Source of the DNA: Mangrovibacterium diazotrophicum
GTDB taxonomy: Bacteria; Bacteroidota; Bacteroidia; Bacteroidales; Prolixibacteraceae
Length of the DNA: 64,000 nucleotides
Direction of reading: 5' to 3'
NCBI RefSeq assembly: GCF_003610535.1
Contig: NZ_RAPN01000001.1
Coordinates: forward strand, 1,351,320-1,415,319
Below the pieces are notes generated by a model. The model was given only the letters and a program-made list of their open reading frames with translations, did no database searches and had not been told where the DNA came from. The first letter of the stretch is position 1. Every line of letters starts with the position of its first letter. The translations under genes were made by a program, and so were the position numbers. Shown here piece by piece: positions 1 through 64,000 of this stretch.

Positions 1-568
1 CCACAATCTCCTGCGACTGCATCCCAACGAACGAGAACACCAACACATCGGAGTTTCCGACATTGCCCAGCGAGTAATTTCCATCGAAATCGGTGATCGT
101 ACCATTTGTCGTTCCTTTTACCACAACAGTCACACCAGGCAGCGGCGCACCAGTTTCGTCGGTCACTTTCCCGGATACCTTTTCCTGCTGCTGCAACTGG
201 ATCTGGTCGGCTTTGCCAACCTCGGTTACTGCAATGTATCGGTCAATGATTTTGTAAGTATATCCGGTATCCCGGAACAGGTCTTCCAGAATCTCTTCGA
301 TGTTCTGATCGCTATAATTGACACTGACGACCTTATCCAGAATTTTCTGATCGGCTTTCAACACAAAATGATAGCCTGACACTGTTTCAATTTGTTCAAT
401 AACGTCTTTTAGGGAAGAATTCATGCTCAGGGAAATCTTAGCGGTTTGCCCGAAAGAAGTCGCATACAATTGCATGCTAAGCAGAAAAACGAAGAAGGCT
501 GTTAGCTTCATAATTCGCATAATTTGTTTAAGAACCGCATAAGGCGGAACTAATTCCGTTTTTTTCAT
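1..568 (-). CDS. SusC/RagA-family TonB-dependent receptor with STN domain, N-terminal part
   Basis: Outer-membrane receptor that would import glycans or other oligomers with TonB energy; only about 189 N-terminal residues lie in the window and the gene runs off the left edge. I read the start as ATG at 566-568 (MKKTELVPP), followed by a hydrophobic signal segment ending near SFGQ. An STN (secretin/TonB N-terminal) domain follows, with text such as DVIEQIETVSGYHFVLK and IEEILEDLFRDTGYTY, then a carboxypeptidase-like regulatory domain with KVSGKVTDETGAPLPGV and VFSFVGMQSQEI, both hallmarks of SusC proteins. An STN domain usually touches a periplasmic FecR, and a FecR gene (760-1743) and an ECF sigma gene (1820-2431) lie directly upstream on the same strand. 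The pair SusC-FecR therefore probably self-regulates the locus. Substrate unknown; the neighbouring GH3 and GH65 enzymes point to a glycan. Confidence 0.9.
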   Translation of the reverse strand, partial: MKKTELVPPYAVLKQIMRIMKLTAFFVFLLSMQLYATSFGQTAKISLSMNSSLKDVIEQIETVSGYHFVLKADQKILDKVVSVNYSDQNIEEILEDLFRDTGYTYKIIDRYIAVTEVGKADQIQLQQQEKVSGKVTDETGAPLPGVTVVVKGTTNGTITDFDGNYSLGNVGNSDVLVFSFVGMQSQEIV

Positions 569-660
569 AAATTTGAAATGTTTGAGTAAATACTGGCCTT
601 TTACCGAAGGCTTGATTGCTTGATGTATAGTTTGATGCTGGTAACATCGAACTGTACCTG

Positions 661-693
661 CAGACCGGTGATACTAACCCTATTTCCGGTCTG
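661..693 (-). other. Inverted repeat in the FecR-SusC spacer
   Basis: Perfect 8-bp arms CAGACCGG (661-668) and CCGGTCTG (686-693) with a 17-base loop lie in the 191-base spacer between the FecR gene and the receptor start. On the minus (transcribed) strand no T tract follows, so it is not a standard terminator; it could be a leader hairpin or a protein site. Weak evidence. Confidence 0.3.
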
Positions 694-759
694 TGTTTTT
701 CATTAGGTTTTCATCGTACGTTTTTTTCGTTTAGGTTAAGACTATCGGTTCGTTCTTGT

Positions 760-1743
760 TTAATTCCAATAAATTAAAGTCGGTTTTCCGGCACGGGGCT
801 CAATCCGGTAATTAAGAGAAGAAGTCATTTTGAATACTTCCAGGATCTGGTCAATCGGCTTATTTTTCATGATTGTTCCGAAGTACAGTTCGTCGGCCAA
901 TTTGGGGTCTTCAATCTGAATTTCAACATTGTACCAACGTTCCATTTTTTTAGCAATATCACTTAGCTTTTCATCGCGGAAGGTAATCAGGCCTTTTTGC
1001 CAGGAGGTATATAAATCGGTGTTGACATTTTTCACCACAAGTTCTTTGGAAACGCCATCGAAGTTTACATTCTCGCCGGGAACGAGACGGGTAAATTCTT
1101 TCCCGGTTTTGCTCAAAACCCCCAGGCTTCCCTCAACCAAAGTTGTATTCACTTCTCGTTCATCATCGTACGCCTGAACATTAAACGAAGTTCCATACAC
1201 CTTAAAATCAAGTGATTTTGTTTTCACAACAAAGGGATGTTCCGGATCTTTTGCGATGTTGAAAAACGCCTCTCCTTCCATTTCAACAGTGCGTTCCCCT
1301 TCGTTGAAATTTCCGGCATAAGCGAAATGCGTTCCCGAGTTTAGCTGCACGGTTGTTCCATCAGGTAAGGTGAGGTTCGACATTTGTCCCAGCGGAACAT
1401 CGATCGCCATATTGGATGCATAAACCAATTCAGCGCTCTTTCCAAACTTCAAATTGCTTTGCACAAACATGCCCAGCGCAAAAAATAAAACAATAACAGC
1501 CGCGTAGCGTGCATAGGTGTATAGTCGGCGAAGATTGTCGGTTTTGCGAATCCGGCGGGTAATCTCTTCTTTCCAAACCCGCTGCGCATCGTCAGCCGAT
1601 GTTGCCGTTAGTGCATAAGCTTTTTTAAGGCTGATGAACTCCGCTTTGTTTTCAGGTGAAATTTCGATCCATTGGAAGATTTCTTGTACTTCCGCTTCGG
1701 AAGCTTGGCCTGACAGGTATTTTATGATTTGTTGGTGATCCAT
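760..1743 (-). CDS. FecR-family anti-sigma factor
   Basis: Inner-membrane anti-sigma protein of 327 residues. The cytoplasmic N-terminal part (1-75) would hold the ECF sigma factor; a single membrane segment is visible at about residues 79-95 (YARYAAVIVLFFALGMF). The periplasmic part carries the FecR signature: GQMSNLTLPDGTTVQLNSG near 118-137, GEAFFNIAKDPEHPFVVKT, and KVYGTSFNVQAY. The C-terminal DUF4974-type domain (about 255-325) has LSDIAKKMERWYNVEI. It lies 76 bases downstream of the sigma gene 1820-2431 and 191 bases upstream of an STN-bearing SusC gene, the classic sigma/FecR/receptor order of Bacteroidota trans-envelope signalling. Confidence 0.92.
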   Translation of the reverse strand: MDHQQIIKYLSGQASEAEVQEIFQWIEISPENKAEFISLKKAYALTATSADDAQRVWKEEITRRIRKTDNLRRLYTYARYAAVIVLFFALGMFVQSNLKFGKSAELVYASNMAIDVPLGQMSNLTLPDGTTVQLNSGTHFAYAGNFNEGERTVEMEGEAFFNIAKDPEHPFVVKTKSLDFKVYGTSFNVQAYDDEREVNTTLVEGSLGVLSKTGKEFTRLVPGENVNFDGVSKELVVKNVNTDLYTSWQKGLITFRDEKLSDIAKKMERWYNVEIQIEDPKLADELYFGTIMKNKPIDQILEVFKMTSSLNYRIEPRAGKPTLIYWN

Positions 1744-1819
1744 TTTTGTCGCTTTGTACTTTTAGTACACGCACATTCGGATACACCCTATATCGAAAAG
1801 AAAAAAATCTGAAAATTTT

Positions 1820-2431
1820 TCAATACATGTAATGTATGATCATTTCAACAAGCACAGCAGGCAGGTATTCAGACAGTTTTAAGCTGAGGGTTTTCAAGGC
1901 TCGAGTGATATTTGCTTCTACAGATTTAATGGAGATTTCCAGTTCATCGGCTATTTCCTTGTTCTTTTTCCCCTCAAAACGACTCAGCATAAACACCTGT
2001 CGGCACTTCTCAGGAAGTTCACTGATGGCCCGATATATCAAATCCTCCATTTCTGAAAATTCCAGTTGGTCAAAATCAAACGAATCCAAAACTTCACTGT
2101 TGATCTTCGCCTCCATTTGCTGCAAGTGCCGATCCTCGTATTTACTGACTACCTTTTTGTGGCGAATAAAATTCAGACAACTCGACTTGGCAAAGGTGTA
2201 TAAAAATGATTTAATTCCGTTGGGAGACTGAATCTTCGATCGGTTCATCCAAAGGTTGATAAAAGCTTCCTGAGCCAGGCTGGCCGCTTTGTCATGATCG
2301 GAAATAAACTGATTACAGAAGCCAACTACCGGATTGTAGTGAGCTTTAAACAGCTGTTCGAAGGCGGATTCATTTCCGTCTTTGAATTGGCGAAACAAGA
2401 ATTCGTTTAGGTCTGAAGGTTCAACTAACAT
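1820..2431 (-). CDS. ECF RNA polymerase sigma factor (sigma-70 family, Bacteroidota FecI-like)
   Basis: Sigma factor of 203 residues that would direct transcription of this locus when released by the FecR protein encoded next to it. Region 2 is visible in AFEQLFKAHYNPVVGFCNQF and LAQEAFINLWMNRSKI; region 4 in ELPEKCRQVFMLSRFEGKKN and EIADELEISIKSVEANITRA. An in-frame start at 2590 exists, but it would add 53 residues unlike the family and would overlap the terminator of the GH65 gene (2533-2571), so I chose ATG at 2431 (MLVEPSDLNEFLFRQF), which gives the usual length. Followed by FecR at 760-1743. Confidence 0.9.
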   Translation of the reverse strand: MLVEPSDLNEFLFRQFKDGNESAFEQLFKAHYNPVVGFCNQFISDHDKAASLAQEAFINLWMNRSKIQSPNGIKSFLYTFAKSSCLNFIRHKKVVSKYEDRHLQQMEAKINSEVLDSFDFDQLEFSEMEDLIYRAISELPEKCRQVFMLSRFEGKKNKEIADELEISIKSVEANITRALKTLSLKLSEYLPAVLVEMIIHYMY

Positions 2432-2532
2432 TCGTAAAAATGTATGTTTTGGCGCTGTAAATATGCCGTTTTTCCCGAATAAAACAACGAAATCCCCCTT
2501 CCATTTATTAAACATGTTTTGTAAACGGACAT

Positions 2533-2571
2533 AAAAAAAGACAAGATCAGGTCTGAAAACTCGATCTTGTC
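2533..2571 (-). terminator. Rho-independent terminator after the GH65 gene
   Basis: Perfect 9-bp stem GACAAGATC (2540-2548) with GATCTTGTC (2563-2571), 14-base loop, followed on the minus strand by seven T (complement of 2533-2539). It lies just past the GH65 stop codon at 2600 and separates the enzyme genes from the sigma gene. Confidence 0.85.
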
Positions 2572-2599
2572 TCCTTAAATCAGAATTCAAATATCACTA

Positions 2600-4657
2600 T
2601 CAATGAGTCACTTTGTAGGTTTTATGCTCAGGTCCAACACCGGTTATCGTAAGGCTTTTCCAGTTCGAAGGCAAACATGGGTCTTTTTGAACCAAGCCGT
2701 CATCGGCCAGGTGAAGCCCGGCAAATCCGAATAGCACCGCCTGAAGCATTCCGCCAGCTCCGGTTGTAAAATACGGATTCTGGCTGGTCGCCGACTCGGC
2801 AAGTGCACCAAAAGGAGGACGTTTATTGGGTACGTAAGCGCGTTTGAACAAATCGAAGGCTTTATCGGCGTCTCCCAGGCGGGCATACAAAACCGAGAAA
2901 ATGGAATAGCCCATTGCCGGTCCTTTTTTTGAAATGCGCGGCTCGTAGTAGTCCATGTCTTTCAGGACCGCCTCTTTTTCAGTTACGAGCTCAAGCGGGT
3001 AAGCCAGCAAGTTTACATCGGCCTGTTTGATGATTTCACCCTTGTAGTTTGAATGCTCTTTCGTCACACCATCGTCAAAATAGTTGAACCGAAGTTTTTG
3101 CGCCACCTCATCCCATTTCGGATCCGGCGTTTCACCACAAACAACCGCAGCTTTTGTAGCATACTCCAACGCCACTTTCACCGATCCGTTTGTGAAAGCG
3201 TTGTCATCAATATTCATGGCATACTCGTTAGCTCCCACAACATTATTGATCGAATAGCTGCCATCGCTGTTTTGCGACGAACGGCTTAACCAAAATTTAG
3301 CGCCTTTTTTCAGCAAAGGAAAACCTTCCGTTTTCAGCCATTCTTTGTTGCCGGTGAGGCGATAATAATTCCAGCAGGCGATGCCCACATCGGCGGTAAT
3401 ATGGTGTTCAAATGTTCCTGTCAGTGCCCAGGTTGGCGTGGCTTCTTCACCGGTATCGTCCGACTCCCAGGGAAACATGGCACCCTTATAACCGTAATTC
3501 GCTGCCTTCTCTTCTGCTTTTCCCAAGCGGTCGAATCGGTAATCGAGCATCGATTTGGCAAAGCCCTGATTCAGGATCAGTAAGGGCGGAAACATCCACA
3601 ACTCCGAATCCCAAAAGATATGGCCATTGTAGCCTTGCGACGACAAGCCCATGGGAGCAATACTCAATCTTGAATTCTCCCGCGAAAAAGCATACAAATG
3701 ATACAAGGCCAGGCGAACATCCCGCTGCGATTCGGGATCGCCTTCAATCTGGATATCACTTTGCCACAAATCGGCCCACAGCTCCTTGTGTTGTTTAATC
3801 ACCAAATCCTTGTTACCGCGCATCACATAAATTACCATGCGCTCGGATTCGTTCTGCGGATCCCCGAAATTTTCAGTAGAACAAACCGCTCCGGTCCAGG
3901 CAAACTGAAAATTTTCCTTCGCCTTTACTTTACGCTGAAAGTTGATTTCGTGCTCGAACGGACTCAATACCTTGTGCTGCAATGGTTGCGCTTCGTTGCC
4001 GAAAATGAATGTTGCTGTTGTTGCCAGCGTGTGCTTGCCGAACGGACTTTTGGCAATTGTTTTTAGCAATGGCATCGGAGCTTCGGCATCGTGTAAAGTT
4101 TTAAACGAAGCGTCAGTCACATGGTAGCTTGCCGGACAGCTGATCTTTCCAGCCACCGAGATTTGAATATCTTTTTTTAAGGCATGCACATCCACGTCAA
4201 TCAACCCAACATTGGGCATCCCGCGTAGTGCATAGATTTGATAAGTTACTTCGGCCTTATCCGGAACCTCGAACCTGGTTGTCAAAGTAGCTGCTTTCAA
4301 ATCCAGCACCTGTTCCCAGTTTTCAATATTCGCTTGATTGATCGTATCACCATCAACAACCAAAACGAGATTGGCAAAATTGATTCCCTCCAAAATTTTA
4401 CTAACGTCATTCGCCCCTGCCCGGTCAAAAACATTGTTGAGAATGATTGATTTCACCTGAAAAGGTTTGCTTGACGGCACCATCCCGATTCGCCCGTTTG
4501 ACAAGGCGATACCCACATAATCAGTTGGATCAGTGACCTTGATTTTCCACAAATCTGTTTCTTCGTTCTTCGTTTTAGTTGAACCAAACACAGCCATACT
4601 GTTTAGTGCCAGAAATGCAATGCAAAGTGCAATTCCAAATTTCCTGTTTTTCTTCAT
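2600..4657 (-). CDS. GH65-family alpha-glucoside hydrolase (kojibiose hydrolase-like), secreted
   Basis: Predicted 685-residue exported glycoside hydrolase. The start at 4657 (MKKNRKFGIALCIAFLALNS) gives a clean signal peptide; a start 25 codons upstream would not. The (alpha/alpha)6 barrel is recognised by GHIFWDSELWMFPP at 345-358, VVGANEYAMNIDDNAFTN at 473-490, where E478 is the expected general acid, KQADVNLLAYPL at 544-555, and GALAESATSQNPYF at 617-630. Most bacterial GH65 members are cytoplasmic phosphorylases. Here an export signal plus a glutamate at 621, in the position used as base by hydrolytic members such as the Flavobacterium kojibiose hydrolase (recalled, spacing to the acid nearly the same), suggests a hydrolase of alpha-1,2 or alpha-1,3 glucosides. 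It follows the GH3 gene after a terminator and precedes the sigma/FecR/SusC genes. Exact substrate not shown. Confidence 0.82.
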   Translation of the reverse strand: MKKNRKFGIALCIAFLALNSMAVFGSTKTKNEETDLWKIKVTDPTDYVGIALSNGRIGMVPSSKPFQVKSIILNNVFDRAGANDVSKILEGINFANLVLVVDGDTINQANIENWEQVLDLKAATLTTRFEVPDKAEVTYQIYALRGMPNVGLIDVDVHALKKDIQISVAGKISCPASYHVTDASFKTLHDAEAPMPLLKTIAKSPFGKHTLATTATFIFGNEAQPLQHKVLSPFEHEINFQRKVKAKENFQFAWTGAVCSTENFGDPQNESERMVIYVMRGNKDLVIKQHKELWADLWQSDIQIEGDPESQRDVRLALYHLYAFSRENSRLSIAPMGLSSQGYNGHIFWDSELWMFPPLLILNQGFAKSMLDYRFDRLGKAEEKAANYGYKGAMFPWESDDTGEEATPTWALTGTFEHHITADVGIACWNYYRLTGNKEWLKTEGFPLLKKGAKFWLSRSSQNSDGSYSINNVVGANEYAMNIDDNAFTNGSVKVALEYATKAAVVCGETPDPKWDEVAQKLRFNYFDDGVTKEHSNYKGEIIKQADVNLLAYPLELVTEKEAVLKDMDYYEPRISKKGPAMGYSIFSVLYARLGDADKAFDLFKRAYVPNKRPPFGALAESATSQNPYFTTGAGGMLQAVLFGFAGLHLADDGLVQKDPCLPSNWKSLTITGVGPEHKTYKVTH

Positions 4658-4733
4658 GTTTTCTAATTTGTTTCCGCACACAAATTTAAAAATCCACTGC
4701 AATTTCAGGCAGAAACCGGAACAGAATAACACG

Positions 4734-4763
4734 AAAAATCCCGGTTACTGCGGCAACCGGGAT
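4734..4763 (-). terminator. Rho-independent terminator after the GH3 gene
   Basis: Perfect 9-bp stem ATCCCGGTT (4738-4746) with AACCGGGAT (4755-4763), 8-base loop, and a short T run on the minus strand (complement of 4734-4738). It lies 28 bases past the GH3 stop codon. Confidence 0.85.
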
Positions 4764-4791
4764 CTTAAATATGGTCTGAATATTTTAGGAA

Positions 4792-7425
4792 CTATTCTTC
4801 GAGAACAATTGCTTTTCCTTTGACCACAAAACGACCGCTGACGGTGTTTGTCGTCGCCGCTTCGGTGCGACCGGAGAAGCCGGGTTGCTCACCGCCAACT
4901 GAAACAGTGAACCAGCCGGGTTCCACGACGCGCAAATCTTTGCTATTGATCATTGAAAGCTGCCGAGGGTCCAGGCTAAAATTGATAGTTTTTGTCTCAC
5001 CCTTTTTCAGATTCACCCGTTTGAAACCTTCCAACTGGCGGATTGGTCGCGGAGTAGACGCTTTTTCGTCAGTCAGGTATAATTGAACCACTTCATCACC
5101 ATCCAAATCTCCGGTATTCGTTACATCAACAGAAACGGCAACTTTATCGCCCATCAATATATTGGGGCTGATTTGAAGATTTGAATAGCTGAACTTTGTA
5201 TAGCTCAGTCCGAAGCCAAATGGATAAAGTGGCTCCTGTGTGAAATAACGGTAAGTTCTTCCATCCATGTTGTAATCCTCGAACGGAGGCAATTGGTCAA
5301 CCGATTTGTAGTAGGTTACCGGCAAACGGCCAGCAGGATTGTAGTCGCCGAACAAAACATCAGCAATCGCATTTCCTCCTTGCTGACCGGGATAACCGGC
5401 CGTTAAAATTGCCGGAACGTTGTCGGCCGCCCAATTGACCGAAAGAGCGCTTCCGTTGATCAAGACCAAAGCCACCGGCTTACCGGTTGCCACAATCGCC
5501 TTCATTAACTCGACCTGTGTTGCCGGCAAATCGAGGCTGGTGCGGTCACCACCGGAAAATCCGTCAATCTGAATTTTCATTTCTTCGCCTTCCAGCCGCT
5601 CATTCAGCCCCAAAGCCAGCACAACAACATCGGCCTGGCTGGCCGTTTCCACAGCCTGCTGCAAACGATCTTCCTGCGGAACCGACCACAGCATGCGGGC
5701 CGTTGCATCACCATAGTAGTTCTGGTATTTCACTTCAACTTTATACTTTTCACCGGCTTTCAAATCCACTTTCAGCTCCCGCATTCTGGGGTGGTGCTCG
5801 TTATTTCCACCTTTTTCTTCATCCCCGATTTTGATGGTCATGAATGGCTTTCCCCAATCGCTGAAATAATAGGTACCGCTCTTGGGAGCAACAAGATAAC
5901 CCGTCCATCGGATGCTGTAACTACCGGGTGCCAGCCGCGGATCGGGCGTGTCAATATCCCAGCAAAAATCAATATTGTCATCCACCTGCTTGTACAAAGG
6001 ATCTCCCTCCCACTTGCTATTGGCAAAATATTCGGCTTTCAAACCTTGCTCGCCGTCTGCCGTTTCCAAATAAATTGAAGGAACTGCTTTCATCTCTGGA
6101 ATACCATCAGCCAGATCGCAACCTTGCGCATACAACACCTTCGCTTGCGGGCTGAGTTTATTTTGAATGCCTTTCAGCACCGTAACCGGATCGCTGGGCA
6201 CACCGCTGTAGTTTCCCCAAAGCGACTCAATATCGTCGGCATTGGGGCCAATCACCGCAACTGTTTTTATCTCTTTTGAAAAGGGCAACGTATGATCTTC
6301 GTTTTTCAGTAAAACAATACTTTCGCGAGCAGCCTGACGGGCCAAAACATTGTGCGCCGGATTGTTATTTACCGAAAACGGGATTTGTGCGTAGGGAACA
6401 TTTTCGACCGGGTCGAACATGCCCAGCTTGAAGCGGGCCGTAAAAAGGCGTTTCACAGAAACATCCAACTCATCTTCCGTAATCAATCCTTTTTCGACGG
6501 CCTCTTTCAGTGAATTGTAGGTACTCCCGCAATTCAGGTCGCAGCCTTCTTTTACCGCCAGTGCAGCGGCCGAAGCAGCATCGGGTACCACCTTATGATA
6601 CTCCCAAATGTCGGCAATGGCGCCACAGTCGGAAACAAAATAACCATCAAAATTCCACTTGTTCCGCAGGATATCAAATAACTCAGTGTTGGCACAGCAG
6701 GCTTCTCCGCGAAAACGGTTGTAAGCCCCCATGACTGAATAAACACCGCCATCGACCACAAGAGTTCGGAAAGCCGGCAGATAAGTTTCCTGTAAATCGC
6801 GTTCACTCACTCGGGCATCAAATTCGTGACGCAGTGGCTCCGGCCCCGAGTGAACAGCGTAATGTTTTGCCGTAGCCACCACTTTCAGGTATTTATCGTC
6901 GTCGCCCTGCAAGCCACGAACGAACTCCATGCCCATCTGGCCTGTGAGATACGGATCTTCACCATAAGTTTCGTGTCCTCTCCCCCAACGCGGATCTCGG
7001 AAAATATTGATGTTCGGTGACCAGAAAGTCAATCCCTGGTAAATGCCCCGCTCGCCGCGTCGAACAAACTCGTGATGTTTCGCCCGTGCTTCATCTGAAA
7101 TAACCGAAGCCACATCAAAAATTAAATCCTGATCCCAGGAAGCAGCAATGGAAATGGATTGCGGGAAAACGGTAGCGTAGCCTGCTCGGGCCACTCCGTG
7201 CAAACATTCGTTCCACCAATTGTATTTAGGAACTCCCAACCGGTCGATTGCCGGAGATTCATATAGTAACTGGTCAATCTTTTCCTGAACAGTCATTCGT
7301 GACACCAAATCGTCGACACGCTGATCAATCGGAAGATCCGGATTTTGATACGGGAAAGTTTGTTGCGCCTGCAAACTGAGGCCGCTCGCGATCACGAGAA
7401 GCGCTAGTAATAGGAGGTTTTTCAT
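4792..7425 (-). CDS. GH3-family beta-xylosidase/beta-glucosidase with inserted PA14 domain
   Basis: Exported 877-residue glycosidase; signal peptide MKNLLLLALLVIASGLSLQA. The GH3 N-terminal barrel begins near residue 35, with YNWWNECLHGVAR (68-80) and GRGHETYGEDPYL, a pattern shared with bacterial and plant beta-xylosidases. VSDCGAI places the nucleophile at D266, with KHYAVHSGPEP at 187-197. The second GH3 domain starts around 365 and is interrupted by a PA14 domain at about 461-583 (GLKAEYFANSKWEGDPL), which in this family sits over the active site and sets chain-length specificity. LGLNERLEGEEM (605-616) probably carries the acid/base residue. A fibronectin-III-like C-terminal domain (about 745-865) completes it. 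Beta-xylosidase is favoured but beta-glucosidase is possible. Same strand as the DUF1680-like gene upstream and the GH65 gene downstream. Confidence 0.88.
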   Translation of the reverse strand: MKNLLLLALLVIASGLSLQAQQTFPYQNPDLPIDQRVDDLVSRMTVQEKIDQLLYESPAIDRLGVPKYNWWNECLHGVARAGYATVFPQSISIAASWDQDLIFDVASVISDEARAKHHEFVRRGERGIYQGLTFWSPNINIFRDPRWGRGHETYGEDPYLTGQMGMEFVRGLQGDDDKYLKVVATAKHYAVHSGPEPLRHEFDARVSERDLQETYLPAFRTLVVDGGVYSVMGAYNRFRGEACCANTELFDILRNKWNFDGYFVSDCGAIADIWEYHKVVPDAASAAALAVKEGCDLNCGSTYNSLKEAVEKGLITEDELDVSVKRLFTARFKLGMFDPVENVPYAQIPFSVNNNPAHNVLARQAARESIVLLKNEDHTLPFSKEIKTVAVIGPNADDIESLWGNYSGVPSDPVTVLKGIQNKLSPQAKVLYAQGCDLADGIPEMKAVPSIYLETADGEQGLKAEYFANSKWEGDPLYKQVDDNIDFCWDIDTPDPRLAPGSYSIRWTGYLVAPKSGTYYFSDWGKPFMTIKIGDEEKGGNNEHHPRMRELKVDLKAGEKYKVEVKYQNYYGDATARMLWSVPQEDRLQQAVETASQADVVVLALGLNERLEGEEMKIQIDGFSGGDRTSLDLPATQVELMKAIVATGKPVALVLINGSALSVNWAADNVPAILTAGYPGQQGGNAIADVLFGDYNPAGRLPVTYYKSVDQLPPFEDYNMDGRTYRYFTQEPLYPFGFGLSYTKFSYSNLQISPNILMGDKVAVSVDVTNTGDLDGDEVVQLYLTDEKASTPRPIRQLEGFKRVNLKKGETKTINFSLDPRQLSMINSKDLRVVEPGWFTVSVGGEQPGFSGRTEAATTNTVSGRFVVKGKAIVLEE

Positions 7426-7544
7426 AGCTTTAGGTCTATTCTGTTATGTTCTGATGCAAGATAGGTCTTTTTTCAGAACGTCCGACGCCTGCTGATGAAA
7501 TAAGTCTACGTGAATGTTTTTAAACCAGAAGTGTAAACAAGTTC

Positions 7545-8588
7545 TTATTCGCCCTGAATCCAGGCGGTTCTCCGGTTCCCGTTCGTTTCGGCGTAAAATG
7601 GTTGGAGCACCAAAGTATGATCCTGATAGCCGCTAAAAGTAAAGGTTGGCATTTTCCCCGCCGGCGAAACAAATTGCAGGTATTGCAGGGGATCACCAGT
7701 TTGCGGCGCACCGGTCAGGGTACTGTCCTGCTCGTATGTCATAAACAACGGGCCGTACTCGAACGCAAACTGCCCCACTTCGTTTTTGATGACTGCTGGT
7801 TTCAACCCTAAGACAACTTTCACTTCATCGCCATTTTTCCACTTTTTGGCTACCTCGGTATATTCACCCGGATGCGTTGGGTATTTCACACCCAAAACGG
7901 TTACCGCAGCATATTCGGCCCATTCGGGAATGCGAATGTACAAGTCCATGTAGCGGGAGTCGTCCATCTCGACCCTAAAGGTGATTTCACCGTCATCCGG
8001 GTAATTGGTATCCTGGATCAAACGGACATCGCCGCCGGTGGTATGTTTAAAATTCAGGGTTGAATTATTATAAACGTTCACGTAAATGCGATCGTAACGG
8101 CGTGTGTAACAGGTCGACTTGATTGCCTCTTCAGTCACAACATCGGGCGACTGGCTGTTGTAGAAAACCTTTTCCAACTCGTCTGCAAAACAAACCAGGC
8201 CGGTATATTTCAGCAACGAATCATTCAACGCCACCCAGTTTTTCAAATCGACTCCCGAGAAATGCTCGAAATTCAAATCCGCCTCTTCTGCCATCGACTT
8301 CCATTCATTCAGCAAACTATCTGAAATGGCCGGCTCCTTTTTTTCAACCATTTCGGTCACCTGTTCCTGTAAATTCAGGATTCCTTCAATGGCAATTGGC
8401 TGACTTCCCTGGACAGCCGTATCGATCGGTGTGAAACCATTCAGCTTTTCGGCCAAAACGCCACCCAACGAAATTTCCCTGGCTTCGACCGAACTTGAAG
8501 TGCCGGGTAATTCAGGAGCGGTGCGGTAATGGCAGGCAGAAAAAGCAATCAGAAAAAGGAGGAGTAAGGGCGTCGCATTCCGGTTCAT
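7545..8588 (-). CDS. Lipoprotein with a GH127/DUF1680-type C-terminal beta-sandwich but no catalytic barrel
   Basis: Predicted 347-residue lipoprotein. The start at 8588 (MNRNATPLLLLFLIAFSAC) gives a signal ending in a lipobox-like FSAC. Residues from about 165 match the C-terminal beta-sandwich of DUF1680/GH127 proteins: IYVNVYNNSTLNFKH, DVRLIQDTNYPDDGEITFRV, LYIRIPEWAEYAAVTV, PGEYTEVAKKWKNGDEVKV and FAFEYGPLFM, ending in LQPFYAETNGNRR. Family members are usually 600-800 residues with an (alpha/alpha)6 barrel in front carrying zinc-binding cysteines and the catalytic residues. Here only about 150 residues precede the sandwich and no such cysteine cluster is visible; a fragment FADELEKVFYNS may be a barrel relic. 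So it is probably not a beta-L-arabinofuranosidase; binding or structural roles are possible. Lies upstream of the GH3 gene on the same strand, and divergent from the MBL gene. Confidence 0.72.
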   Translation of the reverse strand: MNRNATPLLLLFLIAFSACHYRTAPELPGTSSSVEAREISLGGVLAEKLNGFTPIDTAVQGSQPIAIEGILNLQEQVTEMVEKKEPAISDSLLNEWKSMAEEADLNFEHFSGVDLKNWVALNDSLLKYTGLVCFADELEKVFYNSQSPDVVTEEAIKSTCYTRRYDRIYVNVYNNSTLNFKHTTGGDVRLIQDTNYPDDGEITFRVEMDDSRYMDLYIRIPEWAEYAAVTVLGVKYPTHPGEYTEVAKKWKNGDEVKVVLGLKPAVIKNEVGQFAFEYGPLFMTYEQDSTLTGAPQTGDPLQYLQFVSPAGKMPTFTFSGYQDHTLVLQPFYAETNGNRRTAWIQGE

Positions 8589-8744
8589 AAGTAAATTTTT
8601 GTAGTTTCCCAATTGAACAGTCTAGTAGGCGCTAAGTTCAATAGCCACAAAGATTGAGCACCAATTTGTTAAAATCGGATTCGATACTGAGATTTTTCAA
8701 AAGCTTCTTTCGGGGAACAGCTAAAATTGATATTTTAGCCGACT

Positions 8745-9482
8745 ATGAAACGAACTACCCCAATTCTGCTAAGTCTCATCCTACTTGTGAGTGTACTTTC
8801 CGGCAAGTCTGCTTCCGCTCAATACCGGATCAAAGATGTCATCCCAACGTCCAAAGGCGATCTGGAGATAACAATTATTGGGCACTGTTTCTACCATTTC
8901 ACATTCAACCGGCTGAATATTTATGTAGACCCGATTCCGAATGTCGGGGATATCAGCGCATTGCCAAAAGCCGACCTGATATTGATTACACACGATCATC
9001 GCGACCACCTGAGTACAAATGTCATCCAGTTTTTGTCGAAATACGATACGAAAGTCATTGCCTCGAAAGCCTGCATCAAAAAAATGGATTTCGGTGAATT
9101 TCTGGAAAACGGACAACAAACCACCTTTGGCGAAATTTACATCAAAGCAGTACCAGCTTACAATGTTGTCAACCTTCGGCCCGACGATGTGCCGTATCAC
9201 CCGAAAGGCGACGGGAATGGCTATTTCCTGGTGTTTGGCGATAAAACGGTTTACATTGCCGGCGACACAGAATACATCGACGAGATGCGCTTTTTCATGA
9301 AACCCGACATAGCATTTATCCCGATGATGATGCCCTTTTGCATGGACGAAGACATGTTTATAAAAGTGGCAAAACGCCTGAAACCGGAGATTATCTACCC
9401 GGTTCATTACAATACCAAGCTCGATTCGCTGGTCGAAAAAATGAAAATAGCCCTGCCAAATACAGAAGTTAAAATTCGCTAG
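8745..9482 (+). CDS. Exported MBL-fold metal-dependent hydrolase (UlaG-like)
   Basis: Protein of 245 residues with a cleavable signal (MKRTTPILLSLILLVSVLSGKSASA, longer than shown in one run). The metallo-beta-lactamase fold is marked by ITHDHRDH at 81-88 (HxHxDH metal site), GDT with D174, and PVHY with H221. The pattern matches the Lactamase_B_3/UlaG-like branch rather than true beta-lactamases, and an antibiotic-resistance role is not suggested. Substrate unknown. It stands alone: divergent from the DUF1680-like gene with 156 bases between the two starts, and 141 bases before the MATE gene. Confidence 0.8.
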   Translation: MKRTTPILLSLILLVSVLSGKSASAQYRIKDVIPTSKGDLEITIIGHCFYHFTFNRLNIYVDPIPNVGDISALPKADLILITHDHRDHLSTNVIQFLSKYDTKVIASKACIKKMDFGEFLENGQQTTFGEIYIKAVPAYNVVNLRPDDVPYHPKGDGNGYFLVFGDKTVYIAGDTEYIDEMRFFMKPDIAFIPMMMPFCMDEDMFIKVAKRLKPEIIYPVHYNTKLDSLVEKMKIALPNTEVKIR

Positions 9483-9623
9483 ACTCCTTTTTATTCGTCC
9501 TGTTTGAGAGCTGAAAATTGCACTTCCTCCCGTATGCCATTCATTTATGAGGCAGTAATTTAAGGCGCGTTAAAACTTCGGTGCTAACTTCTTGTTTTAG
9601 ATTGACACGCTAACTAAAAACAG

Positions 9624-11060
9624 ATGCCCCAAACTCACTTTGACGAAGCCTCGAAAAAAGTCAGCCACATTTCCTTTCAATCCATTTGGTCGGATGTAAA
9701 AGAAGCGATCGCGGGTAGCGAACGAGACTTTACCGAGACCAGTGTTGGGAAAGCGATTTTCCTGCTGGCTGTTCCCATGATTTTGGAGATGATGATGGAG
9801 TCGGTCTTTGCCGTGGTCGACATTTTTTTCGTGTCAAGATTGGGCGCCGATGCCGTTGCCACTGTGGGTATTACCGAGTCGGTGATGACGATTGTTTATG
9901 CCGTTGGAATTGGTTTGAGTACGGCAACCACTGCTCTTGTCGCCCGTCGGGTAGGCGAAAAGGAACCACGAAAAGCGGGCAATGCAGCCTTTCAGGCGAT
10001 TCTAGTCGGAGCGATATTTTCGTTTATCGTCGCCATTCCGGGTTTTGTTTTCGCCAAGGAATTCCTGATGCTGATGGGTGCCAGCGAGCAAATGGCCGAG
10101 TCCGGTTTCTACTACCCCATGATCATGTTTGGCGGCAACCTGGTTATTATGCTACTTTTCATCATCAACGCGGTGTTCCGCAGCTCGGGCGATGCCGCTA
10201 TCTCGATGCGTGTACTGTGGCTGGCCAATATTATCAACCTCATCCTCGATCCGCTGCTGATTTTCGGTTGGGGACCAATCCCCGCTCTGGGAATCAAAGG
10301 AGCAGCAATCGCCACCACCACCGGAAGAGGAATTGCCGTGCTGTACCAATTCTACCTGCTGTTCAAAGGCAACGGACGCATTCACCTGGATGTGCGAAAT
10401 CTCAGTGTACGGCTGAAAGTGATGCTCAAACTCCTCCGCCTTTCTGTCGGTGGAATTTTCCAATACCTGATTGCGACTTCAAGCTGGATTATATTGGTAA
10501 GAATGATCTCTGTTTTCGGGCCTGAAGTACTGGCAGGCTACACCATCGCTATCCGCATTATTATCTTTGCGTTGTTGCCGGCTTGGGGCCTATCCAACGC
10601 CGCAGCGACCTTGGTCGGCCAAAACCTGGGCGCCGACAAACCGGAACGGGCCGAGCGATCCGTTTGGATTACCGCAGGCACGAATGTCGCCATGATGACC
10701 GTCATCTGCATCATCATTCTGAGTATTCCCGAGAAACTGGTGCTGCTTTTTATCGACGATCCATCCGTCCTCCAAAGCGGCATCACCACTTTGCAATGGA
10801 TGGGAGGCGGATTTATTTTCTACGCTTTGGGGATGGTCGTGGTCCAGGGATTTAACGGCAGCGGTGATACGTTGACACCGACCAAAATCAACCTGGTGTG
10901 TTTTTGGTTACTCGAAATCCCCCTCGCCTATTTATTGTCAATCCACTACGATCTCCGGCTTTCGGGCGTTTGCCTGTCGATTGTTTCAGCTGAAATACTT
11001 CTGACCGTTATCGGTGTTATGGCTTTCCGACGCGGGAATTGGAAGCTTCGAAAAGTATAG
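9624..11060 (+). CDS. MATE-family multidrug/cation efflux transporter
   Basis: Inner-membrane antiporter of 478 residues that would export drugs or metabolites in exchange for Na+ or H+. A cytoplasmic N-terminal tail of about 42 residues precedes two MatE repeats of six membrane helices each. Family features include FLLAVPMILEMMMESVFAVV, VDIFFVSRLGADAVATVGI in repeat one, and an equivalent VLAGYTIAIRIIIFALLPAW and LVGQNLGADKPERAE in repeat two. Length is normal for the family (450-480). It lies alone on the plus strand; the YccF gene follows 106 bases later with its own promoter box, so co-transcription is uncertain. The transported compound cannot be told from sequence. Confidence 0.92.
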   Translation: MPQTHFDEASKKVSHISFQSIWSDVKEAIAGSERDFTETSVGKAIFLLAVPMILEMMMESVFAVVDIFFVSRLGADAVATVGITESVMTIVYAVGIGLSTATTALVARRVGEKEPRKAGNAAFQAILVGAIFSFIVAIPGFVFAKEFLMLMGASEQMAESGFYYPMIMFGGNLVIMLLFIINAVFRSSGDAAISMRVLWLANIINLILDPLLIFGWGPIPALGIKGAAIATTTGRGIAVLYQFYLLFKGNGRIHLDVRNLSVRLKVMLKLLRLSVGGIFQYLIATSSWIILVRMISVFGPEVLAGYTIAIRIIIFALLPAWGLSNAAATLVGQNLGADKPERAERSVWITAGTNVAMMTVICIIILSIPEKLVLLFIDDPSVLQSGITTLQWMGGGFIFYALGMVVVQGFNGSGDTLTPTKINLVCFWLLEIPLAYLLSIHYDLRLSGVCLSIVSAEILLTVIGVMAFRRGNWKLRKV

Positions 11061-11085
11061 CCAAAGCACGAGTCGTTTACCTGTT

Positions 11086-11093
11086 TATTTTTG
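11086..11093 (+). promoter_or_regulatory. Candidate -7 promoter box for the YccF gene
   Basis: TATTTTTG matches the Bacteroidota primary-sigma -7 consensus TAnnTTTG; it lies 73 bases before the YccF start. No clear -33 TTTG is seen. Confidence 0.5.
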
Positions 11094-11166
11094 CCGTTTA
11101 CCGAATAAAGTGGAGCGTCGCTGCTGCATTTTACCTATTTTCGATTCGGAATCAAAATCACACACC

Positions 11167-11535
11167 ATGTCTACTTTGGGAAATCTTATTTGGGTCGTTT
11201 TCGGGGGCTTTCTCATTTTCCTCGAATACCTGATCTCCGGAATTCTGCTTTGCGTTACGATTGTCGGCATTCCGTTCGGCTTACAGGCCATCAAACTTTC
11301 GCTTTTGGCACTTTGGCCTTTCGGGGCAAAAATTGAATACATGGGTTACGCGCCCGGATGCCTGTCAACCATCATGAACATCATTTGGCTGTTAATCGGT
11401 GGTATCTGGATTGCCCTCACCCACCTCGTTTTCGGCATCCTGTTTGCCATCACCATTATCGGAATTCCATTTGCCAAACAACATTTCAAACTGGTCAGCC
11501 TGGCATTGACCCCGTTTGGAAGACGAGTGGTTTAG
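11167..11535 (+). CDS. YccF-domain small inner-membrane protein
   Basis: Membrane protein of 122 residues built as two similar halves, each a hydrophobic hairpin: GNLIWVVFGGFLIFLEYLIS with ITIVGIPFG-type ending in half one, and MNIIWLLIGGIWIALTHLVF with IIGIPFAKQHFKL in half two. This internal duplication and the GIPFG(L/K)Q motif identify the YccF (PF03733) family, whose function is not established. The in-frame frame opens further upstream inside the end of the MATE gene, but only ATG at 11167 (MSTLGNLIW) gives a normal-length protein and it follows a promoter box at 11086-11093. Confidence 0.85.
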   Translation: MSTLGNLIWVVFGGFLIFLEYLISGILLCVTIVGIPFGLQAIKLSLLALWPFGAKIEYMGYAPGCLSTIMNIIWLLIGGIWIALTHLVFGILFAITIIGIPFAKQHFKLVSLALTPFGRRVV

Positions 11536-11583
11536 GAAGTGGTCGGTGTTCAGTCGCAGCCTTCAGTCGCAGTGATCAGATAG

Positions 11584-11709
11584 ATGAGTGAGACTTGGAA
11601 CTCGAAACTGAAAACTCGAAACCCTCAACTAACAAAAATCGCAGTTCCCGGAAGTACCCGAAAACTGCGATTTCAACTCAAAACTGAGAACTGTCAACTC
11701 AAAACTGTT
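11584..11709. repeat. Word-like degenerate spacer repeats (AACTCGAAAC/AACTCAAAAC type)
   Basis: The spacer between the convergent YccF and cysH genes contains GGAACTCGAAACTGAAAACTCGAA-like text (11597-11620) and CAACTCAAAACTGAGAACTG followed by another CAACTCAAAACTG (11675-11707). The same style of text recurs at 60658-60745 and in other spacers. No coding sense. Confidence 0.55.
11634..11673 (-). terminator. Terminator hairpin after cysH
   Basis: 11-bp perfect stem AAATCGCAGTT (11636-11646) with AACTGCGATTT (11663-11673), 16-base loop, and a short T run on the minus strand. It lies 35 bases past the cysH stop and could also stop plus-strand transcripts coming from the YccF gene. Confidence 0.75.
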
Positions 11710-12412
11710 AATGTTGGTGCAAACCGCACTCTTTTTTCGAATTGCTTTCCCACCACCAACGTCCGGCGCGGAAGTCTTCTCCCGGTTGAATGGCGCGCGT
11801 ACATGGCGCACAACCGATGCTCACAAATCCGCGATCGTGTAAAACGTTGTACGGCACATGGTTTTCCAAGGTGTATTTACGGCAATCTTCCAGTTCCCAA
11901 TGCAACAGCGGGTTGTATTTCACAACATTGAATCCGCCATCCCAATTGAAGAATTCCAGTCCTTCACGGTTAGCCGACTGCGATGCACGCAAACCGGTAA
12001 TCCAGCATTCCATGCCTTCAAGTGCACGGCCCAGCGGTTCAACCTTGCGAATGTGACAACACATTTTTCGGTTTTCCACCGAAACATAAAAACTATTGGG
12101 GCCATTCTCGCCAATAAACTTCTCGAGCGGCTCGTGCTTTGGGTAAAAAGGAATGATTGGCTTTTTATATTTTTCAATGGTTCGCGCGTACACCTTGTAA
12201 GTTTCTTCAAACAAACGACCTGTGTCCAGGGTCACCACTTTGATGTCAATGTCATTTTTGAAAATCAGGTCGGTAATCACCTGGTCTTCAATTCCAAAAC
12301 TAGTGGTAAAAACAACTTTCCCGGGGAAACGATCAGCCAAGGCTTTCAACGTTTCGACGGTGTCTTTTTCACCAAGTTCTGTATTGAGTTGTTTTGCTAA
12401 TTCTTCGCTCAT
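11708..12412 (-). CDS. cysH: Adenylyl-sulfate (APS) reductase, iron-sulfur type
   Basis: Cytoplasmic 234-residue enzyme of assimilatory sulfate reduction; reduces APS (or PAPS) to sulfite using thioredoxin. The PP-loop nucleotide region is FTTSFGIEDQ (35-44). The four cysteines that bind a [4Fe-4S] cluster in APS-type reductases are present: CC at 118-119 (ENRKMCCHIRKVEPL) and C201/C204 (GCAPCTRA). The catalytic cysteine is C229 in the C-terminal ECGLH. Enterobacterial PAPS reductases lack the CC/CxxC set, so APS is the likely substrate. It stands alone, divergent from the rRNA methyltransferase gene; cysQ and cysC are 22 kb away. Annotation as thioredoxin-dependent PAPS reductase would be the alternative. 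Confidence 0.9.
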   Translation of the reverse strand: MSEELAKQLNTELGEKDTVETLKALADRFPGKVVFTTSFGIEDQVITDLIFKNDIDIKVVTLDTGRLFEETYKVYARTIEKYKKPIIPFYPKHEPLEKFIGENGPNSFYVSVENRKMCCHIRKVEPLGRALEGMECWITGLRASQSANREGLEFFNWDGGFNVVKYNPLLHWELEDCRKYTLENHVPYNVLHDRGFVSIGCAPCTRAIQPGEDFRAGRWWWESNSKKECGLHQH

Positions 12413-12592
12413 TTTGTGCTCCTCTCTGTTAAAAAATGCGGCTTTAAATTTAGTGTTTTGAAACTGAAATTCTCCACGCTGCCAAGCACCGCTGTGTTAA
12501 TAAAACCGACAGACAAAGTAAAAGGTTTTCATCCTGAAATGAATACGCGTTTATACACATTTCAATTTTAATCGATAACCGGCAAAAAGTCC

Positions 12593-12600
12593 TATTTTTG
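12593..12600 (+). promoter_or_regulatory. Candidate -7 box of the rRNA methyltransferase gene
   Basis: TATTTTTG, a full match to TAnnTTTG, ends only four bases before the ATG at 12605. If used, the transcript would be leaderless or nearly so. Confidence 0.5.
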
Positions 12601-12604
12601 GCGC

Positions 12605-13990
12605 ATGACTTTTTCATCGAGCAACTGGCCAGCAGATTTTGTACAACGTATTCGGACGCAGTTTCCGGAGACAGCCGATTCGTTTATTGAAGCATTGGAT
12701 TTTAATGCGCGCGTGAGCATCCGTTTGAACACTCAAAAGTTCCGGATTGAACCGAATTTACCGAAAGTACCTTGGGCCAATCAGGCTTATTTTTTGCCCG
12801 AGCGCCCCGTGTTTGCACTCGATCCGTTGTGGCATGCCGGCGCGTATTACGTGCAGGAAGCCAGTTCGATGTTCCTGGAACGGGCTTTCAGGCAGATTGT
12901 GATTGAAGGCCCCAAGATCGTGCTCGATTTGTGTGCAGCTCCCGGCGGAAAGTCAACGCATCTGAATAGCCTGATTCATGACGAAGATTTGCTGGTAACA
13001 AACGAAGTCATTCGTTCGCGGGTGCCCATTTTAGCTGAAAACCTCAGCAAATGGGGACAATCAAACTATGTTGTTTCCAACAGCGATGCCAAACAGTTTG
13101 GTGAGCTGGGTGCCCTGTTTGATGTGCTGATGATTGATGCACCGTGCTCTGGCGAAGGCTTGTTTCGCCGTGATCCGGAAGCAGCGAAGGAGTGGAACCT
13201 CGAGAATGCTAATCTGTGCTCGGTTCGTCAACGTCGTATTTTGGCCGAAAGCTGGCCCTGCCTGAAAGAAGGCGGCTACCTGATTTACAGTACGTGTACC
13301 TTCAACCCGGCCGAGAATGAGGAAAACCTGAGCTGGCTGAAATCGCAAGGCGGATTCGAAAGTATTCGTATTCCGTTACAGCCCGACTGGAACATCAATG
13401 AAATTGAAAACGACGGCATCTTCGGTTATCGATTCCTGCCGCATCGGGTAAAAGGCGAAGGTTTTTTCCTTTCAATTTTAAAAAAGACGGAACAAACAGC
13501 ACCTGTGCGATTCCCCAAAAAATTCAAAACCCGCCTGCAAAAAGCCGCAGCATTGCCCGATGGCTGGCTGCAAAATCCCAGGGAAAAGATTTTCTTTCAG
13601 CACAACGACCAGCTCAAGTTTATCCCGGCACAATGGGAACTCGAGATTCTCCACTTGTTTGAAAAACTCAACTTGGTAAAAGGCGGGACTCATTTCGCTA
13701 CGCTGAAAGGGAAAGATATTCTGCCTGAACACGATCTGGCGATGCTAAATGAACGCATGAACGAAGCTTTCGAACGAATCGATCTAACACAGGAAGATGC
13801 ACTCAGCTATCTTGCCAAAGATAATTTCGCGCTAGAGCTAACGAGTAAAAACTGGCAACTGGCAAGCTACAAAGGCATCCCGCTGGGCTTTGTCAAAAAC
13901 CTGGGTAACCGTTTCAACAACTACTACCCAAAGGAATGGCGCCTGCGCATGCAGGATCGCAGCAACAAAAAATTGTGGTATGGTGAATGA
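12605..13990 (+). CDS. rsmF: RsmF-like rRNA (cytosine-C5)-methyltransferase
   Basis: Predicted 461-residue SAM-dependent enzyme of the NOL1/NOP2/Sun family that methylates cytosine in rRNA. SAM-binding motif I is DLCAAPGGKST at 108-118. The two cysteines of the m5C mechanism are present: C181 in DAPCSGEG (motif IV) and C231 in YSTCTFNPAENEE (motif VI). An N-terminal domain (1-70) with ARVSIRLN precedes the catalytic core, and the C-terminal 150 residues resemble the PUA-like extension of E. coli RsmF/YebU, whose length (479) is similar. The methylated position (C1407 of 16S rRNA in E. coli) is inferred only. Single gene, divergent from cysH. Confidence 0.82.
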   Translation: MTFSSSNWPADFVQRIRTQFPETADSFIEALDFNARVSIRLNTQKFRIEPNLPKVPWANQAYFLPERPVFALDPLWHAGAYYVQEASSMFLERAFRQIVIEGPKIVLDLCAAPGGKSTHLNSLIHDEDLLVTNEVIRSRVPILAENLSKWGQSNYVVSNSDAKQFGELGALFDVLMIDAPCSGEGLFRRDPEAAKEWNLENANLCSVRQRRILAESWPCLKEGGYLIYSTCTFNPAENEENLSWLKSQGGFESIRIPLQPDWNINEIENDGIFGYRFLPHRVKGEGFFLSILKKTEQTAPVRFPKKFKTRLQKAAALPDGWLQNPREKIFFQHNDQLKFIPAQWELEILHLFEKLNLVKGGTHFATLKGKDILPEHDLAMLNERMNEAFERIDLTQEDALSYLAKDNFALELTSKNWQLASYKGIPLGFVKNLGNRFNNYYPKEWRLRMQDRSNKKLWYGE

Positions 13991-14073
13991 TTACCTATTC
14001 TTAATGAATTTATCATTCGAATTGGTTGGTCATTAGTCATTCGCAGTCGTTTAGTGGTCATTTGTTGTTTTAT

Positions 14074-14106
14074 CTCTGTGGTAAACTCTGTGTCCTCTGT
14101 GGTTTT
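14074..14106. repeat. CTCTGTGG-type word repeat
   Basis: CTCTGTGGTAAACTCTGTG followed by TCCTCTGTGGTTTT: three related CTCTGTG words in 33 bases. Text of this type recurs in reverse orientation at 42433-42455. Confidence 0.55.
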
Positions 14107-14160
14107 GCTGTTGAATCGTTGAGAACTGTTGAATTGTTGAATCGTTAAGAATTGTTGAAC
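14107..14160. repeat. TTGTTGAA-type degenerate repeat
   Basis: Five spaced copies of (C/A)(T/C)(G/T)TTGA(A/G), e.g. GCTGTTGAATCGTTGAG and AATTGTTGAATCGTTAAG. The same words occur inverted at 54723-54816. Confidence 0.55.
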
Positions 14161-14170
14161 AGGGTGCATC

Positions 14171-14233
14171 TCACGACTCATTACTCATTACTCATTACTC
14201 ATTACTCATTACTCATTACTCACGACTCACGAC
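14171..14233. repeat. Nine-unit heptamer tandem repeat
   Basis: Exactly nine 7-bp units: one TCACGAC, six TCATTAC, two TCACGAC, no spacers. The two unit types form blocks, suggesting slippage after divergence. A related GTTACTCACGACTCACG string lies at 62087-62103. Confidence 0.85.
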
Positions 14234-14372
14234 TTTTGTCTAAAAACCCGGTATCTGAAAATCCAAATTTCCCTCAACCTACCGGCAATTTGACAGCCTA
14301 AATTTTTTCTCAAATTAATTCTTCACCTATTTCCGGAACTTGAAAAAATTATTTCCTTTGGCGCTTGTATAG

Positions 14373-14423
14373 GTCGTCGTTCTGCAGTATTTTGCAGGGA
14401 CGCTAAAAAAGCGACGACTTTTT
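14373..14423 (+). promoter_or_regulatory. Terminator-like leader hairpin upstream of the polyamine gene
   Basis: GTCGTCG (14373-14379) pairs with CGACGAC (14412-14418), directly followed by five T. Inside, CTGCA (14382-14386) can pair with TGCAG (14393-14397), and CGC (14401-14403) with GCG (14411-14413), giving a competing small hairpin. It lies 59 bases before the gene start, with a TTCCTTTG near-match to the -7 box just upstream at 14353-14360. It may be an attenuator; a small independent transcript is the alternative. Confidence 0.5.
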
Positions 14424-14481
14424 GTTAAACCAAAAAGAAGAAAACAGAGTTTACACACTTTTTAAACCTTTTTATTAAAAA

Positions 14482-15681
14482 ATGGGAAAAGTTTTAATCA
14501 TCGGTGCAGGTGGCGTAGGTACAGTAGTTGCCTACAAAATGGCTGCACTTCCGGAAGTTTTTTCCGAAATTATGTTGGCAAGCCGTACCAAAGCAAAATG
14601 TGACGAGATCGCTAACAAAATTGGTGGTAACCGCATTCAAACCGCCCAGGTCGATGCCGAAAATGTGCCTCAACTGGTGGAACTAATCCGTACGTTCAAA
14701 CCGGATTTAGTGGTTAACGTTGCCCTTCCCTACCAGGACCTTCCAATTATGGACGCTTGTCTGGAAACGGAAACAAGCTACCTGGATACGGCAAATTACG
14801 AACCCAAAGACGAAGCCAAGTACGAATACAAATGGCAATGGGCTTACCAAAACCGCTTCAAAGAAGCCGGTATTACCGCCATTTTGGGTTGTGGTTTCGA
14901 CCCGGGTGTTACCAGTGTGTACACGGCCTATGCAGCGAAACACCATTTCGACGAAATTAATTACCTGGACATTGTTGACTGTAACGCGGGCGATCACGGT
15001 AAAGCATTTGCAACCAACTTCAACCCGGAAATCAACATTCGCGAGGTAACCCAAAAAGGAAAATACTGGAAAGACGGCAAATGGGTTGAAACCGAGCCGC
15101 ACGAAATTCATAAACCGGTAAATTACCCGGAAATCGGACCAAAAGAATCGTACCTGATTTACCATGAAGAACTGGAGTCGCTGGTGAAAAACTTCCCAAC
15201 GATCAAACAAGCTCGTTTCTGGATGACTTTCGGACAGGAATACCTGACTCACCTGCGCGTGATTCAAAACATTGGTATGGCCGGAATTGAACCGATCATG
15301 TATGAAGGAAAAGAAATCGTGCCAATCCAGTTCCTGAAAGCTGTTCTTCCGAACCCGGGCGATTTAGGTGAAAACTACACTGGTTGGACCTCTATCGGTT
15401 GCCGCATCAAAGGTTTGAAAGACGGTAAGGAGAAAACCTACTACGTATACAACAACTGCAGCCACGAAGTTGCCTACAAGGAAACCGGCACGCAGGGCGT
15501 AAGCTACACTACCGGTGTTCCGGCGATGATTGGTGCCATGATGTACCTGAAAGGCCTTTGGAAAAAACCGGGTGTATTTAACGTAGAAGAGTTCGATCCT
15601 GATCCGTTTATGGCTGAATTAAACATCCACGGATTGCCTTGGAACGAAGTTCACAACACTGACTTGGAAATGGAGTATTAA
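14482..15681 (+). CDS. Saccharopine dehydrogenase-family protein, probable carboxy(nor)spermidine synthase
   Basis: Cytoplasmic NAD(P)-dependent oxidoreductase of 399 residues. The N-terminal Rossmann motif GAGGVGT is at residues 8-14, and the pattern VNVALPYQDLPIMDAC followed by LDTANYEP, with ILGCGFDPGVTSVYTAY, is that of carboxynorspermidine/carboxyspermidine dehydrogenases, which condense aspartate semialdehyde with a diamine. Gut Bacteroides make spermidine by this route. True lysine-pathway saccharopine dehydrogenases differ in these motifs, so the polyamine role is preferred. The partner decarboxylase is not in the window. Codon use is strongly biased, suggesting good expression. A terminator-like leader hairpin lies upstream (14373-14423) and a strong terminator follows. 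Confidence 0.85.
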   Translation: MGKVLIIGAGGVGTVVAYKMAALPEVFSEIMLASRTKAKCDEIANKIGGNRIQTAQVDAENVPQLVELIRTFKPDLVVNVALPYQDLPIMDACLETETSYLDTANYEPKDEAKYEYKWQWAYQNRFKEAGITAILGCGFDPGVTSVYTAYAAKHHFDEINYLDIVDCNAGDHGKAFATNFNPEINIREVTQKGKYWKDGKWVETEPHEIHKPVNYPEIGPKESYLIYHEELESLVKNFPTIKQARFWMTFGQEYLTHLRVIQNIGMAGIEPIMYEGKEIVPIQFLKAVLPNPGDLGENYTGWTSIGCRIKGLKDGKEKTYYVYNNCSHEVAYKETGTQGVSYTTGVPAMIGAMMYLKGLWKKPGVFNVEEFDPDPFMAELNIHGLPWNEVHNTDLEMEY

Positions 15682-15702
15682 TCCAAACCATCGATAAAAA
15701 CG

Positions 15703-15731
15703 AAAGCCCGGTTTAACGCCGGGCTTTTTGT
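15703..15731 (+). terminator. Rho-independent terminator between convergent genes
   Basis: AAAGCCCGG (15703-15711) pairs with CCGGGCTTT (15719-15727), 7-base loop, followed by TT and GTTTT. The minus strand also has a T-rich tail past the stem, so it may serve the convergent SusC-C gene too. Confidence 0.9.
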
Positions 15732-15783
15732 TTTATGTGGTGTTCGTTCTACATTTCCAACTTGAGAATCGATTTCAATCGAC

Positions 15784-18648
15784 TTAAAATGTCACCCTCA
15801 AATTAAAGCCATACATCCGGCTTGCCGGCACACTAAAACTATCCATTGATTGGGAACCAAGTCCAGTGCTCAGCGCCATTTCCGGATCAAAAGGAGCCTT
15901 TTTATACAGGAAAAACAGGTTGTTCCCAACAAGCGACACAGAAGCAGCCTTCAGCGGCAGCCCTAACGATTCAACATTGAAATGATAAGCCAAAGCAGCC
16001 TGTGCCAAACGAATATTAGTACGATCGTAAAGGTAGTTTTCGCCGATGCCGTTTCGCCCTCCAACAGTCGTGTAATACAATTCGGGATCGATTTGAGTAA
16101 CGAGCGTTTCACCCTGAATACCGTCAATTGCCACGTAACCTTTGTCCCGGGCGGCAGCGCTGCGTTGGCTGACTCCGTAACCATCCAGCATCGATTCGGT
16201 TTGGCTGAATGCTTTACCGCCAATGTTAGCGTTTAGCTGCAGGTCGAGCGAGATATTTTTGTAGTTCAGGCTATTCCCCCAACCCAAACAGAAATCAGGA
16301 TTCAGGTTGCCTAAATATTCAATTGAGCTCGTTTTTCGCGGTGTCCCGGTTGACTCATCCAACACCAGTTGACCCGATTCATTCCGCAGAAATTTGTATC
16401 CGTACAAATCGCCGATTTTCCCACCGGCATACACGCGTGAATAATAGCCCTCGGTGCTCCCCAAATCAACGAAATAGCTTTCGTTATTAGATGCAAGATC
16501 TTTCACTTCACTCGTATTGCTATAGAAGTTCAGCTTTGTTTGCCAATTCAAATCAGAACCGGTAATCGGTTTTGCTGCGACTGTTGCTTCGAAACCTTTA
16601 TTGACAATGTCGCCCATATTCACAAAAATGTAGAGATAAAAGCTCTGCTGTGTGGCACTTGCCGATCTTAGAGAAGCCTGATCGCTGTTCGTTGTCTGGT
16701 AGTATGCCAAATCAACGCTCAAGTTATTATTCCAGAAACTCCAGTTGGTACCGGCTTCCCACGCTTTGATTTTTTCCGGACTCAAATCATCTGTTGGTCC
16801 TACCGAATTGGAACTGGTAATTGCTGAATGACCGTACAATTGCATCAAACTGGACGACAGATCCCGATAGGAACTACTTGCTGATATATACACTTGAGAA
16901 TGGCTGACTACCGCCGGAAAGTTGATCCACTCATTAAGCAGCGTGGACAATTTTGCGGTAGGAAACCAGTGCGCTTCATGTCCTTCCGAGATAATTGATG
17001 AAGTCACATCATTGCGAAGCCCAAGCTCCAAAATCAGGCTCCTGTTATAATCTAAAGCAACAGAAGCGTAAATTCCCTTTTGCTCCAACTCCCAATGATA
17101 CAAATCCTCCCGCCCAATATTCGAGGGCAAATTGTCTTCGGTAAAAATATTCGGACTATTCAACCCCGTTATTCCACTATCGATTTGATATCCATTGTTA
17201 AAATCAGTTTTCTTATAATTGGCTCCTGCAACGGCTTCCACTCCAAGCTTATTGAAACGGTGATGATAGGTCAGACTTCCGTCCAGGTAAATCAGCTTGT
17301 CTGTGTACTTTTTATACCGCCAGCGACCATTTGTGCCAATGTTGATGGGGTTTCCACCATCGTAATATTGCTGCTCAAAACTCTTGTCAGCGTAGTCGTA
17401 GCCCGAGCGAACCTGCAAGTCGAAATCACCCGAAAGCTTGAACTCGGCTGAAAGATTTGCCAGCAAGCGCTGCGTTTGATCTTCCTGTGGCTGTTTGTTT
17501 AACAACCAATAGGGATTCGATTGCAAATGGTCGTAGACAAACCAGTTTTGTTCATCGGCACTGGTATAGGTATTGGGGATACTGTAATTCGATTTGAAAT
17601 AGGAAAACGGCTGCCTGCCCAGCGCCATGTCATTTATCGGAACACCTCCGTTTCGCGGAAACAAATACAATCCGGTTAGCGGATTTAAATAGTAGCCGGT
17701 AGCATAGCGGTTTTTAACCGTTTCATCGGCGTAACTGATTCCGGCCTGAATATTCAATCGGTTTTGAAACAAATGACTAACATTCCTCAACGCGAAATTA
17801 TTCCGCTGGTATCGGTTGTTTTCAACAACGCCTTTCGCACTGGTATTGGCAAATGTGGCATACAAGGTGGAATTCTTCCCCCCACCACTAATTGCAATCG
17901 AATTCTGCGCAGTCATACCTGTTCCAAAGTAATCAGACACATAATTATCCGGGTAGTTTCCGGCAGTCATCGACCAACTTTCTGTTTCCGCGTCAGTACC
18001 GTATTTAAACTGCAATTCGGGCTCCCAAATCACCTTCTCAAACAAAGTAGTCGAATTTAAAATGACACGCAGCTGCTCATCTTTTGCTGTTTTGGTGGTG
18101 ATTAAAACAACGCCATTTGCAGCCTGGCTCCCATACAAAACCGCACCGCTCGTTCCTTTTATAAATTCAATCGAAGCAATGTCATCCGGGTTAATCTGCG
18201 AAAGTCCGTCGCCTTCATCCAATCCTCCCCACATATTAGGTTGTTCGCCAAGGTTGTTCACCATTGGAATTCCATCAATCACAAATAAAGGAGTGCTTTT
18301 CTCGGAAAGAGATCGCTGACCGCGCAAAGTAACGGCAACCGATCCACCAACGCCGGATGTACTGTTTAAAACCTCCAGCCCGGCAACAGTTCCTTGTAAA
18401 AAGTCAGCAACGTTCAATTGGGGAAATTTACGAAGAACATCCTCGTTTAAAGATTCTTTCAAATCCAACAAATCGACACGAAAATGCAGACTATCTGCTT
18501 TAAGACTATCATCCGCAAACGTTTGTACAGAAGATTCAACTGAACTTAATTTACTAGCGTGAGTTTCCGAAGCGGAAACAAAAGTGGGCACGATGCACAT
18601 TAAAATGATTAATGCACAAAGAGGTTTGGTCAATCTAAGTTTATTCAT
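15784..18648 (-). CDS. SusC/RagA-like TonB-dependent receptor without STN or carboxypeptidase-like domain (SusC-C)
   Basis: Outer-membrane receptor of 954 residues. A signal peptide ends near TFVSASETHA. Normally a carboxypeptidase-like regulatory domain (GxVxDxxGxPLPGV) follows, but here a short linker of about 60 residues leads straight to the plug, recognised by VADFLQGTVAGLEVLNSTSG, TPLFVIDGIPMVNN, and INPDDIASIEFIKGTSGAV. The barrel and C-terminus (GNNLFFLYKKAPFDPE, then MYGFNLRVTF) are close to those of SusC-B and SusC-A, so the three are paralogs. It is last in the locus, 195 bases after SusD and separated by a terminator; a promoter box of its own lies at 18718-18725. Function may be alternative uptake with the same SusD, or an accessory barrel. 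Confidence 0.88.
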   Translation of the reverse strand: MNKLRLTKPLCALIILMCIVPTFVSASETHASKLSSVESSVQTFADDSLKADSLHFRVDLLDLKESLNEDVLRKFPQLNVADFLQGTVAGLEVLNSTSGVGGSVAVTLRGQRSLSEKSTPLFVIDGIPMVNNLGEQPNMWGGLDEGDGLSQINPDDIASIEFIKGTSGAVLYGSQAANGVVLITTKTAKDEQLRVILNSTTLFEKVIWEPELQFKYGTDAETESWSMTAGNYPDNYVSDYFGTGMTAQNSIAISGGGKNSTLYATFANTSAKGVVENNRYQRNNFALRNVSHLFQNRLNIQAGISYADETVKNRYATGYYLNPLTGLYLFPRNGGVPINDMALGRQPFSYFKSNYSIPNTYTSADEQNWFVYDHLQSNPYWLLNKQPQEDQTQRLLANLSAEFKLSGDFDLQVRSGYDYADKSFEQQYYDGGNPINIGTNGRWRYKKYTDKLIYLDGSLTYHHRFNKLGVEAVAGANYKKTDFNNGYQIDSGITGLNSPNIFTEDNLPSNIGREDLYHWELEQKGIYASVALDYNRSLILELGLRNDVTSSIISEGHEAHWFPTAKLSTLLNEWINFPAVVSHSQVYISASSSYRDLSSSLMQLYGHSAITSSNSVGPTDDLSPEKIKAWEAGTNWSFWNNNLSVDLAYYQTTNSDQASLRSASATQQSFYLYIFVNMGDIVNKGFEATVAAKPITGSDLNWQTKLNFYSNTSEVKDLASNNESYFVDLGSTEGYYSRVYAGGKIGDLYGYKFLRNESGQLVLDESTGTPRKTSSIEYLGNLNPDFCLGWGNSLNYKNISLDLQLNANIGGKAFSQTESMLDGYGVSQRSAAARDKGYVAIDGIQGETLVTQIDPELYYTTVGGRNGIGENYLYDRTNIRLAQAALAYHFNVESLGLPLKAASVSLVGNNLFFLYKKAPFDPEMALSTGLGSQSMDSFSVPASRMYGFNLRVTF

Positions 18649-18717
18649 TTCAAGAGTCTCTTAAACTTTAAAGCAGGGGCACGATTGTGCTTCTACCTGC
18701 GTCCTGTTTTACAACTC

Positions 18718-18725
18718 CAAAGCTA
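18718..18725 (-). promoter_or_regulatory. Candidate -7 box for SusC-C
   Basis: CAAAGCTA on the plus strand reads TAGCTTTG on the minus strand, a full match to TAnnTTTG, about 70 bases before the SusC-C start and after the SusD terminator. No good -33 element seen. Confidence 0.4.
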
Positions 18726-18800
18726 ATCAGAGAACGGTCTTGTTGTACTTAATTAACACCAAGCTTAAAATATTTTTAAATTGAAAATGGGCTGGAAACA

Positions 18801-18825
18801 AAAAAAGCTCCCCGAGGGGAGCTTT
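18801..18825 (-). terminator. Rho-independent terminator after SusD
   Basis: AAAGCTCCC (18804-18812) pairs with GGGAGCTTT (18817-18825), loop CGAG, followed by a T run on the minus strand. It lies 18 bases past the SusD stop codon. Confidence 0.88.
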
Positions 18826-18843
18826 CTAAAAATTAGTTATATA

Positions 18844-20415
18844 TCAGAAGTTTGAACCACTACCAGTATCAAACCACAAGCGAGTACTAATTAAGTCGTC
18901 ACCTTTCATTGTTGCGACTGCAGCAGAGATCAATTCAGGGCTGTCAGAGCGCTCTGAATCAAGGAACGGCATACGTTTGATCCATTCATCATCAGGAATT
19001 ACACCCCAGTCAGAGTTGCTGTCGTTTTTGTATACAAGAGGCAATTTAGGATAGCCGGTACGACGGAAATCAGCCCAAGGTTCATTCGGGTTTGTAAACC
19101 CTGCGATCCATTTTTGAGTAATGATTTTTTCCAATTTTTCTTCGTTAGTTGCTGTTTCATCCCAAGCAACAGTCACAGTCGAACGAGAAACGAAATCGTT
19201 AATAGATCCGCTATAAACAGCATCATCATAATCAATCGGAGTACTTGTTGCATCAGCCAAATAATCATCGGCACCACCAACACCCCATTGAGAGAATGAA
19301 GCACGAACACCAGCGTCGTAGTTTGAACCAGCATCGCCGGCACCAGTCCAACCACGCAGAGAAGCTTCAGCCAAATCGAAATAAACTTCAGACGCAGTCA
19401 AATACGGTCTTTCAGTAACTGATTGGAAGCTTTCGTTGATCGTTGAATAATCTGAGTGGTCAGCTTTTGCTGTCAACTGCGCACCGTTGCGGATACCTTT
19501 GTAAGGGAAGTCAGGGTGGTCAGCATAAACAGACTCAGCAGTTGTTGCAGGTTCAAAGTAAGCTGCAATACGTGGGTCTTTCAATCCAACCAGGAACGAT
19601 TCCATACCTGCAGACATACGAGTGTCACCCCAGCTGAAACAGATAACTGACAAATACAGATCTGAACCATACAGTGAGATATTGAAGTTATCATCGTTTG
19701 AAGTAATCAAACCGGCAGCATCAGCGATCGCCTTTTCACCTTCAGTTTGAGCTAAATCAGGAGCAACGTTCGAGATACGGATTGCCAAACGCAAACGCAT
19801 AGAGTTGACCACTTTTGCCCAGCTTGCAACATCACCTGCATAGCTGGCATCGAATCTAGTCAAACCTTCATAGTCACTGTTAGCTGCAAAAACAGCCTGA
19901 ATATCATCCAAATCATCAAAGAAGGCATTGTAAAGTACTTCTTCGCTATCGTAGCTCACATCTTCTGAACCATAAGTAGAATAGATTACCGGACCGTGGT
20001 AAGTTGTCAAACGAGACACACCTAAGATACGGATCAACTTTGCCCAAGCAACGAACACGTCGTAACCACCTTCTTGTGCTATGTCAATTACCTGGCTGGC
20101 AGGAGACATCAAGTTGTTATAAATACGGTTCCAGTAAGTGTTCCAAGTGATGTAGTAAGTTGTGTTGTTTACACCACTAACGAACGGAGTTGGAGTCGCC
20201 ATATAGTCGCAATACGACTCTGAAACCAAGTTTTCCTCAACCTGGTGTCCGAAAATGTTAGCCAACAAAGTTGGATAGAATGAGCCAATATGGTTAAAAT
20301 CCTGAGTCAACGACTCATCAGTAATCTCGTACGGGTTAACGTTTGCCTCTTCAAAGCCATCTGTACAAGCGTTGGCGAAGAGTGCGACAATAAATATGAA
20401 TAGTATTTTTTTCAT
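18844..20415 (-). CDS. SusD/RagB-type nutrient-binding outer-membrane lipoprotein (SusD-like_2 family)
   Basis: Surface lipoprotein of 523 residues that would act as lid and ligand-binding partner of the SusC barrel. The signal MKKILFIFIVALFANAC ends in a lipobox with cysteine 17. The next residues, TDGFEEANVNPYEITDESL, are typical of the SusD-like_2 (PF12771) branch, as is the C-terminal WIAGFTNPNEPWADFRRTGY. Helical TPR-type repeats fill the middle. It starts 12 bases after the SusC-B stop, an operon arrangement. It is the only SusD gene for three receptors at this locus. Ligand unknown: no glycosidase, lyase or protease gene sits within the locus. Confidence 0.93.
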   Translation of the reverse strand: MKKILFIFIVALFANACTDGFEEANVNPYEITDESLTQDFNHIGSFYPTLLANIFGHQVEENLVSESYCDYMATPTPFVSGVNNTTYYITWNTYWNRIYNNLMSPASQVIDIAQEGGYDVFVAWAKLIRILGVSRLTTYHGPVIYSTYGSEDVSYDSEEVLYNAFFDDLDDIQAVFAANSDYEGLTRFDASYAGDVASWAKVVNSMRLRLAIRISNVAPDLAQTEGEKAIADAAGLITSNDDNFNISLYGSDLYLSVICFSWGDTRMSAGMESFLVGLKDPRIAAYFEPATTAESVYADHPDFPYKGIRNGAQLTAKADHSDYSTINESFQSVTERPYLTASEVYFDLAEASLRGWTGAGDAGSNYDAGVRASFSQWGVGGADDYLADATSTPIDYDDAVYSGSINDFVSRSTVTVAWDETATNEEKLEKIITQKWIAGFTNPNEPWADFRRTGYPKLPLVYKNDSNSDWGVIPDDEWIKRMPFLDSERSDSPELISAAVATMKGDDLISTRLWFDTGSGSNF

Positions 20416-20427
20416 GACACGTCTGTA

Positions 20428-23400
20428 TTAGAATGTAAATTTAAGGTTGAATCCGTAAGTTCTGGTTGCCGGAACATTAAAGTTATCCAACGATTGTGAT
20501 CCCAAGTCTGTACTCATACTCAATTCAGGATCGAACGGTGCTTTCTTGTATAAGAAGAACAAGTTATTTCCAACCACTGAGAATGATGCTGCTTGCAATG
20601 GCAAACCTAATGATTTAACGTCCAAATCATATGAAAGTGCCAATTGTGTTAAACGAATGTTAGTTCTGTCGTATACATAAGCTTCAGCAATACCGTTACG
20701 TCCACCTACAGTTGAGTAATACAGTTGTGGATCAATTTGAGTCATAACAGTACCAGATTCTTCGGTAATTCCGTTTACAGCTACATAACCTTTATCACGA
20801 GCATCAGCAGTACGTTGGCTTACACCATAACCATCCAAAATTGATTCTGTTTGGCTGAATGCTTTACCACCGATTTTAGCGTTGATCAGGAAGCTCAATG
20901 TGAAACGTTTGTAATCGAAGCTGTTGTTCCAACCTAAGCTGAAGTCAGGTTCCAGGTTACCCAGGTAAACCGGGCTGTCAGAAGCAGTTTTCAACGGAGT
21001 ACCATCTTCGTCCAACAAGATTTGGCCAGCGTCGTTTCTTCTGAATTGGATACCATACATATCACCGATTGAACCGCCTGTGTAAATACGGTTGATATAA
21101 CCCTCAGAACTACCTAAGTCGATGTATTTTGATGGCTCACCTGGGTACAACTCAACAACTTTGTTGTTGTTTTTAGAGAAGTTCAAAGATGAGTTCCATT
21201 CAAAGTCTGATGTTTTCACCGGTGTTGAGTTCAATACGATTTCAACCCCTTTGTTCACGATTTCACCAGCGTTGAAGTACATGCTTGTGTAGTAGTTGTC
21301 TTGTTTACTACCCGACAATGTTTTAGACAGCGCTTGGTTTGTACTTGTAATGTGGTAGTATGTGAAATCCAGACCTAAACGGCCATTGAAGAATCTCCAG
21401 TCAGTACCCAATTCCCAAGTTACTAATTGTTCTGGTTTTGCATCGGTAAACGGCTTCACAGTGTTACGGTCAACACTGCCACTTGCGTTGATGCTGTGGT
21501 TTACCTGGATCAAGCCCCATGGAACTTCGTTGTTCACTTGAGAAGCACTTGCACGAACTTTAGCGAAGCTGATGAACTCAGGCATTGTTACCATTTGGCT
21601 AAGGATACCAGTCAAACCGGCAGCTGGGTAGAAATAAGATTCGTTACCAGTTGCAGCCAAAGTAGAAGACCAGTCGTTACGACCTGATAAATCCAGGAAC
21701 AACATATCTTTGAAACCTAACTGAACGCTTCCGAATACACCTTCTTTGATGATTTTACCACCATAGATTGATTTAATCGCTACGTTATCCGGAACGTTTT
21801 GGAAATAAAATTCGTTAGGATACAACAAGTCATTTGTTCCGTTATCAACGCTAACCCCATCACCATAAACAGATTCCTGGTAGCTGGCACCTGCAACAGC
21901 GCTCAAACTCAAATCACCAAACTCGTTTTGGTAAGAGAAAATACCGTCAGAATACAACTGCTTGTCAGCAAATTTTTTGTAATTCCAACGCCCGTTTTCT
22001 GAGATATTTACAGTGTTACCACCGGCATAGAATTTTTGTTCGAATGTTTTGTTCGCATAGTCGTAGCTACCACGAGCCTGGAATTTCAATTTTTCAGTAA
22101 TCTGATAGTCTAATGTCAAACTGGCAATAACACGTTTTGTCAAGTCAGTTTTTGGCTGTTTGTTGATCAACCAATATGGGTTTGATTGGTTATCCGCTTT
22201 GATATGCCATTCTTGCCAGTTCATATTTCTTGACGTCATGAAGTACTGGTAATTGTCTTTGAAGTAAGAGAATGGCTGTGCACCCAAGCTTGAATCAGAC
22301 AACGGAGTTGCACCACTTCTTGGGAACAGGTACAAACCAGTCAATGGGTTCAGGTAGTAACCGGCACCAGGACGGTTTTTAGAACGTTCAGAAGTCAACA
22401 TTACGTTAGAAGTCAAAGTCAATTTATCATCTAACATTTTAGCAGATTGCTTGAATGTAACGTTGTGTTTTTGATAGCTGTTGTTTGGAACAACGCCACC
22501 AGCACCTGTATTTCCGTATGAGAAATAAGTTGACATTTTTTCGTTACCACTGCTCACAGAAACAGTGTTGATCAGGTTGTAACCTGTTTCGAAGAAATCG
22601 TCAACGTAGTCGCTTTCGTAGTTTCCTTTTGTGTATGACCAGCTTTCAGCTGTACCACCGTCAGCTCCGTAAGAGAATTGCAGATCAGGAGTCTCGATTA
22701 CGCTTTCGAAAATTGCACTTGAGTTGAAAGAAACAGTTGTTTTTCCTTCTTTTCCTTTTTTAGTTGTAATGATGATTACACCGTTAGCACCCTGGCTACC
22801 GTAAAGGATAGAAGCAGTTGCACCTTTCAATACACTGATGCTTTCAATGTCGTCCGGGTTCAACTGAGAAAGACCGTCACCTTCGTCAGTACCACCCCAC
22901 ATACCAGCTTGATCACCTTTGTTGTTTACCATTGGAATACCATCGATAACATACAACGGATCGCTTACCGAGTTCACGGATTTGCTACCACGCAATACAG
23001 TACGGGTAGAACCACCGGCGCCAGAGCTACTTTTACGAATCTCCAAACCGGCGGTTTTGCCACTCAAACCGCTCATGAAGTTAACGTCTCTTGCTTTCAT
23101 CATTTCCTCGCCACTAACCTCTTGCGAAGAGTAAGTCAACGTTTTAGATTCACGTTTGATACCCAAAGCGGTAACCACAACCTCATCTACAGCGATGTTG
23201 TTGCTCTTCAAAACTACATCAATTGATGATCTTCCGTCAACAGATACTTCCTGGGTTTCGTAACCCATAAATGAAAATACCAAAACTGCACCTTCCGAAT
23301 TCTGAAGATTGAAGGTATAATTACCATCAAAATCAGTAGCCGCACCGTGGTTGGTACCCTTTTCCAACACGGCCACACCCGGCAGCGGTTCATTGTCTCC

Positions 23401-23493
23401 CTCTGAGACAACACGTCCAGTCACGGTCTGTGCCATTGCCGACACGGTACCTAGCAGGACGAGTACGAAAAATAATAAGGACAACTTTTTCAT
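20428..23493 (-). CDS. SusC/RagA-family TonB-dependent receptor (SusC-B)
   Basis: Main SusC barrel of this locus, 1021 residues, paired with the SusD gene 12 bases downstream. I place the start at 23493 (MKKLSLLFFVLVLLGTVSAM), since an upstream in-frame start would put ten polar residues before the signal peptide. A carboxypeptidase-like domain follows (VTGRVVSEGDNEPLPGVAVL, AVLVFSFMGYETQEV), then the SusC hallmark EVVVTALGIKRESKTL and the plug with DPLYVIDGIPMVNNKG. No STN domain. The barrel ends in TRTYGFNLKFTF. The codon choice (GGT, CGT, AAC) is visibly more biased than in SusC-C and SusC-A, consistent with higher expression. A FecR gene lies 136 bases upstream. Confidence 0.94.
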   Translation of the reverse strand: MKKLSLLFFVLVLLGTVSAMAQTVTGRVVSEGDNEPLPGVAVLEKGTNHGAATDFDGNYTFNLQNSEGAVLVFSFMGYETQEVSVDGRSSIDVVLKSNNIAVDEVVVTALGIKRESKTLTYSSQEVSGEEMMKARDVNFMSGLSGKTAGLEIRKSSSGAGGSTRTVLRGSKSVNSVSDPLYVIDGIPMVNNKGDQAGMWGGTDEGDGLSQLNPDDIESISVLKGATASILYGSQGANGVIIITTKKGKEGKTTVSFNSSAIFESVIETPDLQFSYGADGGTAESWSYTKGNYESDYVDDFFETGYNLINTVSVSSGNEKMSTYFSYGNTGAGGVVPNNSYQKHNVTFKQSAKMLDDKLTLTSNVMLTSERSKNRPGAGYYLNPLTGLYLFPRSGATPLSDSSLGAQPFSYFKDNYQYFMTSRNMNWQEWHIKADNQSNPYWLINKQPKTDLTKRVIASLTLDYQITEKLKFQARGSYDYANKTFEQKFYAGGNTVNISENGRWNYKKFADKQLYSDGIFSYQNEFGDLSLSAVAGASYQESVYGDGVSVDNGTNDLLYPNEFYFQNVPDNVAIKSIYGGKIIKEGVFGSVQLGFKDMLFLDLSGRNDWSSTLAATGNESYFYPAAGLTGILSQMVTMPEFISFAKVRASASQVNNEVPWGLIQVNHSINASGSVDRNTVKPFTDAKPEQLVTWELGTDWRFFNGRLGLDFTYYHITSTNQALSKTLSGSKQDNYYTSMYFNAGEIVNKGVEIVLNSTPVKTSDFEWNSSLNFSKNNNKVVELYPGEPSKYIDLGSSEGYINRIYTGGSIGDMYGIQFRRNDAGQILLDEDGTPLKTASDSPVYLGNLEPDFSLGWNNSFDYKRFTLSFLINAKIGGKAFSQTESILDGYGVSQRTADARDKGYVAVNGITEESGTVMTQIDPQLYYSTVGGRNGIAEAYVYDRTNIRLTQLALSYDLDVKSLGLPLQAASFSVVGNNLFFLYKKAPFDPELSMSTDLGSQSLDNFNVPATRTYGFNLKFTF

Positions 23494-23629
23494 AGTTTGT
23501 TCAATTTTAAAAGATGAATACAATAAGATTCACTGAGTATAAGTATTAACTGATCTGTTTCTATTCTTTTTGTTACCGCACACATTTTGCGAAAAAATCA
23601 AATTGATGATTACTTCATTTTCATACCAA

Positions 23630-24796
23630 TTAAATTCGTGACATGATAATTTGATTTCCTTGCTGCTCGATCCGTGCGCTGACTATTTCAGCAACGATCT
23701 GCAAGAGTTCAGGCGCCGAGTTACCTAGGTCAAGATTTCCGGAGAACGTCTCTTTCTCCAATTCGGGGTCGGCAAGTTGAATATCCACGTTATAATAACG
23801 TGACACTTTGCGAACAATCTCGGGCAACGGCTCTCGCTCAAAAATGAGATAGCCTTTTCGCCACGATGTGTACAAGTCGGTATTTACTGCTTTTTGATTC
23901 AGGCTGGAATTCAACGGATTGTAGGACGCAAGATATCCGGGAATCATCTTCTCCTCGCTTTTACCAACAAACGACGTTCCCTGGTAACTCAATTCGACCG
24001 ATCCTTCAACCAAAACAGCACTGGTCTCTTTATCGTCTCGGTAAGCACTCACATTGAATACGGTGCCTAAAACCTCAACTTCCAGGTCTTTGGTTAAAAC
24101 ATGAAACGGGTGACCTTTGTCGTGAGACACTTCAAACATCCCCTCTCCTTCCAGGTAAACTTCTCTTTTCCCTTTATCAAAGCGAGCAGGAAAAACGAGG
24201 CGGGAACCTGAATTCAACCAAACTGATGAGTTATCGCTAAGCGTTACGTGAGTTCGTTTCCCAAAAGGAACAACCACTGTATTCATGGCCGGCTTTTGAG
24301 AATCGATGTCCTGGTTCACTTTTCCCGAATCATCAATATCTATTACATTACCTGTTTCCGAATAGCCAATTTCAGATTCTTTCGAATCGATGGCGATGGT
24401 CTCATCGTTAGATAAGATCAATTGCGTGTTGCCATTCACAGGAACCATTTCCCAGTTCTCGGCATAAGATCTCACGGCTGAATCCTGATTTGACAGGTAC
24501 AGGTAAGAAACACTCACAAAAATGAGGAAACTTGCCGCTGCGGTGAAGCGACTGATTATTAGTTTCCGGCGGTAGGCAACAATAGAGTGTTGAATTTTGT
24601 CGCCGAGCTGTTGTTTTTGCTTTGGCTTAAACCAGTTTTTGTTTCCGATCAAGGCACGGTAAATCAATCCGGCAAGGCTAAACGAACGGTCGTTTCGTCC
24701 TCCTTTGTTACCCTTCTCATCTCCTATTAGCTCCTCAACCAAGTGATCGTTTATCAGGATGTCTTCAACGTTATATTTAACCTTATCGTTTCTCAT
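23630..24796 (-). CDS. FecR-family anti-sigma factor (FecR-B)
   Basis: Inner-membrane protein of 388 residues with a membrane segment at about 83-102 (RFTAAASFLIFVSVSYLYLS). Its periplasmic FecR domain contains VVPFGKRTHVTLSDNSSVWL, EVYLEGEGMFEVSHDKGHPF and VLGTVFNVSAY, and the DUF4974-type C-terminus contains PEIVRKVSRYYNVDIQL. It is clearly paralogous to FecR-A (28445-29620), including the N-terminal DILxxDxLxxxL text. It has no sigma gene of its own: the gene before it is SusC-A and the gene after is SusC-B, which lacks the STN domain that normally signals to FecR. It may share the single sigma factor or the STN of SusC-A. Confidence 0.9.
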   Translation of the reverse strand: MRNDKVKYNVEDILINDHLVEELIGDEKGNKGGRNDRSFSLAGLIYRALIGNKNWFKPKQKQQLGDKIQHSIVAYRRKLIISRFTAAASFLIFVSVSYLYLSNQDSAVRSYAENWEMVPVNGNTQLILSNDETIAIDSKESEIGYSETGNVIDIDDSGKVNQDIDSQKPAMNTVVVPFGKRTHVTLSDNSSVWLNSGSRLVFPARFDKGKREVYLEGEGMFEVSHDKGHPFHVLTKDLEVEVLGTVFNVSAYRDDKETSAVLVEGSVELSYQGTSFVGKSEEKMIPGYLASYNPLNSSLNQKAVNTDLYTSWRKGYLIFEREPLPEIVRKVSRYYNVDIQLADPELEKETFSGNLDLGNSAPELLQIVAEIVSARIEQQGNQIIMSRI

Positions 24797-24990
24797 TACC
24801 GTGCTTAATCAAGAAAAGTTGCAGTTGCTTATTTCTGCGCATTTACAAACCATAAGCACGGTATGGCTAAAACATAGACAAGAAATTGTAACTTTTTTTA
24901 CAAGATTTTAACGACCAACAGTCAAGTCACTGAAAAACAACAATCTAAAAATTTATTTTTTCTTGATTTTTTATAAAAAAGAAAGGAAAC

Positions 24991-27900
24991 TTAGAACTGC
25001 ACTTTGACATTTAACCCAAAAGAACGGGTAGAAGGAACGCTGAAACTGTCAATAGCTTGATCCTGAATCAAGGTGTTCAGGGTAATTTCAGGATCGAACG
25101 GAGCGGATTTGTAAAGGAAAAACAAGTTCTGCCCAACCAGCGAAAGCTGAATATCTTTTATGCCCAGGTTTTCCGGAGAAAAAGAATAAGAAAAACGAAT
25201 TTGAGACAAACGAATATTATCCCGGCTGTAGCTGTAAACTTCTTTGATACCACTGCGCTCACCTACCGAGGTATAATATACCTGCGGGTCGATCTCGTTA
25301 ACCGGTGTTCCGTCGGGCAATACAGCATTGATGTTCACCGCGCCATTATCCCGGGCTACGGCCGTCCGCTTACTGACACCATAACCATCCAGCATCGATT
25401 CGGTTTGGCTAATCACTTTTCCGCCAAATTTGGCGCCAATCAAAAAATCCAACGACAAATTTCGATAGGCTATGCGATTATTCAGCCCCAGGTTATAGCG
25501 TGGATTTGAATTACCGATATATTCCTGTCGTTCGCTTTTACGTATGGTTCCGTTTTCATTCAACAAAATTCGTCCTCTCTCGTCGCGCTCAAATTTATAC
25601 GCATAAAGATCGCCAAACGAGCCGCCCTCGTCGATGATCAACTGGTATCCTTCGTTATCGGAAAGCACAATGGGATTCTTCAATTCATCGCTTAACTTGA
25701 CGATCTTATTCTGATTTTCGGAATAGTTGAATGTTGCCGTCCACTCGAAATTCCTCGTTCGAATCGGGCAAACGAAAACGGTTGACTCTGTTCCCTGGTT
25801 GGTTATTTTACCGGCATTCACATAGTAAGTGGTGTAACCCGATCCCGATGGCGCCGGAAGTTCAATAAACTGATCCAGGCTGACAACTTTGTAATACGTA
25901 AAGTCGAAGCCAAAGCGATTCTTCCAGAACTTAAATTCCGTTCCCAACTCGTAGCTCTGTATTTTTTCAGGTCGTAAATTTTCGAATGATTTGGTCGTGT
26001 TAAAAACCACACCAACCGGTCCGATGGAATGTTGTGGATTGACCCGATTAAACGGTACTTCGTTGGATACCCGCGAGAATGAACTTCTCAGTTTTCCGTA
26101 GGAAATAAATTCAGGTAATGTAACTAAGTCGGTGATAATACCGCTCAATCCAACCGATGGATAAAAATAAGAATCATTACCTGTGCCATACAAACTTGAA
26201 GCCCAATCGTTTCGACCGGAAATATCCAAAAACAATTTGTCATCGTAATTAAGCTGAACGTTTCCGAAAACAGCCTCTTTGATTAACCGACTCGACAAAA
26301 TCGAGTACACAATCACGTTATCTTCGATATTCTGGAAATAAAACTCATTCGGATAAAGAAGTCCGTCTGTGTCTGTATCAACCGTAAGCCCCTGCCCGAT
26401 TGTACTTTTTTGGTAGCTTGTTCCGAGTATCGCACTGACACTGAACTTCTCCCAATTATCATTATAAAAAAGAATGGCATCTCCGTAGATGAGTTGATCA
26501 TCCACCTTGGTGTAAACCCAGCGCCCGTTCGGGTGTACGTTCGTCACATTAGAGCCGGCCTTATGCTTTTCTTCATAGGTTTTAACGGCGTAATCGTAGC
26601 TGCCACGTACCTTCAAATTAAAATGATCGTTGAACCGAAAAGCGGCATTCACATTGCCGATAATTCTTTTAATCTGGTCTTCCCTTGGTTCGTTATTTAT
26701 AATCCAGTAGGGGTTCGACTGAAAATGGTCTTCAACAAACCAATTTTGAACGTACAAGTTTCTGTCTGCATTGAACACCTGGTAATTCTCTTTGTATTGC
26801 GAAAAATCCCGATCGCGCGGAAAGAAATAAAGTCCCGTAAGCGGATTCAGGTAATAACCAGCCATGTATTTATTTTTGACCTGTTCTTCGGTCAGCATGA
26901 TATTTGAGCCAAGTATCAACCGTCCCTCGAGTAGGTTACTCGACTGCTTAAAAGTCAAATTGATTTTCTCATATTTATTCTTCGGAATCACCCCTTGCGA
27001 CGACGTGTGTGCAAACGAAAAATAGGAAGTCGTTCGGTAGCTACCTCCACTCAGGCTGAGTGTATTTACCAGGTTGGTTCCGGTTTGAAAGAAATCCTTA
27101 ACGTAGTTGTCCTTATAATTTCCTTTTTCGTAGGACCAGCTTTCGGATGCGCCGTTTAGACTACCGTAGTCAAACTGAAGCTCCGGCAAATCTTTAATTG
27201 TCTCAACCGTGAAATACGAACTCAAATTAACTTTAAGAGCTCCAGGTTCACCTTTCTTCGTGTTGATGAGAATCACCCCGTTTGCCCCCTGACTGCCGTA
27301 AAGCGCTGCCGCATTTGCGCCTTTCAGTACGGTGATACTCTCAATATCGTCTGAATTAACCTGCGATAGTCCGTCTCCCTGGTCGCCACCATCAAAAAGT
27401 CCAAGCTGCCTGCCTTTACTGTTGACCATCGGAATCCCGTCAATGACAAACAACGGTTCGCTGGATGTACTCAACGACTTATTCCCCCGAAGCAAAACTT
27501 TTGAAGATCCGCCTGCACCCGATGCACTTCGGGTAACCTGCATGCCGGAAACCTTGCCGGAAAGACCTGAAACAAAACTGTATTCGCGACTGGATACTCC
27601 CTCGTAATCAATCGTCTGCTGAGCAAATGACAAGGATCTTTCATTCCGTTGAATCCCCAAAGCAGATACGACAACTTCCTCAACACCGAAGTTATCCGGC
27701 AACAAAACGACATTCAGAACCGAATCTGCGCCCAAACTCTCCTGAATGGTCTTCATTCCGACAAAAGAAAAGGTTAACAGTTTTGTGTCTGCAGGTATTT
27801 TCAGCAGGTAATGACCTCCAAAATTTGTCGTAACTCCATATGATTTTCCGAAAACAAACACGGAAACGCCCGAGATCGGATTTCCGCTTTCATCCGTCAC

Positions 27901-28269
27901 ATTTCCTTCTATGATCCTATTTTCCTGGCTGAGATTATCGGATTGAAGCGCTGATAACGCTTGGGAATCTTGTTCCTTGAGGATGATAATTTGTCGATCG
28001 AAAATTTTGTAGCTGAGGTCTGTTCCTTTTAACGCCTGATCCAACACTTCGTTGACTGTTCCCGATTCGACCGAAACGGACACTTTGCGTTTTGAGTCAA
28101 CCTGGCTGTCGTTATAGAAGATGATGTACTCGCTTTGCAACTGAATCAGCTCAAATATCTTTTTCAGGTTTGATTGTTTTAATTGAACCGTAACACTCCC
28201 CTCCTGAGCCCTTCCGGACAAGCAAGCACAAGCAACCAAAACAATTATCAGCAGGAGTCTCTTTTTCAT
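24991..28269 (-). CDS. SusC/RagA-family TonB-dependent receptor with STN domain (SusC-A)
   Basis: Receptor-transducer of 1092 residues. Signal peptide MKKRLLLIIVLVACACLSG, then an STN domain at about 22-97 (VTVQLKQSNLKKIFELIQLQ, VNEVLDQALKGTDLSYKIF) that would contact the periplasmic FecR. A carboxypeptidase-like domain follows (IIEGNVTDESGNPISGVSVF, FSFVGMKTIQESL), then EEVVVSALGIQRNER, the plug (EPLFVIDGIPMVNSKG) and a barrel ending in STRSFGLNVKVQF. The barrel carries the same GYYLNPLTGLYFFPRD segment as SusC-B and -C. FecR-A lies 175 bases upstream and FecR-B 194 bases downstream. No SusD gene follows directly, unusual for a SusC gene, so it may share the SusD encoded with SusC-B or act mainly as a sensor. 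Confidence 0.93.
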   Translation of the reverse strand: MKKRLLLIIVLVACACLSGRAQEGSVTVQLKQSNLKKIFELIQLQSEYIIFYNDSQVDSKRKVSVSVESGTVNEVLDQALKGTDLSYKIFDRQIIILKEQDSQALSALQSDNLSQENRIIEGNVTDESGNPISGVSVFVFGKSYGVTTNFGGHYLLKIPADTKLLTFSFVGMKTIQESLGADSVLNVVLLPDNFGVEEVVVSALGIQRNERSLSFAQQTIDYEGVSSREYSFVSGLSGKVSGMQVTRSASGAGGSSKVLLRGNKSLSTSSEPLFVIDGIPMVNSKGRQLGLFDGGDQGDGLSQVNSDDIESITVLKGANAAALYGSQGANGVILINTKKGEPGALKVNLSSYFTVETIKDLPELQFDYGSLNGASESWSYEKGNYKDNYVKDFFQTGTNLVNTLSLSGGSYRTTSYFSFAHTSSQGVIPKNKYEKINLTFKQSSNLLEGRLILGSNIMLTEEQVKNKYMAGYYLNPLTGLYFFPRDRDFSQYKENYQVFNADRNLYVQNWFVEDHFQSNPYWIINNEPREDQIKRIIGNVNAAFRFNDHFNLKVRGSYDYAVKTYEEKHKAGSNVTNVHPNGRWVYTKVDDQLIYGDAILFYNDNWEKFSVSAILGTSYQKSTIGQGLTVDTDTDGLLYPNEFYFQNIEDNVIVYSILSSRLIKEAVFGNVQLNYDDKLFLDISGRNDWASSLYGTGNDSYFYPSVGLSGIITDLVTLPEFISYGKLRSSFSRVSNEVPFNRVNPQHSIGPVGVVFNTTKSFENLRPEKIQSYELGTEFKFWKNRFGFDFTYYKVVSLDQFIELPAPSGSGYTTYYVNAGKITNQGTESTVFVCPIRTRNFEWTATFNYSENQNKIVKLSDELKNPIVLSDNEGYQLIIDEGGSFGDLYAYKFERDERGRILLNENGTIRKSERQEYIGNSNPRYNLGLNNRIAYRNLSLDFLIGAKFGGKVISQTESMLDGYGVSKRTAVARDNGAVNINAVLPDGTPVNEIDPQVYYTSVGERSGIKEVYSYSRDNIRLSQIRFSYSFSPENLGIKDIQLSLVGQNLFFLYKSAPFDPEITLNTLIQDQAIDSFSVPSTRSFGLNVKVQF

Positions 28270-28444
28270 CTTTTATAACAACAACAGAACCGCTATTTTT
28301 ATTCAGCCAATCCAATAAATATTATTGACTGACTGCGTTTTAATCGTCAAGGCTCGTCAATATCGTTGCCTTTCGGAGCTGTAATCTATAATTTTTGAGG
28401 AATTTCACAGGCCTGCAATTAATCTGCCTGCAGTGACGCGGATT

Positions 28445-29620
28445 TTAGGAATGAACATCCTTCCCTTTAAACAAAATACCATCGCTCGTTTCTTCCACTT
28501 GATTTCCTGTGATTTCTGAAATAATTCCCATAACCTCCAAGGCTGAATTACCCAAATCAAGGTAACCTGAAAAAGTTTCAGCCTCCAGGGCCGGGTCTAC
28601 AAACGAAATTCGCATATTGTAATACCGAGACAACTTTTTGGCAATCACCGACAACGGACTGTTCTCTAAAATCAAATAGCCATCTTTCCAGGATGTAAAC
28701 TGATCGGTATCAACCAACGATTGCTCAACCGATCTTTCAGTTGCATCAAAAACCGCCAAAGTACCCGGCACCATTTTCTGATTTACCGAAATCCCCCAAA
28801 GTTTACTTTTATATTCCAGTTCTACCGATCCCCGAACAAGTACGGTTTGAACGACTGAATCATCTTCATAAGCACTCACATTGAAACTTGTTCCCAATAC
28901 ACGAACATCCAACTGTTCTGTCAACACAGAAAACGGACGTTGTTCATCATGAGTTACATCAAATAAAGCCTCGCCCTGCAGGAAAACTTCCCGCTTGTCG
29001 GCACCAAATTTCACCGGATAAGTCAATTTCGATCCGGAATTTAGCCAAACCTCCGTTTGATCGGGCAATACTACATGACTGCGTTTGCCGTAGGGCACAA
29101 CCAAGGTATTGTAAGTTTGCGCCAGCTGAGCCAATGTTGTTTCAGTACTCATAGAGTCCTGAATATGAATCTCCTCTCCATTAGCAGAATAGCTAACCGA
29201 AGATTCGGTCGACATTAATTGTACATCTTCAGCTCCGGGAATAACCAGTCTCGTGAACTTAGTATTGACGGGTATTTCCGCCATCGAAGCGTATTGTCGT
29301 ATCGGTGACTGATTCTGCGAGTTCAACCAAAAAGTCAAGCCAACCAACAAAATCGCTATAGCTGCAACGGAACTTGTCCAAACGATTAACCGACTCTTTC
29401 GTTCCCGTTTAATTGATTCCTGAATTCGCTGTCCAACCAGGATTTTATCTGGTCCCGCGAACTCCTGCTTACCCGCCTTGAGTGCATCAACAATATTACC
29501 GGCCAATTCGAAATCAGCAGAACGTTCATTAACAGAAAAACTTTTTTTCATGAGCTTATCTATCAGCGCGTCTTCTGTCAAAATATCTTCAGCTTTTTTA
29601 TTTAAATCTCTGCTACTCAT
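28445..29620 (-). CDS. FecR-family anti-sigma factor (FecR-A)
   Basis: Inner-membrane anti-sigma protein of 391 residues. The N-terminal cytoplasmic part (1-125) carries KKAEDILTEDALIDKLMKKS; a membrane segment is at about 126-145 (SSVAAIAILLVGLTFWL). Periplasmic FecR motifs are NTLVVPYGKRSHVVLPDQTE, VWLNSGSKLTYPV, EALFDVTHDEQRPFSV and VLGTSFNVSAYED. The DUF4974-like C-terminus has LSVIAKKLSRYYNMRISFV. It lies 91 bases after the sigma gene and 175 bases before SusC-A, so it is the direct partner of both. The spacer 28270-28444 shows no clear promoter or terminator. Confidence 0.92.
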   Translation of the reverse strand: MSSRDLNKKAEDILTEDALIDKLMKKSFSVNERSADFELAGNIVDALKAGKQEFAGPDKILVGQRIQESIKRERKSRLIVWTSSVAAIAILLVGLTFWLNSQNQSPIRQYASMAEIPVNTKFTRLVIPGAEDVQLMSTESSVSYSANGEEIHIQDSMSTETTLAQLAQTYNTLVVPYGKRSHVVLPDQTEVWLNSGSKLTYPVKFGADKREVFLQGEALFDVTHDEQRPFSVLTEQLDVRVLGTSFNVSAYEDDSVVQTVLVRGSVELEYKSKLWGISVNQKMVPGTLAVFDATERSVEQSLVDTDQFTSWKDGYLILENSPLSVIAKKLSRYYNMRISFVDPALEAETFSGYLDLGNSALEVMGIISEITGNQVEETSDGILFKGKDVHS

Positions 29621-29711
29621 CTGTTCATTAAACGTTGACTTAAAAATTCAGGAGTACTGTGACTCACCACTTTTTAACACAACGCAATTTTATTTCTAAT
29701 AATGTTCAATA

Positions 29712-30311
29712 TTAAACTATTTTGCCCGATTTCTTCATGAAAATAAACAAAAACATCAGTTCCTGCCCTTCCATTTGTTCCCGAATCGTCTTAATTGACC
29801 GGTACACCGAAGTGCGGACTGATTCAACCGAAATATCCATAATTACCGCTATTTCGTGATAAGGCATCTCCAACTGAAATTTCAGATTCAGAATCTCCCG
29901 TTGCTTCTCCGGCAATTCGTTGATTAAACAGTTTACTTTCGACATTTGTGCTTGTTGCTCATCCAATTCATCCGGATCTACATTGTCATGCAGATTATCT
30001 GATTCGCTGGTCAAGTTCTCGGAATAAACCAATCGAAGACTTTTTTTCCCGGAAGTCTGAATTTTTCGTTTCAGCGACTTAAATAAATAATTGCGGATGT
30101 TGTCGTTGTCTGAGAGGTTTTTACGGTATTTGTACAAATCGAAAATAAGATCGTGCATGCAATCTTTTACCAATTCGTGGTCGCGCGTGAAGATTGTTCC
30201 GAAAGAAAACAGGATGTCCGCATAGAGATTGTAAAGCTCCTGAAACGCCTCAGCGTCACCGGACTTTATTCTCTTCCACAGAAAATAATCATGATTCCCC
30301 TCTATTTGCAT
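29712..30311 (-). CDS. ECF RNA polymerase sigma factor (sigma-70 family)
   Basis: Sigma factor of 199 residues heading the three-receptor locus. Region 2: DAEAFQELYNLYADILFSFG, with DCMHDLIFDLYKYRKNL; region 4: INELPEKQREILNLKFQLEM, with YHEIAVIMDISVESVRTSVY as the -35-binding helix-turn-helix. I use the start at 30311 (MQIEGNHDYFLWKRIK), which aligns with other family members; starts 13 codons further upstream are possible. It is the only sigma gene for the two FecR genes and three receptors downstream on the same strand. Confidence 0.9.
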   Translation of the reverse strand: MQIEGNHDYFLWKRIKSGDAEAFQELYNLYADILFSFGTIFTRDHELVKDCMHDLIFDLYKYRKNLSDNDNIRNYLFKSLKRKIQTSGKKSLRLVYSENLTSESDNLHDNVDPDELDEQQAQMSKVNCLINELPEKQREILNLKFQLEMPYHEIAVIMDISVESVRTSVYRSIKTIREQMEGQELMFLFIFMKKSGKIV

Positions 30312-30719
30312 ATCCAAAACCTTCAGTTTTATCCAAAGGAAAAGCATCATCTATAACCGAAAAGCCTTCCCCGGATACAAATAAATATTCGATAATTTGA
30401 TAAAATAGGGGCAAAGTTTCTTCCAAGCAACATGCAACAAAACAGCAACCAGCCACTTGCCCAAAAACAACTCAACCGAAGATTTTTACCCGCTTCTTCG
30501 GTTTAGCTTATCTAGTTTCTCGTTTTTAACGAACGCGAAATTAGAATGAAAAAATCAACTAGCCAACAAACTTATTGATTTATTGACCAATCAACTGTTT
30601 TTATGACACAAAAAATGAGGATTTAATATTAATTTGTCAGATTCATTTTCGAGTTTTCCTCAAAATGAATAGTACACCACCTATTTGTCCATGAAACAGT
30701 TGCAGGCATGTTCCAGCCG
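30312..30719. other. Non-coding spacer between pepD and the sigma gene, with hairpin
   Basis: 408 bases without a gene. AACCGAAGA (30474-30482) pairs with TCTTCGGTT (30495-30503), a 9-bp stem with a 12-base loop; on the minus strand GTTGTTTTT follows after three bases, so it may end pepD transcripts. CAAACTTA at 30567-30574 reads TAAGTTTG on the minus strand, a -7-type box that could drive the sigma operon with a leader of about 250 bases. The two readings compete, since the hairpin would then lie in the leader. Confidence 0.4.
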
Positions 30720-32183
30720 CTATTCTCCTACTACAACCATTCTTAAGACATCCAACAAATGCACCCAGAATTTTTCGGTCGATTCAATATGAATTCGTTC
30801 ATCCGGCGAATGGGCATTCCGAATTGTGGGGCCAAAAGAAACCATATCCAGTTCGGGATATTTTTCGAGAAACAAGCCGCATTCGAGTCCAGCATGAATA
30901 CTGCGAACAATCGGCTCCTGCCCAAAAAGGCGCTTGTATGACTGGGCTGCCACCCCAACGATGTAGCTGCCCGGGTTTGGCGTCCAACCGGGATAGCCTT
31001 CTGAATGTTTCGCCTCGGCTCCTGCCATTTCAAAAACCGAACGAACCATTTGGGCGGCCATTAACTTTCGGCTCTCCAACTCGCTTCGTTGACTTGTGGT
31101 AATTTGGACTTTCGTAGACGTTCCAAATTTTACCGAAGCCAAATTGGTCGAGGTTTCAACCATATCTTTCATGCGGGTACTCATCTCCAACACACCGTGC
31201 GGACAAGCCATCAGCAAGTTCAGAAATTTCTCCTGGCTGGCCTGCGTGAGCACTGTCGCTGGCAAACTAGTCGAATCGTGGTCAACCACCAGGTTGGGTT
31301 CGGTGCGCTGGTATTCGAATTCAACATCCGATGAAAAAATATTCAGCTCGGCAACCAATTGCTCCTTTTGAACGGAAGGAACAATAATCGTTGCAGATGC
31401 TTCGCGGGCAATCGCGTTTCGCAGGTTGCCCCCGTTGAATTCGACGATCCGAACGCCAAAATCGCGAATCGCCTGCCACAGGAATCGTGTCAGAATTTTG
31501 ATGGCATTCCCGCGTCCTTTATTAATATCGTCGCCCGAGTGACCGCCCCAAAGGCCTCGAACCATTATTTTCAAAGCGAATGATTTGCCGGGTGTTTTTT
31601 CACGCTGAAGCTCCAGTTCTCCTAAGGTGTCAATTCCACCGGCACAACCGATAAATAATTCGCCATCATCTTCCGAATCTAGGTTTAGCAGAATCTTCCC
31701 TTTCAAAAAATCAGGTTTCAAAGCAAATGCACCGCTCAAGCCGGTTTCTTCGTCCACCGTAATCAAACATTCCAGCGGGCCGTGCACCAAGCTTTTATCA
31801 GCCAACACAGCCAACTGCGCTGCAACACCAATTCCGTTGTCAGCACCAAGTGTTGTGCCATCTGCTTTTACCCATCCGTTGTCGATAATCGGCACAATCG
31901 GATCCTTTTCAAAATTGAAAGTTTTGTCCGAGTTCTTCTCGCAAACCATGTCCATGTGTGCTTGCAAGATCACTGTTGGCGACTTTTCCATCCCCGAACT
32001 TGCGGGCTTACGTATCAATACATTTCCAATCTCATCAGTTTCAGCATCAAGACCCTCCTGCTTCGCAAACTCGAGCAAAAACGCTCGTATCTTTTCTTCC
32101 TTTTTTGATGGTCTTGGTACTGCACAAATTTCTTCAAAGTAGTGCCAAAGTGGTTTCGGATTTAAACTTTCCAACTTTTTCAT
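30720..32183 (-). CDS. pepD: Aminoacyl-histidine dipeptidase (peptidase family M20C)
   Basis: Cytoplasmic zinc dipeptidase of 487 residues, matching E. coli PepD (485) in length. It cleaves Xaa-His and many other dipeptides. Metal-site motifs: QAHMDMVCEK with H76 and D78, TTLGADNGIG with bridging D115, and TVDEETGLSGAF with catalytic E145 and ligand E146; LLNLDSEDDGE provides the next ligand and RSIHAGLECG near the end the last histidine. The start at 32183 (MKKLESLNPKPLW) matches family starts and a promoter ends about 50 bases upstream; an in-frame ATG at 32234 would overlap that promoter. Single gene; no link to the SusC locus can be shown. Confidence 0.95.
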   Translation of the reverse strand: MKKLESLNPKPLWHYFEEICAVPRPSKKEEKIRAFLLEFAKQEGLDAETDEIGNVLIRKPASSGMEKSPTVILQAHMDMVCEKNSDKTFNFEKDPIVPIIDNGWVKADGTTLGADNGIGVAAQLAVLADKSLVHGPLECLITVDEETGLSGAFALKPDFLKGKILLNLDSEDDGELFIGCAGGIDTLGELELQREKTPGKSFALKIMVRGLWGGHSGDDINKGRGNAIKILTRFLWQAIRDFGVRIVEFNGGNLRNAIAREASATIIVPSVQKEQLVAELNIFSSDVEFEYQRTEPNLVVDHDSTSLPATVLTQASQEKFLNLLMACPHGVLEMSTRMKDMVETSTNLASVKFGTSTKVQITTSQRSELESRKLMAAQMVRSVFEMAGAEAKHSEGYPGWTPNPGSYIVGVAAQSYKRLFGQEPIVRSIHAGLECGLFLEKYPELDMVSFGPTIRNAHSPDERIHIESTEKFWVHLLDVLRMVVVGE

Positions 32184-32238
32184 ATCTGAATTCAATTTAC
32201 AGGCCATTTCGAATGTTTCAATTCTTACAGGCAAGCCT

Positions 32239-32268
32239 CAAAGTTAAGGCTAAATTGCTAAGAACAAA
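32239..32268 (-). promoter_or_regulatory. Promoter of pepD (-33 TTTG, -7 TAACTTTG)
   Basis: On the minus strand TTTG (complement of 32265-32268) is followed after 18 bases by TAACTTTG (complement of 32239-32246), a full Bacteroidota-type promoter. It supports the pepD start at 32183 with a leader of about 50 bases. Confidence 0.7.
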
Positions 32269-32439
32269 TCCCGGCTCTGAAAATTAAAACAGAAGTTAGA
32301 TATGAGATTTGCGGATATTGAACTTTGGGACACCAGATATTACACAACAGACTTTAGCGCAATTAACAAGCAGAAACCTGTAAAAAGTGGTAAGTCGCAA
32401 TAAACAAAAAACCAAAAACCGGCAACCAGCTCAACTTAA

Positions 32440-34140
<1,701 letters not shown>

Positions 34141-34164
34141 TTTCGATATCAATCAAAATATTCA

Positions 34165-34200
34165 GAGGGTGTTGTTTCAAAAACGGCACCCTTCTTTTTT
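34165..34200 (+). terminator. Rho-independent terminator after the ABC-F gene
   Basis: AGGGTG (34166-34171) pairs with CACCCT (34187-34192), the stem extending inward through GU pairs to GTTT/AAAC, and TTCTTTTTT follows. It lies 25 bases past the stop codon. Confidence 0.85.
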
Positions 34201-34289
34201 GCCGCAAACGATCAATCTTCCACCCATTTAATTCTCTTCTGCAACTTATGAAATGAAAAGTATGCACAAAAAAAATTAGTTTCAGAAGT

Positions 34290-34341
34290 AGGGTGTCCTT
34301 TCTGAATTTTGGATTTAACTCAAGAAATCAGAAAACACCCT
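34290..34341 (+). promoter_or_regulatory. Long interrupted inverted repeat just before cysQ
   Basis: AGGGTGT (34290-34296) pairs with ACACCCT (34335-34341); after a CC bulge, TTTCTGA (34299-34305) pairs with TCAGAAA (34328-34334); loop 22 bases. The structure ends four bases before the cysQ ATG, so it would cover the ribosome-binding region if it folds in the mRNA. Regulator or DNA-level site unknown. Confidence 0.5.
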
Positions 34342-34345
34342 CGTT

Positions 34346-35140
34346 ATGCAAGAGTATTTATCAATATGCCTGGAAGCCGCTATAAAAGCCGGCCAGGAAA
34401 TCCGTTCGATTTACAATAGTCGTCACCAACGGTTACAAGTTGAATTCAAAGCGAACCTTACGCCGCTAACTAACGCTGACAAAAGGAGTCACGCAACGAT
34501 TACCGAACTTTTGGAGTCGACCGGCTTACCGGTTTTGAGTGAAGAAGGAGAAAATGTTGACTACGACGTTCGCAAAAACTGGCAAAAATTTTGGCTCATC
34601 GATCCCCTGGATGGAACAAAAGAATTTATTAAACGCAACGGCGAATTCACTGTAAATATCGCATTAATTGAAGATTGCCAGGCTAAACTTGGAGTGATTT
34701 ACGCCCCCATCTCAGGCGAGCTGTACTGGGGTGGCGAGAACATCGGCGCATGGAAAGCAAACTGCTTTGATTGTCCCGATAATTTAAACGATTTCCTTCA
34801 GGCGGCGCAACGTCTTCCGCTTAACGAGAAGTCGAAACGCCTTCGGGTCGTTGGAAGTCGCTCGTTCAAAACAGCCGAGACACAGCAATACATCAACGAA
34901 CTTCGATCAGGAAACCGCAAGATTGAATTCATCACCATGGGCAGCTCACTCAAAATCTGCCTGATTGCAGAAGGAAAAGCGGATGTTTATCCCCGGCTTG
35001 GCCCTTCTATGGAATGGGACACCGCTGCAGGACAAGCGATTGTAACGGCAGCCGGCAAAAGCCTGACATTACTCGACCACGCAACTCCTCTCCAATATAA
35101 CAAACAAGACCTGACAAATCCGTTTTTCATCGTTTCGTAA
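34346..35140 (+). CDS. cysQ: 3'(2'),5'-bisphosphate nucleotidase
   Basis: Cytoplasmic or membrane-associated phosphatase of 264 residues that removes the 3'-phosphate from PAP, the by-product of sulfotransferases and of PAPS reduction. The inositol-monophosphatase fold is shown by LSEEGENVDY (64-73), WLIDPLDGTKEFI (83-95; metal ligands D86, D89) and WDTAAGQAI (224-232; D225). Length equals that of known CysQ proteins. It is the first gene of a tight operon with cysC (11-base gap) and a sulfotransferase gene (11-base gap), which places its work in PAP removal during sulfation. Confidence 0.94.
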   Translation: MQEYLSICLEAAIKAGQEIRSIYNSRHQRLQVEFKANLTPLTNADKRSHATITELLESTGLPVLSEEGENVDYDVRKNWQKFWLIDPLDGTKEFIKRNGEFTVNIALIEDCQAKLGVIYAPISGELYWGGENIGAWKANCFDCPDNLNDFLQAAQRLPLNEKSKRLRVVGSRSFKTAETQQYINELRSGNRKIEFITMGSSLKICLIAEGKADVYPRLGPSMEWDTAAGQAIVTAAGKSLTLLDHATPLQYNKQDLTNPFFIVS

Positions 35141-35151
35141 AAAGCCAGATT

Positions 35152-35760
35152 ATGTTCCTCGAAAATTACAGATATATCTATCCTGTAGCTGAATCTGTGA
35201 ACAGCCGGCAGCATAAGGAAAACCGCCTCCAGCAAAGGGCAAAGGTTATTTGGTTGACGGGACTCTCCGGATCGGGAAAGACGACATTGTCAACGTTACT
35301 GGAACGCGAGTTGTCATCCATGGGTTTTCTCTCGCAAGTGCTCGACGGTGACAATATTCGCAATGGCATTAGCAACAATTTAGGCTTTCAGCACGAAGAC
35401 CGGGTCGAGAACATTCGCCGGGTAGCCGAGGTTTCCCGCCTTATGCTTCACTGCGGTGTCATCACAATTTGCGCTTGCATCAGTCCGACCGAAGAGATTC
35501 GGCAGATGGCTTATGAAATTATCGGCAAAGAAGATGTGATCGAGATTTTCACCAACTCCCCCCTTCAGGTTTGTGAACAACGAGATCCGAAAGGGTTGTA
35601 CAACAAAGCGAGGATGGGAAAAATTAAAAATTTCACCGGCATCCATGCCCCTTTCGAACACCCTTCGTCACCCGACTTAGTCATTAACACTGATCAAGAG
35701 CCAGCAACGGCTTCCCTCAACCGAATGCTTCAAACGATTCTTCCAAGTATCACCATTTAA
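35152..35760 (+). CDS. cysC: Adenylyl-sulfate kinase
   Basis: Kinase of 202 residues that converts APS to PAPS, the sulfate donor. P-loop GLSGSGKT at 37-44; DGDNIRNGISNNLGF (65-79) binds APS; ISPTEEIRQMA (110-120) is the conserved serine region; FEHPSSPDLVINTD near the C-terminus is family typical. A 25-residue N-terminal extension precedes the kinase core, as in other bacterial forms. No ATP sulfurylase (cysD/cysN or sat) is in this window. Since cysH here looks like an APS reductase, PAPS from this gene is more likely made for the adjacent sulfotransferase than for sulfite production. Confidence 0.95.
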   Translation: MFLENYRYIYPVAESVNSRQHKENRLQQRAKVIWLTGLSGSGKTTLSTLLERELSSMGFLSQVLDGDNIRNGISNNLGFQHEDRVENIRRVAEVSRLMLHCGVITICACISPTEEIRQMAYEIIGKEDVIEIFTNSPLQVCEQRDPKGLYNKARMGKIKNFTGIHAPFEHPSSPDLVINTDQEPATASLNRMLQTILPSITI

Positions 35761-35771
35761 CAAACAGTTCC

Positions 35772-36632
35772 ATGTTCGAGCAACCATCAATCTTCCCGTC
35801 TAATTTGAAAATCACGAACCACAAACCATTAATTATCCTGGGCATGCACCGCTCCGGCACGTCGTTACTGGCTCATTGGTTAACAAACTGTGGATTCAAC
35901 CTCGGTGAAGAAATGATTGGCCCGGGAAACGGTAACGTCAATGGTCATTTTGAGGATCTTCATTTCTATAGACTCCACGAAACAATCTTACGCAGAAACA
36001 ATAAAAACTACAAACTCAGCGAACCAGTTTCGCTCAACTACCCCCCTAAGCTGCGGAACGAAGCCGTAGCGATTTACAACAGACGAAAAAGTCAGGATTG
36101 TTGGGGCTGGAAGGAACCAAGAACATGCTTAACGATGGATTTATGGAAAGAAATTATTCCATCTTACAATTGCCTAATTGTCTACAGAGATTACCACCAG
36201 GTCGTTGATTCATTCATCCGCAGAAAGCAGAAAGCAATCCAATCTCTCCAAAACCCATTTGAGAAAGCGATCCAGAAAGCAAAATACCAGTTCTTTCAAC
36301 AAAATAGTGCCCAGTCTTTTTTGGACGTCTGGATCGAATACAACAGGAGGATCCTCGAAGAAGTCAGCCAACTGGCATCAAAGAATTTCCTGGTCATCAG
36401 CGAATCCAAATTACCTCATCTCGACTACATGGTTTTCAACTACCTTCGCCAGGAATGGAATTACAATAACATTGAATTCTCTCCGATCGCTGAAATTCAC
36501 CGCGCGAATATGCTAACGCGGCAAACTCAAGACTATTCATTCTACCCAGAGCAAATTCGCGTAGCAAACATACTAACCGAAGAACTCAAATCATTGGAAC
36601 ATCAAACGTTTCTGAAATTACACCTCAAGTAG
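35772..36632 (+). CDS. Sulfotransferase-family protein
   Basis: Predicted PAPS-dependent sulfotransferase of 286 residues. The 5'-phosphosulfate-binding loop is LGMHRSGTSLLAHWL (23-37), and the 3'-phosphate-binding segment is VYRDYHQVVDSFIRRK (137-152), with R139 and S147 as expected contacts. A WGWKEPRTCL stretch (111-120) lies between, as in bacterial sulfotransferase family 3-like proteins. No transmembrane segment or signal, so it would act in the cytoplasm. It is third in the cysQ-cysC operon and lies just before the polysaccharide export genes, suggesting sulfation of a sugar precursor or lipid; the acceptor is not shown. Codon use is more AT-rich in the second half. Confidence 0.85.
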   Translation: MFEQPSIFPSNLKITNHKPLIILGMHRSGTSLLAHWLTNCGFNLGEEMIGPGNGNVNGHFEDLHFYRLHETILRRNNKNYKLSEPVSLNYPPKLRNEAVAIYNRRKSQDCWGWKEPRTCLTMDLWKEIIPSYNCLIVYRDYHQVVDSFIRRKQKAIQSLQNPFEKAIQKAKYQFFQQNSAQSFLDVWIEYNRRILEEVSQLASKNFLVISESKLPHLDYMVFNYLRQEWNYNNIEFSPIAEIHRANMLTRQTQDYSFYPEQIRVANILTEELKSLEHQTFLKLHLK

Positions 36633-36730
36633 TTCTTTCAATCGCCGCTTTGCAAAACATCCGAAACATCCCCGTTAGCTCGGATCCCGTGAATTAGATC
36701 ATCGCTGCTAATTCAATTTACCCCCTTCAA

Positions 36731-36780
36731 TTAAAAGGACTGCACATTAATTCAGTAATCGAATTAATTATTTAAATTTG
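36731..36780 (+). promoter_or_regulatory. Candidate promoter of the polysaccharide export genes, with upstream TTAAAAGGAC element
   Basis: TAAATTTG at 36773-36780 is a full -7 match, within TTTAAATTTGC. TTAAAAGGAC at 36731-36740 lies 40 bases upstream of TTTAAATTTG. The same two elements occur before the pyruvyltransferase operon (42641-42679) 29 bases apart, about one helical turn less. The leader would be near 140 bases; the rest of the 291-base spacer shows nothing clear. Confidence 0.5.
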
Positions 36781-36923
36781 CTCTGCCTTTTGAACAAAAT
36801 AAACAGATGTTACCAATCGAACACATCGCCGCGGAAAATTCGGTAATTTCAGATAATTTTAACCGGCTCATTCCGTTTTCAAAGGTCAGGATAATTACAG
36901 CAGTAAATTGAAAAATAACAAAC

Positions 36924-39341
36924 ATGTTTAGATCCTTTGTGATGGCTTCGCTAATTGTTCTCTTAAGCGGAGCACCAATGCTACTCAAGGCGCAAACAGA
37001 CGTCTCATCAGTAAATGTGGAAAACCTCTCCGACGCACAAGTCACACAAATTGTTCAGGAAATTCAGGACCGCGGGTTGACACCCAATGAAGCAGCTGAA
37101 CTGGCACGCGCAAGAGGTGCATCACAACAACAGATAGACCAGTTGATGGCGCGGATCCAACAAGTTCAGATGGGAGGATCAAGTTCTAACGTTACCGTAT
37201 CTGCGGCAAGTAGTGAAACTCCAACCGAGGCCAATTTTTCAAGCTCCCAAACCGGAGCTGGCAAAAGAAATACACCGACCACAACAAAAAACCAACGCAT
37301 TTTCGGATATCAATTATTCAATCAAAACAAGTTGAGCTTTGAGCCATCAGTAAATATTCCCGTACCGGCCGACTACGTTGTCGGTATTGGCGACGAATTA
37401 TCAATCAATGTGTGGGGTGCCAGTCAACAAACTTATCTTTTGCAGGTTGATGGCAACGGATCGGTTAACATCCCAGATCTTGGCCCTGTAAAAGTAGCCG
37501 GCCAAAACTTCGACAAAGTAAGAGCCAGTCTATTGAAACGGCTTTCTGCTATTTACAGCGGAATGACCGGTGGAAATCCCAATACATTTGCTGAAGTCAG
37601 CATCAACAACCTGCGCTCAATCAAAGTAAATGTAGTTGGTGAAGCCATTAATCCAGGCACTTACACGCTCCCGGCTACAGCCTCGGCTTTCAATGCACTC
37701 TATCTATCCGGAGGTCCGAACGAAAACGGATCTTTCCGTTCAATCCGCATCATGCGCGACAACAAAGTGGCTGGCGAGATCGATGTTTACGACTATCTGT
37801 TGAATAACAACACCGCTAATAACATTGCCCTGCGCGATCAGGATATTATTTTCATTCCTACCTACCACAAACGAGTGGAAGCTATTGGCGCTTTTAAACG
37901 CGATGCGATCTTCGAACTAAAAGAAGGTGAAAACATTAACCAACTTCTAAAATACACGGGAGGCTTTACCGATAAAGCATCACAGGCACGCCTGCTGATT
38001 ACCCGCTTTACAGAAGACGGCTACAAATTAGAGGACGTCAAACGCGATGCTTTTGGATCGTTCACACTACAAAACGGTGACGTCATCCGCGCAGAGGAAG
38101 TCATCAATATGTTTGAAAACCGGGTTAGTATTGATGGCGCTGTGTACCGCCCCGGTACTTATGCTTTGGACGACAACATGAAACTGTCTGCGCTTTTGAC
38201 AAAAGCCGGAGGCCTTGTTCCGAATTATTTTTCTGAGCGTGGATTGATTATTCGCCTCGATAAACAACTCTATCCTACCACTATCCCATTCGATGTGAAT
38301 GAGGTATTGAGCGGAACAAATGATCCCGTTCTGCAGAAAGAAGACCAAATTATTATTCGCGATATTTTCAGTATTGGTGAACGGAAAACAATCCGCATTT
38401 TGGGTGAAGTGATGAAACCGGAAGAATACAGTTTCTATCGCAACATGACATTGAAAGATCTAATCTTTCTGGCTGGTGGTATGAAAGAAGCTGCCAGCGA
38501 ATCCTACATCGAGGTGGCCCGCCGCAACAGCTACCAGGAAGCAGCCGACATCAACAGCAAAATGGTTAGCCTTTACACGTTCGCCGTTAGCCGCGATTTA
38601 AATCTCTCTGATGAAGACGCCGCTTTTATCCTGCAACCATTTGACCAGGTCTATGTGCGTAAAGCTCCTTCATATGATCCTCAACGCACAGTTACAATTC
38701 TTGGGGAAGTGAAGTACCCCGGTCAATATAGTATTTCTTCGAAAGATGAGCGTATTTCAGACCTTGTGGAACGTGCAGGTGGATTGACCCCTTATGCGTT
38801 CACCGAAGGTGCAAGAATGAGAAGAATGGTAGATGCCGATTTGAAAGCACAGATCAAACTAGCAAATGAAATGCGCTTGAGCAACGACACAACTTTACAG
38901 GCACTTCAGGAGCAAAAATTCAAGACGCTGGAACTTCAATTAAGTGATATTTTAAATAAGCCTGGTTCTGACAACGACTATACCTTAAAAATGGGCGACG
39001 AAATCTACGTGCCTGTTCGTTCTGAAGAAGTGTGGGTAAATGGCGAGGTAATGAACCCCACCGGCTTATCCTTCAACAGTAAAAAAGCGAAATACTATAT
39101 CAATGCCAGTGGAGGTTTCACGGGCAATGCTAAGAAAGGCAAAATGTATGTCGTCTACGCAAATGGTACCTCGTCCTCAACCAAGCATTTTATTTTCCGC
39201 AAGTATCCAAAAGTTGAACAAGGAAGCCAGATCGTTGTACCGCAAAAGCCTGAAAAACAAAGAGCAGAGGTGACAACTTGGTTAGCAATCGCCAGCACTT
39301 TATCGTCGCTCGCGATCGCTATTGCTGCAGTCGTTAAGTAA
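36924..39341 (+). CDS. Polysaccharide export outer-membrane protein (Wza-like, multi-SLBB)
   Basis: Exported protein of 805 residues forming the outer-membrane or periplasmic conduit for polysaccharide. Signal peptide to about residue 24 (LLKAQ), no lipobox. A helical, Q-rich segment follows (30-85). The Poly_export domain is at about 146-225 (VPADYVVGIGDELSINVWGA, VNIPDLGPVKVAG). Then at least six SLBB-type repeats are visible, each with a (V)xGEVxxPGxY core and a GG: VVGEAINPGTYTL, AIGAFKRDAIFEL, IDGAVYRPGTYAL, ILGEVMKPEEYSF, ILGEVKYPGQYSI, VNGEVMNPTGLSF. E. coli Wza is 379 residues with two or three SLBB domains, so this is the long form common in Bacteroidota. A C-terminal hydrophobic segment (ASTLSSLAIAIAAVV) ends it. 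Confidence 0.92.
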   Translation: MFRSFVMASLIVLLSGAPMLLKAQTDVSSVNVENLSDAQVTQIVQEIQDRGLTPNEAAELARARGASQQQIDQLMARIQQVQMGGSSSNVTVSAASSETPTEANFSSSQTGAGKRNTPTTTKNQRIFGYQLFNQNKLSFEPSVNIPVPADYVVGIGDELSINVWGASQQTYLLQVDGNGSVNIPDLGPVKVAGQNFDKVRASLLKRLSAIYSGMTGGNPNTFAEVSINNLRSIKVNVVGEAINPGTYTLPATASAFNALYLSGGPNENGSFRSIRIMRDNKVAGEIDVYDYLLNNNTANNIALRDQDIIFIPTYHKRVEAIGAFKRDAIFELKEGENINQLLKYTGGFTDKASQARLLITRFTEDGYKLEDVKRDAFGSFTLQNGDVIRAEEVINMFENRVSIDGAVYRPGTYALDDNMKLSALLTKAGGLVPNYFSERGLIIRLDKQLYPTTIPFDVNEVLSGTNDPVLQKEDQIIIRDIFSIGERKTIRILGEVMKPEEYSFYRNMTLKDLIFLAGGMKEAASESYIEVARRNSYQEAADINSKMVSLYTFAVSRDLNLSDEDAAFILQPFDQVYVRKAPSYDPQRTVTILGEVKYPGQYSISSKDERISDLVERAGGLTPYAFTEGARMRRMVDADLKAQIKLANEMRLSNDTTLQALQEQKFKTLELQLSDILNKPGSDNDYTLKMGDEIYVPVRSEEVWVNGEVMNPTGLSFNSKKAKYYINASGGFTGNAKKGKMYVVYANGTSSSTKHFIFRKYPKVEQGSQIVVPQKPEKQRAEVTTWLAIASTLSSLAIAIAAVVK

Positions 39342-39378
39342 TTTAATACGTATAATTCGTATCCATAGAATTTAAAAA

Positions 39379-40503
39379 ATGAATACTCCAGATACAAAGC
39401 CGGCACAAACGGAAAACAAAACCAGCGATGATGAGATTGATTTGATCGCCTTAGCAAAAACGCTGTGGAATGGCCGGCGAACGGTAATCAAATTCATTCT
39501 CATAGGCATGGTCTTAGGCTTGGTTTTTGCTCTAATTACCCCAAAAGAGTTTATCGCTAGTACCGTTATGGTTCCACAAACAAGTAGTAGCACCAATAAA
39601 TTAGGTGGACTCTCCTCTCTTGCCGCAATGGCAGGAGTAAATTTGGGTAGTGGAAGTACAGCTGAGTCTCTGTCTCCGATGATTTACCCGCAAATTATGC
39701 AGTCCATTCCATTCCAGCTCGAGCTAATGGACAGCCAATTCAAATGCCCGGATGTGGATCAACCTGTCAGCTTGTTCGACTATTACACCGAATACGAAAA
39801 ACCGGGTTTACTGGGAACAGTTAAGAAATACACCTTTGGACTTCCCGGCTTAATTCTCAAAGCAGTTAAAGGGAAACCCGACCAGCAACCAGCCTTGGGT
39901 GATTCTTCGCGCCTATTGAGTTTAACGGAAGATCAGGATCAAGTTCGCAAAAAAATTTCGGAACAAATTAGTTTAGATATTAACGATAAGGATGGCTATA
40001 TCACCCTAAGCTCTAGGTTCAATGATCCTTTGCTTGCTGCACAGGTAGCTCAAAAAGCGCAGAGCATGTTGCAGGAATACATCACGAAATACAAATTGGA
40101 AAAAGCAGCCGACCAGTTGCGTTTTGTTGAAGCGCGCTTTCAGGAGAAAAAAGCAGAATTTGAGGAAGCCCAAAAGGACCTGGCTCTCTTCCGTGATCGC
40201 AACAAAAATGTAAGCTCTGCCATCGCCATGACCGAGCAGGAACAACTCCAGAGTCAATACAACCTCGCCTATTCGGTCTATTCTGAACTGGCCAAGCAAG
40301 TCGAACAAGCACAGATACAAGTAAAAGAAGACACACCTATTTTGACTGTTATTGAGCCGGTTCGTGTGCCCTTGGAAAAATCGAAACCAAACCGACCACT
40401 CATCCTGATTATTTGGATTTTTCTGGGTGGTATTATCGGCGTCGGGACGGTTTTTGGGCGGGAGTTCTACAGCGCGGTTAAAGAACGCTGGAGTGCAGAG
40501 TAA
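39379..40503 (+). CDS. Wzz-type polysaccharide chain-length/co-polymerase protein
   Basis: Inner-membrane protein of 374 residues. Membrane segments at about 36-54 (TVIKFILIGMVLGLVFALI) and near 345-362 (LILIIWIFLGGIIGVGTVF) flank a periplasmic region with a long coiled-coil part (EKAADQLRFVEARFQEKKAE). PxxP-type PVRVPLEKSKPNRP precedes the second segment, as in Wzz/Wzc proteins. It lacks a C-terminal tyrosine-kinase domain, and no separate kinase gene is near. It starts 37 bases after the export gene, so the two form an operon. It would set chain length in a Wzx/Wzy-type system. Confidence 0.9.
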   Translation: MNTPDTKPAQTENKTSDDEIDLIALAKTLWNGRRTVIKFILIGMVLGLVFALITPKEFIASTVMVPQTSSSTNKLGGLSSLAAMAGVNLGSGSTAESLSPMIYPQIMQSIPFQLELMDSQFKCPDVDQPVSLFDYYTEYEKPGLLGTVKKYTFGLPGLILKAVKGKPDQQPALGDSSRLLSLTEDQDQVRKKISEQISLDINDKDGYITLSSRFNDPLLAAQVAQKAQSMLQEYITKYKLEKAADQLRFVEARFQEKKAEFEEAQKDLALFRDRNKNVSSAIAMTEQEQLQSQYNLAYSVYSELAKQVEQAQIQVKEDTPILTVIEPVRVPLEKSKPNRPLILIIWIFLGGIIGVGTVFGREFYSAVKERWSAE

Positions 40504-40844
40504 ATTACAGATTTCCGGAAATTAGACACCAGATACTAGACGAAAGACTAGATAAGGGATCTACGCTATTGAGGAACCAGCTGAGCCTTCGCCTACAAAC
40601 AGGCTTAATGCTCCAGCGACGTTTCAAAAAACGAATGACAGTTAAACGATCGAACTCCCGATACTTCGGGATCAACAAATCGACTCCTCAATAAAAGACC
40701 AATTGATCCATTGTTAAATAATTAAAAACACACGAGAGATATCAGATCAAAGCGAGTTCCCGATTCAGAACACAGCCTTAACTTACAGAAAAAATAAACA
40801 GGACTGTTCGTGAAATTCACACTTTTTGTATAATTCCATTCAAT
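40504..40844. other. Spacer between wzz and ugd with short inverted repeat
   Basis: 341 bases, no gene. Contains text such as GACACCAGATACTAGACGAA resembling other spacers, and a small perfect hairpin TCCCGA-TACT-TCGGGA at 40656-40671 without T tract. TTTTTGTATAATTCC lies just before the ugd start; I do not see a full TAnnTTTG promoter. Confidence 0.45.
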
Positions 40845-42287
40845 ATGATACCATCTAAAATTACCAAAATAGCCTGTATCGGAGCAGGTTATGTCGGAGG
40901 CCCGACCATGTCAGTAATCGCACAACAGTGTCCTCATATCCAGGTCACTGTCGTTGATTTAAATGTACAGCGAATTGCAGCCTGGAATGATCCGGACTTA
41001 TCTAAACTACCGGTATATGAACCGGGACTCGATGAAGTCGTAGGCGAAGCACGTGGCCGAAACCTTTTCTTCTCAACCGATGTGGATAAAGCCATTCATG
41101 AGGCACAAATGATCTTTATGGCTGTCAATACCCCCACCAAAACATTTGGAGTGGGACGAGGTATGGCTGCCGACCTGAAATATGTGGAGCTCTGCGCCCG
41201 TCAAATTGCCCGGGTAGCCGATGAGGATAAAATCATTGTGGAAAAGTCAACCCTACCTGTACGCACCGCCGAATCCATCAAAACAATTTTAGAGTCAGAA
41301 ACTAAAGGTATTAAATTCAAAGTACTGTCCAACCCGGAATTCCTGGCGGAAGGAACGGCCATCGAAGACTTATATAAATCGGATCGTGTGCTGATTGGTG
41401 GCGATGAAGACGAAGATGGTCAAATCGCGATCCAAGCCTTGGTTGATGTTTATGCTAATTGGATTCCTCGGGAAAAGATTATCACCACTCGCTTGTGGTC
41501 TTCTGAGCTATCCAAATTAACGGCCAACGCGTTCCTGGCACAGCGAATTTCAAGTATCAACTCGATTTCTGCTCTGTGTGAACAAACCGGAGCCGACGTA
41601 GACGAGGTAGCCCGCGCCATTGGAATGGATACCCGCATTGGTTCGAAGTTCCTAAAATCATCGGTTGGTTTTGGTGGATCTTGTTTTCAAAAGGATATCC
41701 TGAACCTCGTGTACCTATGTCACCACTTTAACTTGCCGGAAGTAGCCAACTATTGGGAACAGGTCGTAATCCTAAACGATTACCAGAAACACCGTTTTGC
41801 CAAACGGATAATCGACAAACTATTCAATACGGTGTCTGGCAAAAAAATTACTTTCCTCGGCTGGGCATTTAAAAAGGATACCAACGATACACGTGAGTCT
41901 GCTGCCATTTATGTAGCTGACGAATTGTTACAGGATCGCGCGGAAATTCATATTTTCGACCCCAAGGTATCCGAAGAACAGGTCCACAGCGACTTGGTTT
42001 ATCTGCAAAAACATCGCCGCTCACAAGCAACAGCCTACGAATACGAAGAAATTACGTCGGAAGAGATTAAAAAGCTGGTAGTCGTCCATACCGATCCCTA
42101 CAGCGCCATGGAAAAAGCACATGCCATTGCCGTACTGACGGAATGGGATGAGTTTAAAACCTACGACTGGCAAAAAGTGTATGATACCATGTTGAAACCC
42201 GCCTTCGTTTTTGACGGTAGAAATATCCTGGATCGGACTAAATTGACCGAGATCGGATTTAATCTGCATTCTATCGGAAAAGGATAA
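40845..42287 (+). CDS. ugd: UDP-glucose 6-dehydrogenase
   Basis: Cytoplasmic enzyme of 480 residues that oxidises UDP-glucose twice to UDP-glucuronate. NAD-binding motif [10 protein letters not shown] at 11-20; [14 protein letters not shown] (132-145); catalytic C280 in [12 protein letters not shown] (276-287); C-terminal substrate domain with [15 protein letters not shown]. The length and the [12 protein letters not shown] pattern are closer to the long eukaryote-like branch of the family than to the 390-residue E. coli type. It supplies uronic acid for the polymer made by the genes around it. Spaced 341 bases from wzz and 481 bases from the next gene, so it is probably transcribed on its own. 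Confidence 0.95.
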
Positions 42288-42322
42288 GAACAGAAGAACA
42301 AGATTTTAGATACCATACATTC

Positions 42323-42360
42323 GATAAGAGCTTGCTTCCGAGGGAAAGCAGGCTCTTATC
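42323..42360 (+). terminator. Strong stem-loop after ugd
   Basis: GATAAGAGC (42323-42331) pairs with GCTCTTATC (42352-42360), continuing after one GU pair with TGCTT (42333-42337) and AAGCA (42346-42350): a 15-bp stem with an 8-base loop, 36 bases past the ugd stop. No long T tract follows, so termination is likely but not certain. Confidence 0.55.
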
Positions 42361-42432
42361 AATTTCAGCACCCGCATGATTTTAGAAGATTCCCATCATC
42401 AATTCCCCAGAACTTCATTCTCTCTTCGAGCA

Positions 42433-42535
42433 ACCGCAGAGAACGCCAGAAAGATACAACGCAAATTTACGCTCAACAAATCAACAGTTCAAATCTCTTC
42501 CAACAATTAACCACTTCAACACCTCAACCACTGAA
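42433..42535. repeat. Word-like degenerate repeats
   Basis: CCGCAGAGAACGCCAGAAAG (reverse of a CTTTCTGGCGTTCTCTGCGG-type word) followed by TCAACAAATCAACAGTTCAA and CACTTCAACACCTCAACCAC, the inverse of the TTGTTGAA words at 14107-14160. Confidence 0.5.
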
Positions 42536-42640
42536 CGTTCACCTACAAATGACGACTTAATGACTGTCAATGACCATTATTGATACTCCATGCCCTCTAG
42601 CCTCCCCTCTCCTTTGTTTAAAACTTTCCTTAAACTCTAG

Positions 42641-42679
42641 TTAAAAGGACGCCCTACTAAACTTAAAAGTTTAAATTTG
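42641..42679 (+). promoter_or_regulatory. Candidate promoter of the polysaccharide cassette
   Basis: TAAATTTG at 42672-42679 matches the -7 consensus; TTAAAAGGAC at 42641-42650 repeats the element found before the export operon (36731-36740). Leader of about 85 bases to the pyruvyltransferase start. Confidence 0.5.
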
Positions 42680-42768
42680 CGAAGCAAAAATTTTCCATGT
42701 GTCAATTGCCTCAAATACGGCTTTCTTAAAACAACAGTAGTAAAATTCTGCTGGAAAATAGAACAACG

Positions 42769-43983
42769 ATGAAGAAAACTAAAGTAAAAATCGGAATTAC
42801 ATGGGCGGATCCCTACAATCGTAATCTCGGAGTTGCAGCATTATCTTATTCAACTACTGCAATAATAGTTGATATTTTATCAGAAATGGAACTTCAATAT
42901 GAATTGGTATTTGTTGGTAGTTCCAAATCGATAGAAGACAAAATCCTAATAAATGATTCTCAGATAAATATTACAAATTCCTTTAGAATCAATTTTCTCG
43001 ATTGGAAAGCACCAATAAAGTTTTTACTATATCCGTCAAAATTCAAACTTAGAAAACTAGTTGGTTTGGATTTCATAATAGATATTGGCGAAGGTGACAG
43101 TTTTTCAGACATATACGGAAACGAAAGATTCAACCGAATTTTAAATTCAAAAAGCTTCTTTACTCTTCTGGGGAAAAAACAATTGTTACTGCCGCAAACC
43201 ATAGGCCCTTTCAATGACAGTGGCCATGAGAAAAAGGCTTTTAAGGTAATGAAAAAACTCGACTACATCTTTTGTCGAGATAAAACAAGTTTTGATTACA
43301 CATTTGCGCATCTCCCACAACAGAATATATTCGAGATGGTTGATGTTGCCTTTTTTCTTCCCTATACAAAAAAGAAATTATCACATGAAAAAATAAACGT
43401 TGGAATCAACATATCTGGGTTACTCTGGAATGGAGGATATACTCAATCCAATCAATTCAATCTGAAGGTAGACTATCAACAATTGATAAAAGCTGTCTTA
43501 TCTTATTTTGAATCGATTGAAAATGTGCAGATTCACCTGATACCGCATGTTGTGCCAGATGATTTCCCATTGGAAGATGACCATAAAGTAGCTATGGAAA
43601 TAAAAAATACGATTTCGCCAAACGCTATTGTTGCTCCTCGTTTTGCGACTCCAATTGAAGCCAAAAGCTATATCAGTGGATTAGACTTTTTCACCGGTGC
43701 AAGAATGCACGCCTGTATCGCAGCTTTCTCGGCAACCGTTCCTGTCTTCCCGATGGCATACAGCCGGAAGTTTAACGGCCTTTTTTCTGAGACATTAGAC
43801 TATTCAACAGGAGGAGATATGCTTAATCAAACTGACGCGATCATATTAGCAGACCTCAAATCGGCCTTTGAAAATAGAAATCAATTAGTGGATATCATTA
43901 CTAAACGCATGAATACAATTGTGAAAGAACGAGGACAGCTATTAAGACAGAAACTTTCTGATTTTTTCCTCCCAAACAAGTAA
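42769..43983 (+). CDS. Polysaccharide pyruvyl transferase family protein
   Basis: Predicted 404-residue GT-B-like enzyme that transfers pyruvate from phosphoenolpyruvate to a sugar of the polymer, adding a negative ketal group. Family features: GITWADPYNRNLGVAALSYS at the start (first nucleotide-like fold), DFIIDIGEGDSFSDIYG, LLLPQTIGPFNDSGH, IFCRDKTSFDY and, near the end, FFTGARMHACIAAFSATVPV. No membrane segments. First gene of the AT-rich cassette, followed after 7 bases by an FrhB-like gene, a pairing seen in other Bacteroidota polysaccharide loci. The sugar acceptor is unknown. Confidence 0.88.
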   Translation: MKKTKVKIGITWADPYNRNLGVAALSYSTTAIIVDILSEMELQYELVFVGSSKSIEDKILINDSQINITNSFRINFLDWKAPIKFLLYPSKFKLRKLVGLDFIIDIGEGDSFSDIYGNERFNRILNSKSFFTLLGKKQLLLPQTIGPFNDSGHEKKAFKVMKKLDYIFCRDKTSFDYTFAHLPQQNIFEMVDVAFFLPYTKKKLSHEKINVGINISGLLWNGGYTQSNQFNLKVDYQQLIKAVLSYFESIENVQIHLIPHVVPDDFPLEDDHKVAMEIKNTISPNAIVAPRFATPIEAKSYISGLDFFTGARMHACIAAFSATVPVFPMAYSRKFNGLFSETLDYSTGGDMLNQTDAIILADLKSAFENRNQLVDIITKRMNTIVKERGQLLRQKLSDFFLPNK

Positions 43984-43990
43984 ATATCTG

Positions 43991-45184
43991 ATGAATAAAA
44001 TAGAAAAAGTTGTAAAAACAGATTTATGTTTGGGGTGTGGACTATGTGAAGCGATTGCCACTAAAGAGAAATGTTCGATGATTTTGGAAGAAAATGGGTT
44101 TTATCGTCCAAGATTCACGCAACCGGTATCTCAAAAAACAATCAAATCTATTGCCAAATGTTGCCCCGGCATATCTGTCCGGAACCATCGGGAGAATAAC
44201 GATATTTGGGGTAAAGTCGCAGAAATCAAAGATGCTTGGTCTTCAGACCCGACAATAAGAAAAAAGGGATCTTCTGGAGGCATACTCACTGCTTTAGCTG
44301 TATTTCTACTTGAAAATAAATTAGTTGATGGCATTTTACAAGTAGGGAAAAGTGCAACTCACTACTTACACAATGAATTAAAAATTTCAAGAACACGGGA
44401 AGAGGTAATCGAAAATGCATCTTCCAGATATGCTCCAGCTTTAGTTTTTGATCAGATAAAATTGATACTCGATCAAAATAATGAAAAGTACGCTTTTATA
44501 GGTAAGCCATGTGATATTGCTGGAATAAAAAACTTTGTTCGGGAATTTTCGCAATATGAAAATCGAATAATCTACCATTTAGCTATCTTCTGCGCAGGGA
44601 TGCCAAGTTACAACGGAACGAAAAAGATCATTGAGAACTCCGGAATACAAGATAAGCCAATTAATTTGAAATACAGAGGCGATGGATGGCCGGGATTCTT
44701 TGAAGTGAAATTTGAAAAAAGTCCGTCATTTAAGGTATCCTATAACGATAGCTGGGGAAACGTGCTAGGAAAACACCTTGGTATGCGATGTAAAATATGC
44801 CCGGATGGAATTGGCCTTTTAGCCGATATTGTAGCAGGAGACTCATGGAATACCAAAGACGGGTATCCTGATTTTACAGAAAGTGACGGTCGAAGCTTTG
44901 TATTGATTCGCAATACAAAAGGAACAGAATTGTTTCAAAAAGCTTTAGCAGAAAAAGCAATTATCTCAGAAAGCCTGGAAGAAAGCAAAATCAAAGAGAT
45001 TCAAAACTATCAATATCTAAGGAGACTATTGGCGGGCTATCGAATTCTCCCCGTCCAAATTTTCACGGGAGGATTACTATCTTTCAAACAACTATCTCTA
45101 TTTAAGTTGGCTCTAAAAGCCAATTATATCACAGGGCTAAATAATTTGCTGGGAACCATGAAAAGACTGATAAAAGATTTGTAA
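43991..45184 (+). CDS. FrhB-like coenzyme F420 hydrogenase/dehydrogenase beta-subunit family protein
   Basis: Protein of 397 residues. The N-terminus has a ferredoxin-like cysteine set, LCLGCGLCEAIATKEKC (C13, C16, C19, C28), then KCCPG, and the FrhB N- and C-domains with KKGSSGGILTALAVFLLE, YAFIGKPCDIAGIKNF, and CKICPDGIGLLADIVAGDSW, which adds more cysteines for a second cluster. F420 is not expected in this phylum, and FrhB-like proteins in polysaccharide loci have no settled function; a flavin/iron-sulfur reductase acting on a nucleotide sugar or on pyruvylated product is possible. Sits between the pyruvyltransferase and an acyltransferase gene; its stop codon overlaps the next start (TAATG). 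Confidence 0.85.
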   Translation: MNKIEKVVKTDLCLGCGLCEAIATKEKCSMILEENGFYRPRFTQPVSQKTIKSIAKCCPGISVRNHRENNDIWGKVAEIKDAWSSDPTIRKKGSSGGILTALAVFLLENKLVDGILQVGKSATHYLHNELKISRTREEVIENASSRYAPALVFDQIKLILDQNNEKYAFIGKPCDIAGIKNFVREFSQYENRIIYHLAIFCAGMPSYNGTKKIIENSGIQDKPINLKYRGDGWPGFFEVKFEKSPSFKVSYNDSWGNVLGKHLGMRCKICPDGIGLLADIVAGDSWNTKDGYPDFTESDGRSFVLIRNTKGTELFQKALAEKAIISESLEESKIKEIQNYQYLRRLLAGYRILPVQIFTGGLLSFKQLSLFKLALKANYITGLNNLLGTMKRLIKDL

Positions 45185-45777
45185 TGAAAAGAGTTATTCA
45201 TAGAATGAGAATGTTCCTTCTAAACAAGAAAATTGAGCGAGAGGGAGGTGAGGCATTCTCAGAATCGATCAGGAGGTTTTACTCTTCCCACTACAATATT
45301 CATGTTGGATATGGGACTTACGGTGGTTGTTTTAACTCCGTCAATATAGCTGGTGGGACCGTATTTGGCAATTATTGTTCGATAGCCCAAAATGTAAAAA
45401 TATTCAGGGCAAACCATCCACTAAATTACTTCACACTACACCCGCTGTTTTACAATCCATTTTTTGGATATGTAAAAACAGATCAACTAGATAGGCCGAC
45501 TTTAAAGATTGGACATGATGTATGGATTGGAGAATCCACAATCATTCTACCGTCGGTCAAAACAATTGGAAATGGTGCCGTTATTGGAGCGGGAAGTATT
45601 GTTACGAAAGACGTCCCTCCCTACTCTGTAGTTGCAGGAAATCCAGCCAAAGTCATTAAGATCAGATTTTCTGACGAAAAAATAAAAAAATTAGAAGCAA
45701 CTAAATGGTGGGAATGGAGAAAAAGCGAATTACTCCAGAAAAAAGAGTCCCTTGAAAAAATAGTCAATGAAAAATAA
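45184..45777 (+). CDS. Left-handed beta-helix (hexapeptide) acyltransferase
   Basis: Predicted 197-residue O-acetyltransferase of the Vat/CysE-like group. Hexapeptide turns are seen in VFGNYCSIAQNVKIFRANHP (with the catalytic-type histidine in NHP), HDVWIGESTIILPSVKTIGN, and GAVIGAGSIVTKDVPPYSVV, ending with AGNPAKVIKIRF. The extra loop HPLNYFTLHPLFYNP matches the capsule/virginiamycin acetyltransferase branch. No membrane segment. It would acetylate a sugar residue of the repeat unit before export. The start overlaps the previous stop by one base and the end overlaps the flippase gene by 11 bases. Confidence 0.9.
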   Translation: MKRVIHRMRMFLLNKKIEREGGEAFSESIRRFYSSHYNIHVGYGTYGGCFNSVNIAGGTVFGNYCSIAQNVKIFRANHPLNYFTLHPLFYNPFFGYVKTDQLDRPTLKIGHDVWIGESTIILPSVKTIGNGAVIGAGSIVTKDVPPYSVVAGNPAKVIKIRFSDEKIKKLEATKWWEWRKSELLQKKESLEKIVNEK

Positions 45778-47275
45778 GCAAATAACATATTTTGCCAACT
45801 CTTTCATTTGGGGGGTTGTCGCAAAAATTATCGATGCTCTGATTAAATTTGCAACTATTCCCCTGCTATTAAACTACTTTGGCGATGAGAACTATGGTCT
45901 TTTAACCTTAGCCATTGCAACAAACGCTTACATACAGCTATTAGATCTAGGGATGAATACTGGAGCTGTCAAATTCTTTTCTCAATGGATTGTCAAAAAG
46001 GAATATGATTTGATTGATCGAGTTGCAAGAACAAATTACACCTTCTATTTAATTATAGGTCTCATCAACGCCTCTATCCTTATCTGTTTGGCAACTATAG
46101 GTGCTGATATTTTTAAGATATCACTTGACCAGTTTCACATTTTCCAAAAGCTCCTTTTGATTATGGCTCTATTTAGCTTATTCAATTGGGTGACCTTTGT
46201 TTTTAACCAACTCCTTATTGCAGACGAAAAAATCGCTTACACTCAAAAGTGGTTATCAATTAAAGCAATCGCTAACTTGATAATTGTCTTCCTAACATTA
46301 AAACTAAAATTATCACTGATCCAGTACTTCACATTGTTCTGTTTTATCAATATCATATTATTCTTGCCCTACTATATCACCTGTAAAAAAAATCAACTGC
46401 TAAAAAGCTTGATCCCTGGTTTTCATTGGAAAGAATTCTCAGCTGTATTCCGTTACAGTATGGCTATTTTTGCAATGAGTTTATTCCAATTTACAGCTAC
46501 CCAATCGCGTCCATTGGTATTAGGAATGTTTTCCAAAGAAGGATTATCAATTCTTGCGGAGTATCGCATTATTGAAGTATTCCCTATATTTATCATCTCT
46601 ATCGGAGGTATATTAATCTCGATTTTATTGCCCAAAACAGCTAAAGCCATCGAAGAAAAAAACAAAAAAGAAGTCGAAAGAATCGCTTATCAAGGAACAA
46701 AATATACAAGTATTATCGTAATCCTTCTTTGCTTACCAATTATCCTTAACTCAACAGAAATAATTAGGCTATATGTTGGTGATTCTTATACAAATCTCTC
46801 TGTGTGGCTTTCAATATGGGTAGCTACAATTACTCTTTTTCTTCATGGCAGCCCAAGCGCAAGCCTGGTTCTCGCAACAGGTAAGACACGAATGCTGGTC
46901 TATAGTTCTGCTATAGCCTGTACCGTCTCAATTATATTGAACGCGCTGTTATGTTCATATTATGGTGTAGGTTCCGCAGTTATCGGGTATCTTGTTTATA
47001 TTGTCATTCAAATGGCCTTTTATTACTTCTATTTTAATCACAAGATACTGGAATTAAACTCGCTCAAAGTTTTCAAATCATTTGTTATCCCGACTAGCAT
47101 CGGATTTGCAGCCCTGGGGTGCGTTTGGATGCTAAACATCCAACTTCCGAATTTATACTTGCAAGTTGCCAGTAAAAGTTTAATTTGGTTCGCTGTATTT
47201 GCAGCGATACTTCATTTTACGAAAACGCTTCGCGTCGATCAATTAGTGACAATCATAAGCAGAACTAAAGAATAA
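45767..47275 (+). CDS. Wzx-type lipid-linked oligosaccharide flippase
   Basis: Inner-membrane protein of 502 residues with about 12-14 hydrophobic helices, of the polysaccharide transporter (MOP) superfamily. Typical are FANSFIWGVVAKIIDALIKF at the start and FATIPLLLNYFGDENYGLLT, then LLDLGMNTGAVKFFSQW. It would flip undecaprenyl-linked repeat units to the periplasm. It overlaps the acyltransferase gene by 11 bases and is followed 6 bases later by a glycosyltransferase gene, so it is in the same transcript. Highly AT-rich. Confidence 0.9.
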   Translation: MKNKQITYFANSFIWGVVAKIIDALIKFATIPLLLNYFGDENYGLLTLAIATNAYIQLLDLGMNTGAVKFFSQWIVKKEYDLIDRVARTNYTFYLIIGLINASILICLATIGADIFKISLDQFHIFQKLLLIMALFSLFNWVTFVFNQLLIADEKIAYTQKWLSIKAIANLIIVFLTLKLKLSLIQYFTLFCFINIILFLPYYITCKKNQLLKSLIPGFHWKEFSAVFRYSMAIFAMSLFQFTATQSRPLVLGMFSKEGLSILAEYRIIEVFPIFIISIGGILISILLPKTAKAIEEKNKKEVERIAYQGTKYTSIIVILLCLPIILNSTEIIRLYVGDSYTNLSVWLSIWVATITLFLHGSPSASLVLATGKTRMLVYSSAIACTVSIILNALLCSYYGVGSAVIGYLVYIVIQMAFYYFYFNHKILELNSLKVFKSFVIPTSIGFAALGCVWMLNIQLPNLYLQVASKSLIWFAVFAAILHFTKTLRVDQLVTIISRTKE

Positions 47276-47281
47276 GAACTC

Positions 47282-48178
47282 ATGCTCGGAATCGTACTTA
47301 TTAATTACAAGAATGAGGAGGAAATTATCCACTACATCCAACACGAACTGTCCGGTATTGAGTTACCTCACAATATTGTGATCGTTGACAACAGCTGTGA
47401 TGAAAGTAGCATTTCAAAACTGGAGTCAGAACTAACGATTCGCGAAATTAGTAACGGAATTGATAAAAGTTCGAATTTATTTCTGATTGATGCAAAAGGA
47501 AACTTGGGATATGCCAGGGCTAATAACCTTGGAGCTCAGTTTTTAAAGGACAACTTCGAATGCAAATACATTTTGTTTTCAAATTCTGACATTCACTTCG
47601 ATAAAAAAGATGTGCTTTCCCCGTTAATCGAAAAATTGGGGTTGAATGACCGCATATCTGCGATCAACCCAATGATCATTGATGAAAATTTTAACTATCA
47701 AAGCCCCATGATTGAAATATCGATTTGGAAGCTCTATATATCTCGCTTCTTGTTTTACCCAATTACACGAAAGATATCCCCGATAGTAAATAATGCCCCC
47801 GAAGGCGAATATGGCAGATTAATGGGATGCTTTCTTTTGGTTAGGGCGTGTGATTTTTTCGAAGTTGATATGTTTGATAACAACACATTCCTTTATGGTG
47901 AGGAACTGATTTTGAGCGAAAAATTTAGAAAAATAGGAAAAGTAAGTTACTATTTACCTACTTGTAAAATATATCATCAACAAAGTTCGACGATAAAAAA
48001 CTTCTTGTCAGAAAAGAAACAAATTGCGATGATGGCTAAAAGTGAGTTTTACTTTTACAAAAAGTATAAAAACGTAAATCAACTAACCGTACTTCTAGCC
48101 AGTTTCTCGATGATTGTATATTTGTATTTCTATCTGCCTTTAAAACTATTCTTGAGGTATTTAAAAAATGAATTTTAG
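47282..48178 (+). CDS. Family 2 glycosyltransferase (rhamnosyltransferase-like)
   Basis: GT-A enzyme of 298 residues. N-terminal MLGIVLINYKNEEEIIHYI, VIVDNSCDES and DAKGNLGYARANNLGAQFL follow the WbbL/RfbF pattern; ILFSNSDIHF provides the DxD-like metal motif. MGCFLLVRACDFFEVDMFD and FLYGEELILSEKFRKIG are the later family blocks, the ED-type catalytic region. A hydrophobic C-terminal tail (VYLYFYLPLKLFL) may anchor it to the membrane. Donor may be dTDP-rhamnose given the rfb genes downstream, but this is inference. Its end overlaps the polymerase gene by 11 bases. Confidence 0.85.
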   Translation: MLGIVLINYKNEEEIIHYIQHELSGIELPHNIVIVDNSCDESSISKLESELTIREISNGIDKSSNLFLIDAKGNLGYARANNLGAQFLKDNFECKYILFSNSDIHFDKKDVLSPLIEKLGLNDRISAINPMIIDENFNYQSPMIEISIWKLYISRFLFYPITRKISPIVNNAPEGEYGRLMGCFLLVRACDFFEVDMFDNNTFLYGEELILSEKFRKIGKVSYYLPTCKIYHQQSSTIKNFLSEKKQIAMMAKSEFYFYKKYKNVNQLTVLLASFSMIVYLYFYLPLKLFLRYLKNEF

Positions 48179-49364
48179 CGAATATCCTTTATATAAGCCG
48201 GCTAAAGCATTGGTTCTTTTATTTGCGAGTTTTGCTATAATAAGTTATATCTATGCGATCATTACTGGTACATACAACGGTGACTTCATTGGTTTTCCTG
48301 TTCACCTCTCGAATTTCCTATTATCAATCAACCTAATTATCAGCCTAATACCATTTTCATTTATCTGGTATATCTATAAAAAATTCAAGAAGAAGAAAGT
48401 AAACAAAACTATACCTATAAACTTGAAGTTTATAGAAGCCTTGTTTTATCTCTTTTTTATTTGGCAATTATTCATGATTTTGCTTTTTAAAGTTGGGAAA
48501 ATGGGTAGTGATGTTTATACCGCGCCTCCTTTTTTAACGCCATTAATCCAAATCACAAACCGAATATCTTTAACGTTTTTGTATGCTGTATTATCACTGT
48601 CGTCAAAAAATAACATCAAATATATTTTCATCACCTTTTTGATGATTCTTCTGAGTCTCAGTAAAGCAAGCTTAGGCGGGTTCCTCTTCATTTCGTTAGT
48701 CGCATTAATAAAATACTATGATCTGTTCATAAATTTTGCGAAGAAAAACAAATTAGCTGTATTTCTAATTTTCCTAATATTCCCATTTTTCGTTGAGACC
48801 GCTTATCAGATTCGTAGTAACTTAAGAGGCACCGGTTTTGACGCCGAAAATAGAAACTTAATGACAGGTGTATTGGTTGGACGTTTATCCAGTTTCCCTA
48901 ATTCAGCTCAACTATTTGAACAGCCTGGTATCTTTTTGATTGGTCTAAAAGACATCGAACCCTTTTATTTTCAGAAACAAGCATTTGGCGGACTCATTAG
49001 TGGTAAATTTCTTCCTAACAAGACTCCCGAAAATATGTTGATTGAAAGTAAGGTGGGTGGGAAAGTATCAAATAGCTCTTATATGACTGGAACTCAAGGA
49101 AATCTAATTCTATCTTTCCTAAAATCACCGTCCATATTTTTACTTAATCTCTTGTCCATAGTATTCCTTCTGGTATTAACGTTTAAAACAGTACGATTAC
49201 TTAAAATTCAAGCAGCAAATGAGATATCCCTACTAATCGCAATATATCCGGTAATGAGTGGAGTCGCAAATGAATATGCTGCCCTATTTTTCACACCATT
49301 CTTAATTGGTTTACTATGCCTAATTGTCAATGCGATTGCAAAGCTACAAACGCGAAATATGTAA
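48168..49364 (+). CDS. Probable O-antigen/exopolysaccharide polymerase (Wzy-like)
   Basis: Integral membrane protein of 398 residues with about ten hydrophobic segments and one large soluble loop (about 215-310: YQIRSNLRGTGFDAENRN, then PTF-like KTPENMLIESKVGG). No family is recognisable from sequence alone, but Wzy polymerases share only topology, and this is the only unassigned polytopic protein beside the Wzx-type flippase. It would join lipid-linked repeat units in the periplasm, with the Wzz-type protein controlling length. Overlaps the glycosyltransferase gene by 11 bases. Confidence 0.7.
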   Translation: MNFSEYPLYKPAKALVLLFASFAIISYIYAIITGTYNGDFIGFPVHLSNFLLSINLIISLIPFSFIWYIYKKFKKKKVNKTIPINLKFIEALFYLFFIWQLFMILLFKVGKMGSDVYTAPPFLTPLIQITNRISLTFLYAVLSLSSKNNIKYIFITFLMILLSLSKASLGGFLFISLVALIKYYDLFINFAKKNKLAVFLIFLIFPFFVETAYQIRSNLRGTGFDAENRNLMTGVLVGRLSSFPNSAQLFEQPGIFLIGLKDIEPFYFQKQAFGGLISGKFLPNKTPENMLIESKVGGKVSNSSYMTGTQGNLILSFLKSPSIFLLNLLSIVFLLVLTFKTVRLLKIQAANEISLLIAIYPVMSGVANEYAALFFTPFLIGLLCLIVNAIAKLQTRNM

Positions 49365-49388
49365 ATCGAATAAGATAAAACAAACGAA

Positions 49389-50558
49389 ATGATTACATTA
49401 ATCGATTCCTTTCGACACGGCGAAGAGCATGCTCCCTTTAATGCTGCATTTATTGAGGTCATCTCTGAATGCTTTAAAACCGAAGAAATTAAGATCTTTT
49501 CCCAGAAAGACCACCTTTCGGCAATCGAAAATATCCAAAAACAGAACAAAGCTAACGAATCAAACAGAAGCTATTGTGAGGTGAAAGGGATAGACAGTAA
49601 AACAGGTACATCCAGTCTATTCTTATCATATTTCATTGCAACAATTCAGGATCTGAAACTACTACTAAAGAGTCGCTCTAAAAGCTTCTTCTTCACTACA
49701 GTAAATCCGCTGTCATTACCTTTCGTCAAACTATTGACTATTCTTTCCAAGAAAAAAGTATGTGTTGTAATTCATGGAGAATTAGAGTATTTAAATCGTG
49801 AAAATGAAAGATCTTTGAAACTCCAAACTCGTTTATTACGCAAATGGTATCGTTTTTTTTTCTGGAAATTCTTGTCGAAAAATTTCTATTACATTTTATT
49901 GGGAACCAGCATTAAGGCTAATTTAGAATCACTGGCTCCTGCTCATTTTGCAAAAGCTAACTTTTTAACAATCGATCATCCATACTTTTACAACAATAGA
50001 GAGAATACCTTATCATTTTCCAACCCGGTAAGACTGGGAACAGTGGGGCATGCTGCTGTTGTTAAAGGATCGCACAAAATTTTTGAGTTGGCTAAACTAA
50101 AGGAGAAGGAAATACTCGCAAACAGCTTTGAATTAAAAATCATCGGACATGTTTCACCCGGCATGCGCGAATTTCAAAATAATCTGGTGGAGACACCCGA
50201 AAATAAAGAATTTCTGTCAAGGAACGAATATGAACAAAAAATAATGGCGCTTCACTACATTATTTTCTTCTATCCTTCGTCCATGTATGAATACATTGCC
50301 AGCGGTGCCTTTTTTGACGCTATAAAATTTGAAAAACCAATTATTGCCTTAAGAAATAGTTTCTTTGAAAGTTACTTCGAAAAGTATGGTAACCTTGGAT
50401 TCCTGGCGAAAAACCTGACCGAGATTAGTGACTACCTTCAAAAGGTAGATTCAACCATTTACAACGAACAACTTAGCAATCTTAAAAAAGCGAAACAGGA
50501 TTTATCCATCAAAAAAATATCTGAACGATTTAAAACTCAGCTGGAAAATAGTTTTTGA
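49389..50558 (+). CDS. Putative glycosyltransferase (GT-B type)
   Basis: Protein of 389 residues without signal or clear membrane helices. DSFRHGEEHAPFNAAF at the start, VCVVIHGELEYLNRENE, and in the second half VRLGTVGHAAVVKGSHKIFE, FELKIIGHVSP and YEYIASGAFFDAIKFEKPII suggest two Rossmann domains of a GT-B glycosyltransferase, where the last block would hold the usual donor-site glutamate region. Similarity to known families is weak, so the role rests largely on position within the cassette. It begins 24 bases after the polymerase gene. Confidence 0.65.
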   Translation: MITLIDSFRHGEEHAPFNAAFIEVISECFKTEEIKIFSQKDHLSAIENIQKQNKANESNRSYCEVKGIDSKTGTSSLFLSYFIATIQDLKLLLKSRSKSFFFTTVNPLSLPFVKLLTILSKKKVCVVIHGELEYLNRENERSLKLQTRLLRKWYRFFFWKFLSKNFYYILLGTSIKANLESLAPAHFAKANFLTIDHPYFYNNRENTLSFSNPVRLGTVGHAAVVKGSHKIFELAKLKEKEILANSFELKIIGHVSPGMREFQNNLVETPENKEFLSRNEYEQKIMALHYIIFFYPSSMYEYIASGAFFDAIKFEKPIIALRNSFFESYFEKYGNLGFLAKNLTEISDYLQKVDSTIYNEQLSNLKKAKQDLSIKKISERFKTQLENSF

Positions 50559-50594
50559 AATTAGCCACTTTGCAAATTGAATTGAAAAGAACAG

Positions 50595-51692
50595 ATGAAG
50601 AAGAATAGAACTTCCCGAATATTATTTTTCTGTCCGCTACCTCCCCCTATCGGAGGACAAGCTCTGATATCGGAGATTGTTTATATGCTAATTAAACCAT
50701 CCATATTGATTAACACCAATATGAAAAATAAGTACCTGGATAATTTAAGAGCAATTGCCCAGGTGTTATATTATTTCTTATTCTACAAAATTGATTTAGT
50801 ATACTTTACCTGTACCAGAAGTAAGGTTGGTGCCGTAAAGGATATCATTCTGCTTTTACTCTGCCGATTAAGAAAGGTAAAAGTGATTAATCATTTACAC
50901 GGGAATGAAATAATGGATTTGTTTGATAATAGCTTATTTTCAAAAATTATTCTTTATGCCTACCGGCAAATAGACACCACAATTTTCGTTACAAACAGGC
51001 AACAAGAGTTGATGCCATCTTCTCTAACGGAAATGAAAAAGTGTGTGATTCCCAACTGCTACGACCCTGTACTGGAAAGTGTAAAACGTCGCATACCAGA
51101 AACTGTTGGCGAAATAAACATTTTATTTGTCTCTTTTTTAATGAAGAGTAAAGGTATTCTCGTGGCGTTAGATGTATTTGAACTCATTGCCAATGAATAT
51201 AGCGACGTTTCATTTCATATAGCGGGCGAACCGCTCGGCGACGAATACATGGCAACCGCTGTAATAAAAGAAGCATTTGAGAAGAGGCTTGAAGTCCTAA
51301 AACAAGCATGCCCAGGCAGGTTTATCTACCACGGAGTTGTAAAAGGACAGGAAAAAATAAAACTCTTCGAGAGCTGCGACATATTTCTATTCCCAACCTT
51401 CTTCAAAACAGAGTCCTTTGGTTTAGTCAATATCGAAGCGATGAGAACCGGAAATGTCGTCGTAACAACAAATCATAACTTTTTACCTGACATCGTTACG
51501 AAAGAAGAAGGTATATTAGTAGAGCCTCAAAATACGGAAGAAACTTATAAGGCGGTCAAACATCTAATCGACAATCCCGAATTGATGCGGGCAATCCAAC
51601 GTCACAATATGGAACATGCCCAAAATAAATACTCTCCGTCTGCCTTTGAGAGGCGAATTATTGATTTATTTGAAAGCTTTAACCACAATTGA
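50595..51692 (+). CDS. Family 4 glycosyltransferase
   Basis: GT-B retaining glycosyltransferase of 365 residues. CPLPPPIGGQALISEIVYML is the acceptor-side glycine loop; HLHGNEIMDLFDNS continues it. The donor side has INILFVSFLMKSKGILVALD, YHGVVKGQEKIKLFESCDIF and FPTFFKTESFGLVNIEAMRT, where the two glutamates spaced by seven residues (ESFGLVNIE) form the EX7E motif of family GT4. Donor and acceptor unknown. Follows the previous gene by 36 bases. Confidence 0.9.
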   Translation: MKKNRTSRILFFCPLPPPIGGQALISEIVYMLIKPSILINTNMKNKYLDNLRAIAQVLYYFLFYKIDLVYFTCTRSKVGAVKDIILLLLCRLRKVKVINHLHGNEIMDLFDNSLFSKIILYAYRQIDTTIFVTNRQQELMPSSLTEMKKCVIPNCYDPVLESVKRRIPETVGEINILFVSFLMKSKGILVALDVFELIANEYSDVSFHIAGEPLGDEYMATAVIKEAFEKRLEVLKQACPGRFIYHGVVKGQEKIKLFESCDIFLFPTFFKTESFGLVNIEAMRTGNVVVTTNHNFLPDIVTKEEGILVEPQNTEETYKAVKHLIDNPELMRAIQRHNMEHAQNKYSPSAFERRIIDLFESFNHN

Positions 51693-51727
51693 GTCGGTTG
51701 ATCACCGTTGACTCGAAATGAATAAGT

Positions 51728-52693
51728 ATGGGAACCGAAAAAATTCTTATCACAGGAGCTTCCGGATTTATAGGCTCTAATCTATCAAAATATTACTCCT
51801 CTAAAGGTAATAATGTCTTAAATATCGATTTCAAATCACCAGCTGATGCAATAAGTGGAGAAATTGCCTGGAAGAATGCGGATATTACCAATATTGAGCA
51901 ACTAACTCAAATAATTACTGAATTTCAGCCAGATTACATTCTCCACTTCGCGGCCAGAACAGATTTGGGAGGAAAGACACTGGAAGACTATAACGCCAAT
52001 ACCACTGGTACGGAGAACCTAATCCTGGCAGCCAGAGAGGCCAAAAATTTGAAACGAATCATATTTACCTCTTCCATGTTGGTTTGTGGTCCCGGTCATA
52101 TCCCCAAACACCCGTTAGAATATGCCCCAACCACTGTTTACGGTGAGAGCAAGGTTGAGATGGAAAAAATCATTCGTAAATACAACCATCCCTATTCTTG
52201 GGCAATTGTAAGGCCAACTTCTATTTGGGGGCCTGGTTTTGGCGTACCCTACCGGGATTTCTTTGATCTGGTAATTAAGCATTCTTATTTCCACATCGGC
52301 AACAAAGCAAGTACAAAAACATATGGTTACATCGGCAATGTTATTTACCAAGTTGACTCGATATTAAATGCCCCCAAAGAGGATATTCACGAACAAGTGT
52401 TTTATCTGGGTGATTATGAACCGACAAACATTCAGATTTGGGCCAATGAAATAGCAGAACAACTTCAATATCAAATCAAAACTATCCCTTATCCCTTGGT
52501 AAAATGTGCTGCATTTGCCGGTGACTTTTTAAAACTGGTGGGACTCCCATTTCCAATGTCATCCTTCAGACTAAAGAATATGACAACTAAAAATATTGTG
52601 GATTTATCGAATATGAAGCACATTGCTCCCAATCTTCCCTTTAACAGAATTGAGGGAATCAGACAAACGTTAAACTGGTTAAAAAACAACTAA
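51728..52693 (+). CDS. NAD-dependent sugar epimerase/dehydratase (extended SDR)
   Basis: Nucleotide-sugar enzyme of 321 residues. NAD-binding GASGFIGSNLSKYY at 8-21; ILHFAARTDLGGKTLEDYNA is the following family block; catalytic YGESKVEME (YxxxK) and SSM in ITFTSSMLVCGPG-like text; SIWGPGFGVPYRDF later. It could make the special sugar of the repeat unit, and I cannot tell epimerase from dehydratase or reductase. One reading is that it replaces the missing dTDP-4-dehydrorhamnose reductase. Its end overlaps the next start by one base. Confidence 0.85.
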   Translation: MGTEKILITGASGFIGSNLSKYYSSKGNNVLNIDFKSPADAISGEIAWKNADITNIEQLTQIITEFQPDYILHFAARTDLGGKTLEDYNANTTGTENLILAAREAKNLKRIIFTSSMLVCGPGHIPKHPLEYAPTTVYGESKVEMEKIIRKYNHPYSWAIVRPTSIWGPGFGVPYRDFFDLVIKHSYFHIGNKASTKTYGYIGNVIYQVDSILNAPKEDIHEQVFYLGDYEPTNIQIWANEIAEQLQYQIKTIPYPLVKCAAFAGDFLKLVGLPFPMSSFRLKNMTTKNIVDLSNMKHIAPNLPFNRIEGIRQTLNWLKNN

Positions 52694-53436
52694 TGAAAAT
52701 CTCCCTCATAACAGCTACCTACAACAGCTACCCAGCCATAAATGATTGTATCGCTAGCATCGCCAATCAAACAGCAAAACCGGAACACCTGGTTATCGAT
52801 GGCGGTAGTAACGATAAAACACTCGAAACAGTTAAAACAGCCAAAATTATTGCAAAATATATATCGGAGCCAGACAAAGGAATCTATGATGCCTTGAACA
52901 AAGGTATTCAAATGGCCAGTGGGGACATTATAGGCGTACTGCATTCAGACGATTTGCTGGCATCAGATACCATTCTGGAAAAAATAGCCCTGACTTTTGA
53001 GGAAACCGGTGCAGATGTGCTATATGGCGATTTAGTTTATGTCGACAAAGAAGATACTTCAAAAGTTATCCGTTTCTGGAAGAGCCAGCCATTTAAAACG
53101 GAATTATTGAAACGCGGCTGGATGCCCGCTCACCCTACCGTTTTTGCAAAACGTGAAGTTTACCAAAAGCACGGGCTGTTTGACTTGTCCTTTAAAATTG
53201 CAGCCGATTACGATCTAATGCTTCGAATTTTTAAAGATTCAAGCTTAAAATATACATATCTGCCTGAAGTCATTACTCGTATGCGGGTTGGTGGCGCTAG
53301 TAATAAGAGCGTTAGTAATATTATTCAAAAATCGAAGGAAGATTACAGAGCCATGAAAAAAAACGGACTAGGCTTTCCCGCTTGGACTCTATTCTGTAAA
53401 AACTTATCGAAGATTCCACAGTTTTTTAAGCGATAA
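52693..53436 (+). CDS. Family 2 glycosyltransferase (WcaE/colanic-acid type)
   Basis: GT-A glycosyltransferase of 247 residues. Start MKISLITATYNSYPAINDCI, then HLVIDGGSNDKTLETVK, and SEPDKGIYDALNKGIQMASG, the latter being a signature of the WcaE/WbbK-like branch. HSDDLL is the DxD-type motif, followed by WMPAHPTVFAKREVY and AADYDLMLRIFK. Last gene of the AT-rich cassette; the next gene, rfbB, starts 183 bases later and has a different base composition. Confidence 0.9.
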   Translation: MKISLITATYNSYPAINDCIASIANQTAKPEHLVIDGGSNDKTLETVKTAKIIAKYISEPDKGIYDALNKGIQMASGDIIGVLHSDDLLASDTILEKIALTFEETGADVLYGDLVYVDKEDTSKVIRFWKSQPFKTELLKRGWMPAHPTVFAKREVYQKHGLFDLSFKIAADYDLMLRIFKDSSLKYTYLPEVITRMRVGGASNKSVSNIIQKSKEDYRAMKKNGLGFPAWTLFCKNLSKIPQFFKR

Positions 53437-53619
53437 CACAAATTTAAAAGTTACCCTATCAATTTGCATAAAATATCGTTAGTCTGAAAAACTTGTTTCA
53501 TGATGAAAATGCTAATTTTCAATGTAATATTTTGAATCTTTACAACTAAATACATGTCGTTTCTACTCAACATCATAACTTGTGAGTCGAGTTTATATAG
53601 AATAATTAAATTACAATGA

Positions 53620-54672
53620 ATGAAAACAATCCTCATTACCGGCGGCGCCGGATTCATTGGTTCACATGTGGTGCGCCTGTTTGTCAATAAGTACCCTGAC
53701 TATCAAATCGTCAATCTTGATAAATTGACTTATGCCGGTAACCTGGCGAATTTAAAAGACATCGAAGACAAGCCGAATTACGAGTTTGTAAAAGCTGACA
53801 TTGTTGACAGCGGCAAAATAATGAGCTTATTTCAACAGTACCAGTTTGATGGCGTGATTCACCTGGCTGCTGAATCGCATGTCGACCGCTCGATTGCCAA
53901 CCCAACCGAATTTGTGTTTACCAATGTGATCGGTACGGTGAACTTGCTGAATGCGGCGAAAGAAATCTGGAAAGACAATTCGGAGGATAAACTTTTCTAT
54001 CACATTTCAACCGACGAGGTCTACGGTTCGTTGGGGGCAGAAGGGATGTTTACCGAAACCACGAAATATGATCCTCACAGTCCGTACTCGGCATCCAAAG
54101 CCAGTTCCGATCATTTTGTTCGCGCCTATTGCGATACCTTTGGATTACCCGCGCTGGTGTCGAACTGTTCCAACAACTACGGATCGTACCAGTTTCCGGA
54201 GAAGTTAATTCCGCTTTTCATCAACAATATTCGTTACAACAAGCCGCTGCCGGTTTACGGCAAGGGCGAAAACATCCGCGACTGGTTGTGGGTCGAGGAT
54301 CATGCCCGCGCGATTGATGTGATTTTCCACAGCGGGAAAATCGGAGAAACTTACAACATCGGTGGTCACAATGAGTGGACCAATATCAGCCTGATTAAAC
54401 TGATGTGCTCGATTATGGACCGTAAACTGGGACGCGAAGCTGGCGAATCGGAAAAACTGATCACCTACGTGAAAGACCGCGCCGGTCACGACCTGCGTTA
54501 TGCCATCGATTCAACCAAATTACAAAAGGAACTGGGATGGGTTCCAAGTCTTCAATTTGAAGAAGGACTGGAGAAAACCATCGATTGGTACCTGACCAAC
54601 GAAGAATGGATGCTGAATATCACCAGCGGTGATTATCAGCTCTATTACGAAGAACAATACGAGAAACGTTAA
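53620..54672 (+). CDS. rfbB: dTDP-glucose 4,6-dehydratase
   Basis: Extended SDR enzyme of 350 residues that forms dTDP-4-dehydro-6-deoxyglucose from dTDP-glucose. GGAGFIGSHVV (7-17) binds NAD; HISTDEVYGSLG carries the catalytic T-D-E set; YSASKASSDHFVRAY gives YxxxK. Other family blocks are FPEKLIPLFINN and YGKGENIRDWLWVEDHA. The GC content and codon use return to the genome-like style after the AT-rich cassette. Followed by rfbA after 149 bases of repeats. Confidence 0.96.
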   Translation: MKTILITGGAGFIGSHVVRLFVNKYPDYQIVNLDKLTYAGNLANLKDIEDKPNYEFVKADIVDSGKIMSLFQQYQFDGVIHLAAESHVDRSIANPTEFVFTNVIGTVNLLNAAKEIWKDNSEDKLFYHISTDEVYGSLGAEGMFTETTKYDPHSPYSASKASSDHFVRAYCDTFGLPALVSNCSNNYGSYQFPEKLIPLFINNIRYNKPLPVYGKGENIRDWLWVEDHARAIDVIFHSGKIGETYNIGGHNEWTNISLIKLMCSIMDRKLGREAGESEKLITYVKDRAGHDLRYAIDSTKLQKELGWVPSLQFEEGLEKTIDWYLTNEEWMLNITSGDYQLYYEEQYEKR

Positions 54673-54689
54673 AAAGATGTTGAAGAAAT

Positions 54690-54816
54690 ATTGAATTGTT
54701 GATGTGTTTAATCGTTGAAAAAAATCAACTCTATTCAGCAGTTCAACTTCTTTCAACAGTTAAACAATTCAGCATTCTTTCAACAGTTCAACAATCTTTC
54801 AACAGTTCAACAATCC
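54690..54816. repeat. TTTCAACAGTTCAACAATC tandem and inverted repeats
   Basis: The rfbB-rfbA spacer begins with TTGAATTGTTGATGTG-type words (54692-54707) and goes on with the inverse words: TTTCAACAGTTAAACAATTC (54751-54770) and two perfect adjacent copies of the 19-mer TTTCAACAGTTCAACAATC (54778-54796, 54797-54815). GTTGA/TCAAC hairpins can form. The open frame of rfbA runs through this block, giving a false N-terminal extension. Confidence 0.8.
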
Positions 54817-54821
54817 AACAT

Positions 54822-55694
54822 ATGAAAGGAATCATACTAGCCGGCGGATCCGGCACACGCCTATACCCGATCACCAAAGGCATCTCGAAACAGTTATTGC
54901 CGATCTACGATAAACCGATGATCTATTACCCGCTGTCGGTTTTAATGTTAGCAGGTATTCGCGATATACTCATCATATCGACTCCCGAAGATCTTCCCAA
55001 CTTCGAAAAGCTATTGGGAAGCGGCAAAGAACTCGGACTAAACTTCAATTACAAAGTGCAACCCAGTCCTGATGGGTTGGCTCAGGCCTTTACCTTAGGA
55101 GCCGAATTCATCGGTGATGACGATGTTTGCATGGTTCTTGGAGATAACATCTTCTACGGTCATGGGTTTACAGACTTACTCAAAGAAGCACGTAAAAATG
55201 TGGAAGTCGAGAAGAAACCAACAGTATTCGGATACTATGTGAACGATCCGGAACGCTATGGTGTTGCCACTTTCGACGAAAAAGGCAACGTAACTTCAAT
55301 TGAAGAAAAGCCTGCCAAACCGGCTTCGAATTACGCGGTAATTGGCTTGTATTTCTATACCAATGACGTGGTTAAAGTGGCTTCAGAAATCCAGCCTTCT
55401 CCTCGTGGCGAATACGAAATTACGACAGTTAATCAACACTATCTGTCTGAAGGACGATTGAAAGTAGAATTGATGGGCCGTGGTTATGCCTGGCTTGACA
55501 CCGGTACTCATAAATCGTTCCTGGATGCAAGTACCTTCATCGAAACTGTCGAAAGCCGCCAGGGCCTGAAAATTGCCTGCATCGAAGAAATTGCCTATAA
55601 AATGGGCTACATCAACAAAGAGCAACTGCTCCAACTGGCGGAACCGTTAAAGAAAAACGACTACGGTCAATATTTGATTAAGCTGGCGAAATAG
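54822..55694 (+). CDS. rfbA: Glucose-1-phosphate thymidylyltransferase
   Basis: Nucleotidyltransferase of 290 residues making dTDP-glucose. [20 protein letters not shown] at the N-terminus, [17 protein letters not shown], and [11 protein letters not shown] are diagnostic; [18 protein letters not shown] and [17 protein letters not shown] end the protein. I start at 54822, since the upstream 42 in-frame codons are encoded by the spacer repeats and do not resemble any RfbA N-terminus. It works just before RfbB in the pathway. Confidence 0.96.
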
Positions 55695-55746
55695 AGACAT
55701 AGAACGAGGTAGAGCGTTACTGCAATATTCCTCTTCGAATAAATGC

Positions 55747-55819
55747 CATTGCGAACGTAGTGAAGCAATCTCTTTTTAGCTTCGATGAAAATATTGCTTC
55801 GTCGTTACTCCTCGCAATG
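55747..55819. repeat. Palindromic spacer repeat (CATTGCGA...TCGCAATG)
   Basis: CATTGCGA (55747-55754) pairs with TCGCAATG (55812-55819), and GAAGCAAT (55762-55769) with ATTGCTTC (55793-55800), a nested palindrome within the 199-base rfbA-rfbC spacer. Repeats of the form TTGCGAACGAAGTGAAGCAATC are known in spacers of many bacteria; this looks like one imperfect copy. It is followed by GATAACTCGCTTCACTCGCG, a second short inverted text. Confidence 0.75.
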
Positions 55820-55893
55820 ACGAATATATAATGGAGAGTGATAACTCGCTTCACTCGCGAACTACAATTAATTAGCGTACTAAAACGAAAAAA

Positions 55894-56484
55894 ATGAACA
55901 TCATCCCAACCAATATACCCGATGTCTTAATCTTCGAACCAAAAGTCTTCGGGGATTCGAGAGGTTATTTTTTTGAGTCATTCAGACAAGACGTATTTCA
56001 AAAAGCAGTCGGTAAAATCCATTTTGTGCAGGATAACCAATCGAAATCGTCCTATGGTGTTTTACGGGGCTTACATTTTCAACGCCCTCCTTTCACGCAA
56101 TCAAAACTGGTACGTTGCATGGAAGGCGAAGTTTTGGACGTAGCTGTTGATATTCGGGTTGGTTCACCAACTTACGGTGAGCACGCAGCCGTTCGACTTT
56201 CGGCTGAAAACCAGCGGCAGTTATGGGTCCCACAGGGATTTGCACACGGCTTTGTGGTATTAAGCGATACTGCTGTTTTCGCCTACAAATGTGATAACTA
56301 CTACGCTCCGGAATACGACGGCGGCTTATTGTGGAATGATTCCGAACTTGGAATCGACTGGCTGGTACCAGCTGATGAAATTCGATTATCAGACAAAGAT
56401 CAGAAACAACCCGTATTTAGCTCAATCAAACATTTCAACTACGACGATTTTAAACAAGAAAAAGTTTATCCAAAGATTGGGTAA
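55894..56484 (+). CDS. rfbC: dTDP-4-dehydrorhamnose 3,5-epimerase
   Basis: Cupin-fold epimerase of 196 residues. IFEPKVFGDSRGYFFESFRQ at the start, VQDNQSKSSYGVLRGLHFQR with the catalytic histidine, VRCMEGEVLDVAVDIRVGSP, and LWVPQGFAHGFVVLSDTAVF are family blocks; YYAPEYDGGLLWNDSELGID follows. The rfbD reductase needed to finish dTDP-L-rhamnose is not found in this window. Confidence 0.96.
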   Translation: MNIIPTNIPDVLIFEPKVFGDSRGYFFESFRQDVFQKAVGKIHFVQDNQSKSSYGVLRGLHFQRPPFTQSKLVRCMEGEVLDVAVDIRVGSPTYGEHAAVRLSAENQRQLWVPQGFAHGFVVLSDTAVFAYKCDNYYAPEYDGGLLWNDSELGIDWLVPADEIRLSDKDQKQPVFSSIKHFNYDDFKQEKVYPKIG

Positions 56485-56487
56485 TTT

Positions 56488-56612
56488 ATTGAAAGGTGTT
56501 GAATTATTGAACTGGTTGCTGCTTTCGGCTTGGAACTTAAAACTTGGAATTTGAAACGGTTCAATCTTTTGCGTAGGAATTCAACGAGCTGAGAGCGATT
56601 TAACGAATCAAC
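56488..56612. repeat. Word-like degenerate repeats after rfbC
   Basis: TTGAAAGGTGTTGAATTATTGAAC, split words of the TTGTTGAA family, then GGAACTTAAAACTTGGAATTTG and AACGAATCAACACTTCAACG. They match in style the spacers at 14107, 54690 and 60658. Confidence 0.5.
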
Positions 56613-56651
56613 ACTTCAACGTCTTTCCATAAAGATATTATCAAATCACTT

Positions 56652-56690
56652 CTATCCGGATCATAGGAGCCTTTCATCCGGATAGTTTTT
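56652..56690 (+). terminator. Rho-independent terminator after rfbC
   Basis: CTATCCGGAT (56652-56661) pairs with ATCCGGATAG (56676-56685), 14-base loop, followed by TTTTT. It ends the rfb transcript and lies directly against the promoter box of the next gene. Confidence 0.85.
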
Positions 56691-56691
56691 C

Positions 56692-56699
56692 TATTTTTG
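56692..56699 (+). promoter_or_regulatory. Candidate -7 box for the WecA-like gene
   Basis: TATTTTTG, full TAnnTTTG match, 16 bases before the start at 56716 and immediately after the terminator T tract. Confidence 0.55.
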
Positions 56700-56715
56700 C
56701 GCCAAAACAAATTTA

Positions 56716-57438
56716 ATGTCCGAATATATCGCTGCAAGCATTGCTTTCCTGATCCCGCTCATTGCTGTTTATATTGTTCAGCCATCGGTCGCAAAAGTAG
56801 CCCTTGCCAAAAACTTTATTGCAGAGCCCGAAGACAAACTACCAGGCATTCCCTTGTTAAGTTTGGGCGGTGTCTCCATGTTTATCGGGATCAATCTTTC
56901 GATTGCCTTGATTAGCAACCGTACAGGCTTCGTTAGCATGCACGACTTACTTGCAGCTCTTATCGTTTTGTTCTTCAGCGGCTTCCTGATGGATACAAAT
57001 CTGGCTTTCCGATACTTCCGTTTCGCCGTAAAAATGCTTGCTGCAATTTTGGTTGTTGTTCGTTTTCACGAAGGTCCACAGCCTCTATTTTCGATGCTCC
57101 CCACATGGATGGATGTTATTCTGCAAATAGGATTTATCGTCGTTTTTATGTTCGCTTTTCATCGCCTAACCAAAGCCAGAAAAACCCTTTTTCTACTTTT
57201 GGGATTAGTGAATGCAATTGGGCTTGGCCTTTACTTCGGTACAACAGCTAATGTTCAATATTGGGCAATTCTGGCTTTTAGTTTGGCTGGCAGCCTTGCC
57301 GGTATATTAAGCTACAGCCGTTATGCGCTATACCGCCAAAAACCGCTTCCCCTGATTGGACATACAGGTATTTATATATCGGCTTTGATCCTGGCCACAC
57401 TATGGCTAAACGTCTTGTTTTTGAATCCGATTTTTTAA
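56716..57438 (+). CDS. Reduced WecA/MraY-like membrane protein lacking catalytic motifs
   Basis: Integral membrane protein of 240 residues with about seven or eight hydrophobic segments. Its layout follows the polyprenyl-phosphate sugar-1-phosphate transferase family (WecA/TagO/MraY): AEPEDKLPGIPLLSLGGVSM (36-55) matches the RPN-KxHxxPxPxxGG loop, FFSGFLMDTNLAF (86-98) stands where GxxDD occurs, VNAIGLGLYFG (165-175) where NxxNxxDGxDGLA occurs, and PLIGHTGIYISALILA (212-227) where xMGDxGSxxLGxxL occurs. The metal-binding and catalytic aspartates are missing at all three sites, and the protein is about 100 residues shorter than active enzymes. It is probably not a transferase; a regulatory or binding role for undecaprenyl phosphate is possible. 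No other priming transferase gene is in the window. Confidence 0.65.
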   Translation: MSEYIAASIAFLIPLIAVYIVQPSVAKVALAKNFIAEPEDKLPGIPLLSLGGVSMFIGINLSIALISNRTGFVSMHDLLAALIVLFFSGFLMDTNLAFRYFRFAVKMLAAILVVVRFHEGPQPLFSMLPTWMDVILQIGFIVVFMFAFHRLTKARKTLFLLLGLVNAIGLGLYFGTTANVQYWAILAFSLAGSLAGILSYSRYALYRQKPLPLIGHTGIYISALILATLWLNVLFLNPIF

Positions 57439-57678
57439 TAAAAGAAAAGCGGCAACATTAATAAGTAATGTGATTTATCTTGTTCAAAAGATACACATCC
57501 TTCTTCTTATTTATGTTTCAGGACGGCTTCGTTTAATCTCCATTCTTCAGACCTGCTCCATCGCTCCATCGACAAAAAAAGCTTTCAAAAAAAACAGTTC
57601 AATCGTAAATATTTTGTAAAATAATTGCGATCTTCGAACTGCCCTGTGTATCATTGAGAGTAGAGAAGAAAAAAAGCC

Positions 57679-59070
57679 ATGAAAAGAACCTTACCGTTCC
57701 TTTTTGTCTTGTCGTTATTTTCATTGACTGCTTTTTCGCAACTCAGCGAAGTTTCGGTTAGTGCGACAACATTAGGAAAAAAAGGAAGTGAAGTGCCGTT
57801 CTGGTTTACACACAACCAATTCGGGAAATACGAGCAACAAGTCAGAAGTCAATTTCAAACAGAAGTCGATTATTCCGGCATTTATCCAATCGACCAGAAT
57901 TTCAATGTTGTAACTGGCGTTGATTGCGCAGTTTCATACGATGCTTATTCAAGCCGTTTTATGATTATTCAAGGCTACGCCGGCCTATCCAATCGCCTTG
58001 CAATATTTCGTATCGGGGCATTTGCCAACGACATTGAATTTGACAACCTATCGACGTCAAACGGTGATATTGTGAGTTCAGTCAATTACAGACCAATTCC
58101 AAAGATTAGCCTGACCAGCAACGACTTTATACCCTCACCTGTTTGGAAGAAATATTTCTCTTTCAAATTCGCTTACGAAGAAGGTTTTCTTGAAAACGAC
58201 CGCTATATCCGCAACGCGATGCTTCATCACGACCAGCTGTACATCAGATACCGAGCTTCACAAAAGTTAACCGTAACAGCCGGTGTCAACCGCTACATTT
58301 TTTGGGGAGGTACACAACCCGATGGAGAGCAACTCCCAAGCGACTTTAAAAGCTATGTTCGTTATTTAACTGGTCGCAGTGGTGACAGCCAGTTTTTGCA
58401 GACCGACCGGGATAACGTTGCCGGAAACCAGCTGGGTAGTTATTTACTAAGCCTGAGACATTCATTTAAAGCTTGGGACGCTGAATTCCGCATGACACAT
58501 CCCTTTGAAGATCACTCCGGAATGGAATTCGACAATTGGCGGGATAACCTGATCACCTTGTTCATCAACCGAAAAAAGAAAGGGCGTCCTGTTGATGCTC
58601 TTCTGTTCGAATTTATGTACACCAAGGACCAAAGTGGAGATCGACACCAATTAACCGGCCCCAGATCCCAACGCATGCGAGGACTGGATAATTACTTCAA
58701 CCATGGTGTTTATAAAAGTGGTTTCGTGTACAAAGATTACAGCATGGGAACGCCTTTATTTACACCAATTATCTATCCGATGAGTTCGGGAAAAGGCTTT
58801 GCCAATAACCGGGTGGTTGCCTGGCATGTTGGGGCTAACGGGTACATTCTAGCCAACCTAAGTTGGAGAACGTTGATAACCTACACACGAAATTTTGGAA
58901 CCTATTCTCGCCGGCTTGAACCCTACCGCTACCAATGGTATACAATGGGTGAATTGAACTGGTTGATTCCGGAACAAAAATTTACGATCACCGGTTTGGC
59001 TGGAATTGATTACGGAGATCTAAGCGGAAAAAAACTCGGACTTGGACTAACTTTAAAGAAAGATTTCTAG
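57679..59070 (+). CDS. wzi: Capsule assembly protein Wzi family (outer-membrane beta-barrel)
   Basis: Exported protein of 463 residues with signal MKRTLPFLFVLSLFSLTAFS. Wzi-family (PF14052) text includes SEVPFWFTHNQFGKY, EEGFLENDRYIRNAMLHHDQ, and LTVTAGVNRYIFWGGTQPDG, with further barrel strands ending in LGLGLTLKKDF. In Klebsiella and E. coli, Wzi is an outer-membrane lectin-like barrel that holds capsule at the surface. Its place at the end of the locus supports surface attachment of the polymer. It is 240 bases after the WecA-like gene. The spacer shows no clear promoter. Confidence 0.88.
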   Translation: MKRTLPFLFVLSLFSLTAFSQLSEVSVSATTLGKKGSEVPFWFTHNQFGKYEQQVRSQFQTEVDYSGIYPIDQNFNVVTGVDCAVSYDAYSSRFMIIQGYAGLSNRLAIFRIGAFANDIEFDNLSTSNGDIVSSVNYRPIPKISLTSNDFIPSPVWKKYFSFKFAYEEGFLENDRYIRNAMLHHDQLYIRYRASQKLTVTAGVNRYIFWGGTQPDGEQLPSDFKSYVRYLTGRSGDSQFLQTDRDNVAGNQLGSYLLSLRHSFKAWDAEFRMTHPFEDHSGMEFDNWRDNLITLFINRKKKGRPVDALLFEFMYTKDQSGDRHQLTGPRSQRMRGLDNYFNHGVYKSGFVYKDYSMGTPLFTPIIYPMSSGKGFANNRVVAWHVGANGYILANLSWRTLITYTRNFGTYSRRLEPYRYQWYTMGELNWLIPEQKFTITGLAGIDYGDLSGKKLGLGLTLKKDF

Positions 59071-59235
59071 AACAAATATTCAGATTACCGGACATCGGAT
59101 CACCAGTTTTTCAGATGTTGAATCAACAAAAACTAACGAAAGGTACTTGAAGGCTGTAGAAAAAAGATAGTACACTAGCCGGGCAACCCGAATTTGAAAA
59201 AAACGATCATGCCCTCAATGCAAAAGATAACTTCG

Positions 59236-59263
59236 CGCCTCTGCGTCTTTGCGTCTTTGCGTG
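59236..59263. repeat. GCGTCTTT-type word repeat
   Basis: CGCCTCTGCGTCTTTGCGTC followed by TTTGCGTGA: two tandem GCGTCTTT words after a GCCTCT word, in the wzi-thrC spacer. Text of this kind is familiar from Bacteroidota spacers. Confidence 0.55.
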
Positions 59264-59276
59264 ATAGACTTTCAAC

Positions 59277-59321
59277 AAAAAGACGTTAGATCAAAGCTGT
59301 CGAACCTCCGATCTAACGTCT
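59277..59321 (-). terminator. Rho-independent terminator of the threonine operon
   Basis: Perfect 12-bp stem AGACGTTAGATC (59281-59292) with GATCTAACGTCT (59310-59321), 17-base loop, followed on the minus strand by TTTT. It lies 24 bases past the thrC stop. Confidence 0.85.
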
Positions 59322-59345
59322 AATATCTCGTGATCAAATGATCGT

Positions 59346-60653
59346 TTATTTTGCTTCTTGCAGCAGGAACTTTTTGAACGTTTCAAACTCCTTGTCCATC
59401 GGGACAGAAAGCTTTTCACCTTTCATAAACTCCGCCAATTTCTCAGGTAGTGCAACATTGCCTTTTCCAATAATCGACTCAACTGTCTCTGTGAATTTTG
59501 CGGGGTGTGCTGTCTCCAGGAAGACACCAACTTCACCTTCCGCCAAATCTGTTGCTAACGCTTTATAAGCGCAGGCACCATGCGGATCAAGCAAATATTG
59601 CTTTTCTGTGAATACATTAAACAAAACCTCACGAATTTCGTCGTCGCTGTACCGGAATCCCTTCATCACTGACGAAATTACTTCGTGTGAATGATCGTAT
59701 AGATCCAGAATACGGGCAAAGTTACTCGGATCACCGACATCCATCGCGTTGGCAATGGTTGCTACCGACGCACGAGGCTCGTATTTGCCGGTTTGCAAAT
59801 ATTTGTAGACAATATCGTTTTCGTTGTTGGCAGCGATGAAACGCTTCACCGGCAAGCCCATTTTTTGAGCGAATAAACCAGCTGTCAAGTTACCAAAGTT
59901 ACCGCTAGGCACCGCGATCACCAATTCATCCTGCAAGCCCTTCTCCTTCAATCTCGCGTAAGCGTTGAAATAATAAAACGCTTGTGGCAGGAAACGAGCG
60001 ACGTTGATGGAGTTGGCGGAAGTCAGGGTCAAGTTGCTTTTCAATTCTTCGTCAAGGAAAGCCGTTTTCACCAAACGCTGGCAATCGTCGAATGTTCCGG
60101 CAATTTCGATCGCCGTAATATTCTGCCCCAGCGTGGTAAATTGTTTTTCCTGGATTTCGCTCACCAAACCTTTCGGATAAAGTACATAAACATGAATGCC
60201 TTCGACGCCGAGGAAACCGTTCGCCACGGCACTTCCGGTATCGCCTGATGTCGCAACCAACACATTCACATGCTCGCTGTTTCCTTTCAAAAAGTAGCTC
60301 AGCAAACGCGCCATAAAACGGCCACCTACGTCTTTAAAAGCCAGCGTCGGCCCGTGGAAAAGCTCCAGCGAGTAGATGTTGTCCTGAACCGGCACAACCG
60401 GGCAATCAAACTGCAAGGTGTCGAAAACCAGCTCTTTCAAATCTGCTTCGGGGATGTCTTCTCCGAAGAAAGCTTTCGCCACTTCGAAGGCGATTTCCTG
60501 AAACGACAACTGATTGATCTTTTCAAAGAAAGATGCAGGAAGCGGGTTGATACGCTCCGGCATAAAAAGGCCTTTATCATCCGCCAATCCTTTAGTTACC
60601 GCTTCTTTCAGCGATACCTTCGGAACAGATTTATTGGTACTGTAGTATTGCAT
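59346..60653 (-). CDS. thrC: Threonine synthase
   Basis: PLP enzyme of 435 residues that converts O-phosphohomoserine to threonine. MQYYSTNKSVPKVSLKEAVT at the start, LFHGPTLAFKDVGGRFMARL with PLP lysine K107, and VATSGDTGSAVANGFLG for phosphate binding. The bases upstream of ATG 60653 are word-like spacer repeats, so the earlier in-frame ATG at 60671 is not used here. Last gene of the thrA-apgM-thrC operon and followed by a strong terminator. Confidence 0.96.
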   Translation of the reverse strand: MQYYSTNKSVPKVSLKEAVTKGLADDKGLFMPERINPLPASFFEKINQLSFQEIAFEVAKAFFGEDIPEADLKELVFDTLQFDCPVVPVQDNIYSLELFHGPTLAFKDVGGRFMARLLSYFLKGNSEHVNVLVATSGDTGSAVANGFLGVEGIHVYVLYPKGLVSEIQEKQFTTLGQNITAIEIAGTFDDCQRLVKTAFLDEELKSNLTLTSANSINVARFLPQAFYYFNAYARLKEKGLQDELVIAVPSGNFGNLTAGLFAQKMGLPVKRFIAANNENDIVYKYLQTGKYEPRASVATIANAMDVGDPSNFARILDLYDHSHEVISSVMKGFRYSDDEIREVLFNVFTEKQYLLDPHGACAYKALATDLAEGEVGVFLETAHPAKFTETVESIIGKGNVALPEKLAEFMKGEKLSVPMDKEFETFKKFLLQEAK

Positions 60654-60657
60654 GTTA

Positions 60658-60745
60658 GTTTCAAGTTTCAAGTTTTAAGTTTCAAGTCCGTTCCAGCGAC
60701 ATTTGAGTCAACTTTTGCTTCAGACCTCGAAACTACAAACTGAGT
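60658..60745. repeat. TTTCAAGTTT-type word repeats
   Basis: GTTTCAAGTTTCAAGTTTTA followed by AGTTTCAAGTCCG (three TTTCAAG words) and GACCTCGAAACTACAAACTG in the apgM-thrC spacer. Confidence 0.6.
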
Positions 60746-60770
60746 TTTATTAATAATTAATCAATAATCA

Positions 60771-61979
60771 CTAATCCTTCAAAAGCGCTTCCATGAACTC
60801 AGGTCCGTGCAGCAAACCATAGCTTCCTTTTTTCACGGTGAACTCATCGTAAGCTTCCACTTCATCAGCCACATTGCCGGGCTTGTAAATGATGAAAGGA
60901 ACCGGATCTTTCGTGTGAACGGTTGTCGCGCAAGGTGTCGGGTGATCCGGTAAGACGGCAATTGCCACCGGCTCGTCCATCTTGGCTGTTTCTTCAACCA
61001 GGTATTTCACTACCCGGTGATCCAAATATTCAATGGTTTTCGTTTTCAATTCAACATCACCTTCATGACCGGCTTCGTCGCTGGCCTCAATGTGCAGGTA
61101 AACCAAATCACATTCTTTCAGCGCGTCGATCGTTGCCTGTGCTTTTCCTTCGTAGTTGGTATCGTACAAGCCTGTTGCACCTTCAACGTGAATGACCTTC
61201 ATACCGGCGTAAACACCAATTCCCTGGATCAAATCCACTGCTGAAATCACAGCTGATTTTTCAACGCCATACATTTCTTTTAATGTCGGCATTTCCGGTT
61301 TGTAACCGGGCGACCAGGGCCAAATACTATTGGCAACATCCTTACCGGCAGCTTTCCGCTTTTGGTTAACCGGATGTTCCGGGAGAATTTCCATCGATTT
61401 CAGAATTAGCTCATTCAGCAATTCTGCAGTCGCTTTGGCTCCTTCTTCTTTTGCTTTTGGTAAATAGTCCTTCCAGGGTTTGCCCGGAACATCGTGCGGA
61501 GGTGTACAAGCCATTTGCTTCTTCCCTCCTTTTATCACCAACAAGTGACGATAAGAAACTCCTTTGTGGAAAATCACGCGCTCGCTTCCCAACTTCTCAT
61601 TCAGGAAGTCGATCAACTCGTGCGCTTCTTCGTTGGAAATGTGTCCTGCCGAGTGGTTTTTAATGTTCTCTCCAGCCAGGCAAATCAGGTTACAACGCAG
61701 TGCCAAATCTCCGGGCTCCAACACAACGCCCATGCTTGCTGCTTCCAGCGTTCCGCGACCTTCAAACACTTTCGGAACATCGTAGCCCAAAACGGCCATG
61801 TTCGCGATTTCGCTACCCGGGTGCATTCCTTCAGGAACGGTTTGCAACAGACCTGTTCTTCCCAACTTTGCCAACCGGTCGATTTCCGGTATGTCGGCCA
61901 TTTGCAGCGGTGTTTTTCCTCCGTAATTTTCCAATGGCTCATCAGCCATGCCGTCTCCTAAAACGATTATATATTTCAT
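60771..61979 (-). CDS. apgM: ApgM-family phosphoglycerate mutase-like protein, candidate homoserine kinase of the threonine operon
   Basis: Alkaline-phosphatase-superfamily protein of 402 residues (COG3635). The metal/phosphate sites are visible as VLGDGMADEPLENYGGKTPL, GMHPGSEIANMAVLGYD with the nucleophile serine, and near the end LPDHPTPCATTVHTKDPVPF with aspartate and histidine ligands. Members of this family act as cofactor-independent phosphoglycerate mutases in archaea. In Bacteroidota the gene sits between thrA and thrC, where thrB is otherwise expected, and no thrB gene is present here, so a homoserine phosphorylation role is proposed from context. Spacers of 117 bases to thrC and 129 bases to thrA are filled with word repeats. 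Confidence 0.85.
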   Translation of the reverse strand: MKYIIVLGDGMADEPLENYGGKTPLQMADIPEIDRLAKLGRTGLLQTVPEGMHPGSEIANMAVLGYDVPKVFEGRGTLEAASMGVVLEPGDLALRCNLICLAGENIKNHSAGHISNEEAHELIDFLNEKLGSERVIFHKGVSYRHLLVIKGGKKQMACTPPHDVPGKPWKDYLPKAKEEGAKATAELLNELILKSMEILPEHPVNQKRKAAGKDVANSIWPWSPGYKPEMPTLKEMYGVEKSAVISAVDLIQGIGVYAGMKVIHVEGATGLYDTNYEGKAQATIDALKECDLVYLHIEASDEAGHEGDVELKTKTIEYLDHRVVKYLVEETAKMDEPVAIAVLPDHPTPCATTVHTKDPVPFIIYKPGNVADEVEAYDEFTVKKGSYGLLHGPEFMEALLKD

Positions 61980-61998
61980 GGTAAAAATCCCAATTATT

Positions 61999-62106
61999 TA
62001 AATTTCAAACTCCAAATAGTCTTGAGTCCTGAGATCTGAGTTTTAACCGAAAGCCTAAATATTCAGTTCTCTCCACTCGCCTCTCGTTACTCACGACTCA
62101 CGTCTC
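61999..62106. repeat. Word-like repeats between thrA and apgM
   Basis: AATTTCAAACTCCAAATAGTC, then GAGTCCTGAGATCTGAGTTTT and, at 62087-62103, GTTACTCACGACTCACG, a piece of the heptamer array text at 14213-14233. Confidence 0.5.
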
Positions 62107-62108
62107 CC

Positions 62109-64000
62109 CTATATATTTGATACCCGAATGATGTCGGCAAATACGCCAGCAGCAGTAACCGCAGCTCCGGCACCATATCCTTTAATGATCATCGGGAACT
62201 CGTTGTAACGCTCGCTGGTAAACATCACCAGGTTGTTACTTCCCTGCAGATCGAAAAACGGATGGCCTTGCGCGACTTCCTGCAAACCAACTTCCGAATG
62301 TCCATTTTCGTACTTGGCAACAAAACGCCAGCACTTGTTCTCGGCTTCCAATACCTGGCGACGCTTCTCAAAATCAGCATCGACCTTGGAAATGTTAGCC
62401 CAGAAATCGTCGATCGATCCATTGAAGTATTCATCCGGGATGAAGGTATTGATCTTCACATCCTCCTTTTCAATTTTATAACCCGACTCACGAACCAGGA
62501 TCAACAACTTGCGGACCACGTCAATACCGCTCAGGTCAATGCGAGGATCCGGTTCCGAATATCCTTGCTCTTTCGCCAACTGGATTGTTTTGCTCAACGG
62601 AACATCTGCAGCAATCGTGTTGAAAATGAAGTTCAATGTTCCCGAGAGAACAGCTTCAATTTTCAAAATTTTGTCGCCCGAGTTGACCAAATCATTCAGG
62701 GTATTGATGATTGGCAAACCAGCACCAACATTCGTTTCAAAAAGGAATTTCACGCCTTTTTTCTGAGCGATGCTTTTCAGCTTTTTATAATTGTCGTAGT
62801 CAGACGAAGCAGCCACTTTATTAGCCGTTACAATCGACACGTTGGCATTCAGTAAGTCGGCATAAACGATCGGAGAATCGTTGGAAGCCGTACAGTCTAC
62901 AAAAACCGAGTTGTAAATATTCATATCGATGATGGCGTCCTTGTAAGCCGGCAAACCGGAAGACAAGCCTTCAGCATCCAGTCGCTCCTTAAATCCTTCG
63001 ATCGAGATACCTTCGCGATCCAACAGCATTTTCCGGGAGTTGGCGACACCAACTAATTTTATTTTCAGGTGATTTTGCTTCAACAGTTTTTCCTGTTGTT
63101 GCTGAATTTGATTCAACAGGTTTCCACCCACCAAACCAATTCCCAACAAGAAGACATTGACTTCCACATTTTCAGACAGGAAGAACGACTCGTGTACCAC
63201 GTTCAAAGTCTTGCGCAGATCGCTGTTTTTCACAACCCACGAAATATTCAACTCGGATGCTCCCTGAGCAATGGCGATAATGTTAACACCATTTTTACCG
63301 ATGGTATTGAACAGTTTCCCGGCGATACCGGTCGAGTGTTTCATGTTTTCGCCAACGATCGCAACGATAGACAAGTCGCTTTCAACTTCAACTTTATTGA
63401 TTCTTCCGTTCTGAATTTCACGCTCGAACTCAGCACGAATGGCATGCTCGGCCACCCCGGCTTTCGCAGTATCAACAGCAATCGAGATTGAGTTCTCGGA
63501 TGATGCCTGAGAAATCAGAATGACGTTGATGTTTTGCAAAGCCAACGCGCTAAAGAGACGCATCGAAATACCGGTCACACCAACCATCCCCAATCCCTGA
63601 ACAGTGATCAGGCTGATGTTGGAAATTGACGAAATCCCCTTGATAGGATGATCCTTCCCATTTGCCTGGCTACTGGTAATCAACGACCCGGGAGCCTGCG
63701 GATTCATCGTATTTTTAATATAAGTCGGAATGCCTTTCTTGTAAACCGGCAATATTGTCGGCGGATAAATTACCTTGGCACCAAAGTGCGACAACTCCAT
63801 TGCTTCGGCATAGCTCAACGATTCAATCACGTAAGCTTTGCTGATCACGCGTGGATCTGCCGTCATAAAGCCATCCACATCGGTCCAGATTTCCAGCACC
63901 GAAACGTCCAGCGCTGCCGCGTAGATAGCCGCCGTGTAATCCGAGCCACCGCGCCCAAGCGTTGTGTACTCGCCTTCGGCATTACTGGCGACGAAACCGG
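62109..64000 (-). CDS. thrA: Bifunctional aspartokinase I/homoserine dehydrogenase I, C-terminal part
   Basis: Reading frame open to the right window edge; 630 codons are present, about three quarters of an 810-820-residue ThrA. The aspartokinase part includes LGRGGSDYTAAIYAAAL and EIWTDVDGFMTADPRVI, then two ACT regulatory domains (VQGLGMVGVTGISMRLFSAL, VGENMKHSTGIAGKLFNTIG), which would sense threonine. The homoserine dehydrogenase part starts with NVFLLGIGLVGGNLLNQIQQ (NAD-binding GxGxxG) and has the catalytic region GTLNFIFNTIAADVPLSKTI with AKEQGYSEPDPRIDLSGIDV. The real start and the operon promoter or leader lie outside the window. Confidence 0.96.
   Translation of the reverse strand, partial: GFVASNAEGEYTTLGRGGSDYTAAIYAAALDVSVLEIWTDVDGFMTADPRVISKAYVIESLSYAEAMELSHFGAKVIYPPTILPVYKKGIPTYIKNTMNPQAPGSLITSSQANGKDHPIKGISSISNISLITVQGLGMVGVTGISMRLFSALALQNINVILISQASSENSISIAVDTAKAGVAEHAIRAEFEREIQNGRINKVEVESDLSIVAIVGENMKHSTGIAGKLFNTIGKNGVNIIAIAQGASELNISWVVKNSDLRKTLNVVHESFFLSENVEVNVFLLGIGLVGGNLLNQIQQQQEKLLKQNHLKIKLVGVANSRKMLLDREGISIEGFKERLDAEGLSSGLPAYKDAIIDMNIYNSVFVDCTASNDSPIVYADLLNANVSIVTANKVAASSDYDNYKKLKSIAQKKGVKFLFETNVGAGLPIINTLNDLVNSGDKILKIEAVLSGTLNFIFNTIAADVPLSKTIQLAKEQGYSEPDPRIDLSGIDVVRKLLILVRESGYKIEKEDVKINTFIPDEYFNGSIDDFWANISKVDADFEKRRQVLEAENKCWRFVAKYENGHSEVGLQEVAQGHPFFDLQGSNNLVMFTSERYNEFPMIIKGYGAGAAVTAAGVFADIIRVSNI

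Follow-up and report, generated by a model that had tools for sequence, protein, structure and literature searches.

In the 64,000-nucleotide stretch of Mangrovibacterium diazotrophicum DNA analysed here (the window), the conserved unit is a set of six genes in the order sigma factor-FecR1-SusC-A-FecR2-SusC-B-SusD, and the three SusC paralogues A, B and C do not form one unit. We consider it rather probable that the locus is of the FecI/FecR type with its SusC split into a sensor, SusC-A, and an importer, SusC-B, and that SusC-C is a separate neighbour in a transcription unit of its own. The original prediction had grouped all three SusCs with one SusD and one sigma factor; the single SusD and the single sigma factor are indeed present, but the membership of SusC-C was unsupported.

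All five genes examined (sigma factor, SusC-A, SusC-B, SusD and SusC-C) lie on the minus strand. The ECF sigma factor (29712..30350, minus strand; Pfam Sigma70_r4_2, 1.1e-13) has 212 aa when read from 30350 and 199 aa when read from an internal ATG at 30311, the start used in the original prediction, and has orthologues in matching position in three congeners (G001, G002 and G003). It is followed by FecR1 (28445..29620, minus strand), a FecR-family anti-sigma factor (PF04773, 4.2e-18; PF16344, 1.7e-11), and by the proposed sensor receptor SusC-A (24991..28269, minus strand), for which Pfam and the alignment gave an STN domain at residues 48-97, the N-terminal extension (NTE; CarbopepD_reg_2) at 120-201 and the Ton box EEVVVSALG at 197, followed by plug and barrel. 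An ECF sigma factor and a FecR thus adjoin an STN-bearing receptor, which by Pfam content is the gene set of a FecIR-type locus. Downstream lie FecR2 (23630..24796, minus strand; PF04773, 1.2e-17; PF16344, 1.6e-15), a second FecR-family anti-sigma factor, SusC-B (20428..23493, minus strand; TIGR04056, 2e-188), the proposed main importer and SusD partner with NTE (CarbopepD_reg_2), Ton box DEVVVTALG, plug and barrel according to Pfam and the alignment, and, after a gap of 12 bp, the SusD-like lipoprotein (18844..20415, minus strand; PF12741, 7.2e-138, 461.1 bits against a cut-off of 27). The original prediction had not named the two interleaved FecR genes.

The domain layout originally claimed for the three paralogues, i.e. 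STN, NTE and plug/barrel in A, NTE and plug/barrel in B, and plug/barrel only in C (15784..18648, minus strand), was confirmed by Pfam; the sequence text quoted as common to them is present, and the tree showed close paralogues, not members of unrelated clades. With SusC-C as query, B was matched at 1.5e-290, A at 1.6e-219 and the next SusC of the genome at 1.8e-175, far above chance likeness, and all three proteins scored above the TIGR04056 cut-off of 368.25 (A 572.0, B 628.9 and C 388.2 bits), C covering only model positions 99-981. The N-terminal extension (PF13715, by Pfam) and the Ton box before the plug (by alignment) are present in A and B and missing in C. The NTE was found in 60 of the 63 homologue rows, the two misses besides C being rows cut by contig ends, and, counting six rows missed by the strict Ton box pattern that have one by eye, C is the sole intact row with neither NTE nor Ton box. 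A tblastn search of the 195 bp before C for a hidden NTE or Ton box gave no convincing match (best E 1.6). The genome contains a second SusC-like gene without NTE and without Ton box. The layout had also been taken as stepwise loss from A via B to C; since the tree requires seven changes in the presence of the STN and some B-type SusCs carry one (G165, G399, G455 and G467), stepwise loss is not the history.

Loci were read in 36 genomes of the family, and nine of these, from three genera, had the complete six-gene order. In all nine units, FecR2 occupies the matching place, SusD comes after B and not after A, and the domain scan found the STN on A only; the A rows form one clade distinct from B (SH-aLRT 100). 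Within the genomes searched, the order of the trio was unique, as an incidental arrangement would be, but that of the A/B pair was not. The nearest solved chain to the SusD is 8j0p, named chitin-binding AqSusD (7.9e-118), and no chitinase was found among the neighbour genes scanned. In G082 the B-SusD pair adjoins GH92 genes, and in G057 it is near a GH109-like gene.

Between A and FecR2 lies a promoter-like element (24869..24897, minus strand), which could be aligned in the gap before FecR2 in every genome with the six-gene unit. The 64-kb window contains one match, with 0.01 expected, and the rest of the genome one more at up to two mismatches, between the sigma factor and the FecR of another sigma-FecR-STN-SusC locus and directly before that FecR. 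The element was not found before FecR1 and is absent before C; a search for a promoter that C might share gave words of at most 7-8 bases in common with the other upstream stretches, the level of shuffled sequence, and the one TAnnTTTG word before C has no convincing -33 partner. We propose the element as a candidate sigma-dependent promoter of FecR2-B-SusD, and its conservation points to two modules, sigma-FecR1-A for sensing and FecR2-B-SusD for induced uptake.

The domain layout, the order in the nine genomes and the element before FecR2-B-SusD agree with the proposed roles, sensor for A and main pump for B. In this arrangement, the usual single STN-bearing SusC of a FecI/FecR-type SusCD locus would have become two. 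SusC-A would bind a nutrient at the surface and, via its STN, signal through FecR1 and free the sigma factor, which may in turn increase FecR2-B-SusD expression from the element that separates A and FecR2; SusC-B, with its Ton box and the SusD lid, would carry the bulk of the import, and the response would be damped or tuned by FecR2. As A keeps Ton box and NTE, it may import as well, and it could use the SusD encoded behind B. Carried further, A and B might both be full importers for different loads that share one SusD and one sigma factor, the STN of A sensing its own substrate, and their roles would differ in substrate range only. We regard this as unlikely: A retains Ton box, NTE, plug and barrel, and its identity to B is 0.55 in the hinge block vs 0.52 elsewhere, so that it could still take the SusD, but the position of SusD behind B in nine of nine units and the conserved element preceding FecR2-B-SusD argue, albeit not decisively, for the sensor/pump division.

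Between SusD and SusC-C lie 195 bp with a strong intrinsic terminator (18802..18827, minus strand; 11-pair stem with T run, -17.8 kcal/mol, z -5.1), counterparts of which follow SusD in the three congeners. SusD and C are probably not in one transcription unit, as the terminator intervenes, and this makes one regulated unit doubtful for C, although read-through may occur. The other neighbour of C is a convergent saccharopine-dehydrogenase-like gene, and the two-way terminator between them (15702..15728) is also found in congeners without C, the flank aligning to G001, G002 and G003 with 81-88% over 113-117 bp. In these three genomes C is absent between SusD and the dehydrogenase gene (gaps of 157, 140 and 201 bp), no orthologue was found elsewhere in the genomes searched, and C was thereby seen in one of them only. 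Given the terminator, the absence of C in the congeners and the changed hinge-region residues described below, the earlier view that C shares unit, SusD and sigma factor with A and B is unsupported.

By its sequence, C is an intact, old and fast-evolved relative of B that has lost NTE and Ton box. Its 954 codons are intact and encode a start resembling a signal peptide, a linker of ~40 residues, a plug and a 22-strand barrel; residues 1-65 are unaligned, the SusC matches starting near the plug, bar one weak row from residue 28. The AlphaFold2 model (pLDDT 78.4, pTM 0.78) has a plug and 22 strands, counted from DSSP, and its best Foldseek match is 5fq6 (TM 0.82). Of the 116 columns that do not vary among 46 homologues, C retains 99; its protein composition departs from that of the alignment, and a very long branch (1.7-1.9) underlies its position in the tree. 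Four-fold sites differ by 75% between C and B, 73% between A and B, and 53% between B and the B of G002; the C-B divergence is like that of A-B and C is thus not a young copy. Derivation from its own B as a young copy was also rejected because the four-fold sites are saturated and the AU test weakly rejects a placement beside its own B only (p 0.042); the test does not reject one among the B rows of the genus (p 0.35). The C-terminal part of C is similar to B (windows 766-954, identity 0.70-0.76 vs 0.44-0.57 for A-B) and shows no sign of recent gene conversion, four-fold differences there being 57-75%; a foreign composition was discarded on a GC3 of 0.467, inside the 0.391-0.514 of eight other genes compared. 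Clade-private residues were of no use for placing C, as the B rows of the genus have no private column that is fixed.

The lost invariants of C cluster between strand 11 and loop 7 (9/16 vs 9/109 elsewhere; Fisher 2e-5, a post hoc value since the hinge block was chosen after the cluster had been seen; loop numbers are our own count on the predicted model). The cluster matches loops at the SusD hinge of Bt1763, in whose open state loops 6 and 7 make most SusD contacts (PMC7782687). The loss of Ton box and NTE together with the altered hinge region implies that C is probably neither TonB-energised nor a normal user of SusD, and C most likely does not act as a TonB-driven SusCD importer with the SusD at 18844..20415. 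As the plug is retained, C is by sequence not an open pore.

It is tentatively possible, in line with the accessory barrel or decoy of the original prediction, that C is a non-transporting barrel with a kept function, i.e. surface binding, a decoy for phages or toxins using B, or B's partner in a mixed dimer. This accords with the intact reading frame, the conserved core, windows 766-954 being nearer to B than those of A, the second SusC-like gene of the same kind in the genome and the dimeric state of SusCD complexes (PMC7782687); the retained plug speaks against a role as open pore. Improbable, as a combined reading, is that C is kept as a SusC-fold outer-membrane barrel outside TonB-driven transport, managing without NTE, Ton box or the ordinary SusD hinge (as a partner of B, a decoy or a surface receptor), and that A and B are a conserved sensor/pump pair with a dedicated STN-bearing SusC controlling the other SusC via one sigma factor and two FecRs. 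We likewise doubt that C is a decaying or leftover duplicate under relaxed constraint and without a role. The very long branch, the missing NTE and Ton box, the altered invariant residues and the occurrence in one genome only would suit decay, but prolonged relaxed decay should have left stop codons, whereas the codons and the signal-peptide-like start are intact, most invariant columns persist although synonymous sites are saturated against B, and the model folds as plug and 22 strands. Least probable is the acquisition of C by transfer from an unsampled relative with pairing to a SusD elsewhere, which would agree with its presence in one of four Mangrovibacterium-group genomes and the weak rejection of C next to B alone, but GC and GC3 are inside the range of the neighbours, grouping with the B rows of the genus is compatible with the AU test, and each of the genome's six further PF12741 SusD loci adjoins a SusC.

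In an open-access literature search, neither a sensor/pump pair of SusCs under a single sigma factor nor a SusC naturally without Ton box turned up in any paper. If A senses for B, the locus would be a natural case separating signalling from import, which are usually joined in one SusC, and each could be removed by a single gene deletion. Should C be kept without Ton box, it would parallel in nature the Bt1763 deletion mutants and raise the question of what a TonB-free SusC barrel can do.

In the ferric-citrate signalling system FecIRA of E. coli, a TonB receptor with an N-terminal signalling domain acts together with FecR and the sigma factor FecI; unlike there, the sensing and the main transporting receptors of the present locus appear to be separate paralogues. 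SusCD importers with an ECF sigma factor, a FecR-type anti-sigma factor and an STN-bearing SusC are described in PMC7782687 and PMC3878776. With loci of this kind (G165, G399, G455 and G467) the present one shares sigma factor, FecR with periplasmic domain, STN-bearing SusC and SusD, and it differs from them in having two FecRs, two SusCs, the STN on A, the SusD behind B and an element between the two halves. NTE (PF13715), Ton box, plug and 22-strand barrel are found likewise in the levan SusCD Bt1762-63, in which, according to PMC7782687, deletion of the Ton box of Bt1763 led to growth like that of a SusD deletion and deletion of the NTE to no growth; C is a natural case without both of these parts, which Bt1763 requires to grow on its glycan. 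B and C, however, resemble BT2264 more closely in sequence and fold, and BT2263-64 (PDB 5fq6-8) is the best solved match of C (1.1e-54 by sequence, TM 0.82 by fold), its SusD being a weak match (2.4e-10) to that of the locus, which is nearer to AqSusD.

The locus lies on the minus strand and comprises, in order of transcription, an ECF sigma factor (30350-29712), FecR1 (29620-28445), SusC-A (28269-24991; STN, N-terminal extension (NTE), Ton box and plug), FecR2 (24796-23630), SusC-B (23493-20428; NTE, Ton box, plug and barrel), SusD (20415-18844; PF12741) and SusC-C (18648-15784; plug and barrel only), separated by 91, 175, 194, 136, 12 and 195 bp. The barrel of SusC-A scored below the threshold of the Pfam barrel model, yet could be aligned to SusC-B along its whole length. 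The original prediction of three SusCs with stepwise loss of N-terminal modules, sharing one SusD and one sigma factor, had recognized the three receptors correctly, but its headline and rationale made no mention of the two FecRs or of the lack of a Ton box in SusC-C. The 3' neighbour of the locus in this 5.8-Mb genome is a convergent saccharopine-dehydrogenase-like gene. An M20 peptidase gene (30720-32234) directly precedes the sigma gene in the same orientation, as it does in the three congeneric genomes G001, G002 and G003, which may hint at a substrate of peptide or N-acyl type.

The pairing of SusC-A with SusC-B is conserved among relatives. SusC-C was used to search 140 genomes of the family, of which 41 matched at 1e-160, and loci were read in 36 of these (all except G177, G194, G195, G196 and G197). 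The full order sigma-FecR-A-FecR-B-SusD was found in nine of the 36, namely in the own genome and its three congeners, in G057, G153 and G156 of a second genus, and in G066 and G048 of a third. In G171, sigma-FecR-A is followed by the end of the contig. The remaining genomes mostly carried B-SusD alone or one sigma-FecR-STN-SusC-SusD set (G165, G073), absences of the six-gene unit that are weak in some genomes because the contigs there are short. Such a single set was also present in G399, G455 and G467 among nine genomes read from outside the family. Another compared locus, L180 (G394:C1:1-14000), holds two SusC/SusD pairs head to head with identical search scores, explicable either by an inverted duplication or by misassembly.

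SusC-A rows formed a single clade of 10, apart from B, in a 49-row tree (SH-aLRT 100) and in two further trees (100 and 99); G180b, called A by best hit, fell outside. Seven changes of STN presence are required on the SusC tree, as counted without the STN-bearing G180b_A, G394_1B and two contig-cut rows. FecR2 rows grouped weakly (71/71) and FecR1 rows formed no single group, so that FecR and SusC may have doubled together. The gap separating SusC-A from FecR2 contains a conserved stretch around AAAAAGTTACAATTTCTTGTCTATGTTTT, followed by CTTATGG, that is shared by the four congeners and alignable in all nine six-gene units, with several changes in G066 and G048. It occurs once in the window versus 0.01 expected; genome-wide, at up to two mismatches, one further copy was found, as for a backwards control. 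This copy (L245:3413; G000:C1:1697413) lies where a sigma gene ends, directly before the FecR of a sigma-FecR-STN-SusC locus. The element is not present before FecR1 or SusC-C, and we read it as a putative sigma-dependent promoter of FecR2-B-SusD. Judged from the anatomy, the reading of the pair as sensor and pump, taken as a whole, is somewhat favoured. SusC-A may also act as an importer, and it may share the SusD with SusC-B.

SusC-C stands apart from the rest of the locus. A terminator follows SusD at 18802-18827 (-17.8 kcal/mol, z -5.1), at the same place also in G002 (z -3.6) and G001 (z -5.6), and its stem is visible in the sequence of G003. SusC-C is missing between SusD and the dehydrogenase gene in G001, G002 and G003 (gaps of 157, 140 and 201 bp). 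Among the best two to six candidates per genome in overlapping sets of 149, 140, 393 and 395 genomes, no other match exceeded 51% identity to SusC-C; across 84,980 species genomes, a pattern scan based on six exact peptides, which may miss relatives, returned 43 loci, the best with 48%. The gene may have been acquired by transfer. When both G180 rows were included, SusC-C paired with one of them, a suspected long-branch effect; in the other trees it was placed inside B, near the genus rows. Grouping with genus B was not rejected (p 0.35), and grouping with its own B alone was weakly rejected (p 0.042).

The NTE is present in 60 of 63 homologue rows and missing from SusC-C and from two rows truncated at contig ends, both of which retain a visible Ton box. 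By eye, a Ton box was seen in six rows missed by the strict pattern (G394_1B, also pattern-negative, was not among the six), and none in SusC-C. A search with SusC-C through the rest of the own genome yielded 60 plug-bearing loci, once a 323-aa row interrupted by a stop and rows lacking the plug region were set aside, and 59 of them carry an NTE. The one without is a SusC-like protein of 803 aa that has a SusD of its own, so that SusC-C is not the sole such case. This protein (L242:10356-12767, G000 contig C2, minus strand) has a Plug only, without NTE and Ton box, and is below the TIGR04056 cut-off; its gene is followed by the 433-aa SusD-like gene and a full SusC/SusD pair, with eutB/eutC-like genes nearby. 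For the tested levan SusC Bt1763, PMC7782687 describes growth like that upon SusD loss without the Ton box and no growth without the NTE.

SusC-C is an old and intact gene with unusual features. In three trees, its branch measures 1.7-1.9 changes per site versus a median end branch of about 0.1, and four-fold sites differ by 75% between C and B, 73% between A and B and 53% between B and the B of G002. Of 116 columns that do not vary among 46 homologues it retains 99, and it may have been kept in a non-transport role. The AlphaFold2 model (pLDDT 78.4, pTM 0.78; residues 1-65 disordered) has 22 predicted strands. Among columns with at least 97% conservation across 58 rows, SusC-C lost 9/16 from strand 11 to loop 7 versus 9/109 elsewhere (Fisher 2e-5, post hoc, as the block was picked after the cluster was seen). 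C-B identity is 0.27 in this block versus 0.51 elsewhere; for A-B it is 0.55 and 0.52. The gene may also be in decay. The hinge loops 6 and 7 of Bt1763 account for most SusD contacts in the open state, and deletion of loop 7 by itself did little harm (PMC7782687), which weakens, for loop 7, the case for an altered hinge in SusC-C.

A search of open papers found none on a sensor/pump arrangement of a SusC pair; the parts of the locus are known, and their arrangement is without published precedent in the papers searched. In SusC-A, Pfam places the STN (48-97) N-terminal to the NTE (120-201), contrary to PMC7782687, according to which the NTE always comes before the STN.
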